This document shows, in pieces, positions 1-56,276 of a DNA stretch of 56,276 nucleotides. Position 1 is the stretch's first letter. Each line of letters begins with the position of its first letter. A program made the position numbers and the translations under genes. Where the stretch lies: the NCBI GenBank assembly GCA_019695115.1, contig JAIBAP010000039.1, positions 1 through 56,276 of the forward strand, given 5' to 3'. This DNA is from Caldilineales bacterium. Its GTDB lineage: Bacteria; Chloroflexota; Anaerolineae; J102. The notes under the pieces were generated by a model that did not search any database, was not told the origin of the DNA, and saw only the letters and a list, made by a program, of their open reading frames with translations.

Positions 1-163
1 ATTAATTTGCTGCCACAAAAACCTCAGCCATTTTTATTTGCCGCCATTCTTGACCAAATCACCAGGCTCGGCAGCATCCATGAGCCTTCTTCAACCTTCT
101 CGCCGCCTTGATTTGGCGAAGGTATTGAAAAATAGCAAGGCGCAAAAGGTGACAACTCCCAGC

Positions 164-808
164 TTAATCAGCACTTTCCTGAACATAAAGTTGCCTGGAT
201 AATAATACACAATCTGACTTGATCAGATCACCGTCAAGTGTCAGACTTCGGGCCAAATCCTGATTACAGCCCAGATACTCGTAGTCTGGATTTTCTTCGT
301 TGACAGCGCTATCCAAATCAAACATCAAGACGGCAAACTGACCCTGGAACTGCTTCAAACCAGCGGCCGTAGTCTGATCGAGTTTCTGGCTTGTATAGTC
401 GGTCGACTGTGGGTATAAATCAGCTGACCGCTGTTTGATCAGTCTGGCGTATCTACCCTGCTGGTCAACCAGTGACACAGTAATTTTCTGATCAGCCAGA
501 CCGGGTTTGGATGATACCAACGCCGTTACAAATACATCATTTGCAGAAACTTGAACCTCCACCAACTTCACCACTATAGATAAGAGTTTCTGATTGTCAT
601 ACTTCACGCTGTAGCCCAAGGGCACCCGTCTCTCACCTGTTAATTGTTGTGGAAGTAGGAAGTTACTATAGACTATCGTATCCAACCCAGACGGCCCGGT
701 AGTCGTCGATTCAGACTGGTTAATATTTCCTGACCACTTGATGATGATCGTCACACTCAGAAAAATCAAAAACAACAACATCACTACAGTCAAACGGCGG
801 GTGCTCAT
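164..808 (-). CDS. Membrane-anchored hypothetical protein
   Basis: A 214-residue protein I do not recognise. It begins with a short basic stretch (STRR) and one hydrophobic segment at about residues 6-23, which reads as an uncleaved N-terminal anchor or signal. The remaining ~190 residues are polar, with a beta-rich look and two Cys (in 'LGCNQ' and 'KSDCVL'), so an extracytoplasmic location is likely. It follows the lipoprotein gene at 871-2403 on the same strand, 62 bases away, so the two may be co-transcribed. Base composition is much richer in A+T than the rest of the window, which suggests recent acquisition or a different genomic compartment. No function is proposed. Confidence 0.7.
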   Translation of the reverse strand: MSTRRLTVVMLLFLIFLSVTIIIKWSGNINQSESTTTGPSGLDTIVYSNFLLPQQLTGERRVPLGYSVKYDNQKLLSIVVKLVEVQVSANDVFVTALVSSKPGLADQKITVSLVDQQGRYARLIKQRSADLYPQSTDYTSQKLDQTTAAGLKQFQGQFAVLMFDLDSAVNEENPDYEYLGCNQDLARSLTLDGDLIKSDCVLLSRQLYVQESAD

Positions 809-870
809 ACTATCATCTTAGCACGATATGCGCGCCATAGGTGTAGCTAGAAAAGCTTAGTTGTCCGCAC

Positions 871-2403
871 TTACCTGATAATCATGACTGAAAGCGGACT
901 CGATACCAAAAATTGACTCTTATTACTTCGCAAAAACTGAATATTATTGATCATTGTCTTTTGTTCTGCGGTTAAGTCACTTAAATTCTTGCCATTGACG
1001 AGTTCTATCAACATCTCGTCAAGTCTTCTGGCAAATTCAATCGAGTGACTTCTATGAGTTACAACAATGGGATCGAACGTCGTCGTGTCTTTGTCACCGA
1101 AACCAATGTTAAATGCCAAAATTACTGGTTGTCCAACCAAGTCGCCAACATTTGCCAACAACTCATTTCTATTGACAGTTATTCTTGAGTTGTCGTTTTC
1201 GCCTTCAATGGTCCGAGCAAGGGATGTAACCAGACTGATTTTGGCATCATAGTTAGTTGTTGGCCCTCGGAATATAACATAAAACCGCTCTTGACCCTGT
1301 TCCAGTCCCACCGCAAAAAAAGACTCTGTACCATAACATAAACCCGCACCCAGAAACACACCGTGCACAAGACTGCTCATTTCTTTTGTATAATCTCGCT
1401 GGTTGTTTCCCAATCTTCTTAAGGGGTGAGGCTCGCCAAGCAGAGTGAATCTTCTGCTTGGATCGACCTTCATTTCACCACTCATCCAATCCTCTATGTT
1501 TTTCCTCACCTGCTCTAGTTCTTGCGACTGTGCTTCATCAGTTGTGGACGCTTCTGTGGGCGCAACCGTCGGCTCTTGGGTCGGCACCTCCGTCGGCGAG
1601 GCAGGAGGTGATGTCGGCGTGGCGGGAATTGGCGTGGCTGTGGCCGGCTTTTCTGTCGGGGTAGCTGTCGGTGGTTTTTCCGTCGGGATGGCGGTCGGTG
1701 GTTGCGCAGTAGCCGGCTCTGCGGTTCCTGCCCCCGCAGCATTTTCGCCAGACTGCCAGGAGTTCGTGCCTGCGTCCCACAACCATTTTTCACCACCAGC
1801 CAACTCCGCCACGGCTTCTTGTAATGCCTCACCAGGCCGCCAGTTCTGACCCGTGCTCTCGTCAGCGTCACTGATCAGTTGGCCGTCCGGCCCCCTCACC
1901 TCTGCCCTACCCTTTGACCGGCTGACTACCAATGCGCTTTCATCAGGCGCTATCTGGGCGCGCACTTGATCTGCGAGGTCATCCGGCAAACCATTTAGCG
2001 AATCGGATAGTGCCCCGGCTACACTCAAAGTCAAAATATCTTCCGGTTGCAGTTGGTCGGGGTTGGGGTGGGCGGACATGTCGATGACCAGGAGGCTGCC
2101 GGCGGCGAGGCCGTCTGGGGAGCCAACCGGGACTTCGACGATGAGTTCATCGCCATCGACGGCCTTTTCGATGGAGCCAGGGCTGATGACGCCCAGTTCG
2201 ATCAGGCGGTCGCTGGCGGCGCTGGCGTAGCCTTGCTGCGCGGGCGCGGTCTGGGCGCCATCGGGGTTGGTCGCAGCGGCGGGGGCGGATGCAGGCGCCG
2301 AGGAAGCGCAGGCGGCGAGCAGCATCAAGCCGATGGCGGCGGCCAGGATGGACGCAATTGATCTCATCCAGCGGGTGCGAAATGGTGTGAGGTGAGTCTT
2401 CAT
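871..2403 (-). CDS. Lipoprotein with Thr/Pro-rich linker
   Basis: A 510-residue protein. Residues ~15-32 are a hydrophobic signal ending in a lipobox (LLAAC), so it should be a lipid-anchored surface protein. The N-terminal ~190 residues carry an anonymous globular region. Residues ~225-290 are a low-complexity linker built from TPTEKP/ATPT units, the wall or extracellular spacer common in Chloroflexota secreted proteins. The C-terminal ~215 residues form a second, unrecognised domain with two internal stretches suggestive of alpha/beta folding. The C-terminal third is encoded by AT-rich DNA while the N-terminal two thirds are GC-rich, so the gene straddles the compositional boundary near 1500. 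Function is unknown. Confidence 0.75.
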   Translation of the reverse strand: MKTHLTPFRTRWMRSIASILAAAIGLMLLAACASSAPASAPAAATNPDGAQTAPAQQGYASAASDRLIELGVISPGSIEKAVDGDELIVEVPVGSPDGLAAGSLLVIDMSAHPNPDQLQPEDILTLSVAGALSDSLNGLPDDLADQVRAQIAPDESALVVSRSKGRAEVRGPDGQLISDADESTGQNWRPGEALQEAVAELAGGEKWLWDAGTNSWQSGENAAGAGTAEPATAQPPTAIPTEKPPTATPTEKPATATPIPATPTSPPASPTEVPTQEPTVAPTEASTTDEAQSQELEQVRKNIEDWMSGEMKVDPSRRFTLLGEPHPLRRLGNNQRDYTKEMSSLVHGVFLGAGLCYGTESFFAVGLEQGQERFYVIFRGPTTNYDAKISLVTSLARTIEGENDNSRITVNRNELLANVGDLVGQPVILAFNIGFGDKDTTTFDPIVVTHRSHSIEFARRLDEMLIELVNGKNLSDLTAEQKTMINNIQFLRSNKSQFLVSSPLSVMIIR

Positions 2404-2477
2404 GATTCTTTCCCCTGCGAAACGATGGCGTCGTCGCCTTCCTACGACCGGAAGACAAATCGCTCAGCTGTTCCCGC

Positions 2478-3614
2478 TCAGCTACTCCCGCGCAGCAGCG
2501 GCTCGGCCATCTCGATGGCGCGCACGTCGGCGGCGCCGGTGAACAGGCCCACCAACCGGCCGTTGGCGTCGATCACCAGCGCCCCCAGGTTGCCCGGCCC
2601 CAGGCCCAGATCGGTCTGCAGCCAGCCAGCGGCGCTGCCCAGAGCCGGGTCGGCGAGGAGGCCGGCGACCTGGCCCTGGCCGAGCGCCAGCACCTGATCC
2701 GAGTTGCCCGTGCCGCCACCGGCGGTGGCGCCGGGATAGCTGAGGGCCGAGACGGCGGCGCCGGGGCGCAGGTTGGCGGCGGGGCTGGTGGCCAGGGCCG
2801 GCCAGCTGAAGCTGTTGGGCAGGGGCGAGTTGTCCTGCTGGGCGAAGATCTGCAAGACGGCCAGGTCGCGCTGGCGGTCGGCGCGGACGATGCGGGCCAG
2901 ATACCAGCGGTCGAGCGTGCCGGCGGTGCGAGTGGGGTCGCTGCTGAGGCCCACCAGCACCTGGCTCCTGCGGTTGTAGGGGCGCTGGGTGGTGGGGTCG
3001 TAGACGGCGGCGTAGGCGGTCAGGATGCGACCCTTGTCGCTGAGGACGGCGCCCGTGCTGGCGACCGAGTTGGAGCTGTCTTCGATTGGAGTCAGCAAGA
3101 AAGCAGCAGAGCGCACAGCCCGCGCCATCGCCCCCTGTGTGCTTCCGGGCGGCGGCGCCGAACCCTGGCCGCCCCACAGCGGGCGCAAGACGAGGAAAGC
3201 GACGAGGGCCACGCCCGCCAGACCGAGCAGCCCGCCGATGAGCGCCGCCTGCCAGGGCTGCGCCGCCGGGGCCGCGGCCACAGCCGGGCCGGGAAGGGCT
3301 GCCGGCGCCGATGGCGATGGCGCGGCCGCGGGCGCCGTTTGCTCCACCGCCAGCCGGGTGTGGCCCAGCCGGATGACATCGCCCGCCTGCAACCGACGAG
3401 GCGCCCCCAGCCGCTCCTCGTTGACGAAAACGCCGTTGAAACTGTTGCGGTCGTGCAACCAGATTTGCTCGCCCTGGGCCTGGATGACGGCGTGGCGGCG
3501 AGAGGTCTCCTCGTCCGCCAGCACGACGTCGTTTTCAAGGGCGCGCCCCAGGGTCAGGCCGTTGGGGCCGATGGGGTAGCGGTGGCCGGAGGGGTGGAGG
3601 AGGAACCAGGTCAT
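2478..3614 (-). CDS. FHA-domain membrane protein with trypsin-like domain
   Basis: 378 residues. Residues ~18-90 are a forkhead-associated domain with the usual phosphothreonine-binding signature: GR at 23-24, SRRH at 38-41 and N-x-N-G at ~58-61. A Pro/Ala linker leads to one transmembrane helix at ~122-146, so the FHA domain is predicted cytoplasmic and the rest external. Residues ~165-378 resemble an HtrA/trypsin-like beta-barrel. The usual TAAHV block reads 'TAYAAVYD', the RDLAVL Asp is kept, and the GxSGGP loop reads 'GPGNLGALV'. His and Ser therefore seem to be lost, so it is probably a non-catalytic sensor. The protein may link Ser/Thr-kinase signalling to the envelope (inference). The ATG at 3614 fits the start of the FHA fold. 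Confidence 0.85.
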   Translation of the reverse strand: MTWFLLHPSGHRYPIGPNGLTLGRALENDVVLADEETSRRHAVIQAQGEQIWLHDRNSFNGVFVNEERLGAPRRLQAGDVIRLGHTRLAVEQTAPAAAPSPSAPAALPGPAVAAAPAAQPWQAALIGGLLGLAGVALVAFLVLRPLWGGQGSAPPPGSTQGAMARAVRSAAFLLTPIEDSSNSVASTGAVLSDKGRILTAYAAVYDPTTQRPYNRRSQVLVGLSSDPTRTAGTLDRWYLARIVRADRQRDLAVLQIFAQQDNSPLPNSFSWPALATSPAANLRPGAAVSALSYPGATAGGGTGNSDQVLALGQGQVAGLLADPALGSAAGWLQTDLGLGPGNLGALVIDANGRLVGLFTGAADVRAIEMAEPLLRGSS

Positions 3615-3620
3615 GGGGGG

Positions 3621-3720
3621 GGCGTGTTCCGGGTTGCGTGGTGCGTGTTCCGTGGTGCGTGAAACGTGAGGCGTGAGGCGTGAGGCGTGTTCCGTGGTGC
3701 TTGAAACGTGAGGCGGGGGG
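3621..3720. repeat. Heptanucleotide-type array (CGTG core)
   Basis: The intergenic DNA between the FHA gene and the ketopantoate reductase-like gene holds consecutive 7-bp units such as CGTGTTC, CGTGGTG, CGTGAAA and CGTGAGG. It is the same family as the large array at 24360-24775 and the short ones at 22998-23054 and 37388-37462. No coding function is seen. Confidence 0.8.
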
Positions 3721-3863
3721 CGGGGGAGCGGATCGGGGTTGGGGGCTCAGGTTGTGATCATAGACCAGAGATGAGGGACGATTTGTTCCATCGTCCACCG
3801 TCCATCGTCCTTCGTCCTTCGTCAAATCAGGATCAGGGCCGATGCCTGCAAGCCGACCTGAGT

Positions 3864-4829
3864 TTAGCTTCGCGCCCAGTGGTCGATGCCGCGGATGGCG
3901 CGATAGACGAAGTTGATGCCGGGCACGCTGATGCCGGCGTCGCTGGCCAGCCGCACCAGGTCGCCGGCGATGGCTTCGATCTCGGTCTGACGGCCAACCA
4001 TCAGGTCGTAGAGCATGTTGGCGCTGATGTCGGTCTGCCCGCCGGCGGCCAGGGCGTCGCCGCGGGCGATGAGCACCTGCACGCTTTGCTCGAACGGGCT
4101 GTGCAAAAGGGCGCGGACGCCGATGCCGGCGTAGTCGCCCAGTTCGATGCTATACGCCTGCGCCACCTTGTTCACCTCGCGCGTCAGCTGGACGAACAAA
4201 TAGGCGATGTCGGGGGTCTGCAACACCTGATGGTAGGGCAGCCGGGTGAGGCCGCTGAGGGTGGAGACGGGCAGCAGATAGGCCAACTTCGTCCACTCGG
4301 CCGCCTGGATGCTGTCGGGCGTCTCGGCCAACATGCCGGCCTTGCGCCAGGCGCCGACCAGCGCTTGCAGCCGCGGTGTGTCGCAGTTGTCCAGTTCGCC
4401 AAACCAGGTGTGGGCGAAGAGCGTGCAACGGGCATGTCCCGGTTCGACCACGCGTGCGCCGACGATGCTGGTGGCGCCCAATACCGGCCCCGGCCCGAAC
4501 TGCCTGATCAGGGCCTCGTCTTTGCGCAGGCCGTTTTCGAAGGAAACGACCATTTCGGGGCGCAGATGGGCGACATCGGCCAGGGCCTGCTCGCGGTCGG
4601 TGGTGCGCACGCACATCAACAGCAGGTCGGCCTCGCCCACCTGGCGGGCGTCGGTGACGGCCGCCGGGCGGGCGACGAAATCATCCAGCCCCGTCACCCT
4701 CAGCCCATCCCTCTGGATAGCCTGTATGTGCGGCGATCGCCCGATCAGCGTCAGATCGAATCCGGCCCGGGCCAGGTAGCCGCCATAAACGGAACCCAAG
4801 GCGCCGGCGCCCATGACGACGATTTTCAT
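3864..4829 (-). CDS. panE: 2-dehydropantoate 2-reductase family protein
   Basis: Start chosen at ATG 4829, which has a strong ribosome site (GGAGGAAATGAG) and begins directly with the Rossmann fold: KIVVMGAGALG (GxGxxG) at residues 2-12. About 321 residues, normal for the ApbA/PanE family, which reduces ketopantoate to pantoate with NADPH in pantothenate/CoA synthesis. The catalytic Lys lies in 'EWTKLAYLLPVSTLSG', and the C-terminal helical domain has the typical 'GRQTEIEAIAGDLVRLA' block. It is last in the minus-strand operon, one base after the M20 amidohydrolase. Because it sits with amino-acid-metabolism genes, a different 2-oxo-acid substrate is possible; many Chloroflexota carry several paralogues. 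Confidence 0.85.
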   Translation of the reverse strand: MKIVVMGAGALGSVYGGYLARAGFDLTLIGRSPHIQAIQRDGLRVTGLDDFVARPAAVTDARQVGEADLLLMCVRTTDREQALADVAHLRPEMVVSFENGLRKDEALIRQFGPGPVLGATSIVGARVVEPGHARCTLFAHTWFGELDNCDTPRLQALVGAWRKAGMLAETPDSIQAAEWTKLAYLLPVSTLSGLTRLPYHQVLQTPDIAYLFVQLTREVNKVAQAYSIELGDYAGIGVRALLHSPFEQSVQVLIARGDALAAGGQTDISANMLYDLMVGRQTEIEAIAGDLVRLASDAGISVPGINFVYRAIRGIDHWARS

Positions 4830-4830
4830 C

Positions 4831-6018
4831 TCATTTCCTCCAATTTGGTCGTTGCAGCGCCTGCAAGGCCGTGGCCGCCATGATGGCGGTGGCCTGCGGC
4901 AGCATCGCTTCATCGAAATCGAAGCGGGGGCTATGATGGGCCTCGCGCCCCTCGCCGGCCGGCTGCGCCCCCACCAGCAAGTAACAGCCGGGCGTCCGCT
5001 TCAGGATCTCGGCCATGTCCTCGGCCACCATCAGCGGCGTCATGGCGCCGACGCGTTCGGCTGCAACCAGGGAGGAGACGGCGGCCAGGGCGATATCGGC
5101 GGCGGCAGGGTCGTTGACAACAGCAGGGGTGTAGTCGGCCAGGCTGAGCGTGTAGCGGGCGCGGTGGGCGGCAGTGATCCCGGCCAGCATCTCTTCCATC
5201 CGGCGGATGAGCTGCTGGCGCACGGCGGGGTCGAAGGTGCGTAGCGTGCCGGTGAGGGTGGCGTCTTCGGCGATGACGTTGAAGGCGTCGCCGGCATGGA
5301 AGCTGCCCACGCTGAGCACGGCGGCGTCGTGCGGCGGCAGGTTGCGGCTGACGATGCTCTGCAGGCAGGCGACGGCCTGGCTGGCGACGAGGATGGCGTC
5401 GATGGTGGTGTGGGGGAGGGCGCCATGCCCGCCCTGGCCGTGGATGCTGAGGGTGAAGCGGTCGGCTGCGGCCATCAAGGGGCCGGATTGAACGATGACC
5501 TGGCCGCTGGGGAGTTGGTTCCAGAGGTGGAGGGCGAAGGCGAAATCGGGCGCGGGGTTTTCCAGCACGCCATCGGCGATGGTAGCTGCGGCCCCGCCCA
5601 GGCCCTCCTCGGCCGGTTGGAAGAGCAATTTGACGCGGCCCGGCCACTCGCCGGCCGTCTCGGCCAGCATCTGGGCCACACCCATGCCGATGGCCGTGTG
5701 TCCGTCGTGCCCACAGGCGTGCATGATCCCCGGCGTGGCGCTGGCAAAGGGCAGCCCGGTGGCTTCGGCGATGGGCAGGGCGTCCATGTCGAAGCGCAGG
5801 AGGAGGGTGGGGCCAGGGCCGGCGCCTTCGATCAACCCGACCACGCCCGTTTTTCCCACCCCAACCCTGGTCTCGATCCCCAGTTCCAGCAGGTGTGCGG
5901 CGACGATGCCCGCCGTGCGCAGTTCATGGAAGCCCAGTTCGGGGTGGCGGTGGAAATCACGGCGCCAGGCGACGAGTTGGGGGGCCAGGGCATGGGCGCG
6001 GGCGAGCAGGTCGGGCAT
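4831..6018 (-). CDS. M20 family metal-dependent amidohydrolase
   Basis: 395 residues, full length for the M20D (IAA-amino acid/N-acyl-amino acid/hippurate) hydrolases. Visible landmarks: the N-terminal '[12 protein letters not shown]' motif, 'RFDMDALPI' with a metal-ligand Asp, '[10 protein letters not shown]' with metal Cys/His ligands, 'PAEEGLGGA' with the catalytic Glu pair, and the late '[10 protein letters not shown]' His. A dimerisation domain lies in the middle ('[11 protein letters not shown]'). It should release a free amino acid from an N-acyl derivative in the cytoplasm. It sits 3 bases after lipA and 1 base before the panE-like gene, so co-expression is likely. The exact acyl substrate cannot be read from the sequence. 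Confidence 0.9.
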
Positions 6019-6021
6019 GGT

Positions 6022-6969
6022 TCAGGAGGCGGCCAGGGCGATGTCGGCGCGGGTGGTCAGCCGCGCCTGGCCGTCGGCATGATAGGAGGAGCGCACCAGG
6101 GGGCCGGACTCGACCCAACGGAAGCCCATCGCCTCGCCCAGCCGCCGCAGCTCCTCGAATTCGGCCGGGGTGTAGTAACGCTCGATCGGCAGATGGAAAC
6201 GGGTGGGTTGCAGATACTGGCCGAGGGTGAGGATGTCGGCGTCCACCGAACGCAGGCCCTCCATCACCTCGATGACCTCCTCCCAGCGTTCGCCCAGCCC
6301 CAGCATCAGCCCCGACTTGGTCAGCGCCTGGCCGTCCATGTCCTTGGCTCGCCGCAAGACTTCGAGCGAGCGCTCGTAGCGGGCCTGGGGCCGCACCCGG
6401 CGATACAGCCGCGGCACGGTCTCGGTGTTGTGGTTGAGGATCTCGGGCCGCTCGCGCATCACCGTGCGCAGGGCCTCGGCGTCGCCCATGAAATCGGGGA
6501 TGAGGACTTCGACCGTGCAGCCGGGGCGCAGTTCGCGGATTTTGCGGACGGTGGCGGCAAAGATAAAGGCGCCGCCATCGGGCAGTTCGTCGCGATTGAC
6601 CGAGGTCAGAACCACATGCCGCAGGTTCATCTGCTGCACGGTGCGGGCCACGCGCAACGGTTCCAGGATATCGACCGAGGTGGGGCGGCCGGTCTTGATC
6701 TTGCAGAAGCCGCAGGAGCGGGTGCAGGTGTCGCCCAAGAGCAGAAAGGTGGCCGCACCCCGGTTCCAGCACTCGCTGATGTTGGGGCAACCGGCTTCCT
6801 CGCAGACGGTGTGCAGGCTGTGCCCGCGCATCAGGTCATAGAGGCGGTTGTATTCGGCGCCGCCGGTCGCGCGCACGCGCAGCCATTCGGGCCGGCGCCC
6901 GCGCGTGAGCTGCTCGTGATGCCAGTTGTGGCGAGGCGGGGCGGGGTCGAGTTCGATGGGGGTGGGCAT
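6022..6969 (-). CDS. lipA: Lipoyl synthase
   Basis: 315 residues. This radical-SAM enzyme inserts two sulfurs into protein-bound octanoyl chains to make lipoyl groups for 2-oxoacid dehydrogenases and the glycine cleavage H protein. It shows the auxiliary-cluster motif C-x4-C-x5-C ('[12 protein letters not shown]') and the radical-SAM C-x3-C-x2-C motif ('CTRSCGFC'), followed by '[16 protein letters not shown]', which is diagnostic of LipA, and the C-terminal 'RSSYHAD' Ser ligand block. It is in an operon with lipoamide dehydrogenase, which fits a shared role in lipoyl-dependent metabolism. No lipB/lplA or E2 gene lies within the window. Confidence 0.96.
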
Positions 6970-7112
6970 GGGGGGAGTGGGGAGTGGGGATTGCGAAATG
7001 GGGATTGGGGATTGGAGATTGGGGATTGGGGATTGGAGATTGGAGATTGGAGATTGGGGATTGGAGATTGGGGAGTGGAGATTGGGGATTGGAGATTGGG
7101 GAGTGGGGATTG
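6970..7112. repeat. Heptanucleotide array GG[A/G]GATT
   Basis: About 140 bp upstream of lipA made almost entirely of 7-bp units GGGGATT and GGAGATT, with a few GGGGAGT variants. Because 7 is not a multiple of 3, all frames stay open and give spurious reading frames. The same unit is found inside queG (26995-27080) and, on the opposite strand, in the xanthine-dehydrogenase-like gene (52316-52412). Confidence 0.9.
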
Positions 7113-7143
7113 CAAAATGGGGGGGGCCAATCGGGGCGCTGCT

Positions 7144-8127
7144 TCAGGGCAAGAGGGGGGCGGAGAGCATGGTCTGCAGGCCGGGGGGCATGGCCCGGAT
7201 GTGCAGCGCCTGGTTGACGACCAGCGCCGCCGTGGCCAGGTCGCCCTGCAAGCCGTCCAGCCGCAAGCGCAGGGTCTGGTCGCCGTCGATCAGGATCTCA
7301 TCGTGCGAGCCGCCTTCGACCTGCGCCTGCATGATCAGCTTGAGGAACAGCCGGGGCGCGCCGCCCACCATGCCTGTGGCCGACTGGCGGATGCCGATGC
7401 AGAGACCCGGTTCGATGATGCCGAGGCCGGTTGCGGTTGGCTCGCGGGCGATGATCGGCCTGCTTTCGATATCCACCACCTCCAGCCGCCAGCCCAGCCC
7501 CGCCGCCAGCATTTGCAGGCTGTTGCCCAGCCCCACATGCCCGATGCGGTCGTGGTCGAGCAGTTCCTGCACCCGGGCCGGGTCCTGGCCCAGGCCCATC
7601 TTGTGTTGGAGCGGCAGCCGGCGCCGGCTGACATCCACCACCCGGCTCACCTGCACGGCCTCGATCTCCCCCGCCGCCCGGCTGAGCAAGATCGGCAGGG
7701 TGTCCATGACGAAGCCGGGGTTCACCCCCACGCCCAGCACCGCCACCCCCGCGGCCTGCGCCGCCCGGTTGATCTCGCCCGCCAGCCCTGGTTGGTCATC
7801 CCACGGCCAGCAAAGCTCCTCGCAGGTGCTGACGACATGGTAGCCCAGGCCGATGGCGGCCAACAGTTGCTGGCTTAGGGCTTCGAGCCGCGAGCCGGTG
7901 GCTTGCAACACCACCGCCCCGGCCGGCGCATGGACGGCCGCCAGCGAATCGACGATGGCCAGGGCCGGCAAGTTGGCGTCGCAGATGTGGTCTAGCCGCT
8001 TGCCGACGATGGCGGGGTCGATATCGACGCCGCCCACGGCCTCGAGCCGTTCTTGTGCTGCCAGGGCGCGGCCAATGGACTGGCCGATCGGCCCAAGACC
8101 GAGGAGGATGGTGGGGATGGGTGACAT
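7144..8127 (-). CDS. DapB-fold NAD(P)H dehydrogenase (diaminopentanoate dehydrogenase-like)
   Basis: 327 residues. It starts with a nucleotide-binding fold ('[15 protein letters not shown]'). Across its length it resembles the dihydrodipicolinate-reductase-like family that includes 2,4-diaminopentanoate dehydrogenase of ornithine fermentation: '[12 protein letters not shown]', '[12 protein letters not shown]' and '[12 protein letters not shown]' are the family blocks as I know them. It is longer than true DapB (about 250-270) and lacks the DapB lysine-pathway context. It lies between lpdA and lipA on the same strand. A role in amino-acid catabolism is inferred from family and neighbours (M20 amidohydrolase downstream); the substrate is not certain. 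Confidence 0.75.
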
Positions 8128-8168
8128 GGTGGACGAGGGACGAGGGAGCGGATCCGTCTATCGTCGTT

Positions 8169-9566
8169 TCAGGCATGAATGGCGTGGCCCAAAGTTGCGT
8201 GGGCGGCTTCCATGATCGTTTCGGAGAGGGTGGGGTGGGCGTGGATGTTGCGGGCGACTTCGGCCGGGGTGAGTTCCATCATCCGGGCCAGGCTCAGTTC
8301 GGGCAAAAGTTCGGTGACTTCGGGGCCAACCATGTGCATGCCCAGGATTTCGCCGTATTTGGCGTCGGCCACCATCTTCACAAAACCCTCGCGCTCGCCC
8401 AACCCCAGCGCCTTGCCGTTGGCCTGGAAGGGGAACTTGCCCACCTGCACGTCATAGCCCTGGCTGCGGGCCTGCGCCTCGGTCAACCCCAGGCTGGCCA
8501 CCTGCGGGTTGCAGTAGGTGCAGCGGGGCATATTGCCATAGTCCTCGATGGGCTGCGTCTCGGCCCCGGCGATGGTTTCGGCGGCGACGATGCCCTGGGC
8601 GCTGGCCACGTGCGCCAACGCCAGCTTGCCGGTCAGGTCGCCGATGGCGTAGATGTGGGGGACATTGGTGCGCATCACGCTATCGACCGACAGCCAGCCG
8701 CGCTCGTTGGCTTGCACGCCGGCCGCCTCCAGCCCGATGCCGTCGCTGTTAGGGCGGATGCCGATGGCCACCAGCACCTGTGCTGCCTCCACCGTCTCGG
8801 TCGCGCCCGATGCCTGATTCTTCAACCCCACCCGGACGCCCTCCGCTCCCACCTCCACACTTTCGGTGCGGGTGTTCTCGAACAGCCGCACACCCTGTTT
8901 GCGGAAGGCCTTCGCCACCACCTCGGCCACCTCGTCATCCTCGTTCGGCAGCACATGCGGCAGCATCTCCACCACCGTCACTTCCACGCCATAGGCGCGG
9001 TAGACATAGGCGAATTCCATGCCGATGGGGCCGGCGCCGACGACGATCAGCGATTTGGGCAGCGCGTCCTGAACGATGGCCTGGCGATAGGTGAGGATGC
9101 GCCGGCCATCGACGGTCAACCCCGGCAACAGCGCCGGCCGGCCGCCTGTGGCCAGGATGATGTTGGCGGCAGTGTAGGCTTTGCCTTCGACCTGGAGGGT
9201 GTGCGGGTCGCTGAGGCTGCCCGTCCCCTGGATGACCGTGACCTGGTTCTTCTTCATCAAGAAGTTGACGCCTTTGACCAGGCGATCGGCGTTCTGGCGG
9301 CTGCGTTTGACTGCCACCCCAAAATCCACCCGCAGGTTGTCGAACTGAAAGCCGAATTCCTGGCCCCGGCCCAACAGCTGCACAATCTCGGCATTGCGGA
9401 TGAGCGACTTGCTGGGGATGCAGCCCCAGTTCAGGCAGACGCCGCCCAGGTTTTCTTTCTCGATCAGCGCCGTCTTCAGCCCGAGCTGGGCCGAACGGAT
9501 GGCGGCGACATAGCCGCCTGGGCCGGCGCCGAGGACGATGACATCGTAGTCGTAGGAGCTTGGCAT
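8169..9566 (-). CDS. lpdA: Dihydrolipoamide dehydrogenase (E3)
   Basis: 465 residues, standard length. The FAD-binding GxGxxG ('VLGAGPGGYVAAI') is near residue 10, and the redox-active disulfide ('GGVCLNWGCIPSK') lies at ~40-50. A second nucleotide-binding fold for NAD follows ('VVGAGPIGMEFA'), then the 'YAIGDLTG' FAD motif and the C-terminal catalytic His-Glu block ('HAHPTLSE'). It reoxidises dihydrolipoyl groups of 2-oxoacid dehydrogenase complexes or the glycine cleavage system. It is first in the minus-strand operon lpdA, dehydrogenase, lipA, amidohydrolase, panE-like, and has a good promoter at 9612-9620. Confidence 0.96.
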   Translation of the reverse strand: MPSSYDYDVIVLGAGPGGYVAAIRSAQLGLKTALIEKENLGGVCLNWGCIPSKSLIRNAEIVQLLGRGQEFGFQFDNLRVDFGVAVKRSRQNADRLVKGVNFLMKKNQVTVIQGTGSLSDPHTLQVEGKAYTAANIILATGGRPALLPGLTVDGRRILTYRQAIVQDALPKSLIVVGAGPIGMEFAYVYRAYGVEVTVVEMLPHVLPNEDDEVAEVVAKAFRKQGVRLFENTRTESVEVGAEGVRVGLKNQASGATETVEAAQVLVAIGIRPNSDGIGLEAAGVQANERGWLSVDSVMRTNVPHIYAIGDLTGKLALAHVASAQGIVAAETIAGAETQPIEDYGNMPRCTYCNPQVASLGLTEAQARSQGYDVQVGKFPFQANGKALGLGEREGFVKMVADAKYGEILGMHMVGPEVTELLPELSLARMMELTPAEVARNIHAHPTLSETIMEAAHATLGHAIHA

Positions 9567-9611
9567 GATAGCTTAGGTGGGGGGAGCGAAGACGGGAGTG
9601 ACGATGGCCGG

Positions 9612-9620
9612 ATTATAGCA
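9612..9620 (-). promoter_or_regulatory. Extended -10 promoter of lpdA operon
   Basis: On the minus strand the sequence TGCTATAAT gives a perfect -10 hexamer with the TG extension, about 45 bases upstream of the lpdA start. No convincing -35 is seen at normal spacing, which is usual for extended -10 promoters. It probably serves the five-gene operon. Confidence 0.6.
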
Positions 9621-9672
9621 CAGCCCGTCGTCCGTCGCTTGTGCAAATCGACGCAGATAGCGGGCAAGCGCG

Positions 9673-11502
9673 TCAGCTTGGGCGGCGGATGAGCGGCAGC
9701 CACAGGCGCAATGGCATCAGCTCCGGCGTTGGGCTGGGCGAGGCGGTGGGGGTGGTGGTCGCGGTGGGCGAGGTCAAGGGGTCGGGCTGAGGGACAAGGT
9801 CAGGCGTGGGCGAGGGCGTGATCGAGGGCGTGGCGGTTGGGGTGGGGGTGGGGGATTCGGTTGGCGAGGGGGTGGTGGTTGGGGTCGCCGATTCAGTCGG
9901 CGAGGGGGTGACGGTTGGGGTGGGCGACTCGGTCGGCGAGGGGGTGACGGTTGGGGTCGCCGATTCGGTGGGGGTGGGCGTGGCCGTCGAGACGGCATCG
10001 CCCACCGCAGCAGCATCGGCCAGCAGCCCGGCCTCATCGCCTTCGGCGGCATCGGCCAATAGACCGGCGTCGGCCACCGGCAGCGGCCCAAAACGCGGGG
10101 TGGGCAAGTTGCTGGCGCCTTTGACGACGTTCACCAACCACACTTCCGCGCCCGGCGGGATCACATCGCCATAGCTGAGGGTGGCGGCGCCCACGGTGGC
10201 CCGCGCCAGGGTGAGGCGCACGGCGGCGGTGTTGCTGGGATGGCGAACGACGCTGCTGATCGACACTTCGCCGTCGGCGTCGAAGACCCGGAACTGGTTG
10301 TCGTAATTGGCGACGGCGGTGTTGATGGGTTGGTCGAAGGTGACGACGATGCGAGTGCGGTCGCCAGAGGGGTATTGGATCGGGTTCGTCAGCCGCAGGC
10401 GCGGGCCTGTCCCGTCGATGGCTTCGCCAAAGACGCGCTGCCGCATAGCCAGCGCCACGCGGCGGCCCAGTTCCTTCTGTCCGGCCTGGGTCAGATGGAC
10501 GCCGCCGGTGATCGGCAGGTCGAAGGTGACGACCATGGTGTGGGCAGGCAGGGCTTCGGGGTAGCCGCTGCCCGTTTCCAGCCGGCGCTGTTGTTCGGCG
10601 ATGAGCTGGTAGCCGTGGTTGAAATCGGCGAATTCGTTTTTGGCCAATTGGGCGTAGACGAAAGGCAGATTGGCCCCCATCCGTTGGCGGAAATCGCTGA
10701 CCAGCCGGGTGTGATTGGCGGTGTAGGCGTCGCGCAGCGTCTCGCTGGCGTTCTCGGCCTCGCCCTGGTACCACCACACCGCCGAGATGCTCTTGGTCCC
10801 GGCCACAAGCTGGCGACGATAGTTGCAGGAGCCGAACAGGGTGGCGCGGTCGAACGGGTCGCTGGTGGCCCACCATTGTTCCAGCTTCGAGCCGCCTTTG
10901 GGACAGGGGATGACGGCCAATTTGCCGTAGCCGGCCTTGGCCAGGTCTTTGCCGGCGCGCAGGGCAAAGCCATGCCGGGCGATGGTGTCGAGCGAAACGG
11001 CATCCACCTGGTTGGTCGGATCGTCGGCCGGTTCATAGGCCTGGTGGAGGGCGTAATCATTGCCGAAGAGGAAGACGCGGGCGTCGGGGGCTTCGGTGTT
11101 GGCATCCAGTTCACCCCGCCCCGAGGCATTGGATTGGCCCGCCAGGATGAAGTAACGCTTGATGACGACTGCGGTCGGGGTGGGGGTGGCAGTGCCCGAC
11201 GGTCGGGTGGGCGTGGGGGTGGCGGTGGGGGTGCGGGTGGCCCGGCGGGTGGGCGTGACCGTGGCGGTGGGGGTGCGGGTGGATGTGACGGCGCCGGTAG
11301 GGGTGCGGGTGGCCCGGCGGGTGGGCGTGACCGTGGCGGTGGGGGTGCGGGTGGGCCGGCGGGTGGGAGTGGGTGTGGCCGTCCCCGATTGGAATGCGGG
11401 TTGATCGGAATGGGCGCGACCGAAAACCTGGGCAGGCGACAGCAGGCCGATGATGACAAGGCCGAACGCCAGGATGAGAGAGGCTGTCTTGCGAGTGGGC
11501 AT
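9673..11502 (-). CDS. Secreted sialate O-acetylesterase-like (SASA) protein
   Basis: Start chosen at ATG 11502, which gives a basic N-terminus (MPTRK) and a signal segment at ~7-25. A Thr/Pro/Arg-rich repeat (TPTRR/RTPTAT units) fills ~35-110. The catalytic SASA domain follows: '[12 protein letters not shown]' with the nucleophile Ser, 'WWYQGEAEN', and a D-x-x-H-like block around '[10 protein letters not shown]'. These enzymes remove acetyl groups from acetylated sugars or polysaccharides outside the cell. After it come ~100 residues of a beta-sandwich-like region, an Ala-rich duplicated segment ([19 protein letters not shown]), a long TPTPTES linker and a C-terminal 'LWLPLIRR' motif. It lies 28 bases after the thiolase-like gene; their functional link is unclear. 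Confidence 0.8.
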
Positions 11503-11530
11503 AGTGCGGGGAGGAGCAAGGTGAGGTCGC

Positions 11531-12691
11531 CTATGGGCGAAAGTCGGGGGCGGCAAAGAGATGGGTGAGGACGGTGGTGGCGGCGCCGCCCACACTCTGC
11601 AGGAGGGCAATGTCCGCGCCCGGCAGTTGGTTGGGGCCAGCCTCTCCCGTCAATTGCTGCACAATCTCGCAGGTTTGGTAGAGGGCGGTGGCGCCGATAG
11701 GGTGGCCGCGACCCTTCAGCCCACCCATCACGCTGATCGGCAGCCGCCCGCCTCGCCCGATCTCGCCTTCGGCGGCCAGCCTCCAGCCCTGCCCGCGGGC
11801 GGCGAAACCGGTGGCTTCGAGCAGCAGACAGGCCATGATGCCGAAGGCGTCGTGCACCTCGAAGAAGTCGATGTCGGCCAGGGTGAGGCGGGCGCGGTCG
11901 AGGGCGCGGGTGAGCGATAGCCGGGCCGCCGCCAGGTGTAGGGGATCGGGGCGGTCTGCGAGCCGAAAACGGTCGGTGGCCACGCTGGAGGCCAGGAGAT
12001 GAACGGGGTGAGGGGTGTAGCGGCGGGCCTGGGCGGTGGGCGCCAGGAGGACGGCGGCGGCGCCATCGCAGATCGGCGAGCAATCGAGCAGGCGGATGGG
12101 CGGGACGATGAGGCGCGAGCTGAGGACATCGGCGACGGTGATGGGGCGATCCCGGAAGATGGCGTTCGGGTTGCCGCCGGCGTTGGCATGGGCGTTGACG
12201 GCAAAGTGGGCCAGGGCGTCGGCCGGGGGGCGGAAGGCGTCGAAGTAGAGCGCCATCATCAGGGCGTTTTGGCCGACCAGGGTTTTGCCGTCCGGGACCT
12301 CGCGCTCGGCGTCGAGGGCTTTGGCCAGGGCCTGGGTGGCGGCGCCATCGCTCATCTTCTCCACCCCCACAGCCACGGCCAGGTCGGCCTCGCCGCTGGC
12401 GACGGCGAGGGTGGCCAGACGCAAGGCGGCGGCGCCGGTGGCGGTGGCGGCGCGCACTTGCAGCGCCTCGACGCCCGCCAGCCCGGCCTCGTCGGCGATG
12501 AGCGAGGCGATGTGTTTCTGGTTTTGCAGTTCATCGGCCAGCATGTTGCCGGCGTAGAGGGCATCGACCCGCTCGACCCCGGCGGCCGCCATGGCCGCGG
12601 CCACCACACCCGCCCCCAGCTCCCTCAAACTGGCCTCGTGTCGCCTGCGCACCGGCGTCTGGCCGATGCCCACAATGCTAACGTCCCGCAC
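11531..12691 (-). CDS. Thiolase-like protein lacking the catalytic Cys
   Basis: 386 residues, in the range of archaeal/SCP2-type acetyl-CoA acetyltransferases. N-terminal '[11 protein letters not shown]' and the C-terminal '[17 protein letters not shown]' His loop are clear thiolase signatures, as is '[13 protein letters not shown]' in the N-E/H-D-A-F region. At the nucleophile position the family normally has 'xAACASG', but here the block reads '[11 protein letters not shown]', so Cys appears replaced by Thr. Such members often pair with a DUF35 OB-fold protein or act in condensation complexes. No DUF35 gene is adjacent here. It lies between DUF1684 and the esterase on the same strand. Confidence 0.85.
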
Positions 12692-12722
12692 GTCGCGCTC
12701 CTCTGTTCATCCTGCCCTGGGT

Positions 12723-13274
12723 TCAGGCATCGGCCTGGTGAGGGGCGAAGTCGCGCTCGCCGGCGCGAATGGGGAGGCGGAGCCAGTTCTCGCGCGGGGG
12801 GAGCGGGCAACTGTAGTTCTCGTTGTAGGCGCAATAGGGGTTGTAGGTGTAGTTGAAGTCGATCTCGACCCGATCCCCGGCCAGCGACTCCAGACCCGGC
12901 CGGTGGCTATCGAGATAACGGCCGGCGCCGTAGGTCTCGTCGCCATTGGTGGCGTCGCGGAAGGGGAGGAAAAGCGAGTGGCCGGAGGGATCGGTGTAGA
13001 TCGTCACCGCCGCCTCCTGGCCTTCGACCTGGAACCTGACCCGCCCCCAGCGCCGGAAGTGTTGGCTGGCCCCGGTGCTGGTCTGCATCTCGATCAGGGG
13101 TTCGTCGTCGTCGAAGCGTTCGATCGGGGCGGCGATGACCAGATCGGGGTTGGGTTCGTAGTAGTTCAGGCCGGTGAAGGCGTGAGCTTGCTCGTGGGTG
13201 AGCGGCGACTGTGGATGCCAGCGCATGAAGTCGTCGATTTCAGCGCGGAAGGCGAGGAGGGGGTGGGTGTTCAT
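12723..13274 (-). CDS. DUF1684 domain protein
   Basis: 183 residues from ATG 13274. An upstream in-frame extension is Arg/Pro-rich and not convincing. It matches the DUF1684 family: 'FRDATNGDETYGAGRYLD' and the C-terminal 'DFNYTYNPYCAYNENYSCPLP' block, followed by 'PPRENWLRLPIRAGERDF', are its hallmark motifs. Biochemical function is not established; conserved Tyr, Asp, Cys and Asn suggest a binding or catalytic pocket. No signal peptide, so probably cytoplasmic. It ends 31 bases before the thiolase-like gene and is probably co-transcribed with it. Confidence 0.9.
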   Translation of the reverse strand: MNTHPLLAFRAEIDDFMRWHPQSPLTHEQAHAFTGLNYYEPNPDLVIAAPIERFDDDEPLIEMQTSTGASQHFRRWGRVRFQVEGQEAAVTIYTDPSGHSLFLPFRDATNGDETYGAGRYLDSHRPGLESLAGDRVEIDFNYTYNPYCAYNENYSCPLPPRENWLRLPIRAGERDFAPHQADA

Positions 13275-13402
13275 GGTGGGTTTGGGGGGTGAGTCAGGGA
13301 TACGAAGCAGCGACCGCCGCCTGGGGTCTGGCGCAGGGAGGCGATGCGTGGTAAGATTGAGGCCGCGAAGAACTGCAATCACAAGATTCGGAGGCGGAGA
13401 CT

Positions 13403-13612
13403 ATGACACTCGAATTCAACGTCGTTATCGAGAAAGACGAAGATGGCTATTACGTGGCATCGGTTCCGGCGCTGCGCGGTTGCCATACTCAAGCCAAATC
13501 GCTGGATGTGCTGATGAAGCGTATTCGGGAAGCGATCGAGCTTTGTCTGGAAGTCGAGCAACCGACGCCGAACGAGTTTGTAGGGGTGCAGCGCGTGGCA
13601 GTGATGGCATGA
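13403..13612 (+). CDS. hicB: HicB-family antitoxin
   Basis: 69 residues with the HicB partial RNase H-like fold: 'FNVVIEKDEDGYYVASVPALRGCHTQ' type N-terminus, then 'SLDVLMKRIREAIELCLE'. Its GGAGG ribosome site lies 10 bases before the ATG. It should bind and neutralise the HicA mRNA interferase encoded directly downstream, and may also repress the operon. It lacks a C-terminal DNA-binding extension, so autoregulation by this short form is uncertain. The stop codon overlaps the hicA start (ATGA), consistent with translational coupling. Confidence 0.93.
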   Translation: MTLEFNVVIEKDEDGYYVASVPALRGCHTQAKSLDVLMKRIREAIELCLEVEQPTPNEFVGVQRVAVMA

Positions 13613-13833
13613 CTACTTTCCCTTCGCTCACGGGAACCCAACTTATCAAGGCGTTGCGCAAGCTGGGGTTCGAGGTGATCCGGGTCAAGGGCAGCCATCA
13701 CTTCCTCCAGCATCCCGATGGCCGCGGCACGGTGGTGCCGGTGCATCGCGGCGAGACGATTGGCCGTGGTCTCTTGGCGCAGATTCTGCGCGACTGTGAT
13801 CTATCGCGCTCGGAACTGCAAAGCAAGCTCTGA
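13609..13833 (+). CDS. hicA: HicA-family mRNA interferase toxin
   Basis: 74 residues. Start chosen at the ATG that overlaps the hicB stop; longer in-frame starts would cross hicB. It shows the double-stranded RNA-binding-like HicA fold with 'KALRKLGFEVIRVKGSHHFLQH' (catalytic His in GSHHF) and 'VVPVHRGETIGRGLLAQIL'. HicA cleaves mRNA when HicB is depleted. All expected elements are present, so the module looks intact. Confidence 0.95.
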   Translation: MTTFPSLTGTQLIKALRKLGFEVIRVKGSHHFLQHPDGRGTVVPVHRGETIGRGLLAQILRDCDLSRSELQSKL

Positions 13834-13940
13834 TCGGGTTGCGGAATCCGCGCCGGGGACGAGTATAGCATGGGCGGCTGAGGGGCTACCAAGTCTTGCC
13901 AGGGCGACATGCCGCTGTCGATAGGCCGGCCCTCCACCGC

Positions 13941-14594
13941 CTACCTCTCCCCCAGCGCCTCGGCGTCCAACTGGCGGAAGAACGCCAGCATGAACGCCTG
14001 CCGTTCGGCGGCGATGGCCCGCGCCGTGGCCGTGTACAAGCCTTCGGCCAGGCCCTCCAGCTTGCAGACCAGTTCGTGGCTGGGGGTGTAGTCCTTGGTC
14101 GCACCTCGGTGTTGACGATAGGCCCGCACCTCCTCGCCCACCTGGCTCCGTACCTCGGCCAACGGCCCGGCCCACAGTTGCGTGCCGTGGCGTCCGGCAA
14201 AAGCGAAGGCCCGCGCCACGCCGATGGCGCCGATGGCGTCCAGTTTGTCGGCATCGCACAGGCATTGGGCCTCGATCGTGGCCGGGTGCGGCTCGACGCT
14301 AAAGCGATGGGACTCGATGCAATGGGCCACGGCCTCGACGAAGCCCGGGTCTTCGCCCGCCAGCAGTTCTCGAGCTCGTTGGGCGCCGGCCAGATGATGG
14401 TCGGGTTCCAGGCGGGCGCAATCGTGCAGCAAGGCGGCGGTGCGCACCACCTGCAAGTCGGCGCCTTCGGCCTGGGCGATGTGCTCGGCCAGCCGCGTCA
14501 CACGCAGGACGTGGTCGAAGGCATGGGCGGCGTCGCTATCATCGTAGAGCGTGCGGGCGAAGTCGGTCGTGAGTTGGATGGCGTGCTGGCGCAT
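13941..14594 (-). CDS. HD-domain phosphohydrolase
   Basis: 217 residues from ATG 14594. The metal-binding HD pattern is complete: first His in 'HAFDHVLRVTRLAEHIA', the HD pair in 'TAALLHDCARL', and the later Asp in 'CDADKLDAIGAIGVARAF'. It resembles the YedJ/YfbR-type metal-dependent phosphohydrolases acting on nucleotides or small phosphate esters. The exact substrate is unknown. The start lies 11 bases after the stop of the LPG-synthase-like membrane protein, so it is the last gene of a three-gene minus-strand operon beginning with the glycosyltransferase. Confidence 0.88.
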   Translation of the reverse strand: MRQHAIQLTTDFARTLYDDSDAAHAFDHVLRVTRLAEHIAQAEGADLQVVRTAALLHDCARLEPDHHLAGAQRARELLAGEDPGFVEAVAHCIESHRFSVEPHPATIEAQCLCDADKLDAIGAIGVARAFAFAGRHGTQLWAGPLAEVRSQVGEEVRAYRQHRGATKDYTPSHELVCKLEGLAEGLYTATARAIAAERQAFMLAFFRQLDAEALGER

Positions 14595-14605
14595 GGTGGG
14601 GTCGG

Positions 14606-15574
14606 TTAACGGCGATTGTCCCTCTCTCCCGCCCCCCGCCAGCGCAGCCACAGCACCCCGCCCGGCAGGCTGCACACGATCTGCACGGCCTGGATGAGCA
14701 GACTCAGACTGACGGCCATCTCGCTCGAGACGCCCACCAGCCCGTAGAAATAGGGATAGGCCACCTGGTTCAGCCCCAAACCGCCGATGGAGACGGGGAT
14801 GATGAGCACCAGGGCGATGAGCGGTGTGAAGAGGAGGACATGGAGGAAGGGGATGCCGCCGCCCAGACTGAGCGTCAGGGCATAGTTGACGGCCGTGGTG
14901 CTGAGGATGCCCAACAGCCCGATGCCAAAGGCCAGCGCCAGCGCCCGGTACTGGAAACGATAGGACTCGAAGGCGAGCGAGAGCGACGACCACATCCGGG
15001 CCAGGGGACGAAGCGGGGTGTTGGCAAAGAGGCGGTCGATCAGGCGGCGCAAGCGGCGGCTGAGCAAGACGCCCGTCATCAGCGCCAGCACACTCACGCC
15101 GGCCACCGCCACCCAGGCCAGCAGCCTCAGTTCCGAGCGCCCGGTGACATAAACCGTGATCAGGGCTGCGGCTGCGGCCACGCTCATGTAGGCGGCCAGG
15201 CCGATGAGACGGTCGAGCACCACCGAGGCGGCGGCGGCGGCGGTGCGCTCGGTGGTGCGGGCCAGGCCATAGCCGCGCATCAGGTCGCCGCCGATGTTGG
15301 CCGGGAGCACGTTGTTGAAGAAGAAGCCGACGAAGGTGTAGTTCAGGAGGGCGCGAAAGGGGACGGCGATGGCCTGCGAGCGCAGCAACACCCACCACTT
15401 GATGGCGTTGATCGTCATCGCCAGCCAGAAGATCACCATCGCCAGCCCCACCCACCACAAATTGGCCGCCAGCAGGTGGGCGGTGAGGACGGGCAGGTGG
15501 ACGCGCGTCAGGACGAAAGCGATCAAACCCAGGCTGATGACCAGCTTGAGCAGGGTCCCCAGATGTCGGCGCAC
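14606..15574 (-). CDS. Lysylphosphatidylglycerol synthase-type transmembrane protein
   Basis: 322 residues with about 7-8 hydrophobic helices, matching the LPG_synthase_TM (UPF0104/AglD-like) family. The typical 'NNVLPANIGGDLMRGYGLAR' block is present in the first third, and 'SIGGLGLNQVAYPYF' in the last third. It has no cytoplasmic transferase domain, so it is the stand-alone membrane form, thought to act in lipid or glycolipid translocation. It starts 4 bases after the GT2 gene ends, which suggests joint work on a lipid-linked sugar or envelope lipid (inference). Confidence 0.9.
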   Translation of the reverse strand: MRRHLGTLLKLVISLGLIAFVLTRVHLPVLTAHLLAANLWWVGLAMVIFWLAMTINAIKWWVLLRSQAIAVPFRALLNYTFVGFFFNNVLPANIGGDLMRGYGLARTTERTAAAAASVVLDRLIGLAAYMSVAAAAALITVYVTGRSELRLLAWVAVAGVSVLALMTGVLLSRRLRRLIDRLFANTPLRPLARMWSSLSLAFESYRFQYRALALAFGIGLLGILSTTAVNYALTLSLGGGIPFLHVLLFTPLIALVLIIPVSIGGLGLNQVAYPYFYGLVGVSSEMAVSLSLLIQAVQIVCSLPGGVLWLRWRGAGERDNRR

Positions 15575-15578
15575 GACG

Positions 15579-16580
15579 CTACCCCCGCGATTTGTTGGCG
15601 GCCAGCGGTTGCACGCCAGAGCGAGGGTCTGTCCGTTGCTCGGCCGCCTCGCGCTCGGCCTTTACGTCCATCTTCTGCGACCAGGCCATATCCCACACCA
15701 CATGCCGGTCTCGGCGCACGGCAAAGTCCCACCAGCCCAGGAAGCGCGACCAGCCTTCTAGCACGGCCAGCAAGACCAGAACCCACAACAGCCGCACCGC
15801 CCCCCAGATGGCCGTCCATGCCTGCTGGATGGCGATGGCAGCGACCTTGCGTTTGCGCAGGCTGCTGACTTTGTAGCCGTATTTGTGTTGCAGATAGAGG
15901 TGCCCGGCATGATTGCGCCGGCGCTGGCGCACGAAATCGCCCAGCGTGTTCGGCCCGGTGTTGTAGACCACAGCATCGGGCGCGTAGCGCACCTCCAGGC
16001 CGCCGTGGACGATGAAAGCCTCGACGAAGGCCTCGTCCATCGCCACATCCGGCGGGATGCGATCCAACACCTTGCGAAAGGCGATCAACTCACCCAGGCG
16101 GGGGATGTCGAGGCAAAGCTCGTGCTCCATCTGCAGGCGCAGATAGGTGAAAAGGCCAACGATGTGGTCGGGCGTGTTCACCGGCACCTTGTGAGCGCCG
16201 GTCATCCCCACCTGCGGGTCGCGGAACATGCGCACCATGTGCTCGATGGCCGACTCGTGCGGCAGGGTGTCGCCGCTCTCGACCACGCAGATGTCTGTGT
16301 GTGCGATCGCCAGGAAGGCGTTGATGGCGGCCGTCTTGCCCTCGCGCCGGGGTTGCTCGATCAGCTTGATGCGCTCGTCCTGCGCCATCCATTCGCGCAC
16401 GATGGGCACAGTGCGGTCGGTGCAGGCGCTGGCCACGACGATGATCTCGCTGATCTCGACTTCGTGCAGCAGCTGGTTGAGCATGGCCTCCAGCAGGCGA
16501 CCGATGTTGGCTTCTTCGTTGTAGGCGGTGATGCAAACGCTGCAACGCAGCTTGTCGGCGTGTTCCAAAATAGACCTCAA
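15579..16580 (-). CDS. Family 2 glycosyltransferase, membrane-associated
   Basis: About 333 residues from a TTG at 16580. The GT-A fold is clear: 'VCITAYNEEANIGRLLEAML', the D-x-D-like region around 'CVVESGDTL', and an acceptor-side 'DEAFVEAF' block; then 'RQRRRNHAGHLYLQ' as in processive or lipid-linked glycosyltransferases, and a hydrophobic helix near 270-290. The N-terminus is suspicious: in another frame, 16647-~16570 encodes a good transmembrane helix (LPLLLAAHFLLEVYFGTRR) that then runs out. This suggests a one-base frameshift, natural or a sequencing error, and that the real protein begins near 16647 with an N-terminal anchor. Donor sugar unknown. Confidence 0.88.
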   Translation of the reverse strand: MRSILEHADKLRCSVCITAYNEEANIGRLLEAMLNQLLHEVEISEIIVVASACTDRTVPIVREWMAQDERIKLIEQPRREGKTAAINAFLAIAHTDICVVESGDTLPHESAIEHMVRMFRDPQVGMTGAHKVPVNTPDHIVGLFTYLRLQMEHELCLDIPRLGELIAFRKVLDRIPPDVAMDEAFVEAFIVHGGLEVRYAPDAVVYNTGPNTLGDFVRQRRRNHAGHLYLQHKYGYKVSSLRKRKVAAIAIQQAWTAIWGAVRLLWVLVLLAVLEGWSRFLGWWDFAVRRDRHVVWDMAWSQKMDVKAEREAAEQRTDPRSGVQPLAANKSRG

Positions 16581-16703
16581 GCAGAAAATGGGCCGCCAGC
16601 AGCAGCGGCAAAGCCAGATTATAGGCGAGGAAAGGAGAAAGCCCCAACAGCCATCGCTGCGCGTGCGCCGGTTATGGCCCCGACAGTGACTGTGCGAGAA
16701 TGC

Positions 16704-16799
16704 ACCGGCGGTAAGTGCTCACCCTAAAGGTGCGACGCACTTCGTGCGCGCAAGTGATTAGTCGCGCAAAGTGCGTCGCACCTGAGCGGATACCGCCGG
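16704..16799. repeat. 96-bp interrupted palindrome upstream of tnaA
   Basis: Nested inverted repeats. The outer arms are CCGGCGGTA (16704-16712) and TACCGCCGG (16791-16799). The inner arms are AGGTGCGACGCACTT (16728-16742) and AAGTGCGTCGCACCT (16769-16783), perfect over 15 bp, with a further GCGCG/CGCGC pairing inside. It ends 51 bases before the tryptophanase start. It could be a non-autonomous palindromic element or a hairpin in the tnaA leader. Confidence 0.85.
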
Positions 16800-16850
16800 C
16801 GGTCGATTCCCGGCTTGACCCTCTCTTTCCCCCTTTCAGGAGCATCAATC

Positions 16851-18242
16851 ATGTCTTTTCAGACCATCATCGAACCTTTTCGGATCAAAGCCGTCGAGCC
16901 GATCCGCCGCACCACCCGCGCCCAACGCCAGGCCGCCCTGGCTGCAGCCGGCTACAATCTCTTTCTGCTGCGGGCCGAGGATGTGCTCATCGACTTGCTC
17001 ACCGATTCGGGCACCGGGGCGATGTCGTCGTGGCAATGGGCGGGGATGATGGTGGGGGATGAGTCCTACGCCGGGGCGAGGTCGTTCTACCGTTTCGAGG
17101 CCACCGTGCAGGAGATCACCGGCTTCAAACACGTCATCCCCACCCACCAGGGCCGGGCGGCCGAGCGCATCCTCTTCGGCACGGCCGTGCAGCCCGGCCA
17201 GGTCGTGCCCAATAACACCCATTTCGACACCACGCGGGCCAATGTCGAGTATCGCAACGCCATCGCCCTCGACATCCCCATCGCCGAAGCGCGGCAGCCG
17301 CAACTCTACCATCCCTTCAAGGGCAGCATCGACCTGGAGGCGCTCGACCGCGTGCTGACCGAGCGCGCCGGTGGGGTTCCCCTGGTGATGCTCACCATCA
17401 CCAACAATTCGGGCGGCGGCCAACCCGTGAGCATGGCCAACATCCGCGCCGCCAGCGAGCTGTGCCGCCGCCACAGCGTGCCTTTCTTCCTCGATGCCTG
17501 CCGTTTTGCCGAGAACGCCTGGTTCATCAAGCTGCGCGAGGAAGGATACGCCGACAAAACGCCGCTTGCCATCGCCCAGGAGATGTTCAGCTACGCCGAT
17601 GGCTGTACGATGAGCGCCAAAAAGGACGGCATGGCCAACATCGGCGGCTTCCTGGCCCTCAACGATGACGATCTGGCCCGGCGCTGCAAGAATCTGCTCA
17701 TCCTCTCCGAGGGCTTTCCTACTTACGGCGGGTTGGCCGGTTACGATTTGGAGGCTATCGCCGTGGGCCTGAAGGAGGCGCTGGATGAGGATTATCTGCG
17801 CTACCGTATTCGCTCGGTCGAGTATGTGGGTGAGATCTGCATGCACAACGACATCCCGCTCATCGTTCCCACCGGCGGCCATGCCATCTACCTGGATGCC
17901 AAAGCCTTGCTACCGCACATCTCCTGGCACGACTACCCGGCCTGGGCGCTGGGCCTGGCGCTCTATCTGGAGGGCGGGGTGCGTTCGGTGGCCATCGACA
18001 GCGTCATGTTCGGCCGCCAGCCCGACGGCAGCGAGAGACCGGCGGCCAACGAACTCGTGCGTCTGGCGTTCCCCCGCCGTGTGTACACCCAAAGCCACAT
18101 CGACTACCTGGCCGAGGTGCTGATCCACACCAAAGAACTGGCCCCGCGCATCCGCGGCGTCCGTATGATCGAGGAACCGCCCGTGTTACGGCATTTCACC
18201 GCTCGCTTCGAGCCGCTGGCGGTAGGATTGGTGGTCGATTGA
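16851..18242 (+). CDS. tnaA: Tryptophanase (tryptophan indole-lyase)
   Basis: 463 residues from ATG 16851, preceded by CAGGAG. It is a PLP-dependent beta-eliminating lyase that converts L-tryptophan to indole, pyruvate and ammonia. The cofactor Lys is in 'TMSAKKDGMANIGG' (about residue 258). To separate it from the close relative tyrosine phenol-lyase, I used two positions reported as specificity-determining. Tryptophanase has Asp where the lyase has Thr, and here 'HFDTTR' (Asp ~126) fits tryptophanase; it has His in 'LRHFTA' where the lyase has Phe, and His is present here. No tnaC leader peptide or tnaB permease is seen. The upstream palindrome may affect expression. It stands alone on the plus strand between minus-strand operons. 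Confidence 0.93.
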   Translation: MSFQTIIEPFRIKAVEPIRRTTRAQRQAALAAAGYNLFLLRAEDVLIDLLTDSGTGAMSSWQWAGMMVGDESYAGARSFYRFEATVQEITGFKHVIPTHQGRAAERILFGTAVQPGQVVPNNTHFDTTRANVEYRNAIALDIPIAEARQPQLYHPFKGSIDLEALDRVLTERAGGVPLVMLTITNNSGGGQPVSMANIRAASELCRRHSVPFFLDACRFAENAWFIKLREEGYADKTPLAIAQEMFSYADGCTMSAKKDGMANIGGFLALNDDDLARRCKNLLILSEGFPTYGGLAGYDLEAIAVGLKEALDEDYLRYRIRSVEYVGEICMHNDIPLIVPTGGHAIYLDAKALLPHISWHDYPAWALGLALYLEGGVRSVAIDSVMFGRQPDGSERPAANELVRLAFPRRVYTQSHIDYLAEVLIHTKELAPRIRGVRMIEEPPVLRHFTARFEPLAVGLVVD

Positions 18243-18274
18243 GGATCACCTGGCTGCTTTTCCAAAGACTACGA

Positions 18275-18520
18275 TCAAGCCGCCCACTCCAATTCGAGCT
18301 TGCGGTGGCTGCGGACGCAGTCCTTCAGGTATAGGTTGATCAGCGCCTGATAGGGGATGCCATTCTCTTCGGACATCGCCTTGAAGTACTCGACGACGTC
18401 GACGCTCAGACGAATGGTCACAGGCTTCTTGAGTAGTTTGGTATAGGGATTCTTGGTCGAATCGGAAAAGTCGTATTCTTCTTTCATCTCAGGAATGTCT
18501 CGTATTGGTTGCGCTGACAC
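18275..18520 (-). CDS. BrnA/CopG-like antitoxin without toxin
   Basis: 81 residues from GTG 18520, or a shorter form from ATG 18487. The core 'DFSDSTKNPYTKLLKKPVTIRLSVDVVEYFKAMSEENGIPYQALINLYLKDC' region (not quoted fully) resembles BrnA-type antitoxins with a ribbon-helix-helix DNA-binding fold. The usual brnT toxin should lie just upstream on the same strand. Instead the gene follows an ABC ATPase with one base between them, so it is an orphan antitoxin or a stand-alone regulator. It may control itself or the ABC gene (inference). Confidence 0.8.
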   Translation of the reverse strand: MSAQPIRDIPEMKEEYDFSDSTKNPYTKLLKKPVTIRLSVDVVEYFKAMSEENGIPYQALINLYLKDCVRSHRKLELEWAA

Positions 18521-18521
18521 C

Positions 18522-19355
18522 TCACCTTTTAGGCGAAAACATGCTTCTCCAAAGCCCCGTCAACCCGCCCCCGCCCTCTCCCTTCTCGTCCACATCGATG
18601 TGCTCGATGTCGCCCAACCGTTGGCTGACCATCGCTCTGGCCATCTCGGCTTCGTTGTAGCCCTCGCGGTCATAGGTTCCGGCCGCCTTGCCATCGCGCA
18701 CAATGGTCAGGCGGTCGCCGACCTGTGCGGCGTCGTTGAGCCGTCGCGAGAGATAGAGGCAGGTCATGCCCAGGGCAGGCAGCCGGCGCACGGCATAGAG
18801 GAGCTGGCTGACAGCTTCGGCCGTGGCCAGGTTGGTGGTCGGTTCATCGAGGACGACCAGGCGCGGGTGCGTGCTGACCGCACGGGCGATCATCAACAAC
18901 CGCTGTTGGATGGGGCTGAGCTGGCCGACCCTGGCATCCAGCGGCAGGTGGAGATGGAGCATGTCCAGGGCGGCCTGGGCCTGTTTGTGCACCTCGACGG
19001 TGCGGATGAAGAAGCGATTCTGGTGCTCCCACCGCCCCATGACGATGTTCTCGGCCACGCTCAGTTGCTCGAACAGGCCCAGACGCCGCGGCACGACGCT
19101 GATCCCGGCCCGGATGGCATCGGCCGGGCCGTGGAACTGCATGACCTGGCCCTCCAACACCACCTCGCCCGCGAAAGCGCCGTGCGGATGGATGCCGGCC
19201 AGGATGCGGAGCAGGGTGGTCTTGCCCGCTCCTAACTCGCCCAGCAAAGCATGAATCTCCTCTTTCTGCACCGCCAGGGAGAAGTCGTCCAGCGCGGCGA
19301 CGTTGGGGTAGGTCTTAGTGAGGTGGCGGAGTTCGAGGAGCGGGGGGGTGGGCAT
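18522..19355 (-). CDS. Lone ABC ATPase, sugar-importer type, degenerate
   Basis: 277 residues, one nucleotide-binding domain of the RbsA/XylG/MglA lineage, whose members usually have two. Walker A is 'GELGAGKTT' and Walker B is 'LVVLDEPT', both intact. The signature LSGGQ-type motif reads 'LSPIQQRLL' with no Gly, and the H-loop 'SHRL' reads 'SRRLND' with Arg for His. The C-terminus ends in a Gly-rich tail. No permease or substrate-binding protein is nearby. It may be a weak ATPase with a non-transport role, or a decaying half of an importer ATPase. It is immediately followed by the BrnA-like gene. Confidence 0.82.
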   Translation of the reverse strand: MPTPPLLELRHLTKTYPNVAALDDFSLAVQKEEIHALLGELGAGKTTLLRILAGIHPHGAFAGEVVLEGQVMQFHGPADAIRAGISVVPRRLGLFEQLSVAENIVMGRWEHQNRFFIRTVEVHKQAQAALDMLHLHLPLDARVGQLSPIQQRLLMIARAVSTHPRLVVLDEPTTNLATAEAVSQLLYAVRRLPALGMTCLYLSRRLNDAAQVGDRLTIVRDGKAAGTYDREGYNEAEMARAMVSQRLGDIEHIDVDEKGEGGGGLTGLWRSMFSPKR

Positions 19356-19460
19356 GGGGAGGAAGGCGTATCGAGAGGCAGCGGTCGGTGTGGGTATTGT
19401 AGCACACCCAGGACGCGGTCGAAGTTAGCCTGCGACGCGCTTCCGTTGTATAGTTGGCCT

Positions 19461-19653
19461 ATGAATACTGTTGAAGGGCTCCGATGGTTGCGCGCCGCCA
19501 AGAGCGACTTGGGCATGGCGCAGGCGTTGCTGTCGGTACCCAGATGCTTTGCCAGAAGGCATTCCCTCCGAGCAATATGACAGGGATATGGCAGAGCAAG
19601 CCATTGTCGATGCACAGTCGATCCTGGCGTTTGTTGAGGAGCGCCTCCGATGA
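19461..19653 (+). pseudogene. Decayed HEPN-domain toxin
   Basis: The first ~24 codons (from ATG 19461: 'MNTVEGLRWLRAAKSD' and onward to 'ALLSV') are a typical HEPN N-terminus. The last ~35 codons, in another frame, give 'PEGIPSEQYDRDMAEQ' to 'LAFVEERLR', a typical HEPN C-terminus. The ~65-70 residues between, including the R-x4-6-H active-site region, are missing and the two parts are out of frame. The remnant overlaps the MNT start by ATGA, as in intact HEPN-MNT operons. A TATAGT hexamer (19449-19454) lies 6 bases before the ATG. Confidence 0.8.
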
Positions 19654-20099
19654 AGACTGACGTTGCCTTGCCGCTGTATCAAACCGGCATCGAAACTCAT
19701 TGCCACCGCGTGGTCGCTGTGTTCCAGCCTGACTGCGTCATCGTGCACGGTTCCATCGCCCGTGGTGATTACACACCCCACAGCGATGTAGATATTGTCG
19801 TGATTGGCGGCAATCTACCGGCAAATTTCTTCGCACGCATGTTTGAACTCAATCGCTTGCGCGATGGCAAGACACCCATCGAGGCTGTTGCTTACACTCG
19901 GAACGAATGGGAAAGTATGCGACGCCAATTCCATCTCACCGCGCTCGAAACGATGGAATGGGGCATTCCGCTTTATGGTGAGGCGCTTTTTGCTGCCTGG
20001 AAGGCCGAATTCGAGCGATGGAAGACGATGGGGCTGCGAAGAAGGGACGCTGGCTGGTCGACGCCGGCCCTGCTGGACGACGCGGCTTACGTCCGATAG
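19650..20099 (+). CDS. MNT-domain nucleotidyltransferase (HEPN-MNT antitoxin)
   Basis: 149 residues. It has the minimal nucleotidyltransferase motif 'GSIARGDYTPHSDVDIVV' (GSx10DxD) at about residues 35-52. In HEPN-MNT modules this protein modifies the HEPN toxin with AMP and so silences it. The body looks intact, but its toxin partner is broken, so it is an orphan antitoxin. The last three codons and the stop (YVR-stop) lie within the 155-bp copy of the argJ 3' end that begins at 20088, so the natural C-terminus may have been cut and replaced at the junction. Confidence 0.87.
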   Translation: MKTDVALPLYQTGIETHCHRVVAVFQPDCVIVHGSIARGDYTPHSDVDIVVIGGNLPANFFARMFELNRLRDGKTPIEAVAYTRNEWESMRRQFHLTALETMEWGIPLYGEALFAAWKAEFERWKTMGLRRRDAGWSTPALLDDAAYVR

Positions 20100-20242
20100 C
20101 TCCCGTTCACCGTCACATACTCGTGGCTGAGGTCGCAAGTCCAGACGGTGGCCTGGCCGGGGCCGGAACCCAGGCGGAGGTCGATCAGCAGCTCGGGCTG
20201 GGCAAAGCGGTGGGAGGATTCGGCTTCGTCGAAGGGGAGCGG
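20088..20242 (-). repeat. Duplicated argJ 3' end (distal copy)
   Basis: 155 bp matching 21113-21267 at an offset of 1,025 with only four mismatches seen by eye. It encodes, on the minus strand, the last ~50 residues of ArgJ ending 'NGSYRT' and a TAA stop. No start or other ArgJ sequence accompanies it. It bounds the two-gene insertion at 20289-21064. Confidence 0.92.
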
Positions 20243-20288
20243 CGGGGTGGGCATCGGAAAAGTACGTTCGCCTGACGGAAGTGTGATA

Positions 20289-20690
20289 TCAAGAACTGCT
20301 ACCGTCGTCTTCGACCAGAGCCGCCGTCAACGCCGGGCCATCCAGTAGCAGACGCAATCGATTGAGAACGTTTCTGCCCAATACAACCTCATTCCCTTGC
20401 TCATCACCAACGACATAGACCCCAGGAAGGGTGAGTTGGGCGATGCGTACATCCACAAAATAGAGGAATACTTTGCGCCTTTCGCCCCACTGACTGCGCA
20501 AAGAGGCTGCAAACGCTCGTTTAGCCCCAAGAACCTTGAGATGGTGAAGCGGCACGATGGTAGCGTCGGCGCCTGAGTCGATGATTGCTGTTAGGGGTAG
20601 GCTACTATCGCCAGTTGCTGTGGAGAGGACGATCGGGCAGCTTGGCGCTGGCGGATCGTAAGCTGAATCATACGGAAAGCGCGTGCTCAA
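20289..20690 (-). CDS. Retropepsin-like aspartic protease
   Basis: 133 residues. The active-site motif 'AIIDSGADATIVPLHHL' is the D-S/T-G-A signature of retropepsin-like enzymes (DUF/gag-asp type). Downstream, 'GDEQGNEVVLGRNVLNRLRLLLDG' resembles the conserved flap-to-hLGhd region ('LGRNVLN'). One active-site Asp per chain implies a homodimer. The gene overlaps the preceding small gene by ATGA (20687-20690), so the pair is translated together. Substrate unknown. Such pairs recur in Chloroflexota and cyanobacteria as far as I recall, but no function has been established. Confidence 0.85.
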   Translation of the reverse strand: MSTRFPYDSAYDPPAPSCPIVLSTATGDSSLPLTAIIDSGADATIVPLHHLKVLGAKRAFAASLRSQWGERRKVFLYFVDVRIAQLTLPGVYVVGDEQGNEVVLGRNVLNRLRLLLDGPALTAALVEDDGSSS

Positions 20691-21064
20691 AACACGGTCT
20701 CCGTTCTGGCAGTGCCTCCCAATCGGCGGATCTCGCGCGGAGGGGGCGGGAGCAAAGGTGCGATGAGCACAGGCAGCAAGCCGAAGTCAGCACGGACGCG
20801 GTGCTCCAGGCGCGCAAGATCAGGATCGTGATCGACTACCTCGCCCTGGCGCATCGCCACAAAGCCGCCGCGGTAGCGCGCCAGGAGAGAATCGTAGGCT
20901 AACCAGAACGCTTCTGTCTCTCTGATGATGGCGGCCTCTTCGATGGCATCGAAGTAGGTCTGGACGGCCTCCTCCAGCACATCATCAGCTGGCCGATCGG
21001 TAGCCTGGGCCCATTGCGTCACTCTTTCGGTCAGGGTTGGTTTGGCAAGAACGAGCACTGTCAT
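20687..21064 (-). CDS. Small DUF5678-like partner of retropepsin
   Basis: 125 residues from ATG 21064; longer frames run into argJ. The N-terminal ~50 residues look like a helical dimerisation or ribbon-helix-helix-type segment ('LTERVTQWAQATDRPADDVLEEAV'). The C-terminal part, 'LLARYRGGFVAMRQGEVVDHD', followed by 'LARLEHRVRADFG' and 'PVLI', resembles the DUF5678-type strand-helix unit. It is co-transcribed and translationally coupled with the aspartic protease. By organisation (short helical gene first, enzyme second, ATGA overlap) the pair mimics a toxin-antitoxin operon, but that is inference only. Confidence 0.75.
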   Translation of the reverse strand: MTVLVLAKPTLTERVTQWAQATDRPADDVLEEAVQTYFDAIEEAAIIRETEAFWLAYDSLLARYRGGFVAMRQGEVVDHDPDLARLEHRVRADFGLLPVLIAPLLPPPPREIRRLGGTARTETVF

Positions 21065-21111
21065 GGTGAAGTCTCGAAGAGGTGAGGTGACAGTGGCATT
21101 GTACCACAACT

Positions 21112-22422
21112 CTACGTCCGATAGCTCCCGTTCACCGTCACATACTCGTGGCTGAGGTCGCAAGTCCAGACGGTGGCCTGGCCGGGGCCGGAACCCAGGC
21201 GGAGGTCGATCAGAAGCTCGGGTTGGGCAAAACGGCGGGAGGATTCGGCTTCGTCGAAGGGGAGCGGGGCGCCGGCCGAGACCAGATGGAGGGGCGGGAG
21301 CAGGGTCTCCGCCTGCCCCCCGCCGCTGACCCACAACTCGGCCAGCCCTGGTTCGAAGCCAACGCCGCTGTTCCCCGCTGCCATCAGGATCCGGCCCCAG
21401 TTGGCGTCGCCGCCGTAGACCGCCGTCTTGACCAACGGCGAGATGGCGATGGCGTTGGCCACCCGGTGGGCGTCGGCGTCGGATGGCAGCCCGGTCGCCT
21501 GGATGGTCACGAATTTGGTCGCGCCTTCGCCGTCGCGGACGATGGCCTGGGCGAGGGTGGTGCAGACTTGGGTCAACAGAGCGGTGAATTCGGCAGAAGG
21601 ACGACTAAAGTCGTCACTACGAGGGTCGTTACTATGAGAGTCGTCACTATGAGGGTCGTCACTATGAGACATAAGGGGGTTCCCGGCCAGGCCGTTGGCC
21701 AGCACGACCAGCGTATCGTTGGTGCTGGTGTCGCCATCCACGCTGATGCGGTTGAACGAACGGTCGGCGGCGTGTTTCAGGGCTGCTTGCAGGGCCTCGG
21801 CGGTAATGTCGGCATCGGTGACGACGGCGGCCAGCATGGTGGCCATGTTGGGGTGGATCATCCCCGCCCCTTTCGCCATCCCCGCCACCGTCACTGTCGC
21901 CCCGCCCACCTGCCCCCGCGCCCAGGCGACCTTCATACGCGTGTCGGTGGTCATGATCGCCGTGGCGGCGGCCTCGAAACCGGCGTCGTCGGCGCGCAGG
22001 GCCTGATAAAGCGTGGGCAGGGCGGCTTCGATGCGCTCGACTGGCAGGGGCTGGCCGATGACGCCGGTGGACATCACAAACGTCGACCACGGGGCCAGGC
22101 CAAATGCCGCTTCGACGGCTTCGGCGCTACGCCGGGTGGCTGCCAATCCCTCGGCGCCGGTCACGGCGTTGGCATTGCCGCTGTTCACCAGCACAGCCTG
22201 CACACCGTCTGGGTTGAGGGCCAGCAGTTGCCGGTCATACTGCACGGGCGCGGCTGCGTAGCGGTTCTGCGTGAATACGGCCGCCGCCGTGCAGGGCGTT
22301 TCGCTGAGGATCAGAGCCAGGTCGGGCGCGCCGGCCATCTTCTTGATCCCGCAGTGGATGCCGGCGAAGGAGAAGCCGGTGGGGAGTGATATCCGCGCTG
22401 TTCCTGTTGAAGATGAAACCAT
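21112..22422 (-). CDS. argJ: Bifunctional glutamate N-acetyltransferase / ornithine acetyltransferase
   Basis: 436 residues. It transfers acetyl from N-acetylornithine to glutamate and closes the cyclic arginine pathway. The self-cleavage site that makes the alpha and beta chains is clear: 'KGAGMIHPNMATMLA', with Thr as nucleophile; 'VNSGNANAVTG' and 'DTSTNDTL' are other family blocks. It ends in the typical 'SHEYVTVNGSYRT'. An insertion after 'LAGNPL' consists of His-Ser-Asp-Asp units ('SHSDDPHSDDSHSNDPR'), encoded by a tandem repeat at 21601-21671; other ArgJ proteins have a short loop there. Its 3' end is duplicated at 20088-20242. argG lies ~630 bases upstream on the same strand. Confidence 0.96.
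   Translation of the reverse strand: MVSSSTGTARISLPTGFSFAGIHCGIKKMAGAPDLALILSETPCTAAAVFTQNRYAAAPVQYDRQLLALNPDGVQAVLVNSGNANAVTGAEGLAATRRSAEAVEAAFGLAPWSTFVMSTGVIGQPLPVERIEAALPTLYQALRADDAGFEAAATAIMTTDTRMKVAWARGQVGGATVTVAGMAKGAGMIHPNMATMLAAVVTDADITAEALQAALKHAADRSFNRISVDGDTSTNDTLVVLANGLAGNPLMSHSDDPHSDDSHSNDPRSDDFSRPSAEFTALLTQVCTTLAQAIVRDGEGATKFVTIQATGLPSDADAHRVANAIAISPLVKTAVYGGDANWGRILMAAGNSGVGFEPGLAELWVSGGGQAETLLPPLHLVSAGAPLPFDEAESSRRFAQPELLIDLRLGSGPGQATVWTCDLSHEYVTVNGSYRT
21601..21671. repeat. Palindrome plus 15-bp tandem repeat inside argJ
   Basis: It begins with the palindrome ACGACTAAAGTCGT (21601-21614), followed by about four units of the type CACTATGAGGGTCGT. Its length keeps the argJ frame open. 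The palindrome is the same element family as ACGACTGAAGTCGT found twice at 46323-46438 upstream of murJ. Confidence 0.85.
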
Positions 22423-22455
22423 GTGAAACCTCTATTCCTGTGAGCCAATCCCTGG

Positions 22456-22592
22456 TCACGGAAGGTCAAGTGCGCCCAAGATCGCTTCCACCTCATCCAG
22501 GAAGTCGTCTAGATCGACGCTTCGTCGCCCTTCCTCACTCCTATCATGTAATTCAGGAGCATCCAATGGGTGTCGATGCCAATGTCATGCTA
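22456..22592 (-). pseudogene. Possible remnant of a small partner gene
   Basis: Directly downstream of the 22590-22895 gene, one minus-strand frame reads 'HDIGIDTHWMLLNYMIG' and onward to 'KGDEASI' before a stop. Allowing a one-base shift, it continues as 'LDDFLDEVEAILGAL' to a second stop at 22456. It has protein-like character but no start, and looks like the C-terminal end of a broken gene. This is a weak call from reading alone. Confidence 0.3.
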
Positions 22593-22895
22593 TGACGCCA
22601 ATTTGCGCAACCGATCGATCTCTTCTTCCATATCCATCACCCCTGTCACCGCCATTTCCCAGTCGAAATAGTCTTGCTCGGCGGCAAAGGTGGGCTGCGT
22701 CGTGAGGATCATCTGTCGGAAGCTCTGGAAGTCTTGACCGTATTTGGCCTCATACCCCCGCGTCATCGTGCGATACTTGATCAGATTCCGCTGGGCGCGC
22801 TCGAGCAGCAACTGCGCGAGAACTTGATTCCAATCGAGATTGGGAAAGAGACGTTGGGCGCTGGCGCGAAGGGCCGCTGTGGTCAATGTTGCCAT
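22590..22895 (-). CDS. Small helical protein, antitoxin-like
   Basis: 101 residues from ATG 22895, chosen because everything upstream in frame is derived from the heptanucleotide repeat. The protein is predicted almost wholly helical and acidic at the C-terminus ('AEQDYFDWEMAVTGVMDMEEEIDRL'). Similar small proteins usually sit first in two-gene toxin-antitoxin-like operons. Here only a broken fragment follows. I cannot assign a family with certainty. Confidence 0.6.
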   Translation of the reverse strand: MATLTTAALRASAQRLFPNLDWNQVLAQLLLERAQRNLIKYRTMTRGYEAKYGQDFQSFRQMILTTQPTFAAEQDYFDWEMAVTGVMDMEEEIDRLRKLAS

Positions 22896-22997
22896 GACTC
22901 CTACTCCAGAAAGACGGATTTGCTTCGCTTTTCGACAGCATTGCAGTTGTCGTACAGCATCGCCATGATACCATGCACAGATCAGTTCGGCAACACG

Positions 22998-23054
22998 TAT
23001 TGCGTATTGCGTATTCTCGTCGTTACGCAACACGCAACACGCAACACGCAACAA
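22998..23054. repeat. Short heptanucleotide array (CGCAACA type)
   Basis: Units such as GCGTATT and repeated CGCAACA lie between argG and the small helical gene. They have the same 7-bp period as the other arrays in the window. Confidence 0.75.
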
Positions 23055-23056
23055 AA

Positions 23057-24325
23057 CTAATCCCGCTTGAAGGCGCTATAATCGGTCGCCCGGTAGCGCG
23101 AAGCGCCGTGACGCTCGATCTCCAGCATTGCCTGCACCTTGAGGGGCAGCCCGAACAGCTTGATGAAGCCCTCGGCGTCCTTCTGGTTGTAGACATCGTC
23201 CTCGCCAAAGGTGACGTAATCCTCGCGATAGAGGCTGTGCGGACTCTTGCGGCCCACCAGGATGGCGTTGCCCTTGTAGAGCTTGAAGCGGACCGTGCCG
23301 GTGAGGTTCTTTTCCGTCGTTTGTACGAAGGCGTCGAAAGCCTCGCGCAGGGGCGTGAACCACTGGCCGTTGTAGACCAGATCGGCGTACTTCAGCCCGA
23401 TCATCTGCTTGTAGTGCAAGGTTTCCTTGTCCAGGCAGAGCTGTTCGAGGGCGGCATGGGCCTCGTGCAACAGCGTGCCGCCGGGCGTCTCGTACACCCC
23501 GTGCGACTTCATCCCCACCAGCCGGTTCTCCACCAGATCGATGCGGCCGATGCCGTGCTTGGCGCCGATGCGATTCAGTTCCTGCATGACCCCCACCGGC
23601 CCGTGCGAGACGCCATTCACGCGGAAGGGGATGCCGGTCTTGAAGTCGATCTCCAGGTATTCCGGCTCGTTGGGCGCAGCTTCGGGGGCGGTGGTGAGGG
23701 TGTACATCACCTCTTCTGGCTCGTTCCAGGGGTCTTCCAGCAGCCCGCCTTCGTGGCTCATGTGGAAGAGATTGCGGTCGCGGCTGTAGATCGATTTCTC
23801 GGTGGCGGTGACGGGGACATGATGTTCGGCGGCGTAGTCCAGGGCGTCCTTGCGGCTGCGGATCTCCCATTCGCGCCAGGGCGCGACGATGCGCAGGCGC
23901 GGATTCAGGGCCATGATCGTCAGTTCGAAGCGCACCTGGTCGTTGCCTTTGCCGGTGGCGCCGTGCGCGACTGCATCGCAGCCCTCCATCTCGGCGATCT
24001 CGACCAGTCGCTTGGCGATCAGCGGGCGGGCCATCGAGGTCCCCAGAAGGTATTTACGCTCGTAGATGGCCCCGGCCTGCATGGTGGGGAAGACGAAATC
24101 GGTGATGAATTCCAGCCGCAGGTCTTCGATGGTGCATTTGCTGGCGCCGGAGGCGATGGCCTTCGCCTCCAGGCCCGACAGCTCCTCTTCCTGCCCCAGG
24201 TCGGCGCAGAAACAGACGACTTCGCAGCCATAGTTGTTGCGCAGCCAGGGGACGATGACGCTGGTATCGAGGCCGCCGGAGTAGGCGAGGGCGATTTTCT
24301 TGACTTTGGGTTTGTTGGTGGGCAT
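23057..24325 (-). CDS. argG: Argininosuccinate synthase
   Basis: 422 residues from ATG 24325; the open frame extends ~175 codons upstream only because the adjacent repeat array contains no stops. The enzyme joins citrulline and aspartate with ATP to make argininosuccinate. The PP-loop '[13 protein letters not shown]' is at residues ~12-24, and '[19 protein letters not shown]' and '[18 protein letters not shown]' are family blocks. It lies near argJ on the same strand, forming a loose arginine gene neighbourhood. Regulation may involve the leader region at 24830-24993, which carries a promoter, a short Arg-rich leader frame and a terminator. Confidence 0.97.
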
Positions 24326-24359
24326 GGGGTGGCTCCTGAGAGGAAATGCGAATTGCGGA

Positions 24360-24775
24360 TTGCGAAACGTGAGGCGTGAGGCGTGAAACGTGGGGCGTGA
24401 AACGTGAGGCGTGAGGCGTGAGGCGTGAGGCGTGAAACGTGGGGCGTGAGGCGTGAGGCGTGAAACGGGAGGCGTGAAACGGGAGGCGTGAAACGGGAGG
24501 CGTGAAACGGGAGGCGTGAAACGGGAGGCGTGAAACGGGAGGCGTGAAACGTGGGGCGTGAAACGTGGGGCGTGAAACGTGAGGCGTGAGGCGTGAGGCG
24601 TGAGGCGTGAAACGGGAGGCGTGAAACGGGAGGCGTGAAACGGGAGGCGTGAAACGGGAGGCGTGAAACGTGAGGCGTGAAACGGGAGGCGTGAAACGTG
24701 AGGCGTGAAACGTGAGGCGTGAAACGTGAGGCGTGAAACGTGAGGCGTGAAACGTGAGGCGTGAAACGGAACACG
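24360..24775. repeat. Large heptanucleotide tandem array
   Basis: Over 400 bp of 7-bp units, mostly alternating GTGAAAC with GTGAGGC, GGGAGGC or GTGGGGC, so a 14-bp higher-order period is also visible. All three minus-strand frames are open and encode '[13 protein letters not shown]'-type sequences; these are not proteins. It separates argG from its presumed promoter and terminator region. Smaller relatives are at 3621-3720, 22998-23054 and 37388-37462. Confidence 0.95.
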
Positions 24776-24821
24776 AAACACGGGACACGGAACACGCAAC
24801 ACGGAACACGCAACACGGAAC

Positions 24822-24858
24822 AAACAAAAACCACGATGATCGAATGTCATCGTGGTTT
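24822..24858 (-). terminator. Intrinsic terminator upstream of argG
   Basis: On the minus strand a 12-bp perfect stem (AAACCACGATGA / TCATCGTGGTTT) with a 7-base loop is followed by TTGTTTG, making a good Rho-independent terminator. It lies ~500 bases before argG and ~160 bases after the TPR gene. It either ends TPR transcription or attenuates a leader transcript from the 24988 promoter. Confidence 0.75.
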
Positions 24859-24897
24859 GGGGCGGGAACGAGGGCTACGCAGGCGCGAGGGTGGGGA

Positions 24898-24957
24898 TCA
24901 GGCGGGCTGGCCTGTCCTCGTCCCGTGGGGGGTGCGCCTGCAGCGGAGTGTAAGCAT
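24898..24957 (-). CDS. Candidate arginine-containing leader peptide
   Basis: A 19-codon frame starting at ATG 24957 (residues MLTLRCRRTPHGTRTGQPA) with Arg at 5, 7, 8 and 14. The ATG is 6 bases after the -10 hexamer, so it would be translated from a leaderless message. It is followed by possible RNA pairings and the terminator at 24822-24858, then argG. Could be chance; no homology is claimed. Confidence 0.35.
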   Translation of the reverse strand: MLTLRCRRTPHGTRTGQPA

Positions 24958-24963
24958 GGAGAA

Positions 24964-24993
24964 AGGATAAAGGCTAGGGGGTGGGGCTGTCAA
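24964..24993 (-). promoter_or_regulatory. Sigma70-type promoter of argG leader
   Basis: On the minus strand a perfect -35 TTGACA (24993-24988) is followed, after 18 bases, by -10 TATCCT (24969-24964). Transcription would begin at about 24957 and run toward argG. Confidence 0.6.
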
Positions 24994-25017
24994 ATGGCGG
25001 CCCTGGCCTATCGGCCC

Positions 25018-26274
25018 CTAGCCATCAGCCCTTTGCCCACCCGCCCCTCGCCGCAAAACTTCCTGCACCCTGGCCGCATCCGCCTCGGCGTCAGGATGCC
25101 CGATCTCCCGCTCGTAATCCACCAGCACCTGCATGTGCCGGGCAGCCTGCGCATAATCGCCTTGCTGGGCGTAGGCCAGACCCAGATTCCAGCTCTGCAG
25201 CCCCTCGCCCCGGCGCTCGCCGATCTCCCGGCTGATGGCCATCGCTTCCTGATACAGACCGATGGCTCGTTCCCACCGGCCCTGTTCGGCATAGGCCAGC
25301 CCCAGATTGCCCAGCCGATTGGCCTCGCCCCGGTGGTCGCCGATCTCCCGGCTGACCGTCAGCGCCTGCTCGAACAGATCGATCGCCCGCTCCTGCTGCC
25401 CGCGCAGCGCATAGGCATGGCCCAGATTCCCCAACACCGTCCCCTCGTTGCGTCGATCCCCGATCTCTCGGCTGACCGCCAACGCCTCTTCATAAAGCGG
25501 CATCGCTCGCTCCGCCTGCCCGCTGTCCAGATAGACATTGCCCAGGCTGCCCAGCCGATTGCCCACCCCGCGGCGGTCGCCCGTCGCGCGGCCGATGGCC
25601 AGCGCCTGTTCGAGGGCGTCGATGGCCTGCTCTACCTGCCCCAGCAGGGCATAGGCGGCGCCCAGATTGCCCAGATTCCAGCCCGCGGCCATCCGTTCGC
25701 CCAGGTCCCGATTGATGACCAGCGCCCGTTCGTGGCAACGGATCGCCTCATCCATCTGCCCCACCGCCGCATAGGCCAGCCCCAGGCTCCCCAGCCGGCT
25801 GGCCTCGCCCCGGCGGTCGCCGGCCTTCCGGCTGACCACCAGCGCCAGCTTGAACAGACCGACCGCGTGCTCCACCTGGCCCAGGGCGGCAAAAGCATTG
25901 CCCAGATTGTTCAGATCATCCCCCTCGCCCTGCCGGTCGCCCAACTTCCGGCTGATGGCCAGCGCCTGCTGGTGGCACTCCACTGCCCGCGCTGCCTCCC
26001 CGGCATCGGCAAAGCAATTGCCCAGGTTGCTCAGCAGCAGCCCCTCCATCCGCCGGGCCAGGGTGGGCGGGTCCAGCGCCAACGCCCGCTGCAAAGCGTC
26101 GATGGCAGCGGACAGGGCGCCCAGGTCGTGGCAGACCTGCCCCAGCTCGAACAGCAGACCCCGCCCCTCCTCCGGCGCCGTAGCTTCCCCTCCTTGTCGC
26201 GCCCACGCCTCCAGCCCGGCCTCCAGTTCCCTCCGGCGCTGCCGCAACTGCTCGACTCTTGGCTCATCGTCCAT
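25018..26274 (-). CDS. Tetratricopeptide-repeat protein
   Basis: 418 residues made of about nine 40-residue TPR units ('LGNLGLAYAEQGRWERAIGLYQEAMAISREIGERRGE' type, shown here only as a family description), the long-spaced form seen in LGN/kinesin-light-chain-like TPRs. There is no signal peptide, transmembrane helix or enzyme domain; the first ~45 residues are an acidic/Arg helical lead-in. It is probably a cytoplasmic scaffold, but its partner is unknown. Neighbouring repeats are nearly identical at DNA level, so the gene is prone to unit gain and loss. It is divergent from queG, 180 bases away. Confidence 0.9.
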   Translation of the reverse strand: MDDEPRVEQLRQRRRELEAGLEAWARQGGEATAPEEGRGLLFELGQVCHDLGALSAAIDALQRALALDPPTLARRMEGLLLSNLGNCFADAGEAARAVECHQQALAISRKLGDRQGEGDDLNNLGNAFAALGQVEHAVGLFKLALVVSRKAGDRRGEASRLGSLGLAYAAVGQMDEAIRCHERALVINRDLGERMAAGWNLGNLGAAYALLGQVEQAIDALEQALAIGRATGDRRGVGNRLGSLGNVYLDSGQAERAMPLYEEALAVSREIGDRRNEGTVLGNLGHAYALRGQQERAIDLFEQALTVSREIGDHRGEANRLGNLGLAYAEQGRWERAIGLYQEAMAISREIGERRGEGLQSWNLGLAYAQQGDYAQAARHMQVLVDYEREIGHPDAEADAARVQEVLRRGAGGQRADG

Positions 26275-26356
26275 GTCCCCATTGTAGAACCTCGCCCCGC
26301 CGCCGGCAACTCCCCCACCCCGCCCCGCCTTGCTCCCTCCACCCCGCCCCGGCTAT

Positions 26357-26454
26357 CATGCCCCTCTCTGCCTCCCTCCCCCCTCTCTGCGTCTCCCCTT
26401 CCCTGCGTCCCTGCGTCCCTCCCTCCCTGCGTCTCTGCGTCCCTCCGTCCCCCC
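26357..26454. repeat. Pyrimidine-rich octamer array before queG
   Basis: CCCTGCGT, CCCTCCCT, CTCTGCGT and similar 8-bp units fill the leader directly up to the queG ATG. A related array (27614-27656) precedes the LysE gene. No ribosome site can be seen for either gene within the array. Confidence 0.8.
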
Positions 26455-27612
26455 ATGCTCGCCCCCGCCCTCAAAACCCACGCCCTTCGCCTCGGCTTCG
26501 ACCTGGTCGCCATCGTCCCGGCCGGCCCCAGCCCGGATTACGACCGCTACCGGCGCTGGTTGGAGGCAGGCTATGCCGGCGAGATGAGCTACCTGGCCCG
26601 GCACGCCGACTTGAAGGCCGACCCGCGCCGCCTGCTACCCGAAGCCCACTCCATCATCCTCGTCGGCCTGAGCTACGCCGCCTTCATCGACCTCGTCCCT
26701 CGCGCCGACCCCAGCCGCGGCCAGATCGCCGGCTACGCCCTCGGACGCGACTATCACGACGTGATGCGGGCGCTGCTGAAAGAGTTGGACGGCTGGATCA
26801 GGGCGCAGACCGGGCGCAGCAGCTACGGCCGGGTCTTCGTCGATAGCGCGCCGGTGCTCGAACGCTCGTGGGCAGCTGGGGCCGGCCTCGGCTTCATCGG
26901 CAAGAACACCTGCCTCATCGCCCCGGCCCTCGGCTCCGACCTCTTCCTCGGCGGCCTCCTCGTGCCCGAAAGCCTGGATGATGATGAACCATTCGGAGAT
27001 TGGAGATCAGAGATTGGAGATTGGAGATTGGTAGATGCACCCGGCCCGCACTCTCCAATCTCCAATAACCAATCTCCACTCACCTGCGGCCGCTGCACCC
27101 GCTGCCTGGACGCCTGCCCCACCGGCGCCCTCGTCTCGGCCCACGAACTGGACGCCCGCCGCTGCATCTCCTACCTGACCATCGAACTACGCGGCGACAT
27201 CCCGCCCGACCTGCGGCCGGCGATGGGCAACTGGGTCTTCGGCTGCGACCTCTGCCAGGCCATCTGCCCCTGGAACCGCGCCGCCGCCCGCCGTTCGCCG
27301 CCCGCCCGCCCTGCCTCCCTTCGCCTCGACCCCTCGCCGCCCCTGCTCGACCTCCTGGCCCTCGACCCGGCAACCTTCCGCGCCCGCTTTGGCGGCACAC
27401 CCGTCCTGCGCGCCGGCTACGAAGGCTTCATGCGCAATGTCTGTGTGGCCGCGGGCAACTGGGGCCACCCGTCCGCCCGGCCGGCGCTGGAACATCATCT
27501 GCACCACAGCCCGCCCCTCATCGCCACTCACGCCGCCTGGGCCCTCGCCCGGCTATCCGGCGGAGCAGGTCGCCCATCCCTCCTCGCCGCCCAAAATCAC
27601 CCCTCCCCCTGA
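26455..27612 (+). CDS. queG: Epoxyqueuosine reductase
   Basis: 385 residues. This cobalamin- and iron-sulfur-dependent enzyme performs the last step of queuosine tRNA modification. N-terminal 'HALRLGFDLVAIVPAGP' and 'GKNTCLIAPALGSDLFLGG' are family blocks. The ferredoxin-like clusters are 'CGRCTRCLDACPTGAL' and 'GCDLCQAICPWN', and HEAT-like repeats close the protein. Between 'LLVPESLDDDEP' and the first cluster lies a ~28-residue insertion (GDWRSEIGDWRLVD, then SPISNNQSP) encoded by the GGAGATT repeat, in frame. The start follows a pyrimidine-rich repeat rather than a normal ribosome site. Confidence 0.94.
   Translation: MLAPALKTHALRLGFDLVAIVPAGPSPDYDRYRRWLEAGYAGEMSYLARHADLKADPRRLLPEAHSIILVGLSYAAFIDLVPRADPSRGQIAGYALGRDYHDVMRALLKELDGWIRAQTGRSSYGRVFVDSAPVLERSWAAGAGLGFIGKNTCLIAPALGSDLFLGGLLVPESLDDDEPFGDWRSEIGDWRLVDAPGPHSPISNNQSPLTCGRCTRCLDACPTGALVSAHELDARRCISYLTIELRGDIPPDLRPAMGNWVFGCDLCQAICPWNRAAARRSPPARPASLRLDPSPPLLDLLALDPATFRARFGGTPVLRAGYEGFMRNVCVAAGNWGHPSARPALEHHLHHSPPLIATHAAWALARLSGGAGRPSLLAAQNHPSP
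26995..27080. repeat. Heptamer repeat inserted in queG
   Basis: GGAGATT-type units on the left are followed by inverted copies (CCAATCTCC) on the right, so the insert is palindromic overall. It encodes an extra loop in QueG without breaking the frame. Confidence 0.88.
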
Positions 27613-27613
27613 T

Positions 27614-27656
27614 CCCTCCCTCCCTGCGTCCCTGCGTCTCCGCGTCTCCCCCATCC
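27614..27656. repeat. Pyrimidine-rich octamer array before LysE gene
   Basis: Units of CCCTGCGT/CTCCGCGT type, the same family as the array preceding queG, fill the queG-LysE intergenic gap up to 3 bases before the LysE ATG. Confidence 0.75.
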
Positions 27657-27658
27657 CC

Positions 27659-28288
27659 ATGTTCCTCCACGGCATCCTCCTCGGCTTCTCCATCGCCGCC
27701 CCGGTCGGCCCCATCGGCGTCCTCTGCATCCGTCGCACGCTGGCCAACGGGCGTTGGTCGGGGCTGGCCACCGGTTTGGGCGCGGCTACGGCCGACGCCG
27801 TCTATGGCGCCATCGCCGCTTTCGGCCTCACCGCCATCTCTGGCTTCCTGGTCGCGCAACAAACATGGCTGCGGCTGGTGGGCGGCGCTTTCCTGGTCTT
27901 TCTCGGCCTCCGCACCCTACTCAGCCGGCCCGCCACTGAAGCCGCCTCGGCCTCAAGCAGCACCCTGGCCGGAGACTATGCCAGCACTCTCTTCCTCACC
28001 CTCACCAACCCGCTTACCATCCTCTCTTTCGTCGCTGTTTTCGCTGGGCTGGGCCTGGCAGCGAGCCAGCGGAGCTATGGCGCGGCGGCGGGGCTGGTGG
28101 CAGGCGTCTTCTGCGGCTCGGCCTTGTGGTGGCTGACCCTCTCCACCGCCGTCAGCTTGTTCCGCACCCGCTTCGGGCCGGCCAGTCTGCGTTGGGTGAA
28201 CATCATTTCGGGCCTGATCATTGCCGGGTTTGGCCTGATCGCCCTGGCCATCGCCCTGGCCATCGCCCTGGCCAGCCTAATGGTTTGA
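27659..28288 (+). CDS. LysE-family amino-acid exporter
   Basis: 209 residues with six predicted transmembrane helices. The family signature near the N-terminus, 'GFSIAAPVGPIGVLCIRRTLANG', is clear, as is 'FLTLTNPLTILSF' in the middle. LysE/RhtB proteins export amino acids or related small molecules. It ends in an unusual repeated 'LAIALAIALA' helix whose DNA is itself a short direct repeat. It lies 46 bases after queG, with no evident functional link. The substrate cannot be told from sequence. Confidence 0.92.
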   Translation: MFLHGILLGFSIAAPVGPIGVLCIRRTLANGRWSGLATGLGAATADAVYGAIAAFGLTAISGFLVAQQTWLRLVGGAFLVFLGLRTLLSRPATEAASASSSTLAGDYASTLFLTLTNPLTILSFVAVFAGLGLAASQRSYGAAAGLVAGVFCGSALWWLTLSTAVSLFRTRFGPASLRWVNIISGLIIAGFGLIALAIALAIALASLMV

Positions 28289-28419
28289 GCGCGACCGACA
28301 TTGCCAGCGGCGCAAGAGCGGCGCCGGTTGCATTCCTGGCCTCGCCGATTGGGTGCGCCTGTCGAAAGTAATCGATAATGGCGCCAACGATCATCTCTCC
28401 TTCCACCTGCTATCGAACC

Positions 28420-29388
<969 letters not shown>

Positions 29389-29422
29389 GCGCCACTGGCC
29401 AGGCGCTGAAAGCCTTCCCGTC

Positions 29423-29451
29423 TTGACGTCCACACGGCGCGGTGCTAAAGT
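29423..29451 (+). promoter_or_regulatory. Promoter of CBS-domain gene
   Basis: TTGACG (29423-29428), a 17-base spacer and TAAAGT (29446-29451). The CBS gene starts ~112 bases downstream. Spacing is ideal and the hexamers match the consensus at about 5/6 and 4/6. Confidence 0.5.
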
Positions 29452-29562
29452 CGGATGCAGCTTAGGCGGCGCCGCCAGCTGCACCGCACCATCGCTCGCT
29501 GCGCTCTCAGCCGTCCCGCACACCGCGTTTCGCACTCACGTTTCACACCCCAGGATGCCACT

Positions 29563-29988
29563 ATGAAAACCGTCACCGTCACCGGCGCCAAACGTCTGGG
29601 CATCTCGCGCTGCCTGGCCACAGCCACCATGGCCGAAGTGACGGCCAGGATGACCGACGAGGACATCAGCTGTCTGGTCGTGGTCGATTCCCAGGGGCTG
29701 CTCGAGGGCATCATCTCTCGCACCGATGTGCTGCGGGCGGCGCTGGCCGACGACAACTGGCGCCAGACTCCGTGCCGCCAATGGATGACGACGGCCGTGG
29801 TCACGGTCGATCCCGACACCCTTCTGCACGACGCCGCCGAGCTGATGCAACAACACCAGGTCCATCGCATCGTCGTCGCCAAAGCAGAGGGAGAGCGGCA
29901 GCGGCCGGTGGCGGTGCTGTCGAGCGGCGATGTGGTCTATCATCTCCATCGCCGCGCCTTGCAGCTTTCGAGCAGCCAAGAAGCGTAG
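29563..29988 (+). CDS. CBS-domain protein
   Basis: 141 residues forming two CBS motifs in tandem (a Bateman module): the first around 'ISCLVVVDSQGLLEGIISRTDVLRAAL', the second around 'HQVHRIVVAKAEG' to 'VLSSGDVVYHL'. Such modules bind adenosine nucleotides or similar ligands and act as sensors. There is no attached catalytic domain, so it may regulate a partner protein in trans. AGGA lies 8 bases before the ATG; the upstream in-frame sequence is repeat-like and excluded. Confidence 0.9.
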   Translation: MKTVTVTGAKRLGISRCLATATMAEVTARMTDEDISCLVVVDSQGLLEGIISRTDVLRAALADDNWRQTPCRQWMTTAVVTVDPDTLLHDAAELMQQHQVHRIVVAKAEGERQRPVAVLSSGDVVYHLHRRALQLSSSQEA

Positions 29989-30137
29989 ACGCAGGCAGGG
30001 CGCGGGGCAAGGGGCGTCGAATCGTTACGGGCGGGTTACGCCTTTCTTACGCGGGGGAGGGTGTGGGAGTTTGCTTACTGGCGGCGGACGAGACGAAGGC
30101 TATGGTGGAGGGAACCCTTCCACGATGGAGCCAACTC

Positions 30138-30851
30138 ATGAATCTGCACCTTTCCGGCCGGATGCTTTGGCTGGGGATGGGCGTGGTGTTAGCTGCTTGC
30201 AGCGCCACTCCTTCCGCTGGCGATGGCAAACTCGATCCAGTGGCCATTGCGGCCGTGGCTACAGTCACGAACACCGCCCCCGTCCCCGTCTTGCCGCCCC
30301 CTCCTTCGCCCACGACCACGTTGCCCTCACCCACGGCTGCTGCGATGCCCACGCTCTCGTTGCCTACCCCCACCCCTACCCCCACGGCCCCGCCCGCGCC
30401 CGCCTCCGACTTCGGCCCCGCCCCTGAGATCCAGACCGAGGTCTGGCTGAACACCCAGCAGCCTTTGCGTCTGGCTGAACTGCGCGGCAAGGTGGTGTTG
30501 GTCGATTTCTGGACTTTCGGCTGAATCAACTGCATCCACGTGATCCCTAGTTTGAGGGATTGGCACCAGAAGTATCGAGATCAAGGCTTGGTCGTGATCG
30601 GCGTGCACTCGCCTGAATTCGCCCACGAGCACAAGCTCGAGAACGTGCGCGAGGCCATCGACCGACTCGACGTGCCCTACGCCGTGACACTCGACAACGA
30701 TTTCAGCACCTGGCGAGCCTATCGCAACCGTTACTGGCCCACTTTCTACCTGATCGATAAAGAGGGGCGCATCCGTTATGTCCACATCGGCGAAGGTCAT
30801 TACCAGCAAACCGAGGCCGCCATCCAGGGTTTGCTGGCCGAAAGCGGCTGA
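30138..30851 (+). CDS. TlpA/thioredoxin-like lipoprotein, probable selenoprotein (UxxC)
   Basis: 237 residues if TGA at 30522-30524 is read as selenocysteine (residue 129). Start ATG 30138 has GGAG 7 bases upstream. A signal and lipobox ('VVLAAC', Cys 21) anchor it outside the membrane, and a Pro/Thr linker (~45-95) leads to the redoxin domain. 'GKVVLVDFWTFG' is followed by TGA, then 'INCIHVIPSLRDWHQK': the TGA falls exactly on the first Cys of the family's C-I-N-C motif. After it the domain continues in the same frame to the end, including the cis-Pro block 'WPTFYLIDKEGRI'. It would act as an extracytoplasmic thiol oxidoreductase or peroxide reductase. A hairpin 18 bases after the TGA fits a bacterial SECIS. 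A TGC-to-TGA error or mutation is the alternative. Confidence 0.82.
30543..30560 (+). promoter_or_regulatory. Candidate bacterial SECIS hairpin
   Basis: A 6-bp perfect stem ATCCCT/AGGGAT, plus a G-U pair, closes a 6-base loop AGTTTG containing GU. The apical loop starts 25 bases after the TGA, within the spacing known for SelB-dependent bacterial SECIS elements. The stem is built from codons CCT AGT TTG AGG, which are uncommon in this GC-rich gene. Confidence 0.65.
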
Positions 30852-30905
30852 ACCCAGGATGATTGAGGTTCGAACGCACAAGGCCTTTTGCAGTGTTAAG
30901 GATCA

Positions 30906-30935
30906 TTGACCTCTTTGGCGTTGCGGTGCTATACT
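30906..30935 (+). promoter_or_regulatory. Promoter of rho
   Basis: TTGACC (30906-30911), an 18-base spacer and TATACT (30930-30935), a strong sigma70-like match. It gives a ~90-base untranslated leader before rho. Confidence 0.75.
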
Positions 30936-31031
30936 CTCAGCCACTGCACAACTTTGCTGGATCTCGCCGCCTGGTCGAATCTTCTCGCCAGCAGGTTCGC
31001 TCAGGCGCCAGCATTCATCTCGCCATGGACA

Positions 31032-32297
31032 ATGACTACCTCAACTCAGTTGGACACCCACAGTCTGAAGGACTTGCGCGCCCTGGCGCGTCTGGAAGGG
31101 CTGGCCGGCTATAGCCGGTTGAAGAAGGAAGAACTCGTCGCCCTGCTTGGCCAGAACCAGGCCAGGAAAGAGGGCGTCAGCCAGGGCATCGGTTATCTCC
31201 ACACCCAACGGGATGGCAAAGGGTTTCTGCGCAGCCTGCGCCAATCGCCCAGCGAGCACGATCCCTATGTCTCACCGGCGCAGATCAAACGCTTCGCGCT
31301 CCGCAGCGGCGATCTGATCGAAGGGCCTGTGCGCCAGCCCAAGGAGGGCGAAAAATATCGTAGCCTGCTGCAGGTGACCACGGTCAACGGTCTCGACCCG
31401 GAAGCGGCCATGAACCGGCCGCGCTTCGACACCCTCACGCCCGTCTTCCCCGACCAGCAGTACGTGCTAGAGACCAAACCCCACATCCTGGGCACCCGGC
31501 TGATCGACCTCGTCAGTCCCATTGGCCGTGGCCAGCGGGGGCTGATTGCCAGCCCGCCCAAAGCGGGCAAGACCACCTTGCTCAAGCAGATCGCCAACGG
31601 GCTGACCGACAACTACAAGAGCCTGTATGTGATGGTGGTGCTGATCGGCGAACGGCCCGAAGATGTGACGGACATGCGGCGCTCGATCGAAGCCTTGGTC
31701 GTCAGTTCCACCTTCGATGAACCGGCCGAGCACCATGTGGCTGTGGCTGACCTGGCCCTGGCTCATGCCGCCCGTCTGGTCGAACTCAATCAAGACGTCG
31801 TCGTTCTGATCGACTCGCTCACTCGCCTCACCCGCGCCTACAATTTGGTCATGGCGGTCCCTGGTCGGGCGGTCAGCAGCACCCTCGACCCCGCCGCGAT
31901 CCAGGCGGCCAAGCGGATGTTCGGCCTGGCCCGCAAACTGGAGGGCGGCGGCAGCCTCACCATCCTCGCCACCTGCCAGGTGGAGACCGGGGGGCATCTG
32001 GATGAGCTGATCTACGATGAATTCCGCGGGACGGGGAACATGGATTTGCGTCTCGACCGCAGCCTGGCCGAGCGGCGCATCTACCCGGCGATCAACATCG
32101 AGCAGAGCGGCACCCGGCGTGAGGAATTGCTGCTCGACAGCGCCACCTTGCAGCAGGTGTGGACGATGCGGCGGATGATGGACGCTATCCGTGCGGCCCA
32201 ACCCAACGCCGAACCCTACCTGGCCATCCGCGACCGCCTGCGCCGCACCCGTGACAATCGCGAGTTTCTGGCTTCGCTCAATCATCGCGAGCACTGA
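31032..32297 (+). CDS. rho: Transcription termination factor Rho
   Basis: 421 residues, normal length. The N-terminal helical 'DLRALARLEGLAGYSRLKKEELV' segment precedes the cold-shock-like RNA-binding domain ('GIGYLHTQRDGKGFLR'). The ATPase core has Walker A 'SPPKAGKTTLL', Walker B 'VVVLIDSLTRL', the Q-loop/R-loop block 'LEGGGSLTILATCQVETGG' and 'EFRGTGNMDLRLDR'. It unwinds RNA to end Rho-dependent transcription. An overlapping ATG 7 bases earlier (31025) is out of frame. It has its own promoter and terminator, so it is monocistronic. Confidence 0.98.
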   Translation: MTTSTQLDTHSLKDLRALARLEGLAGYSRLKKEELVALLGQNQARKEGVSQGIGYLHTQRDGKGFLRSLRQSPSEHDPYVSPAQIKRFALRSGDLIEGPVRQPKEGEKYRSLLQVTTVNGLDPEAAMNRPRFDTLTPVFPDQQYVLETKPHILGTRLIDLVSPIGRGQRGLIASPPKAGKTTLLKQIANGLTDNYKSLYVMVVLIGERPEDVTDMRRSIEALVVSSTFDEPAEHHVAVADLALAHAARLVELNQDVVVLIDSLTRLTRAYNLVMAVPGRAVSSTLDPAAIQAAKRMFGLARKLEGGGSLTILATCQVETGGHLDELIYDEFRGTGNMDLRLDRSLAERRIYPAINIEQSGTRREELLLDSATLQQVWTMRRMMDAIRAAQPNAEPYLAIRDRLRRTRDNREFLASLNHREH

Positions 32298-32349
32298 AAT
32301 CAAGTCTTAGACAGAGGGCGTCACCGCCCCCTCCGTCGTGCGATCCCCC

Positions 32350-32381
32350 GCGCCGCCAGGTTCTGCCTGGCGGCGCTTTTT
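32350..32381 (+). terminator. Rho-independent terminator after rho
   Basis: An 11-bp GC-rich stem GCGCCGCCAGG / CCTGGCGGCGC with a 5-base loop TTCTG, followed by TTTTTG. It ends just before the convergent HigA-like gene. Confidence 0.93.
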
Positions 32382-32387
32382 GTTGGA

Positions 32388-32780
32388 TCAGAAGAAAACA
32401 GCAGGTGAAACACTAAATCGCTGCGCCAAGGCACGGATTTGGCGTACATTCAGTTCCCGCTTGCTACGCAATAACTCGGACACCACACCCTGGGAGCCAA
32501 TTTCGGGCAAGTCCGACTGCGTCAGCCCGTGCTCTTCCATCAGATATTGAAGCACCTCGCTGCCACTCACCGGCAATTCGGGATAGTGCTCCTCCTCGTA
32601 AGCATGGATAACAGTAGCAAGTGTATCCAGGAGATCGTAGAGCGGATGCCTCTCGCTTGTCCCCACCTCGTCAAGGAGTCGATGCAAGCGTTCAATGGCG
32701 CAGTCATAGTCGCCTTCGTTGTGGATGACGAGCAGTGGGCTGATGGTGGCCCAGGGCAGAAGCAATTCTTGAGTAAGCAT
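32388..32780 (-). CDS. HigA-like antitoxin / HTH regulator
   Basis: 130 residues from ATG 32780, preceded by GGAAGG; a TTG five codons earlier is less likely. The N-terminal part matches the COG5499-type antitoxin form ('EEEHYPELPVSGSEVLQYLMEEHGL'), and a lambda-like helix-turn-helix follows ('SDLPEIGSQGVVSELLRSKRELN'). The C-terminus 'ALAQRFSVSPAVFF' is typical. In most genomes a RelE/HigB toxin gene lies directly upstream. Here the ~200 bases upstream contain no such gene, so this is an orphan. It converges on the rho terminator. Confidence 0.9.
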   Translation of the reverse strand: MLTQELLLPWATISPLLVIHNEGDYDCAIERLHRLLDEVGTSERHPLYDLLDTLATVIHAYEEEHYPELPVSGSEVLQYLMEEHGLTQSDLPEIGSQGVVSELLRSKRELNVRQIRALAQRFSVSPAVFF

Positions 32781-32978
32781 ATTCACACCTTCCAAGACTC
32801 TTGGCTATATTCACTGTATCGGATTGGTTCAGCTATTTGCACCTTGATCTTGACAATTGATAGCGGAGAAAGCACCCCCAGGTGCGTCTTGTGCACGTAA
32901 AACCCGCACGTGGGCGTGCTCGACTCCGCAGGAACTATCAAGCAGTATGGATAAACAACTGAACCATGCCACTGGATA

Positions 32979-33368
32979 TTACTGCCGGGCTTGCAGCATC
33001 TCCGCCATCTTCTGCTGAATCAGGTTGATCGCCTTGAGCGGGCGCACCATCACCTTGAACTCGACGATGCGACCTTCATCGTCCCATTTGAGCATGTCGA
33101 CGCCATTGACCTCGATGCCGTCGATCTCGACCTGGAACTCCAGCACGGCATCGCGCGGGCCGCTGACCTGGCGGACATAGCGGAAGCTGTCGTTGAGGAA
33201 GACCTCGAAGGCGGCGTACAGATACAGCATCGTCAGCATCTTGCCGGCCTGGGGTTTGTAGACGACCGGCGAGTAGAAGACGACCTCCTCGGCCAGGAGT
33301 TGGTCGAGGCTGCTGAGGTTGCGGGAGCGGATCAGTTCGTGCCAGGAGGCAAGCGCGTCGATGGGCAT
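32979..33368 (-). CDS. NTF2/SnoaL-like small protein
   Basis: 129 residues with the cone-shaped NTF2-like fold: N-terminal helix 'ALASWHELIRSRNLSSLDQLLAEEVVFYSPVV', then beta strands 'AVLEFQVEIDGIEVNGVDMLKWDDEGRI' and a closing helix. The pattern 'NGVDMLKWDDEGRIVEFKVMVRP' is the usual SnoaL-type end. Such proteins are isomerases, hydrolases or simply binding proteins; nothing here fixes the activity. It lies 7 bases downstream of the secreted protein gene and is probably co-transcribed. The 198 bases between it and the HigA-like gene show no feature. Confidence 0.85.
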   Translation of the reverse strand: MPIDALASWHELIRSRNLSSLDQLLAEEVVFYSPVVYKPQAGKMLTMLYLYAAFEVFLNDSFRYVRQVSGPRDAVLEFQVEIDGIEVNGVDMLKWDDEGRIVEFKVMVRPLKAINLIQQKMAEMLQARQ

Positions 33369-33375
33369 AGGATAG

Positions 33376-34665
33376 TCAGGGTTCGTCGCGCACCACCATC
33401 GGCAAATACACCGCCGGCGCCGTCTGGCAGGTCGTCAGCCAGATATCGTCGAGATACCACGAGGCGGCGCTGTCGGCGGTGCTGGCCTGGGCGTGGAAGC
33501 GGATGGTCTGGCCGATGTAGGGGCCGAGGTCGAAGTCAGAGCGACGCCACAGGCGCCGTTCGTCGGCGTCGCCGATGGTTTGCAGGGTGGCAAGGGGGGT
33601 GTCATCGGGCCGGCGGAGGCCGATGGTCAGGGTTTCGGAGGGGTCGAGGGGGGCGTCCAGGGTGGGCGGGTTCAGCGCCCACCAGTAGCTCAGGTGGGCG
33701 GCGGGCGCAGAGGCGGGGATGGCGATGTCCTGGTAGAGGTAGTGGTCGCTGAAGGTGACGCCGCCAAACCAGGCCCCGCGACGGGTGGCCCCGGTCAGGT
33801 CGGTGAAGGTGGAGGTGAGGACGAGGTTCTGCGTCCAGCCGGGGTAGCCGGGCGGCTCGAAATCGGGGTTGACGATGAGTTGCTGGCAGAGGGGTGTGGC
33901 GGTGGGCGTCGCCGTGGCTGCGGGGGTTGGCGAAGGGGTGAGGGTGGGGGTCTCGGTGGCGGGATGGGTGGTGGGCGTCGCCGTGGCTGTGGGTGTGGGC
34001 GAGGGGGTGAGGGTGGGGGTCGCGGTGGCGGGCTGGGTGGTGGGCGTTGCCGTGGCTGCGGGTGTGGCCGAAGGGGTGGGGGTGGCGCAGCCTTCGAGCG
34101 TGGTCTCCGGGCCGGGACAAAGCTGGAGATGGACATCGTCCACGTATAGCGCCGTCTTGCCGCCCTGACCGTCGTTGCGGACGCCAAAGTAGACCTTCAG
34201 GTTCTGGCCGCTGTATTGGCTGACATCGTAGCTGCATTCGAGCCAGGCGGCGGCGTCCTGCAACCCGCTCCACACCGTGCGCCGCACCGTGTTGTCGGGT
34301 CTCAGCAGGCGCGCCGACTGTTGGTCGTTGGCGTCGGGCGGCTGGCTGAGGGGGTAGCTGTGCCAGGAGAGGATGAGATGGCTGCCGGCGGGGACGCTCA
34401 CAGCCTGGCGCAGCGACGAGAAGCTGTTGGCGTTGGCCGCGGAGGTGATCCCGATCCGGGCGCTGCGGCCGGGGCTGTGGAAGACATCGCTGCTGTACCC
34501 GCCCGTGGCCGCGGTGACCGGGAATTCCCATCCCTGATCGCTCTCCATGTCGCCGTTGAGCAGAAGTTCGGTGCAGTCATCCCCTGCCGGCGCGGCCGAG
34601 GTGGAAAGGCGGACGCCAGACAGGAGGAGGAGCAGGGCGAGGGTGAGGAAGAGGAGGATGCGCAT
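33376..34665 (-). CDS. Secreted two-domain protein with Thr/Pro linker
   Basis: 429 residues from ATG 34665, where MRILLFLTLALLLLLSG is a good signal peptide; 11 further in-frame codons upstream lack logic. Two beta-sandwich, carbohydrate-binding-like domains of the same sort ('NGDMESDQGWEFP' to 'YVDDVHLQLC', and 'NPDFEPPGYPGWTQN' to 'YLDDIWLTTC') flank a TATPT-type linker. Both carry the N-x-D/F-E start and Y-x-D-D end of jelly-roll modules. The C-terminus 'AVYLPMVVRDEP' matches a short motif seen at the end of other Thr/Pro-rich secreted proteins here. A ligand such as polysaccharide is likely but unproven. Confidence 0.8.
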   Translation of the reverse strand: MRILLFLTLALLLLLSGVRLSTSAAPAGDDCTELLLNGDMESDQGWEFPVTAATGGYSSDVFHSPGRSARIGITSAANANSFSSLRQAVSVPAGSHLILSWHSYPLSQPPDANDQQSARLLRPDNTVRRTVWSGLQDAAAWLECSYDVSQYSGQNLKVYFGVRNDGQGGKTALYVDDVHLQLCPGPETTLEGCATPTPSATPAATATPTTQPATATPTLTPSPTPTATATPTTHPATETPTLTPSPTPAATATPTATPLCQQLIVNPDFEPPGYPGWTQNLVLTSTFTDLTGATRRGAWFGGVTFSDHYLYQDIAIPASAPAAHLSYWWALNPPTLDAPLDPSETLTIGLRRPDDTPLATLQTIGDADERRLWRRSDFDLGPYIGQTIRFHAQASTADSAASWYLDDIWLTTCQTAPAVYLPMVVRDEP

Positions 34666-34688
34666 GACCGGGAAGTGTAGCACAGAAA

Positions 34689-34738
34689 GGCGCCGCACCT
34701 GTCAGGTCTGTCAGGCCTGACAGGTGCGGCTCGGCGCC
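34689..34738 (-). terminator. Palindromic element / terminator after beta-propeller gene
   Basis: Arms GCCGCACCTGTCAGG (34692-34706) and CCTGACAGGTGCGGC (34716-34730) are perfect over 15 bp and are extended by GGCGCC-like ends. On the minus strand the stem is followed by TTTCTGTG, so it could end the 34743-35975 transcript. It also shares the GGTGCG core with other palindromes in the window. Confidence 0.7.
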
Positions 34739-34742
34739 ACTG

Positions 34743-35975
34743 CTACCGCCGCCAGGCCATCTTCTCGAAGAACCAGTGCTGGAGAACGGGCGCATCGAAC
34801 AAGCGGCGCTGGCCGGAACCGTCCGACCGCATCACCCAGATGCCCCAGGTCCCGCCTTCGTCGCTGCGCCAGGCAATCCAGGCGCCATCCGGCGACCACA
34901 CCGGCAGCCCGTCCGAAGCCGCCCGGTTGGTCAGGCGCGTGCGTCCGCTCCCGTCGGGGTTGACGGTGTAGATCTCGAAATTGCCTTCCTCCTGGCTGAT
35001 GAAAGCCAGTTTGCGACCATCGGGCGACCAGGCCGGCTGGCCGTCGCTGCCACTGCTGGTGGCGCGGGTGCGGCCGCCGGCGTCGGCGTCGGTGATCCAG
35101 ATGCCGCAATCGCCGCCAAAACAGTTGCGGAAGGCGATGCGGTTATCGACCGGCGACCAGTCGGGGTATTCGCCCTCGATCAGTGAGCGCAGGCCGCCGC
35201 CATCGCTGTTGATGATGTAGATCTGGTCGCCCATCACGGCCAGGCGGTCGGCGCCGGGGCTGAACGAGGGATAGAAGCCGCCGGGGATGAGCTTGCGCCC
35301 GCCGGTGTAGTCCGAGTTCATGATCCAGATGCCCTCGTTCTGCGCCCCACTGTCGGCGCCCCAATCGTAATAGGCCAGTTGCCTGCCATCTTTGCTGAAA
35401 TCGACCTCGGTGCGCCAGGGACTGATCATGCGTTTGGCGCCGCTGGCCATGTTGTACTCCCACAACTCCCATTGGCGAGCGTCCATGTTGGCGTTGGAGT
35501 AGAGCAAGACGCCGCTCAGCTTGCCGGCCGGCGCGGCCGGCGCCCTGGTCGGGGCGGCGGCGGCCTTGGGCGTGGGCGGGATGTTCGTGATCACCGGGGC
35601 GCTGGCCGCGGTGCCGCTGGCCCGGCCCAGATCCGAGCGGATCCAGCCTTTCTTGCCGCCGCCCAAATCCACCTGATACCACAGCCCGTCGCTGGCCTGG
35701 GCTTTGCCGGTGATGGCGAAGACCTCACCCGCCTTGCCGGCTTTGACGATGGCATAGACGGTGCCCGGCCCGCCGCGCACGTTGGCGGCTTTGGTCAGGG
35801 TGATGGCCGGGCCGGTGGGGGTCGCGACCCGCGTGGCGGCGCGGGTGGCGGTGGGGGTGGAGGCGAGCGCCCGATCACCCTCGGCGCGGACAACCGGCGC
35901 CCCCGGCGCCAACACCATCCACGCCGCCAGGAGCGATGCGGCGAGTGTTGCCAAGACGAGTATTCTGTTGTTCAT
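34743..35975 (-). CDS. Secreted SH3b and TolB-like beta-propeller protein
   Basis: 410 residues from ATG 35975 (GGAGG seven bases upstream; in-frame sequence further upstream is excluded). A signal peptide (~1-28) and a Thr/Ala-rich stretch precede a bacterial SH3 domain ('KAANVRGGPGTVYAIVKAG' to 'GKKGWIRSDLG', ~60-125), a wall- or peptide-binding module. A second linker leads to a six-bladed PD40/TolB-type propeller: 'PAWSPDGRKLAFIS', 'PVWSPDGAWIAWRS' and 'PDWSPVDNRIAFRN' are the blade motifs. Probably extracellular, binding proteins or sugars. It lacks the C-terminal LPLIxR-type motif. Confidence 0.88.
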   Translation of the reverse strand: MNNRILVLATLAASLLAAWMVLAPGAPVVRAEGDRALASTPTATRAATRVATPTGPAITLTKAANVRGGPGTVYAIVKAGKAGEVFAITGKAQASDGLWYQVDLGGGKKGWIRSDLGRASGTAASAPVITNIPPTPKAAAAPTRAPAAPAGKLSGVLLYSNANMDARQWELWEYNMASGAKRMISPWRTEVDFSKDGRQLAYYDWGADSGAQNEGIWIMNSDYTGGRKLIPGGFYPSFSPGADRLAVMGDQIYIINSDGGGLRSLIEGEYPDWSPVDNRIAFRNCFGGDCGIWITDADAGGRTRATSSGSDGQPAWSPDGRKLAFISQEEGNFEIYTVNPDGSGRTRLTNRAASDGLPVWSPDGAWIAWRSDEGGTWGIWVMRSDGSGQRRLFDAPVLQHWFFEKMAWRR

Positions 35976-36227
35976 GTGTCCCTCCACGAGAAAAACAGTG
36001 GGTTGACTCAAGTTCGGGGCGGCGAGAACCTTTCCCTGCGCCAACCAGTTGAATTGATGATGACCGGCGATGAGAAACCCGTCCACCGGCCATCTTTGGC
36101 AATCATAGCACAACAGAAGGTGGTTGTATAGAGGCTTCCGATCAGTGTTCCGATCCTCCTTGATCGCCAAGACGTGGACATGTTTATGAGGATACGCGAC
36201 GGACCAACCTTCCTCTGTCTGCCATCG

Positions 36228-36818
36228 TCAAACAGCCGGGCGGCCGTCCAGCCCCAGCTCCGGAGCAATCCCCTGCATCGCCTCCAGCACGAACTGGATG
36301 TGGGCGTCCAGGTCTTCGCCCAGGTCGGCGGTGTTGTGGGCGATCTCGTCGCGGTCGATGGCGGCGGTGAAGCGCCTGTCTTTCCATTTCTTCTTGATCG
36401 AGGACAGCGTCACCTCGCGCAGGTCGCGAGTGGGGCGCACATAGGCGGTGGCGATGATGAGACCGGTGATCTCATCGCAGGCGCGCAGGGTTTTGTCCAG
36501 CGGCGTCAGGGCGGGGACGCCCAGGAAGTCGGCGTGGGCGGCGACGGCGTGGATCACTTCCTGCGGCCAGCCCCACTCGGCCATCAGCCGCAGAGCCGTG
36601 CGCGGGTGTCCGGCGCTGGGGTCATCCATGTCGGGGAATCGCTCGTAGTCCAGGTCGTGGGCGAGGGCGGCTGCGCCCCACAGGGCCTCGTCGGCTCCGT
36701 ACTTGCGGGCGTAGGCGCGCACGGCCGCTTCGACCGCGAGGACGTGCTTGCGCAGGCCGTCGTTCTGAATCCAATCGCAGACGAGCGCCCAGATGTCGGC
36801 GCGAGGTGGGAGAGACAT
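36228..36818 (-). CDS. HD-domain hydrolase
   Basis: 196 residues from ATG 36818. First His in 'LRKHVLAVEAAVRAYARKYG', HD pair in 'AALAHDLDYERFPD', further His in 'GHPRTA' and 'AAHADFLG', and Asp in 'ACDEITGLIIATAYV'. This matches the COG2316-type predicted HD hydrolases, close to 200 residues long. Substrate unknown; nucleotide or phosphate ester is likely. Its start lies 11 bases after the end of the cobalamin adenosyltransferase gene, so the two form an operon. Confidence 0.9.
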   Translation of the reverse strand: MSLPPRADIWALVCDWIQNDGLRKHVLAVEAAVRAYARKYGADEALWGAAALAHDLDYERFPDMDDPSAGHPRTALRLMAEWGWPQEVIHAVAAHADFLGVPALTPLDKTLRACDEITGLIIATAYVRPTRDLREVTLSSIKKKWKDRRFTAAIDRDEIAHNTADLGEDLDAHIQFVLEAMQGIAPELGLDGRPAV

Positions 36819-36829
36819 AGGCAGGCAGC

Positions 36830-37378
36830 TCAGAGATCGGGTTTCCACGGCATCTCGGCCTGGCCCAGGCGGTGGTTGACCACGCGGGCGAGGACGAAGA
36901 GCCAGTCGGAAAGGCGGTTGAGATAGCGTTGAGCGTCGGGTTGGATGGTCTCGGCGTCGGCCAGGGCGGCGACGGCTCGTTCGGCGCGGCGGCAGACGGT
37001 GCGGGCGATGTGGAGGGTGGCCCCGGCAGCCGACCCTCCGGGCAGGATGAAGGTTTGCAGGGGGGGCAGTTCTCCTTCCCAGGCGTCGATTTCTTGCTCC
37101 AGGCGCGCGATCTTGGCCGGATTGACGCGCACGACATAGCTGGTTTTGGCGTCGAGCGGGGTGGCCAGGTCGGCGCCCACCTCGAACATCTCGGCCTGGA
37201 TGCGCTCGATGCGCTGGCGCAGGTCGGGGTCGGGGCATTGGCTGGCGGCCAGGCCCAGGAAGCTGTTGGTCTCGTCCACGGCGCCGTAAGCGGCCACACG
37301 CAGGTGGTGTTTGGGGACGCGCCCGCCGCCGAACAGTCCTGTCGTTCCTAAGTCGCCTGTTCTGGTGTATATTTTCAT
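36830..37378 (-). CDS. Cob(I)alamin adenosyltransferase, PduO type
   Basis: 182 residues from ATG 37378, which starts the diagnostic 'KIYTRTGDLGTTGLFGG' ATP-binding block. Other PduO landmarks are 'RVAAYGAVDETNSFLGLA', 'FILPGGSAAGATLHIARTVCRRAER' (family block), and 'YLNRLSDWLFVLARVVN'. It makes adenosylcobalamin from cob(I)alamin and ATP. It may supply cofactor to B12 enzymes such as methylmalonyl-CoA mutase or ribonucleotide reductase; none lies in the window. QueG also uses cobalamin. Repeat DNA fills the gap to the upstream SanA/YdcF-like gene. Confidence 0.95.
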   Translation of the reverse strand: MKIYTRTGDLGTTGLFGGGRVPKHHLRVAAYGAVDETNSFLGLAASQCPDPDLRQRIERIQAEMFEVGADLATPLDAKTSYVVRVNPAKIARLEQEIDAWEGELPPLQTFILPGGSAAGATLHIARTVCRRAERAVAALADAETIQPDAQRYLNRLSDWLFVLARVVNHRLGQAEMPWKPDL

Positions 37379-37387
37379 GGTTTGAGG

Positions 37388-37462
37388 CCTGTTGCGTGTT
37401 GCGTGTTCCGTGAAGCGCTTCACGTTTCACGCTTCACGCTTCACGCTTCACGCTTCACGCAC
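37388..37462. repeat. Heptanucleotide array (CACGCTT/GTTGCGT)
   Basis: GTTGCGT units followed by inverted TTCACGC units, giving a palindromic heptanucleotide array between the adenosyltransferase and SanA/YdcF-like genes. It belongs to the same family as 24360-24775. Confidence 0.85.
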
Positions 37463-37496
37463 CACAGGACGCCAGCGATGGCTGGCGCCGATGAGG

Positions 37497-38177
37497 TCAA
37501 TCGATGCTGCGGTTGTCGTCTTGGGCGAAGAGGTCGATGGGCGGGCCGCCGATGGGCTGCGGGTGTAGGAGGTGGACATCGAGCCAGGCGGTGATGCGGG
37601 CCAGGGACTCGCGCACGGTCCAGAAGGGCGCGGCGGTGTAGAAACGCCGGTCGGCGGCCACGCCCACGGCGTCCACCCCCAGCTGCTGGCAGAGGTAGAG
37701 GGCGCGGGGGAGATGAAAGGCCTGGGTGACGATGACGATCTGTCTCTGCCCGAAGATGTGGCGGGCGCGCCAGCAGGAATCGTAGGTGCGCCGGCCGGCG
37801 TAGTCGTAGGCCAGGGCGGCTTCGGGCAGACCCTGGTCGCGGGCGAAATCGCCCATCCGGGCAGGTTCGTTGTACTCGACCACCGAGTTGTCGCCGCTGA
37901 GGAGCAGTTTCTGCACTTTCCCGGCCTGGTAGAGGTCGATGGCCGTGCGCATGCGGTCGGCCAGCACCGGGGTCAGGCGGCCGCTGGGGTAGACGCCGGC
38001 GCCGAGGACGAGGGCGACCGGCCGGCGCTCCACCTCCTCGGCGCCGACAATGCGGCTGCGGTAGCGCAGGCTCACATCCAGATAGGCGACGAGGGCCAGG
38101 AGGGAGGCAATGCCGGCAAGGGCGAGCGCCAGCAGCATGGCTTTGTGGAGTCGGGCGCGCAGGGCGGAGGGCGTCAT
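37497..38177 (-). CDS. SanA/YdcF-like DUF218 membrane protein
   Basis: 226 residues. One N-terminal transmembrane helix (~14-33) precedes the DUF218 domain: 'PVALVLGAGVYPSGRLTPVLADRM', 'KLLLSGDNSVVEYNEP', and 'IVIVTQAFHLPRALY'. E. coli SanA, in this family, affects envelope permeability to vancomycin. The Asp/His-bearing blocks are intact, so it should be active, probably on an envelope lipid or peptidoglycan-related substrate, though the reaction is not established. It starts 35 bases after the starch-synthase-like gene ends on the same strand. Confidence 0.92.
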   Translation of the reverse strand: MTPSALRARLHKAMLLALALAGIASLLALVAYLDVSLRYRSRIVGAEEVERRPVALVLGAGVYPSGRLTPVLADRMRTAIDLYQAGKVQKLLLSGDNSVVEYNEPARMGDFARDQGLPEAALAYDYAGRRTYDSCWRARHIFGQRQIVIVTQAFHLPRALYLCQQLGVDAVGVAADRRFYTAAPFWTVRESLARITAWLDVHLLHPQPIGGPPIDLFAQDDNRSID

Positions 38178-38212
38178 CGGGCAGGCAGGGCGGGCGGGCG
38201 GCTAGCCGCTGG

Positions 38213-39988
38213 TTAGCGGGTGACGATGGCGCGGCGGAGGGCGGGGGCGAGATAGTCGCGCGCTACTACTTCCCAGCTCATGCGGGCGCCCACCTCCTGG
38301 CCAAGCTCCAGCAGTTGCTGGCTTTCGGCGTCGGTGAGGGGCAGGCGGGCGGCGATGGTCTCGGCCACCAGACGGCTGTTGTTGATCTCGATCAGGTCGC
38401 GACCGAACTTGTCGAGTTTGAGCGCATCCCAGGGCGAGCCGAACTGCCAACCCGGCGGCGTGCTGACGTAATCGGCGACGACGACGTTGGGGAATTTGGG
38501 CAGGTCGGCGGCGGCGCGGTCGACGAAGCCCACACAGCCGCAGACGTTGGAGGGGGCGCAGAGGGCGCCGAAGCTGAGCGGTTCGACCTGGGCGATGCCG
38601 AACGGCTCGTAGATGCTCTGGCCGAATTCCACATCGGCGCCCTTGCGCAGATCCATGAAGCCCATCTCGGCCGGCATCCGGCTGCCGCAACGGTCGCGAC
38701 TCCAGCCGAACTGGTTGATCAGCACGGCCTTGACCGCCCGGCTGCCGCGGTTGAAGGGTTCCAGGCCGTGGAAGTAGTAATCGACTTCCAGCCCCAACAG
38801 GTCGCCGTTGTCGGCGCGGTGCCCAACCGGCCAGCCGTATTGCCCCTCCCAGGCCTGCACCTGGGCCGAGGTGCGGCCGGTCGGCTCGGAGCTGGAGAGG
38901 ACGAAGAGGAGGGCGGTCTTGCCGGCGGCGGCAAGCATGGCGTCCAGGTGGCTGAGGACGCGCAGGTCGCGCCACAGGGCTTTGCTGGCCACGAAGCGGG
39001 TGACATGGCTGAAGATGAAGTCAGGTCGGTAGCCGTAGAGGTTCTGGGCGTAGGTTTGCAAGAGGGCTTTGCTCTGTTTCTTTTCGGCCAGGGTGACGGG
39101 AAAGCTGGGGATGCCGTTGTAGACCAGGTCGATGGCTTTCCAGTTGTAGGCCCCGCCCAAGAAGCGCAGTTCCTCCACCACCAGGTCGCCTACGGCCAGG
39201 ATGGCGTCGCAGGCGGCGGCGCGATGGAGGAGGGCGTGTTTGTAGTAGTCGTTCTGGTCGCCGAAGACGGCGTCGAGGCTGTGCCCCTGCTGCCGGGCCA
39301 GGAACATGGCGTTGTAGAAGCGGGCGTCGTGGCCGGGGTGTTCTTCGACCAGCAGGCGGGCGGTGGCCACCTCGTGGGCATAGAAGGCCGTGCGCCAGAG
39401 TTGGGGGTCCTTGATCAGCGCCGCCAGGACGAGGGGGACGCCCATCCATTCGTGGGCGAGGAGGACGCGCGGGCCGCTGATCCCGTCCGCCAGGGCGTAG
39501 AGGGCGGCGTAGGCCGGTTCGGCCAGATTGACGAAAAGGCGGAATTCGGGGTCGTAGTCGTAGCGGTTGCAGTCCAGCCGGAATTTGTCCCAGAGGAAGT
39601 AGCGGAAGCTATCGACCCGGCCCTTGTCGATGAGCGAGACATCGATGAGCAGGACTTCGTGCTCGACCCCGCGGAAGGGGCGCTTGCCATAGTAAAGGCC
39701 GACGCCATAGGTGGTCTCGATGGCGTGGAACCGGCTGCTGAGTTCGGTCGGCAGGAGGTCGACGCCCAGGCCGGGCGCATAGCGGAGTTTGAGACCGTTG
39801 CGCGGGTCGAAGAGTCGCTCCATTTCGCCGCTGTTGAAGCGGTTCAGGGGGCCGACGACGATGCTGCGACCGGCGACTTCCTGGTAGCTGGCGGCGCCGA
39901 GCAGACCATCGAGCACGGCGCCAATGCCGCCCACTTTGACGGCGGCTTCGTGGGTGATGTGGACGAGGAGATCGACGGTGGTGGGCAT
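38213..39988 (-). CDS. Starch/glycogen synthase-like glycosyltransferase
   Basis: 591 residues. The N-terminal 'HEAAVKVGGIGAVLDGLLG' corresponds to the KxGGL motif that binds ADP-glucose in GT5 glycogen/starch synthases. The C-terminal 'FGQSIYEPFGIAQVEPLSFGAL' is the E-x7-E donor-binding motif of the GT-B fold. It is longer than ordinary GlgA (about 480) and diverges in the middle (~170-300), where an HEW-type motif ('LLAHEWMGVPLVLAAL') is still visible. A role in making an alpha-glucan or a related storage or envelope polymer is likely; the donor is not certain. Confidence 0.85.
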   Translation of the reverse strand: MPTTVDLLVHITHEAAVKVGGIGAVLDGLLGAASYQEVAGRSIVVGPLNRFNSGEMERLFDPRNGLKLRYAPGLGVDLLPTELSSRFHAIETTYGVGLYYGKRPFRGVEHEVLLIDVSLIDKGRVDSFRYFLWDKFRLDCNRYDYDPEFRLFVNLAEPAYAALYALADGISGPRVLLAHEWMGVPLVLAALIKDPQLWRTAFYAHEVATARLLVEEHPGHDARFYNAMFLARQQGHSLDAVFGDQNDYYKHALLHRAAACDAILAVGDLVVEELRFLGGAYNWKAIDLVYNGIPSFPVTLAEKKQSKALLQTYAQNLYGYRPDFIFSHVTRFVASKALWRDLRVLSHLDAMLAAAGKTALLFVLSSSEPTGRTSAQVQAWEGQYGWPVGHRADNGDLLGLEVDYYFHGLEPFNRGSRAVKAVLINQFGWSRDRCGSRMPAEMGFMDLRKGADVEFGQSIYEPFGIAQVEPLSFGALCAPSNVCGCVGFVDRAAADLPKFPNVVVADYVSTPPGWQFGSPWDALKLDKFGRDLIEINNSRLVAETIAARLPLTDAESQQLLELGQEVGARMSWEVVARDYLAPALRRAIVTR

Positions 39989-40173
39989 GGCGAAGGACCT
40001 GGGGGCGGAGGGGCAGAGGAAGGTCGTGAAACGCGAGATTCGGTGTGTGCGCCGGTTATTCTAGGCCGGGGGCGGTGATTTCGTCAATCGAAACGGTTCC
40101 CAGGCAGCGGACGCGCCAGGCGGCGCCCTGGGGGGAGCGCCGCCTGGTTACGGGGAGGGGGAATCGGTGGGGA

Positions 40174-40899
40174 TTACAGCGTGCTGGCCTCGGCCAGGGC
40201 GTCGATCTCGGCCCGGTCGCTGAGGATGCGGTGGATCTTGCCATCTTTCATCATTACCACCCGATCGACATACTTGCACATGCGCAGGTCGTGCGTCACC
40301 ATCACGCCGGCGCGCTGTTGTTCGTGGATGAGGTCGGCGAAGGTCTGCACCACCTGATGGGCCATGTTGGTGTCCAGGCTGGCGGTCGGTTCGTCAGCCA
40401 GCACCACGCTCGGTTCGTGGATGAGGGCGCGGGCGATGGCCACGCGCTGCTGTTGGCCGCCGGAAAGCTCGCTGGGGAAGTGGCCCAGCCGGTCGCCCAA
40501 CCCCAGCCGGGTCAGCAGCGCCTGCGACTTGACGACGCCGTTCTTGAGCGGCTTGTCGTTGAGCCTGAGCATGAGATCGACATTGTCTTGGGCGGTCAGG
40601 TAGGGCACCAGGTTGTTGGCCTGGAAGGTGAAGCCGATGTTCTGGCGGCGGAATGTGGCCCGGTCTTTCTCCTTCATCCCGGCCAGTTCCTTGCCGTCGA
40701 TGCGGATGCTGCCCGAGCTGGGTTTGAGGAGACCGGCCAGCATGGCCAGCATCGAGGTCTTGCCGGAGCCGCTGGGGCCGACCAGGGCGATGAATTCACC
40801 GGCTTCGACGCTGAGCGAGACGCCATCGACCGCGTGTACGGCGTCGGCGCCATCGCCATAGGTTTTCGTGACGTTGATGGCTTGGAGGGCAGGTGTCAT
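40174..40899 (-). CDS. ABC transporter ATPase (MacB/DevA/LolD type)
   Basis: 241 residues from ATG 40899. Walker A '[11 protein letters not shown]', signature '[15 protein letters not shown]', Walker B '[12 protein letters not shown]' and H-loop 'VMVTHDLRM' are all intact. The N-terminal [18 protein letters not shown] type start and '[15 protein letters not shown]' Q-loop place it in the MacB/LolD/DevA subgroup. It is the third gene of the membrane-fusion protein/permease/ATPase operon and energises export by the FtsX-like permease upstream. Confidence 0.95.
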
Positions 40900-40937
40900 G
40901 GGTGTTTTGCGATGAAGGTGGCAGACCCTAATCTTTA

Positions 40938-40970
40938 AGACCCTAAAGGTCTCCAAGACCTTTAGGGTCT
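40938..40970. repeat. Perfect 15-bp inverted repeat (AGACCCTAAAGGTCT)
   Basis: AGACCCTAAAGGTCT (40938-40952) and AGACCTTTAGGGTCT (40956-40970) with a 3-base loop CCA. It lies within the operon, between the permease and the ATPase gene. It is more likely a dispersed palindromic element or a weak attenuator than a strong terminator, since no T-run follows. Confidence 0.9.
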
Positions 40971-41011
40971 GGTTGGTGGGGTCTGGTTGGTGATGGGGCT
41001 GATGGGGATGG

Positions 41012-42166
41012 TTACTGCGCCAGACCGAGGGCGGTGAGGGGTTCGACGCGCAGGAGGGCATAGACCGAAACCAGGCCGCCCAAGGGGCCGATGATCAACA
41101 GCGAGGCGACGGCGGCGGTCACAGCGTCGGCGGTGAAGACGATGGGGATGCCGGCCGGGAAAGCCAGCGAGAGGAGGAGGGCGCCGGAGGCGCCGACGGC
41201 GACGCCGATGGCATTGACGGCGATGATCTGGAGCAGGGCGGATAGGCCGACCGTGCGGCTGGCGGCGCCGATGGCCTTGAGCATACCGATTTGGGCCACC
41301 TTTTGCAGGGTCTGGATCTGGAAGAAGCCGCCGATGACGAGGATGCCGATGAAGAGGGTGAAGTAGCGCTGCGTGTTGAGGGTGCTCTGTTGGGCCGAGT
41401 AGCCGGGTGTGGCTTGATAGGCCTTCACCCGGTCGGCGACCTCGACATCGGGCACGGTCTGCTCGATGCGGGCAGCTACGGTCTCGATGGCAGCCGGGTC
41501 TTTCAGCTTGACGGCGACGATGTTGGCGATAAGTTCACCGTCTGTCCCCTCGGCTGCGGCCTTGGGACGGATTTTGTCCCAGGTCAGGTAGGGGACGAAG
41601 ACGGAGGGGGCGAGGAAGAACTGGCGGCCGTCGCTGATCCCGACCACCGTCAGGTCATAGAATTCCTCTTGGGCGCCCTGGATGGCCTTGACGACGATGG
41701 TATCGCCCACCTGGATGCCGGCGCGCAGGGCGGCGTTGCGGTCGATGACGGCCTCGTTGCTGCGCGAGCGGCTGAGGTTGCGGCCCTCGAAGGCGGGAGG
41801 CTCGCCCGGCCGGCCTGGCTCGACCCCGATCAACGAGACATCGAGCGGTTCGGCGCCGTTGGCGAAGACGAGGCTGGTGGAGGTGACGTTCACCTGGCCG
41901 ACATCCTCCACGCCCTCCACCCGGCGGATCTCAGCCAGGCGGGAGCGGCCCAGGCGGCTGGCCGAGATGGAGAGGTCGACATTCTGCTGGTAGACGATCA
42001 ACTCACCGTTCAGCTTTTCGATATACTCGCGGTTGCCGTCGCCCAGCCCTTCGGCCAGGGCGGCAATGAAGAGGACGAGGGTGGTGATGAGCGCCACCAC
42101 CATCGCCACCAGGAGGAAGCGACCGCGGTTGTGCCAGAGTTCTTTGAAGGCAAGGTAGGTGGCCAT
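41012..42166 (-). CDS. FtsX-like/MacB-type ABC permease
   Basis: 384 residues with four transmembrane helices: one at ~15-38, three in the last third. The long extracytoplasmic domain between them (~45-260) is the MacB periplasmic core type ('VIDRNAALRAGIQVGDTIVV', 'VVGISDGRQFFLAPSVFVP'). The C-terminal helices read 'FTLFIGILVIGGFFQIQTLQ', 'GLSALLQIIAVNAIGVAVGA' and 'SLLIIGPLGGLVSVYALL'. It should couple ATP hydrolysis to extrusion of a hydrophobic compound, peptide or lipid. It sits 9 bases after the membrane-fusion protein gene. Confidence 0.95.
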   Translation of the reverse strand: MATYLAFKELWHNRGRFLLVAMVVALITTLVLFIAALAEGLGDGNREYIEKLNGELIVYQQNVDLSISASRLGRSRLAEIRRVEGVEDVGQVNVTSTSLVFANGAEPLDVSLIGVEPGRPGEPPAFEGRNLSRSRSNEAVIDRNAALRAGIQVGDTIVVKAIQGAQEEFYDLTVVGISDGRQFFLAPSVFVPYLTWDKIRPKAAAEGTDGELIANIVAVKLKDPAAIETVAARIEQTVPDVEVADRVKAYQATPGYSAQQSTLNTQRYFTLFIGILVIGGFFQIQTLQKVAQIGMLKAIGAASRTVGLSALLQIIAVNAIGVAVGASGALLLSLAFPAGIPIVFTADAVTAAVASLLIIGPLGGLVSVYALLRVEPLTALGLAQ

Positions 42167-42175
42167 GACGGGGTG

Positions 42176-43471
42176 TTACCTCGGTTCGATGCTGACCACG
42201 GCGGTCTGGTTCCAGAGCAGGCGCTCGTCCTGCTGGTCGGGGGTGATGACGACGGTGTAGACGATGTCGCCGCGCTTGTCTTCGCCGATGGGCCGGACGA
42301 GTTTGACCACGCCTGTTTTCTCCAGGCCGGGGATGGCGTCGAAGGTGAGGCTGACGGGCATACCTTCGACGATGGCGACGGCGTCGAATTCGGTCAGGTC
42401 TTCGGTTTCGATCTGCCAGGCGCTGAGGTTGGCCAGGCGCAGCACCGGGGCGCCGGCGGCGGCCTGTTCGCCGGCGCGGGCGTCGAGTTGGGCGATGACG
42501 CCGGCAAAGGGCGCTTTCAGTTCGGTTTCGGCCAGGGCGGCCTGGGCCTGAACGACGGCAGCCTGGGCGGCGGCGACATCGGCTTCAAGGACGGCCAGGC
42601 TTTCGGGGCGGGCGCCGGCCAGCAAGAGGTCGAGCTGGGCCTGGGCCTGATCGACATCGGCCTGGGCTGCGGCCAGGTCGGCGGGGCGGACGGCTTTGAG
42701 GGCGTCGAGTTGGGCCTGGGCGCGGCTGACGCCAGCGCGGGCGGCAGCGAGGTCGGCGGCGGTGGCGCCCTGCTGCAGGTCGGCCAGACGAGCCTGGGCG
42801 GCCTGGACGGCGTTGGTGGCCTGTTCCAGTTGGGCAGCTTCGGGGCGGGCGCCGATGTCGGCGTTGCCGGCCACGCGGTCATAGGCGGCCTGGGCCTGGC
42901 GTTGCACGGCCTGGGCGTTGGCCAGTTCGGCCTCGGCGGCGATGCGTTGCTGCTGGCTGGCGCCTGCTTGCGTTTTTTGCAGGGCGGCCTGGGCCTGGCT
43001 CAGGTCGGCGGTGGCGGCGGCCAGGTCGGCGGCCTGGGCTTCGGCGCTGAGGCGGTCGCGCCGGGCCAGGGCGGCGGCCAGGGCGGCCTGGGCGGCGGCG
43101 ATTTCCTGGCCGCGGGCGCCAGCTTCGACTTCGGCCAGGCGGGCCTGGGCGCGGGCGAGTTGAGCTTCGGCCTGGGCCAGGGCGGCCTGCTGGCGGGCGG
43201 ATTCGAGCCGCACCAGGGTTTGTCCGTCCCTCACCGCCTGGCCTTCGGCCACCAGCACCTCGGCGATGATGCCGCTGACCGGCAGGCTGAGGTCGGCGCT
43301 CTGGCTGGGGACGACGCGGCCATCGACGACGATGGCGGCCGGTTGGGCGGCGGCGACCGTCTCGGCGGCTTCGGCGACGTTGGCGGCTGGTTGGCGCAAC
43401 TGGAAAGCGGTAAAGGCGCCGCCGGCCAGGATGACGAGTGCGGCGGCGATGATGAGCGGTTTCTTTCGCAT
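42176..43471 (-). CDS. Membrane-fusion protein (HlyD/DevB-like)
   Basis: 431 residues. An N-terminal anchor (~5-22) precedes a lipoyl-like beta hairpin ('GRVVPSQSADLSLPVSGIIAEV'). A very long Ala/Gln-rich coiled coil (~95-310) made of 'AAQAALAAALARRD'-like heptads follows, then the second lipoyl half ('LKAPFAGVIAQLDAR') and beta barrel. It is the periplasmic adaptor of the export system with the downstream permease and ATPase. In a monoderm or atypical-envelope phylum it may work without an outer-membrane channel. The coiled coil is longer than in typical DevB. Confidence 0.93.
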   Translation of the reverse strand: MRKKPLIIAAALVILAGGAFTAFQLRQPAANVAEAAETVAAAQPAAIVVDGRVVPSQSADLSLPVSGIIAEVLVAEGQAVRDGQTLVRLESARQQAALAQAEAQLARAQARLAEVEAGARGQEIAAAQAALAAALARRDRLSAEAQAADLAAATADLSQAQAALQKTQAGASQQQRIAAEAELANAQAVQRQAQAAYDRVAGNADIGARPEAAQLEQATNAVQAAQARLADLQQGATAADLAAARAGVSRAQAQLDALKAVRPADLAAAQADVDQAQAQLDLLLAGARPESLAVLEADVAAAQAAVVQAQAALAETELKAPFAGVIAQLDARAGEQAAAGAPVLRLANLSAWQIETEDLTEFDAVAIVEGMPVSLTFDAIPGLEKTGVVKLVRPIGEDKRGDIVYTVVITPDQQDERLLWNQTAVVSIEPR

Positions 43472-44077
43472 GGGGTGGTTCCTCGGATTGAGATCGGATT
43501 GATGGGGTTCGCCTGCTGGGGTTGTTTGGGGCGAACAGTGGTGAGCATAGCGGAAGCCGAGGAGGAGATCAGTGATCTCTACTCCAATTGCAATGATTTT
43601 GTCGATAATTTGTCGATATTTTGTTGATCGACTTGGCCCAGCAAGAATTCTATCGCCGCTCGCACCGGCGATAGCTCTCGGTTATGATCTCTTCCCGCCC
43701 CGCTGGCCCGGGCCCTGGTCTTATGCTGCCAGGCGCCAACCAAGTTCTTTCAGGCGCTCGCTGGCATTAAAATTCGAAGGTGGATTGATCTATCCTTGAC
43801 CAAGTTCGCGCCTCATGTTGTGCCTTGCCGTGAACCGACCGCAGCCCCCTTCATCGATCTCCAACTCAACCCTGGCCCCGTAAACTGTAGGGGTGTTGCC
43901 ATCTTGGGTGGGGCGCCCGGTTTTCTCACCGAAGGCAGCAAGCTGAGACGACGGCGGTTTCCCACAATTCGCGCTCGAAATCGATGTCGGCTTTGGCGGG
44001 CATCAAAGCAACCTCGTTGGCGCAGCACATAGGCGCTTTGGACCACGTCGGGAAAGTCCCAGCACAACAAGCTCACC
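43472..44077. other. 606-bp gap with degraded sequence
   Basis: No intact gene is seen. The gap has an 8-bp inverted repeat CTATCGCC/GGCGATAG near 43650-43674 and a short fragment resembling the N-terminus of a type I methylase subunit at 43926-44003. A further fragment downstream of it has protein-like character ('VELEIDEGGCGRFTARHN') but no recognisable family. It looks like a graveyard of decayed genes next to vapBC. Confidence 0.5.
43926..44003 (-). pseudogene. HsdM-like N-terminal remnant
   Basis: From ATG 44003 the frame reads 'MPAKADIDFERELWETAVV' and then stops. The FERELWETA block is typical of the first residues of type I restriction-modification M subunits. Only 25 codons remain. 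The call rests on this short similarity and could be chance. Confidence 0.3.
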
Positions 44078-44467
44078 TCAGATGGTTCTGACATGGGCGT
44101 ACTCCCGCATTTTGCCATCGCTCGTGACCAGAGAACAGCTGTAGTGGAGTGCGGTGGCAACGATGATTTCATCCGCAGGGTCGCTGCGAAACCCATCTGG
44201 CAACTGTGTCGCGAGCATGGCGATCTCTGGAGTCAGGGGCAAGACCTGGATTCCTGGATAGCCGAGCGCCATTTCCAACCATGTCTTCAGTGAACGTTTC
44301 AGCTCGATCCTACCAAGCTGCACCAGTTTGGCAATCTCCCAGCATGAGATGACGCTCACACCAATGACATCTTGCTCGTGCGCCAGGAGTGCTTCCATCT
44401 GGCGTCGCGTCAAGGGCTTGGGATCAAGCACCCACCACAGCCAAATATGGGTGTCGATGACAATCAT
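44078..44467 (-). CDS. vapC: PIN-domain toxin (VapC-like)
   Basis: 129 residues with the four conserved acidic positions of PIN ribonucleases: Asp5 ('VIDTHIWLWW'), Glu44 ('SCWEIAKLV'), Asp ('DPADEIIVATAL') and Asp ('LVTSDGKMREY'). It should cleave RNA and be held inactive by the antitoxin encoded directly upstream; starts and stops overlap by ATGA (44464-44467). The length is normal. The gene is intact. Confidence 0.94.
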   Translation of the reverse strand: MIVIDTHIWLWWVLDPKPLTRRQMEALLAHEQDVIGVSVISCWEIAKLVQLGRIELKRSLKTWLEMALGYPGIQVLPLTPEIAMLATQLPDGFRSDPADEIIVATALHYSCSLVTSDGKMREYAHVRTI

Positions 44468-44706
44468 ATGATCTCACCGCGCACAGCATCCCAGGCTTCG
44501 GGTGGCAAGGCTGGAGCGAACGGTTCGAGGTAGACGTATGGTTCTCCCCGCAATGGATAGCGTGCGACTTCGCCCGCGACCGCTTGGGAAATTGTCGATC
44601 GTTGCGCTGATTTCAGCACGGCAATGAAGTCGAGCACCTGTGCCTGCGCGCCAGTAGGGAGGCCAGCTAGTTCACTAATAACTTGTTCGATCACGGCGTT
44701 GCTCAT
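44464..44706 (-). CDS. vapB: VapB-like antitoxin (DUF2281)
   Basis: 80 residues from ATG 44706, preceded by AGGAGG. 'VIEQVISELAGLPTGAQAQVLDFIAVLK' is the DUF2281-type helical start, and the C-terminal part ('EPFAPALPPEAWDAVRGEII') is the toxin-binding tail. It is not an AbrB-type VapB, but this family commonly pairs with PIN toxins. Overlaps vapC by ATGA. Confidence 0.88.
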   Translation of the reverse strand: MSNAVIEQVISELAGLPTGAQAQVLDFIAVLKSAQRSTISQAVAGEVARYPLRGEPYVYLEPFAPALPPEAWDAVRGEII

Positions 44707-44806
44707 GAAAGTCCTCCTGGCATCATGCCAACTCAATCGTACAATAATCCTCCAGTTCGATCAAACTCCAGTCATGCGCCCCCCTCCCACCTCGCATCGT
44801 CGTCTC

Positions 44807-46363
44807 CTACTTCCTTCTCCCTATCAGCCCCCTCAACCCCCTCACCTCCGGCGAACCAAACAGCCACGCCGCCCCGGCATAGGCCGCCGCCGCCAACCCG
44901 CCGATGACGACCGCCTGCACCGGCCGCGACCAGCCTGCCCCCACCCGCAAGAGCACGAACACGACCGCGGCCATGACAGTCGCCGCCGCCACGGTGCTGA
45001 CCAGGCTGCGCCCCACCCGCCGCTCGCCCCAGCCGCCCAGCCGCACCCGCAGCAGCCAGAGCAGGATGCCGGCTTCGGCCAGCGTCGCCGCCGAATTGGC
45101 CAGGGCCAGACCGCCGTGCGCCAGCGGCCGGATGAGGATCAGGCTGAGGGCCACATTGGCCGCCATCGCCCCCACCCCCACCAAAACCGGGGTGAGCGTA
45201 TCCTTGAGGGCGTAGAAGCCCCGCGCGGCGATCTCCACCACGGCATGGCCCACCAGCCCTAGTGCAAAGAAGGCGAGAGCGAAAGCCGTCATCTGGACAT
45301 CGGCGGCATCGAAGGCCCCTCGCTCGAGCAGCAGCGAGACGATGGGTTGGCGCAGCAGGATCAGGAGGATGGCGGCCGGGAGGGTGAGGAAGGCAAGCAG
45401 GGCGAAGATGCCGCCCAGCGTCTCGCGCATGGCCTGGCGTTGGCCCAGGGCGGACTGGTGGGCGAAGGTGGGGAAGGCGGCGGTGGCGATGGCCTGGGCG
45501 AAGATGCCCTGCGGCAGCAGCATGATCAGCCAGGCGTAGTTGAGGGCGCTGATCGAGCCGGCGACCAGGTGCGAGGCCAGGAAGACGTTGACCATGAAGT
45601 TGATCTGCACCACGGCCAGGCCCAGCACTCGCGGCCCCATCAGCCGCAACACCTCGCGCACCCCGGCGTCGGCCAGGTTGAGCGAGGCCGTCCAGCGGGC
45701 GCCAAAGTGGAGCAGGCCGGGAACCTGGATCAGCAGATGCAGGCTGGCCCCCACCACCACGCCCACCACCAGCGCCCGGATGCCCATGACCGGGGCCAGG
45801 AGGAGCGCCGCCAGGATGATGGCCAGGTTGTAGAAGATGGGGGCCAGGCCGGGCAAGAGGAAGTGATGAAAGGCGTTGAGGATGGCCATCACCAGCCCGC
45901 TGAGGCCGAAGATGACGGTGCTGACCAGCATCCAGCGCATCAGGCTCACGGTCAGGGCTTGCTGTTCGGGTGTGAAGCCGGGCGCAATCACGTGCGCCAC
46001 CAGCGGGCGGGCGAGGACGGCCGCCAGGATGGCCAGGACGGTCAGCGCCAGCACCAGCAGGTTGGCGACCTTGCCCGCCAGATCCCAGGCCGAGGCCACA
46101 TGGTCGTGGGCCAGGCGCTCGGAGAAGGTGGGGAGGAAGGCCGAAGCCAGGGCGCCGCCCGCCACCAGGGTGAAGAGGAGGTCGGGCAGGCGGAAGGCGG
46201 CCAGATAGGCGTCCAACTCGGCCCCGGCCCCGAACCTGGCCCCGATCACGATCTCGCGCAGCAGGCCCAGGGCGCGGCTGGCGATGAAAAGGACCATGAC
46301 CAGGCTGGCGGCGCGGGCGATACGGGCGAGGGGGGAACGACTGAAGTCGTTACTACGAGGCAT
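44807..46363 (-). CDS. murJ: Lipid II flippase
   Basis: 518 residues from ATG 46363, with about 14 transmembrane helices. It is the MVF/MurJ family flippase that moves lipid II across the membrane for peptidoglycan synthesis. 'REIVIGARFGAGAELDAYLAAFRLPDLL' (family block near the N-terminus) and 'GGALASAFLPTFSE' are characteristic, as is 'IVSLLLERGAFDAADV'. The first ~14 codons (PRSNDFSRSPLAR) come from a dispersed palindromic repeat present twice in tandem. The start is therefore unusual, and the ancestral N-terminus may have been shorter or elsewhere. Confidence 0.95.
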   Translation of the reverse strand: MPRSNDFSRSPLARIARAASLVMVLFIASRALGLLREIVIGARFGAGAELDAYLAAFRLPDLLFTLVAGGALASAFLPTFSERLAHDHVASAWDLAGKVANLLVLALTVLAILAAVLARPLVAHVIAPGFTPEQQALTVSLMRWMLVSTVIFGLSGLVMAILNAFHHFLLPGLAPIFYNLAIILAALLLAPVMGIRALVVGVVVGASLHLLIQVPGLLHFGARWTASLNLADAGVREVLRLMGPRVLGLAVVQINFMVNVFLASHLVAGSISALNYAWLIMLLPQGIFAQAIATAAFPTFAHQSALGQRQAMRETLGGIFALLAFLTLPAAILLILLRQPIVSLLLERGAFDAADVQMTAFALAFFALGLVGHAVVEIAARGFYALKDTLTPVLVGVGAMAANVALSLILIRPLAHGGLALANSAATLAEAGILLWLLRVRLGGWGERRVGRSLVSTVAAATVMAAVVFVLLRVGAGWSRPVQAVVIGGLAAAAYAGAAWLFGSPEVRGLRGLIGRRK

Positions 46364-46438
46364 GAATGGGATCGGCGATGCGGGCGAGGGGGGAACGACT
46401 GAAGTCGTTACTACGAGGCATGAATGGGATCGATGAGC
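46323..46438. repeat. 58-bp direct repeat with ACGACTGAAGTCGT palindrome
   Basis: Two copies at an offset of 58 bp (46323 and 46381), nearly identical for about 50 bases (GGGCGAGGGGGGAACGAC... core) and including the palindrome ACGACTGAAGTCGT followed by TACTACGAGG. The murJ start codon lies in the first copy. A diverged relative is inside argJ (21601-21671). Confidence 0.9.
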
Positions 46439-46514
46439 CAGAAAGGCGTTGGTGTCGAAGGCAGGCCGGCGTCCATGGCGGCATTGTAGCGGATATGTGG
46501 CCCTGCGGCCATTC

Positions 46515-46529
46515 AGGTGCGTCGCACCT
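46515..46529. repeat. Palindrome AGGTGCGTCGCACCT
   Basis: An interrupted 15-bp palindrome (AGGTGCG T CGCACCT) sharing its core with the inner arms of the 16704-16799 palindrome and with 34689-34738. Confidence 0.7.
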
Positions 46530-46537
46530 CCAGTGCC

Positions 46538-46566
46538 TTGCCTCCCCGCCGCGCTTGGGCTACAAT
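46538..46566 (+). promoter_or_regulatory. Promoter of the 46619 small gene
   Basis: TTGCCT (46538-46543), a 17-base spacer and TACAAT (46561-46566). The small gene begins 52 bases downstream. Confidence 0.55.
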
Positions 46567-46618
46567 CAGGCTGACCGGCGCCCAATCGCCCGGTCTTTCT
46601 TGAACGAGAGGCGTCGCT

Positions 46619-46834
46619 ATGAAAGCCCAAACGCACGAACCAACACAATTACCGCAACACCTGCCGCACACCTGGGAGGCCCGTCTCCTGGGCGGATTTC
46701 TCAACGAAAGCGAGTGGGAGATGCTGCGTGAGATGGTGGATGACGGCGAGGCGAAGACGGTGGAGGAAGCCGCCCGCTTGCTCGATTTCAAGGATCGAGA
46801 ACTGAATCTGGGGGATACGTTTTACGGTTTTTGA
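46619..46834 (+). CDS. Small hypothetical protein
   Basis: 71 residues, mostly helical and acidic ('NESEWEMLREMVDDGEAKTVEEAARLLD'). I do not recognise a family. The size, promoter and a GAGAGG ribosome site 8 bases before the ATG support a real gene. The 'KTVEEAARLLD' portion resembles a helix-turn-helix-like or antitoxin-type segment, but that is too short to rely on. It converges on the giant propeller gene, with 12 bases between the two stop codons. Confidence 0.6.
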   Translation: MKAQTHEPTQLPQHLPHTWEARLLGGFLNESEWEMLREMVDDGEAKTVEEAARLLDFKDRELNLGDTFYGF

Positions 46835-46846
46835 CGCCGGCGCGCC

Positions 46847-49800
46847 TCATACTGCGTCCGCGCTTGAGGCGAGAGTTGCAGATCTTCGGATGAGGGGGAA
46901 CCACAGCGAGGGCGCGGTCGCGCGAGTCGGTGTGGGCGTCGGCGTTGCGGCCGGCGGCGGTGATGGCGTGACGGTGGGTGATGGCGTGATGGTGGGTGTC
47001 GGCGTGACGCTTGGCGTCAGTGTCGGTGTTGGACTGTAGGCTGAAGGGTCGCGCAGGGTCATCAGACCGCTATAGCCGGCCGCGACATGAATGGCGTCGC
47101 CACGAGCAGAAAGCCCCTCGATCGGGACAGGCAGGGTGTACAGCCCCGTCTGGAAGGGGTGTCGTGGGTCGGATACGTCGATGCTGAGAACGCGGCTGCC
47201 GGCTGCCACATAGGCGCGGTTGCCTTCGACATAGAGATCTTTGACCTGATCGGTCGTCGATAGGGCAACCTGGCCAAGCAGAGCCGGATGGGCGGGGTCG
47301 GCCATGTCAACGATCTGCAACTGGGGGCCGCTCGCCAGCACATAGGCCACGCGCCCGGCCACATACAGCCGCAGGAGAGTGGCGCCAAGATCGATGCTGC
47401 CGAGCACGCCGGCAGGATGGCTGAGATCGACGATGGAGAAGCGGCTGCCATGTATGATCGAAGCGAACGACTCATCTACAGCCACGTCGCTCATCTCCAG
47501 ATCGAACCTGCCCAGCGATTGCACATTCGCCAGATCGCGAGCATCGATGATCTGCCAACCTGCCAGCTGATAGTCGAGGTAGATATGGGCAAATACATAA
47601 CCACCGGAGACACGAATCCACGGCGCCCTTTCGTCATAGTCGTACCAGTCCCAGACGCCCCAACGCCCAGGTGCAGACGGATCCACGGCATCGACGTAGT
47701 CAGCGACGCGCACACCAGAGTCATCTTCGACGGTCACGCGCAAGTAAAGACGGTCGCCATCAAGAAAGAGGTGAGGGTCGGCGATGTTCGGCCAGAACTC
47801 ACTTTGGAACGAATTGAGTAGAGATGGATGCAGGGGATCGCTCACCGCCAGGGCTTGCACACCATATGCTGTCTGCACATGAAGCGTCTCGCCGCTGCTC
47901 AGCGTGTCCTGAGCGAAGGCATGGTGGAAATCAGTGATCAGGGCCATGTCCTGAGTCAGGTCGAAGACATGCCACTCGTTGATTCCTGTGAGGCGGTTCC
48001 ATCGCCGCAGATAAAGGCGATCGGCGCTGGCCAGCAGGTTGTCACCGCTTCTATTGAGTCCGCGCTCCGCCACCAGGATGGGTAGGCGGGGATTCGACAT
48101 GTCGTAGGCCAGGATACTGCCCTCGCCATAGTAATAGGCCTGACTGATGTAGAGAGAACGGCCGCTGGTGGCAAAACCCTGAATGTAACCACCTCGCGGC
48201 GCCCAGAACTCCCCTGCTCCCTGCGGATGGGCAGGGTCGGTGACATCGACCAGGTGTAGCATGTTGCAGCTGACCTTGATGCCGCAGTAAGGACTTGCCA
48301 GCAAGTAGATGACGCCATCGGCGTAAGCGCCGATTCGATACAGATACTTTTGCGGTATGGAATAGGCGCCCACCAGCGATGGTGAAGCCAGATTGGCAAT
48401 GTCGTAGATCAACAGCCGCCATCCACGCACCTCGTAGCCGTAATGCCCATCCAGATCACCCGGTAGCCTGGCAACAGCGGGAACGGAGGCGAGGAGCGCG
48501 GGATGCCAGGGATCAGTCACATCCACCAACCATCGCTGGCTTTCACCCAACACGTACAGCCTGTTGCCATCCAGGTGGAGCCGGCCCTTGAGCGAGGGCA
48601 GGTGCGCGGCCACGTTTGGACGGGCGGGGTCAGAAATGTCTACGATGATCAGGCCATCGGCCATGACCATGAGGGCCGCGCCTGCGGGAAGGATTTGCTG
48701 CAAGGAACCCGGCAACAGTGGGGTGCGACCTATCTCGCGGAACGGCGCCGCGCTGGTGTCCACAATCGCCACTTGCGGGCCAATCGCCAGGTAGGCATAG
48801 TCGTCTTGCACAGCGCGGACATCGTTCAGCCCTGGGCCAAAGGGACTGCCGCCCCATTGGCTGACAAATTCCAGGGTCTGGTTGGGCGGGGTGGCGGTGG
48901 GGACGGGCGTGGCCGTCGGGGTGGGGGTGGCGGTGGGGGTCAGGGTGGGGGTAGGCGTGGCAGGCTGATGGCAGGGCGCCGCCTGGGCGGGTGCGTAGGC
49001 AGGGTGGTTGGTCAGATAAAGAGCGTCCAGCCGGGCGTTTGGCTCGCGGGAGCGAAAACGCAGGGTGTGCGTCCCAGCGGTCAAACCCACGGGCAGGGCG
49101 CGCCCCTGGTCGGGATGCACCAGGTCCCAGCCCCAGATCCATTGCCCGTCGAACTGCGGGATCTCGTAGTGATACTCTGGCCCTCCATCGACCGAGACCC
49201 AGAAGGAGTTCTGATTCCAGGCCAGGCCCATGACCCGCGCCCAAACAACATAATTGCCGGCACTGGGTGTATCGAACGTGAACGCCGCCGTTCCCTGCGA
49301 ATAAGCCACAGTCGAGGCAACATAGCCGCCGCCGCAGGCGCCAGCGTCGTTGACAGGCGCCATAGGCGGCGTCAAAGTCGTCGATTCCGCCTCCCGCCAC
49401 CAGGCGCCAATGACCGCTGGAACGTAGCGAACGAGAGTCAGCCCGTGGGCGCCATGCGCAAGATAGATATCGGGACCTGCTGCTATCGCCCTGTTCAACT
49501 CCAGGCCCGTGTAGCGCCCGACGGTGCGCGGTTGTTCGGGGTCGCTGATATCGACGGCGTCAACCTGGCCGTAGCCGGCGACGAGAGCCAGGTTCCCGGC
49601 GATGTCCAGACGCCAACCTTGTCCACGGCCGAAACCGACTTGGAAGGGGGCTGCCGGCGTCGATACGTCGATAATCTCGAAACCCTCATCGCTGAGGAGA
49701 TAGACATAGCGGTCGCTGGCCGCCACATCCCGAATCCAATAATCGGCCTGGCTGCCGTAAGTCGCCACCACCGTGGGTCGGGTAGGGTCAGTGACATCGA

Positions 49801-51238
49801 CGACCAGCAGGCCCCGGCTACCTACATAGGCGAAAACACCATTCGCAGTGGCAACGATATCAACAGACGTCATGCCGATATCCATGAGGACGCCGATCTC
49901 GCGCGGATGGCTGGGATCGGCGATGTCCAGGATATGCAATTTGTAGTCGCCAACAACGTAGGCAAGCTGGTTCGAGATAACCACATCCCGCACCAACGGC
50001 ATGGTGTAATCGCCAATCGCGTTCATTGCCGCGGGATTGTGCACATCTACGACGACCAGCCCCTCGTCGGTGCCCACATAGGCATAGGCGCCGCTGATCC
50101 TGACCAAACTGGGGTTCTCGGTGAGGGGCAGGCGGCCGACGATGACAGGCGAGGCAGGGTTGCTGATGTCGAGGCTGTACAGACCAGAGCTGGCATCGGC
50201 GACATAGGTGTAGCGCCCGCTATTGGCGAGGTCGCGCACGGCCCCCAGGCGTACGAAACCCTCCAACATCTGGGGTGAGCCGGGTTGGGCGACCATAAAG
50301 ACGCGCAGGCCGCCCCCGCCGCTGGCGATATAGGCGAAATCACCGGCCAGGGCCAGGCGATGGCCATCGCCCCCGGACGTCCAATGGGCTGCAAGCTGAT
50401 CGGGATGGAGCGGATCGGAAATATCGAAGACGAACAACGCAGCATTGGCGTTGATCACAAAGGCATAATGATCGCGGACGAACACATCCCGCGGATTCTC
50501 GACCTCAATCCAACCGGCTTGTTTGGGCGCGGAGGGATCGGCAACATCGACCAGGGTCAGCCCGAAAGAAGTGAACAGATAGGCATAGCGTCCGGCAACG
50601 AAGACGCCGAACCCGTCCCACTCTTCGAATTCGCCGATACGGTGGGGGTGGGCCGATTGGCTGACATCGAACACCCCCAAACGGCCGCAGCCCACAAGAT
50701 AAGCATAGCTGCCAACGACATGTAAGTCCTCGGCGCAAGCATCGATCCCGCCGATCACCACCGGCTCGGCGGGCAGGCTCACATCCAGGATCAATTGCGG
50801 CCTTTCGTTTCCCCTGGCGACGTACAGGGTCGATCCCACGCGTTGAAGCGCCCTTCCAAATGCTCCCAGATCCAGCGTCCCGACGCGCACGGGTGCAGCC
50901 GGGTCTGTCACATCCACCACCTGCAGGTTATTTCCTTCGAGGGCATAGGCAACCTCTCCGTTTACGGCCACGTGCCTGATCTCCTCGGCAAATGGTTCCG
51001 ACTGGCCAATAAGGGTGGGGTTGCCCGGGTTGGCCAGCCCCAACACGGCCAGGCGCCGTCCCAGGCCGATGACGGCGCGGCCAGCGGTGACATCCACCCC
51101 GTAGACGGCGCCTCCGATCTGCCCGGTTACTTCCAGTTTTGTAGGCGATGGTTCTGCGCCGAAACTACTCTGGCTGCAGATAGCCCAGCCGACCATCACC
51201 AGCAGGACGATGAACGCGCAAACGATACGGTTCTTCAT
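46847..51238 (-). CDS. Giant secreted LVIVD beta-propeller protein
   Basis: 1,463 residues from ATG 51238, with AGGAG nine bases upstream. A signal peptide (~1-28) is followed by an array of LVIVD-type repeats ('LLVVDVTDPTRPTVVATYG', 'GYAYLTS...LxIxDIxDP') forming a first beta-propeller region (~35-625). At ~630-745 a carbohydrate-binding CBM6/35-like domain is inserted ('WWREAESTTLTPPM', 'GTAAFTFDTPSAGNYVVWARV', 'DALYLTN'). Then come a TPTPTAT linker (~765-795), a second set of LVIVD repeats (~800-1400), another Thr/Pro linker and a C-terminal 'SLWFPLIRRS'. Probably a cell-surface adhesion or polysaccharide-binding protein. No catalytic residues are evident. Confidence 0.9.
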   Translation of the reverse strand: MKNRIVCAFIVLLVMVGWAICSQSSFGAEPSPTKLEVTGQIGGAVYGVDVTAGRAVIGLGRRLAVLGLANPGNPTLIGQSEPFAEEIRHVAVNGEVAYALEGNNLQVVDVTDPAAPVRVGTLDLGAFGRALQRVGSTLYVARGNERPQLILDVSLPAEPVVIGGIDACAEDLHVVGSYAYLVGCGRLGVFDVSQSAHPHRIGEFEEWDGFGVFVAGRYAYLFTSFGLTLVDVADPSAPKQAGWIEVENPRDVFVRDHYAFVINANAALFVFDISDPLHPDQLAAHWTSGGDGHRLALAGDFAYIASGGGGLRVFMVAQPGSPQMLEGFVRLGAVRDLANSGRYTYVADASSGLYSLDISNPASPVIVGRLPLTENPSLVRISGAYAYVGTDEGLVVVDVHNPAAMNAIGDYTMPLVRDVVISNQLAYVVGDYKLHILDIADPSHPREIGVLMDIGMTSVDIVATANGVFAYVGSRGLLVVDVTDPTRPTVVATYGSQADYWIRDVAASDRYVYLLSDEGFEIIDVSTPAAPFQVGFGRGQGWRLDIAGNLALVAGYGQVDAVDISDPEQPRTVGRYTGLELNRAIAAGPDIYLAHGAHGLTLVRYVPAVIGAWWREAESTTLTPPMAPVNDAGACGGGYVASTVAYSQGTAAFTFDTPSAGNYVVWARVMGLAWNQNSFWVSVDGGPEYHYEIPQFDGQWIWGWDLVHPDQGRALPVGLTAGTHTLRFRSREPNARLDALYLTNHPAYAPAQAAPCHQPATPTPTLTPTATPTPTATPVPTATPPNQTLEFVSQWGGSPFGPGLNDVRAVQDDYAYLAIGPQVAIVDTSAAPFREIGRTPLLPGSLQQILPAGAALMVMADGLIIVDISDPARPNVAAHLPSLKGRLHLDGNRLYVLGESQRWLVDVTDPWHPALLASVPAVARLPGDLDGHYGYEVRGWRLLIYDIANLASPSLVGAYSIPQKYLYRIGAYADGVIYLLASPYCGIKVSCNMLHLVDVTDPAHPQGAGEFWAPRGGYIQGFATSGRSLYISQAYYYGEGSILAYDMSNPRLPILVAERGLNRSGDNLLASADRLYLRRWNRLTGINEWHVFDLTQDMALITDFHHAFAQDTLSSGETLHVQTAYGVQALAVSDPLHPSLLNSFQSEFWPNIADPHLFLDGDRLYLRVTVEDDSGVRVADYVDAVDPSAPGRWGVWDWYDYDERAPWIRVSGGYVFAHIYLDYQLAGWQIIDARDLANVQSLGRFDLEMSDVAVDESFASIIHGSRFSIVDLSHPAGVLGSIDLGATLLRLYVAGRVAYVLASGPQLQIVDMADPAHPALLGQVALSTTDQVKDLYVEGNRAYVAAGSRVLSIDVSDPRHPFQTGLYTLPVPIEGLSARGDAIHVAAGYSGLMTLRDPSAYSPTPTLTPSVTPTPTITPSPTVTPSPPPAATPTPTPTRATAPSLWFPLIRRSATLASSADAV

Positions 51239-51349
51239 GGCAGACACTCCTGTGAATTGCTTTACAATCTAGCAGAGTGTAATGAAAATAGCATGTAGAA
51301 CGAAAGCGCCGAACATGTAATTTTCTTCACTTATGCAACCAGCGCCTCT

Positions 51350-51378
51350 TTGTGGCTCGCTGCCCCCTGCGCTACAAT
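51350..51378 (+). promoter_or_regulatory. Promoter giving a leaderless mRNA
   Basis: TTGTGG (51350-51355), a 17-base spacer and TACAAT (51373-51378). The ATG of the next gene is only 7 bases beyond the -10, so transcription would begin at or next to the start codon. Confidence 0.55.
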
Positions 51379-51385
51379 CCGCTGC

Positions 51386-52933
51386 ATGATCAGTAGTCTC
51401 TATCTTCTCCCCGCCACCCTCGACCAGGCCCTGACCACCCTGGCCGAACAGACCGCCCTCGGCCCCACCCGCCTCATCGCCGGCGGGACCGATGTCCTGG
51501 TCGAGATCGAGCACGGCGCCCCGGCCCCGCGCGCCCTCATCGACCTCTCGCGGCTGCCCGGTCTCGACCAGATCACCCTTGACGCTGGCCGCATCCACAT
51601 CGGCCCGTTGGTGACGCACAACCTGGCCGTCGCCAGTCCCCTGCTGCGGCAGCACGCCTGGCCGCTGGCCCGCGCCTGTTGGGAAGTGGGCGCGCCGCAG
51701 ATCCGCAACCGCGGCACCCTCGCCGGCAACCTGGCCACCGCCTCGCCCGCCAACGACACCATCCCCGTCCTTTGGGCGCTGGATGCCAGCCTCACCCTGG
51801 CCTCGGCTGGCGGCTCGCGCACCCTCGCCTTCCCCGATTTCTTCCGCGGCGTGCGCAAGACGGCGCTCCGGCCGGACGAGATCATCACCGACATCAGCTT
51901 CCCCCTGCCACCAGCCACCAGCCGGGGGACGTTCATCAAGGCGGGATTGCGGCCAGCGCAAGCGATCAGCCTGGTCAACATCGCCGTCCTGCTCGATTTC
52001 GACGGCGACATCGTAGCCTCGGCCCGGATCGCCTTCGGCTCGGTAGCTCCCACCATCGTGCGCGCCCCCGCCGCCGAAGCCGCCCTCACCGGCCATCCCC
52101 TCGCGCCCGACCGCATCGCCGCCGCCGCCCATCTGATCCAGGAGGCGATCACGCCCATCGATGACCTGCGCGCCTCCGCCGCCTACCGCCGCCATCTGGC
52201 CGGGGTCATCACCCGCCGGGCGCTGGAACAACTGGCCGCCGGGACAGAGCGCCAAGGTTGGATCGACAACCCCATCATGCTCTGGGGCCACACCAACGGC
52301 CACTTCGCCCCGCTCTCCGCTCTCCAATCCTTCGGCTCCGCTCAGGACAAGCCTCCACTCTCCAATCCCCAATCCCCAATCCTTCGGCTCCGCTCAGGAC
52401 AAGCCTCCACCATCCACCTCTCCCTCAACGGCCAACCCGCCACCCTCCCCGCCGCCGCCCACCTGACCCTGCTCGATGCCTTGCGGGAGGTCGCGCATCT
52501 CTCCGGCACCAAAGAAGGCTGCGCCGAGGGCGAGTGCGGCGCCTGCACAGTCTGGTTGGATGGCATCGCCGTCATGGCCTGCCTGATCCCGGCGGCGCGG
52601 GCGCACGGCTGCGAAGTCGTCACCATCGAAGGCTTGACCCCTCGTAGGGGCGAGGTCCCCTCGCCCCCCTCGCCCCCCTCGCCCTCCTCGCCCTCGTCGC
52701 CCTCCTCGCCCTCCTCACTCCATCCTGTGCAACAAGCCTTCATCGCCAGTGGCGGCGTGCAGTGCGGCTATTGCACTCCCGGCCTGATCATGTCCGCCGC
52801 CAACCTGCTGGCCGAGCGCCCCCACCCCACCCGCGCCCAGGCCGCCGAAGCCATCGCCGGCAACCTCTGCCGTTGCACGGGTTACGCAAAGGTGTTGGAG
52901 GCGGTGGTGGCGGCGGGGGAACGGCGAGACTGA
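51386..52933 (+). CDS. Molybdenum hydroxylase FAD + 2Fe-2S subunit fusion
   Basis: 515 residues. Residues ~1-285 are the FAD-binding medium subunit of xanthine dehydrogenase/CO dehydrogenase-type enzymes ('LIAGGTDVLVEIEHG', 'GAPQIRNRGTLAGNLATASPAND'). Residues ~345-515 are the small iron-sulfur subunit: plant-ferredoxin-type 'CAEGECGACTVWLDG' and the second cluster 'GVQCGYCTPG' with 'CRCTGY'. These two are normally separate genes, and the order FAD-FeS is unusual. The junction (~310-343) and a loop between the two clusters (~435-460, PSPPSPSSPSS) are made of repeat DNA inserted in frame. No molybdopterin large subunit is adjacent, so the catalytic part must be encoded elsewhere. Confidence 0.92.
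   Translation: MISSLYLLPATLDQALTTLAEQTALGPTRLIAGGTDVLVEIEHGAPAPRALIDLSRLPGLDQITLDAGRIHIGPLVTHNLAVASPLLRQHAWPLARACWEVGAPQIRNRGTLAGNLATASPANDTIPVLWALDASLTLASAGGSRTLAFPDFFRGVRKTALRPDEIITDISFPLPPATSRGTFIKAGLRPAQAISLVNIAVLLDFDGDIVASARIAFGSVAPTIVRAPAAEAALTGHPLAPDRIAAAAHLIQEAITPIDDLRASAAYRRHLAGVITRRALEQLAAGTERQGWIDNPIMLWGHTNGHFAPLSALQSFGSAQDKPPLSNPQSPILRLRSGQASTIHLSLNGQPATLPAAAHLTLLDALREVAHLSGTKEGCAEGECGACTVWLDGIAVMACLIPAARAHGCEVVTIEGLTPRRGEVPSPPSPPSPSSPSSPSSPSSLHPVQQAFIASGGVQCGYCTPGLIMSAANLLAERPHPTRAQAAEAIAGNLCRCTGYAKVLEAVVAAGERRD
52316..52412. repeat. Repeat insertion at FAD/FeS junction
   Basis: Two copies (52326-52358 and 52378-52410) of AATCCTTCGGCTCCGCTCAG followed by GACAAGCCTCCAC, separated by heptamer-type CCAATCC units. 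The CTTCGGCTCCGCTCAGGAC element is a dispersed palindromic-type repeat that I know from many metagenomic genomes. It encodes FGSAQDKPP and LRLRSGQAS. Confidence 0.88.
52640..52722. repeat. Pro/Ser low-complexity insertion within 2Fe-2S domain
   Basis: The palindrome GGGCGAGGTCCCCTCGCCC leads into CCCTCGCCC/TCCTCGCCC units, encoding PSPPSPPSPSSPSSPSS between the two iron-sulfur halves. The frame is preserved. Confidence 0.8.
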
Positions 52934-52952
52934 TCGAATCCTCACTGAGGCA

Positions 52953-55900
52953 ATGAACCCTGCTACCGCCAATGCATCTCCGCCCATGATCGAGACAGTC
53001 CAACGCTTGCTCGCCAGCGTCAACTTTGCCACCCGCGCGGCCAGCAACGAGGCTCAGCTTCGCCATGAGGTCGAGAAGGCGTTGGAATCGGCGTGCCGTT
53101 CGCTGGCTGTTCCCTGGACGCCCTTTCAACTGGAGCGAGCCGTGAGAGAAGGCGCCGGCAAGCAGAGGTTTATCGACGTCGCTCACGGCGCGGTCATTAT
53201 CGAATATGAACCCCCGCGCAGCTTTGGCGGCAAAGCGGGCGGGCGCCTGAGCCATGCCAGGGCGCAGGTGCAAGACTACGCCTTGTTGCTGGCGCAGGAA
53301 GAAGGCCGCGACCTGGCCGAATACGTCATGGTCGCCTGGGACGGTGCGCACATCAACTTTGGCCGCATGGACGGCCTCATGCCGGTTTGGGAGCCACTGC
53401 GGGCATTCGATGCCACGGCCGGGGAGCGGTTGTTGCTGGAACTCCAGAAGAACGGCATCCCCCTGGTGCATCCGCGCCTGATCGCCGAACTGGTGGGGCC
53501 TGACTCGGAATTCGGCGCCGCCCTGATCCCGCGCTTCTTCGGCGCCATCCGGCAGGCCGAGGCGGCCGCTTCGAAGACGAGGCTGCTGTTCACGGAATGG
53601 TCACGCTTGTTCGGGCAGGTCGTGGGGGTCCAGTCCGAGGCGCTGAAGACCCTCCTGGCGCGGCAAGGAAGCGCACACGGACGGGATTATCGATCCCATC
53701 CCTCCGCCTACCTGTTTGCACTCAACACCTACATTGCGCTGCTGGCGAAGATCGTGACCGCTTGCGCCCTGCCCAACGCCAACCAGAACATCCTCGATGC
53801 CTCAGTTTCGATTCATGACCGGATGACGGCGCTGGAATCGGGTGAGGTCTTCGAGCAAGCCGGCATTGTCAATATGTTGTCAGGGGATTTTTTCTCCTGG
53901 TATTCGGACGATGCCGACTGGCCATCCTTCCAGGCGGGCGTGAGCGGGCTGGTGAACAGGCTCGCGGGCATCAGCTTCGATGTCACCCGCAAGTCGGCTG
54001 ATTCCACCCGCGACCTGTTCAAGGGTATCTACCAGACTTTTGTACCCTCGGCGCTGCGACACGCCCTGGGGGAATTCTACACGCCTGATTGGCTGGCTGA
54101 ACACGCCTTGACCACACTCGCCTGGCGTGAAGAAGATGACCTCCTCGACCCCACTTGCGGATCGGGCACGTTCTTGATCGAAGCCCTGCGACGGCGGCTA
54201 AGGAACGGCTCACCACGATCCGCAAGCGAACTCATTCAGGGACTCTATGGCATCGATCTCAACCCCCTGGCCGTGCTGACGGCGAAAGTCTCGCTGGCTG
54301 TGTTTCTGGCGCCTTATCTCAAGCCGGCAGAAGCGATGCGATTGCCCATTTTCTTGGCGGATGCCATCAATTCGGCGACAAGAACACCTGATGCCTGTTA
54401 CGAGCATGTCCTGCAGACCGAACTAGGCAGCAAGCGATTTCGAATTCCCGCCCGATTGGTGCGAGATAAGGATTTCTTCCGCCTGTTTGCCCGCATCCGC
54501 TTTCTGATCGATGCTGGTTTTGCAGCTGACAGAATCATCGACGCCATCGCCGGCGAGTTTTGGGGGATGAATCTAAACGTCGACGAGCTGGCCAGACTGC
54601 ATGAGTTGGTCGGCGCTCTGTCTGAGCTGCACCATCTTGGCTGGAACGGCATTTGGTGCTCGATTCTTGCCGATCGTTTTGCCGCCGGCGCCATTCCGCC
54701 GCTAGGCTTTATCGCTGGCAATCCACCGTGGGTCAAATGGAGCCATCTGCCGCCCGACTACGCTGCCTTGATCAAACCGCATTGCCTGGCCTTGGGTGTA
54801 TTCAGTTCGGATCGATGGGTAGGCGGCATCGAATCCGATCTTTCGACGGTTATCACCTACGAGGTCATCGACAAATATCTCAAACCAGCGGGCAAGTTAG
54901 GCTTTTTCATCACCGGCACGGTTTTTACGAACGAGTCGAGTGAAGGTTTTCGCCAGTTTTCGTTGTATGATGGCAAATTGACCTGTGAAGTGTTGCTGGT
55001 GGAGGACTTTACGGCCATCGCCCCCTTCGATGGCGTCACCAACCGGCCGGCGTTCCTGGTCGTCCGCCGCAATGGACATACGAAATTCCCGGTTTCTTAT
55101 CGTCGCTGGTCGGCGAGGGGATCAAAGGGTGAGACGCTTCGTTACTTCCACAGCGCCCAAGCATTCCAGCAACTGGCGACCCCGACCGATCTCTTGGCGA
55201 CCCCGGTCCCCGGCGGCGGCGCCCGCCCCTGGCTCATCGGCACTGCCGCCCAACACGATGTCTTTGTGCGGGTTTTTTCCTCCTCGGCTCAGCACTACGC
55301 AGCGCGAAAAGGTGTGACAACGGATCGGAATGGGATTTTTTGGCTGCACGTCGTGAAGGCGGCGGGACCGGGGCTGGTCATCATCGCCAATGCCGCCGGA
55401 ATCGGCCGCACCAAAGGCATTGCCGCCAAACAAAGCGTGGTCGAAGCAAGTCACATCTTTCCATTGCTGCGTGGGCGCGGCGTCAGGCCGTTCCGCGCTT
55501 CGCCTGACCCTGACCTCTACATCCTTGTTCCTCAACGCGGTATGCACGGCGATTCTGACCTGGCCCTGCACTCACCTCAGACCTTTCGCTTCTTGCAGGG
55601 TTTTCGGGCCATCCTTGAGGAGCGTTCGAGTTACAAACGCTTCCAGAAAAAACAGGGGCGGCCGTTCTACTCTTTGTGGAGCACTGGCCCTTATACGTTT
55701 TCGCCCTACAAGGTGCTCTGGCGCGAGATGGGGGGAGGCGCTTTCGCCGCCGCCTACATCGGGTCGATCGATGACCCTTTGCTCGGCCCAAAACTTGTCA
55801 TTCCCGATCACAAGCTCTACTTCATCTCGGTCGACACTGAAACGGAAGCCGCCTATCTGACCGGTTTCCTCAATGCCGAGACCATTGCCGGCGCGGTCAC

Positions 55901-56099
55901 CGCCTACGCAGCCCAACTCAGCCTCGGCGTCAGCGTGGCTGAGTATCTTCACATCCCCAAATTCGACCCCAATCATCCCGACCACATCGATCTATCCACC
56001 CTCGCTCAGGCCATCACCCAACGCGAAGACGCCACTCCCTCTGAGGTCGAGCGCCAAAGGCTCGACCATCTGGCCCAGAAAATCATTACCATCGGATGA
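52953..56099 (+). CDS. Adenine-specific DNA methylase / probable single-chain R-M enzyme
   Basis: 1,048 residues. The methylase core is clear: motif X region 'GEFYTPDWLAEHAL', motif I 'DPTCGSGTFLIEAL' (~403-416) and motif IV 'AGNPPWVKW' (NPPW, N6-adenine type, ~592-600). The N-terminal ~180 residues look like a PD-(D/E)xK nuclease module ('RFIDVAHGAVIIEYEPP', then 'AQVQDYALLL'), though the usual Lys reads Glu. The C-terminal ~350 residues would contain the DNA-recognition domain. This is the architecture of type IIG/Eco57I-like enzymes, which methylate and cut with one polypeptide. No separate S or R subunit lies nearby. A defence role is likely; methylation only is an alternative if the nuclease is inactive. 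Confidence 0.88.
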   Translation: MNPATANASPPMIETVQRLLASVNFATRAASNEAQLRHEVEKALESACRSLAVPWTPFQLERAVREGAGKQRFIDVAHGAVIIEYEPPRSFGGKAGGRLSHARAQVQDYALLLAQEEGRDLAEYVMVAWDGAHINFGRMDGLMPVWEPLRAFDATAGERLLLELQKNGIPLVHPRLIAELVGPDSEFGAALIPRFFGAIRQAEAAASKTRLLFTEWSRLFGQVVGVQSEALKTLLARQGSAHGRDYRSHPSAYLFALNTYIALLAKIVTACALPNANQNILDASVSIHDRMTALESGEVFEQAGIVNMLSGDFFSWYSDDADWPSFQAGVSGLVNRLAGISFDVTRKSADSTRDLFKGIYQTFVPSALRHALGEFYTPDWLAEHALTTLAWREEDDLLDPTCGSGTFLIEALRRRLRNGSPRSASELIQGLYGIDLNPLAVLTAKVSLAVFLAPYLKPAEAMRLPIFLADAINSATRTPDACYEHVLQTELGSKRFRIPARLVRDKDFFRLFARIRFLIDAGFAADRIIDAIAGEFWGMNLNVDELARLHELVGALSELHHLGWNGIWCSILADRFAAGAIPPLGFIAGNPPWVKWSHLPPDYAALIKPHCLALGVFSSDRWVGGIESDLSTVITYEVIDKYLKPAGKLGFFITGTVFTNESSEGFRQFSLYDGKLTCEVLLVEDFTAIAPFDGVTNRPAFLVVRRNGHTKFPVSYRRWSARGSKGETLRYFHSAQAFQQLATPTDLLATPVPGGGARPWLIGTAAQHDVFVRVFSSSAQHYAARKGVTTDRNGIFWLHVVKAAGPGLVIIANAAGIGRTKGIAAKQSVVEASHIFPLLRGRGVRPFRASPDPDLYILVPQRGMHGDSDLALHSPQTFRFLQGFRAILEERSSYKRFQKKQGRPFYSLWSTGPYTFSPYKVLWREMGGGAFAAAYIGSIDDPLLGPKLVIPDHKLYFISVDTETEAAYLTGFLNAETIAGAVTAYAAQLSLGVSVAEYLHIPKFDPNHPDHIDLSTLAQAITQREDATPSEVERQRLDHLAQKIITIG

Positions 56100-56276
56100 T
56101 CACTCTGCCGGTTTGGACGCAAGGATGTCTTTCTACCCTCGCATCTTCGCAATAACCAATCTCCAATAACTTTAGTTTCCGGTAACTCGGTGACGAGTTG
56201 AAGCGCCGCGATTTCGGTATTGCGGTTCTGAACCTTACAAAAGCGATAGAAAAGGATGAGGAATGAGGTCAGGGAT
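56100..56276. other. Right-hand end, no feature seen
   Basis: 177 bases after the methylase. The sequence turns more A+T rich, with short stretches such as CCAATCTCCAATAAC resembling the heptamer repeat. No complete gene is visible before the window ends. Confidence 0.5.

Follow-up and report, generated by a model that had tools for sequence, protein, structure and literature searches.

What does the short structured region in front of argG do in this Caldilineales bacterium? The window, by which we mean the whole stretch of 56,276 nucleotides analysed, belongs to a genome of 6 Mb, and the related genomes are MAGs of Caldilineales (Chloroflexota, Anaerolineae). The first-pass annotation had seen here the expected logic of an arginine attenuator or a riboswitch-like leader. 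It had listed a promoter, a 19-codon frame with four arginines, two interleaved pairings and a strong terminator, and all of these are located on the minus strand of the window sequence (24993-24819). The promoter, TTGACA-N18-TATCCT, occupies 24964..24993 (TTGACA 24993-24988, an 18-nt spacer, TATCCT 24969-24964). An ATG at 24957, 6 nt past the -10 hexamer TATCCT, coincides with the predicted +1 and opens a mini-frame (24898..24957) coding for MLTLRCRRTPHGTRTGQPA up to its stop, with Arg at codons 5, 7, 8 and 14. The two pairings, GCAGGCGC with GCGCCTGC and CGGGACGAGG with CCTCG-T-TCCCG, are mutually interleaved. Numbering the leader from the A of this ATG (nt n is window position 24958-n), the first one, P1, joins nt 14-24 to nt 72-84. 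Its 5' strand is segment 1 (24934..24944), the sensor-codon stretch GCTGCAGGCGC from CGC TGC AGG CGC, recognized by folding and by the class-wide Arg run described below; its 3' strand is segment 3 (24874..24886; GCGCCTGC..AGC). The second, helix AT, joins nt 33-42, segment 2 (24916..24925; CGGGACGAGG), to nt 85-95, segment 4 (24863..24873; CCTCGTTCCCG), which ends 4 nt 5' of the terminator stem. A further element is the local hairpin P2 (strands 2'a:2'b; 24895..24917, nt 41-63). The intrinsic terminator AAACCACGATGACATTCGATCATCGTGGTTTTTGTTTGTT (24819..24858), identified by folding, stands between the leader ORF and the first gene, and its core CCACGA..TCGTGG is invariant in 18 of 18 family leaders. 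The leader of the window folds better than 200 of 200 dinucleotide shuffles (z -5.1).

The whole arrangement of promoter, mini-frame, two pairings and terminator recurs 5' of argG in 18 of the 19 readable family genomes. A BLAST search at the DNA level retrieved the leader in nine further family genomes, and a covariance model, a kind of search that the first-pass annotation had proposed, gave hits in 18 of the 20 family genomes (E 2e-17 to 7e-35); the leader is upstream of argG wherever both share a contig. With the same model G003 lacks the element, and in G011 the argG start is missing from the assembly, hence the site is unreadable. Two weak covariance matches (G007:C119 and G019:C569) were rejected as chance hits sitting at the terminators of other genes. 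TTGACA is invariant in the 18 leaders, the -10 element is TANNNT-like and the ATG follows it by 6-10 nt, a spacing from which a leaderless start of the mini-frame is predicted in all of them. In the window's genome 44 matches to TTGACN-N17-19-TANNNT-N4-7-ATG were counted and 6 to the reversed pattern, which suggests that transcription often starts at the ATG there. In each of the 18 leaders the ATG opens an ORF, kept in frame, whose 2-4 Arg codons fall at or close to codons 5-8 (for example MFTIRRRRIYRDEVRH, MNFQRRRRS, MKTIRRRSTIGSEIRPQV, MLRHRRRSVHGTR and MKTLYRPRLHCGTR, each up to its stop), and insertions and deletions before and within the Arg run are, by inspection, multiples of three. 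The conservation of Arg codons that had been suggested as a further check is therefore found, and by these sequence features the frame with four Arg codes for a leader peptide. In this family the peptide is not conserved beyond the Arg run.

The region could be imagined as a stand-alone small RNA that lies upstream of argG by chance, since it has its own promoter and a strong terminator, and about 500 nt separate this terminator from argG in the window. We regard this as extremely improbable: the element is always 5' of argG when argG is on the contig, the covariance search gave no credible copy elsewhere in the order, and in several family genomes the gap between terminator and argG is only about 30-60 nt, which leaves no room for another promoter. 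In the window this gap (24364-24822) is filled by a tandem array of the 14-nt unit GAAACGTGAGGCGT, in about 29 copies, and by 8 copies of ACGGAAC; related repeats are scattered across the genome, and an uninterrupted reading frame runs along the array and on into argG. The argG gene itself, coding for argininosuccinate synthase and the presumed target of regulation, lies on the minus strand at 23057..24325 (NCBIfam NF001770, 614 bits; start codon predicted). It is followed by a small ORF (22590-23054) and by argJ (21112..22422, minus strand; NCBIfam NF003802, 461 bits), which is probably in one operon with argG. The C-terminal 125 aa of the intervening ORF (22590-22967) have no NCBIfam match. 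On the other side, a gene coding for a tetratricopeptide-like repeat protein (25018-26274, minus strand) ends about 25 nt upstream of the leader promoter.

Enrichment of the leader ORF in codons of the pathway's own amino acid, present in 18 of 18 family leaders, extends to the whole class. Mini-frames with an Arg run, defined as short ORFs that start with ATG and have three or more Arg within four codons, were found in 62 of 147 argG upstream regions of the class Anaerolineae; the reverse strand gave 14 and shuffles 14.8. Outside the window's family the figures are 49 of 130 leaders against 12 on the reverse strand, and among control argG leaders, mostly Clostridial, 4 of 43. No other amino acid is comparable to Arg in the class argG leaders, the runner-up being alanine (11 against 8 expected). 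The Arg-run leaders of the class fall into several types with unrelated sequences, including MFTLFALPRTRRPKPTSQRRSG.. in Anaerolineales, ..ARRRPAGSG.., MNTATTLTRVIRRRRTA and IRRRADERSDPASG, the last two ending at a stop. Among Anaerolineales, a leader peptide of the form MFxxFALPRTRRPKPTSQRRSG is conserved in front of argG (L083, L086, L087, L088, L093-L097, L209 and L218); its extension past the Arg run suggests that more than codon identity is constrained here, or that RNA pairing is involved.

The RNA folds were examined by partner-swap tests (native against swapped partners, 20000 swaps), which replaced column counts because the plain MAFFT alignment (A1) does not line up segments 3 and 4 correctly. 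With 10 deep representatives, AT covaries strongly (on average -25.0 kcal/mol with native and -20.3 kcal/mol with swapped partners, 1/20000), as does P2, for which 9/20000 swaps were as good. The test is weak for P1, and hence for segment 3 (165/20000 with 18 genomes, 1939/20000 with the 10 deep representatives); the 5' strand of P1 is tied to the Arg codons. Two compensatory cases are visible by inspection: segment 2 is changed to AGAAACGAGG in G010 and G012 with segment 4 changed to match, and an insertion in segment 1 of G009 is matched by one in segment 3. In many relatives AT is prolonged by pairing of the P2 5' strand with segment 3. Segment 3 and the P2 5' strand are each able to join both folds, so the two folds compete, and because P1 and AT are interleaved they are better read as alternative folds, which would be the simplest reading, than as a pseudoknot. 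From the earlier wording, "pseudoknot-like or mutually exclusive", we thus retain the second term, pairing partners being shared between the folds, and favour the first less.

This competition also bears on whether the interleaved pairings, which are both conserved, might fold into a pseudoknot acting as a direct receptor for arginine, the mini-frame being incidental. Such an arginine riboswitch appears highly improbable. Arg-run frames precede argG with unrelated RNA sequences, indels preserve the frame, the folds draw on the same segments, and Rfam gives no match. Of the two options raised at first, the attenuator is well supported by the conserved Arg codons, the in-frame indels, the argG link, the conserved alternative folds and the recurrence before argG, across the class and in unrelated sequences, of an Arg run combined with a terminator; a riboswitch is not needed.

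An attenuator requires that the ribosome choose between the folds. When a ribosome stalled at the first Arg codon is masked in silico, AT becomes the best fold in the genomes shown; at this in silico level the leader has two mutually exclusive folds selected by ribosome position. In G007, G016, G018 and G019 the stop codon lies directly 5' of segment 2, so a terminating ribosome would cover that segment. Longer frames, including that of the window, have their stop inside or beyond P2, well past segment 2, and stop-codon masking therefore cannot explain them fully; for these, the folding model predicts that AT is excluded by P1, whose covariation is weak.

How AT would act on the terminator is less evident. 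In the stalled-ribosome model the distance between its outer end and the terminator stem is -2 to +7 nt in 17 of the 18 genomes, the exception being G005, where the stalled MFE extends 12 nt into the stem. A classical antiterminator sharing bases with a terminator arm was not found in the window's family; neither of the pairings first drawn overlaps the terminator, and the attenuator logic expected by the first-pass annotation does not hold in that classical form. For all the ribosome states that were modelled and shown, the terminator has a pairing probability of about 1.0, and ribosome position had no effect on terminator formation in the folding models. A search of the 18 genomes for any part of the leader able to pair with the 5' arm of the terminator gave only a partial, non-universal candidate. 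This candidate would correspond to the same attenuator working by base-pair competition, in which bases immediately 5' of segment 2, CUAUCGGG for example, would be paired to the 5' arm CC(A)CGAUGG of the terminator. Duplexes of -9 to -13 kcal/mol are predicted at this position in G001, G004, G005, G006, G007, G013 and G016, and of the two terminator arms the 5' one is the better conserved. However, the top duplex lies elsewhere in G010, G012, G015, G017, G018 and G019, the pairing is weak in the window (-4.2), segment 2:segment 4 is preserved in G010 and G012 through compensatory change, and the terminator remains fully paired in the stalled model. We consider base-pair competition unlikely.

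The position of AT would instead suggest a steric effect. A helix flush with the terminator is present in 13 of 18 argG leaders and in 6 of 7 his leaders of the family (see below), where shuffles expect about 4.3 of 25. Elsewhere in the class, window-like long helices ending 0-3 nt before the terminator were identified at L025, L028, L079, L150, L163, L173 and L184; counting flush helices in nine argG loci from outside the family gives a biased figure, these loci having been chosen after the pattern was seen, and the family and his counts are kept separate from it. A second type of class leader harbors a classical antiterminator on the terminator 5' arm (e.g. L040, GUCCGGGG:CCUCGGAC), which covaries in other Anaerolineae (native -19.1, swapped -15.1, 0/20000). 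The base of a terminator hairpin closes within the RNA polymerase exit channel, so a rigid helix joined to it through just a few nucleotides would be expected to get in the way. As AT is flush with the terminator and does not overlap it, antitermination would have to be steric, which is the least certain part of the scheme. Tentatively, the arginine and histidine switches of Anaerolineae may possibly represent a new form of antitermination, in which a flush, non-pairing helix sterically blocks terminator closing.

Two further leaders are present in the family. The window's genome has another Arg leader, MLHPAFAPRPRYFASSPD, in front of argC and argB (L269, G000:C84:7900-10500), with MKMTLRPRRRFF and MITLFLRSRRPLF in relatives, all three ending at a stop; its RNA architecture differs and a flush helix is not clearly shown. 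A putative leaderless His leader coding for MLQFSSHHHD lies 5' of hisZ-hisG (L263, G000:C74:1840-2241; also L268) and has counterparts ending in ..SHHH or ..THHHT in relatives, seven family genomes in all. It carries a helix flush with the terminator; its AT is conserved, with no covariation signal in the swap test (6589/20000). This sister leader, with His codons in the same design, counts against nascent-peptide arrest, in which the Arg-rich peptide, lodged in the exit tunnel, would stall the ribosome when free arginine or some other ligand is sensed and not through a lack of charged tRNA. The lack of peptide conservation outside the Arg run in the window's family argues likewise. Arg-sensing stalling peptides do exist, as in the fungal arginine attenuator peptide, and the Anaerolineales argG leaders share peptide sequence past the Arg run, but for the window we hold peptide arrest to be very unlikely.

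The leader of the window is thus very probably a ribosome-mediated transcription attenuator that would sense the supply of arginyl-tRNA and control argG, and probably argJ too. In this attenuator, transcription would start at or within about 4 nt of the ATG and ribosomes would load at the 5' end. When arginine is plentiful, the ribosome would pass the Arg codons; in short-frame relatives it would mask segment 2 from the stop codon, and in leaders of the window type the Arg codons left free would pair with segment 3 (P1). In both cases AT (segment 2:segment 4) would be blocked and the terminator would halt transcription. When arginine is short, the ribosome would stall at the Arg codons, P1 would be blocked and AT would form, allowing read-through; standing at the terminator base (-2 to +7 nt), AT may hinder the terminator from zipping in the exit channel of the polymerase. 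Of this scheme, the anatomy and its conservation, the run of Arg codons, the covariation of AT and the link to argG are observed, and that the frame is translated, that ribosomes stall on it and that regulation has this sign are inferred by comparing sequences. No ArgR C-terminal domain was found in the 20 family genomes, while control genomes gave matches, and arginine attenuation would explain how arginine synthesis is controlled where ArgR is not detectable. It would also be widespread in a class where attenuation has hardly been studied. The occurrence of a flush antiterminator with unrelated arg and his sequences makes it a testable question whether a neighbouring helix can block an intrinsic terminator without sharing a base.

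Ribosome-mediated attenuation is textbook knowledge for Trp, His, Thr, Leu and Ile/Val, and in trp-type attenuators the antiterminator shares bases with a terminator arm. The leader studied here resembles those of the trp, his, thr, leu and ilv operons (His_leader and related families in Rfam) in its peptide rich in codons of the product, its alternative folds and its intrinsic terminator before the first gene. It differs from them in responding, as we propose, to arginine, in being translated from a predicted 5' end and in a switching helix that, in the window's family, abuts the terminator and does not overlap it. Rfam covariance models gave no match at gathering score for the window, the argC leader, the his leader or the other argG loci tried, in agreement with the initial failure to assign a class. 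A bacterial ribosome-mediated arginine attenuator was not found in the open-access literature searched, which does not prove its absence. In other bacteria arginine genes are under T-boxes, and no RNA element for arginine was found in Actinobacteria (PMC1262725). The arginine T-box leaders named in that article likewise place arginine genes under RNA-level control via tRNA charging, but T-boxes read the tRNA directly without translation, and no T-box match was obtained here. In the LEU element of actinobacterial leuA, the run of sensor codons also base-pairs, and a pseudoknot or an alternative hairpin is possible; there the Leu codons pair with the Shine-Dalgarno box (PMC1262725), whereas here the codons pair with segment 3, and the terminator follows. 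The nearest precedent for a start at the 5' end is the mycobacterial polycysteine attenuators (Canestrari et al. 2020, cited in PMC13236596), in which a leaderless short ORF with a run of the sensed codon controls a biosynthetic operon. Those ORFs sense cysteine, are without obvious terminators (PMC1262725) and are cited as translation attenuation (PMC13236596), whereas the present leader has arginine codons and a strong intrinsic terminator. Read from its sequence, this leader would follow ordinary attenuation logic in a new setting, arginine in the Anaerolineae, and with an unusual RNA geometry.
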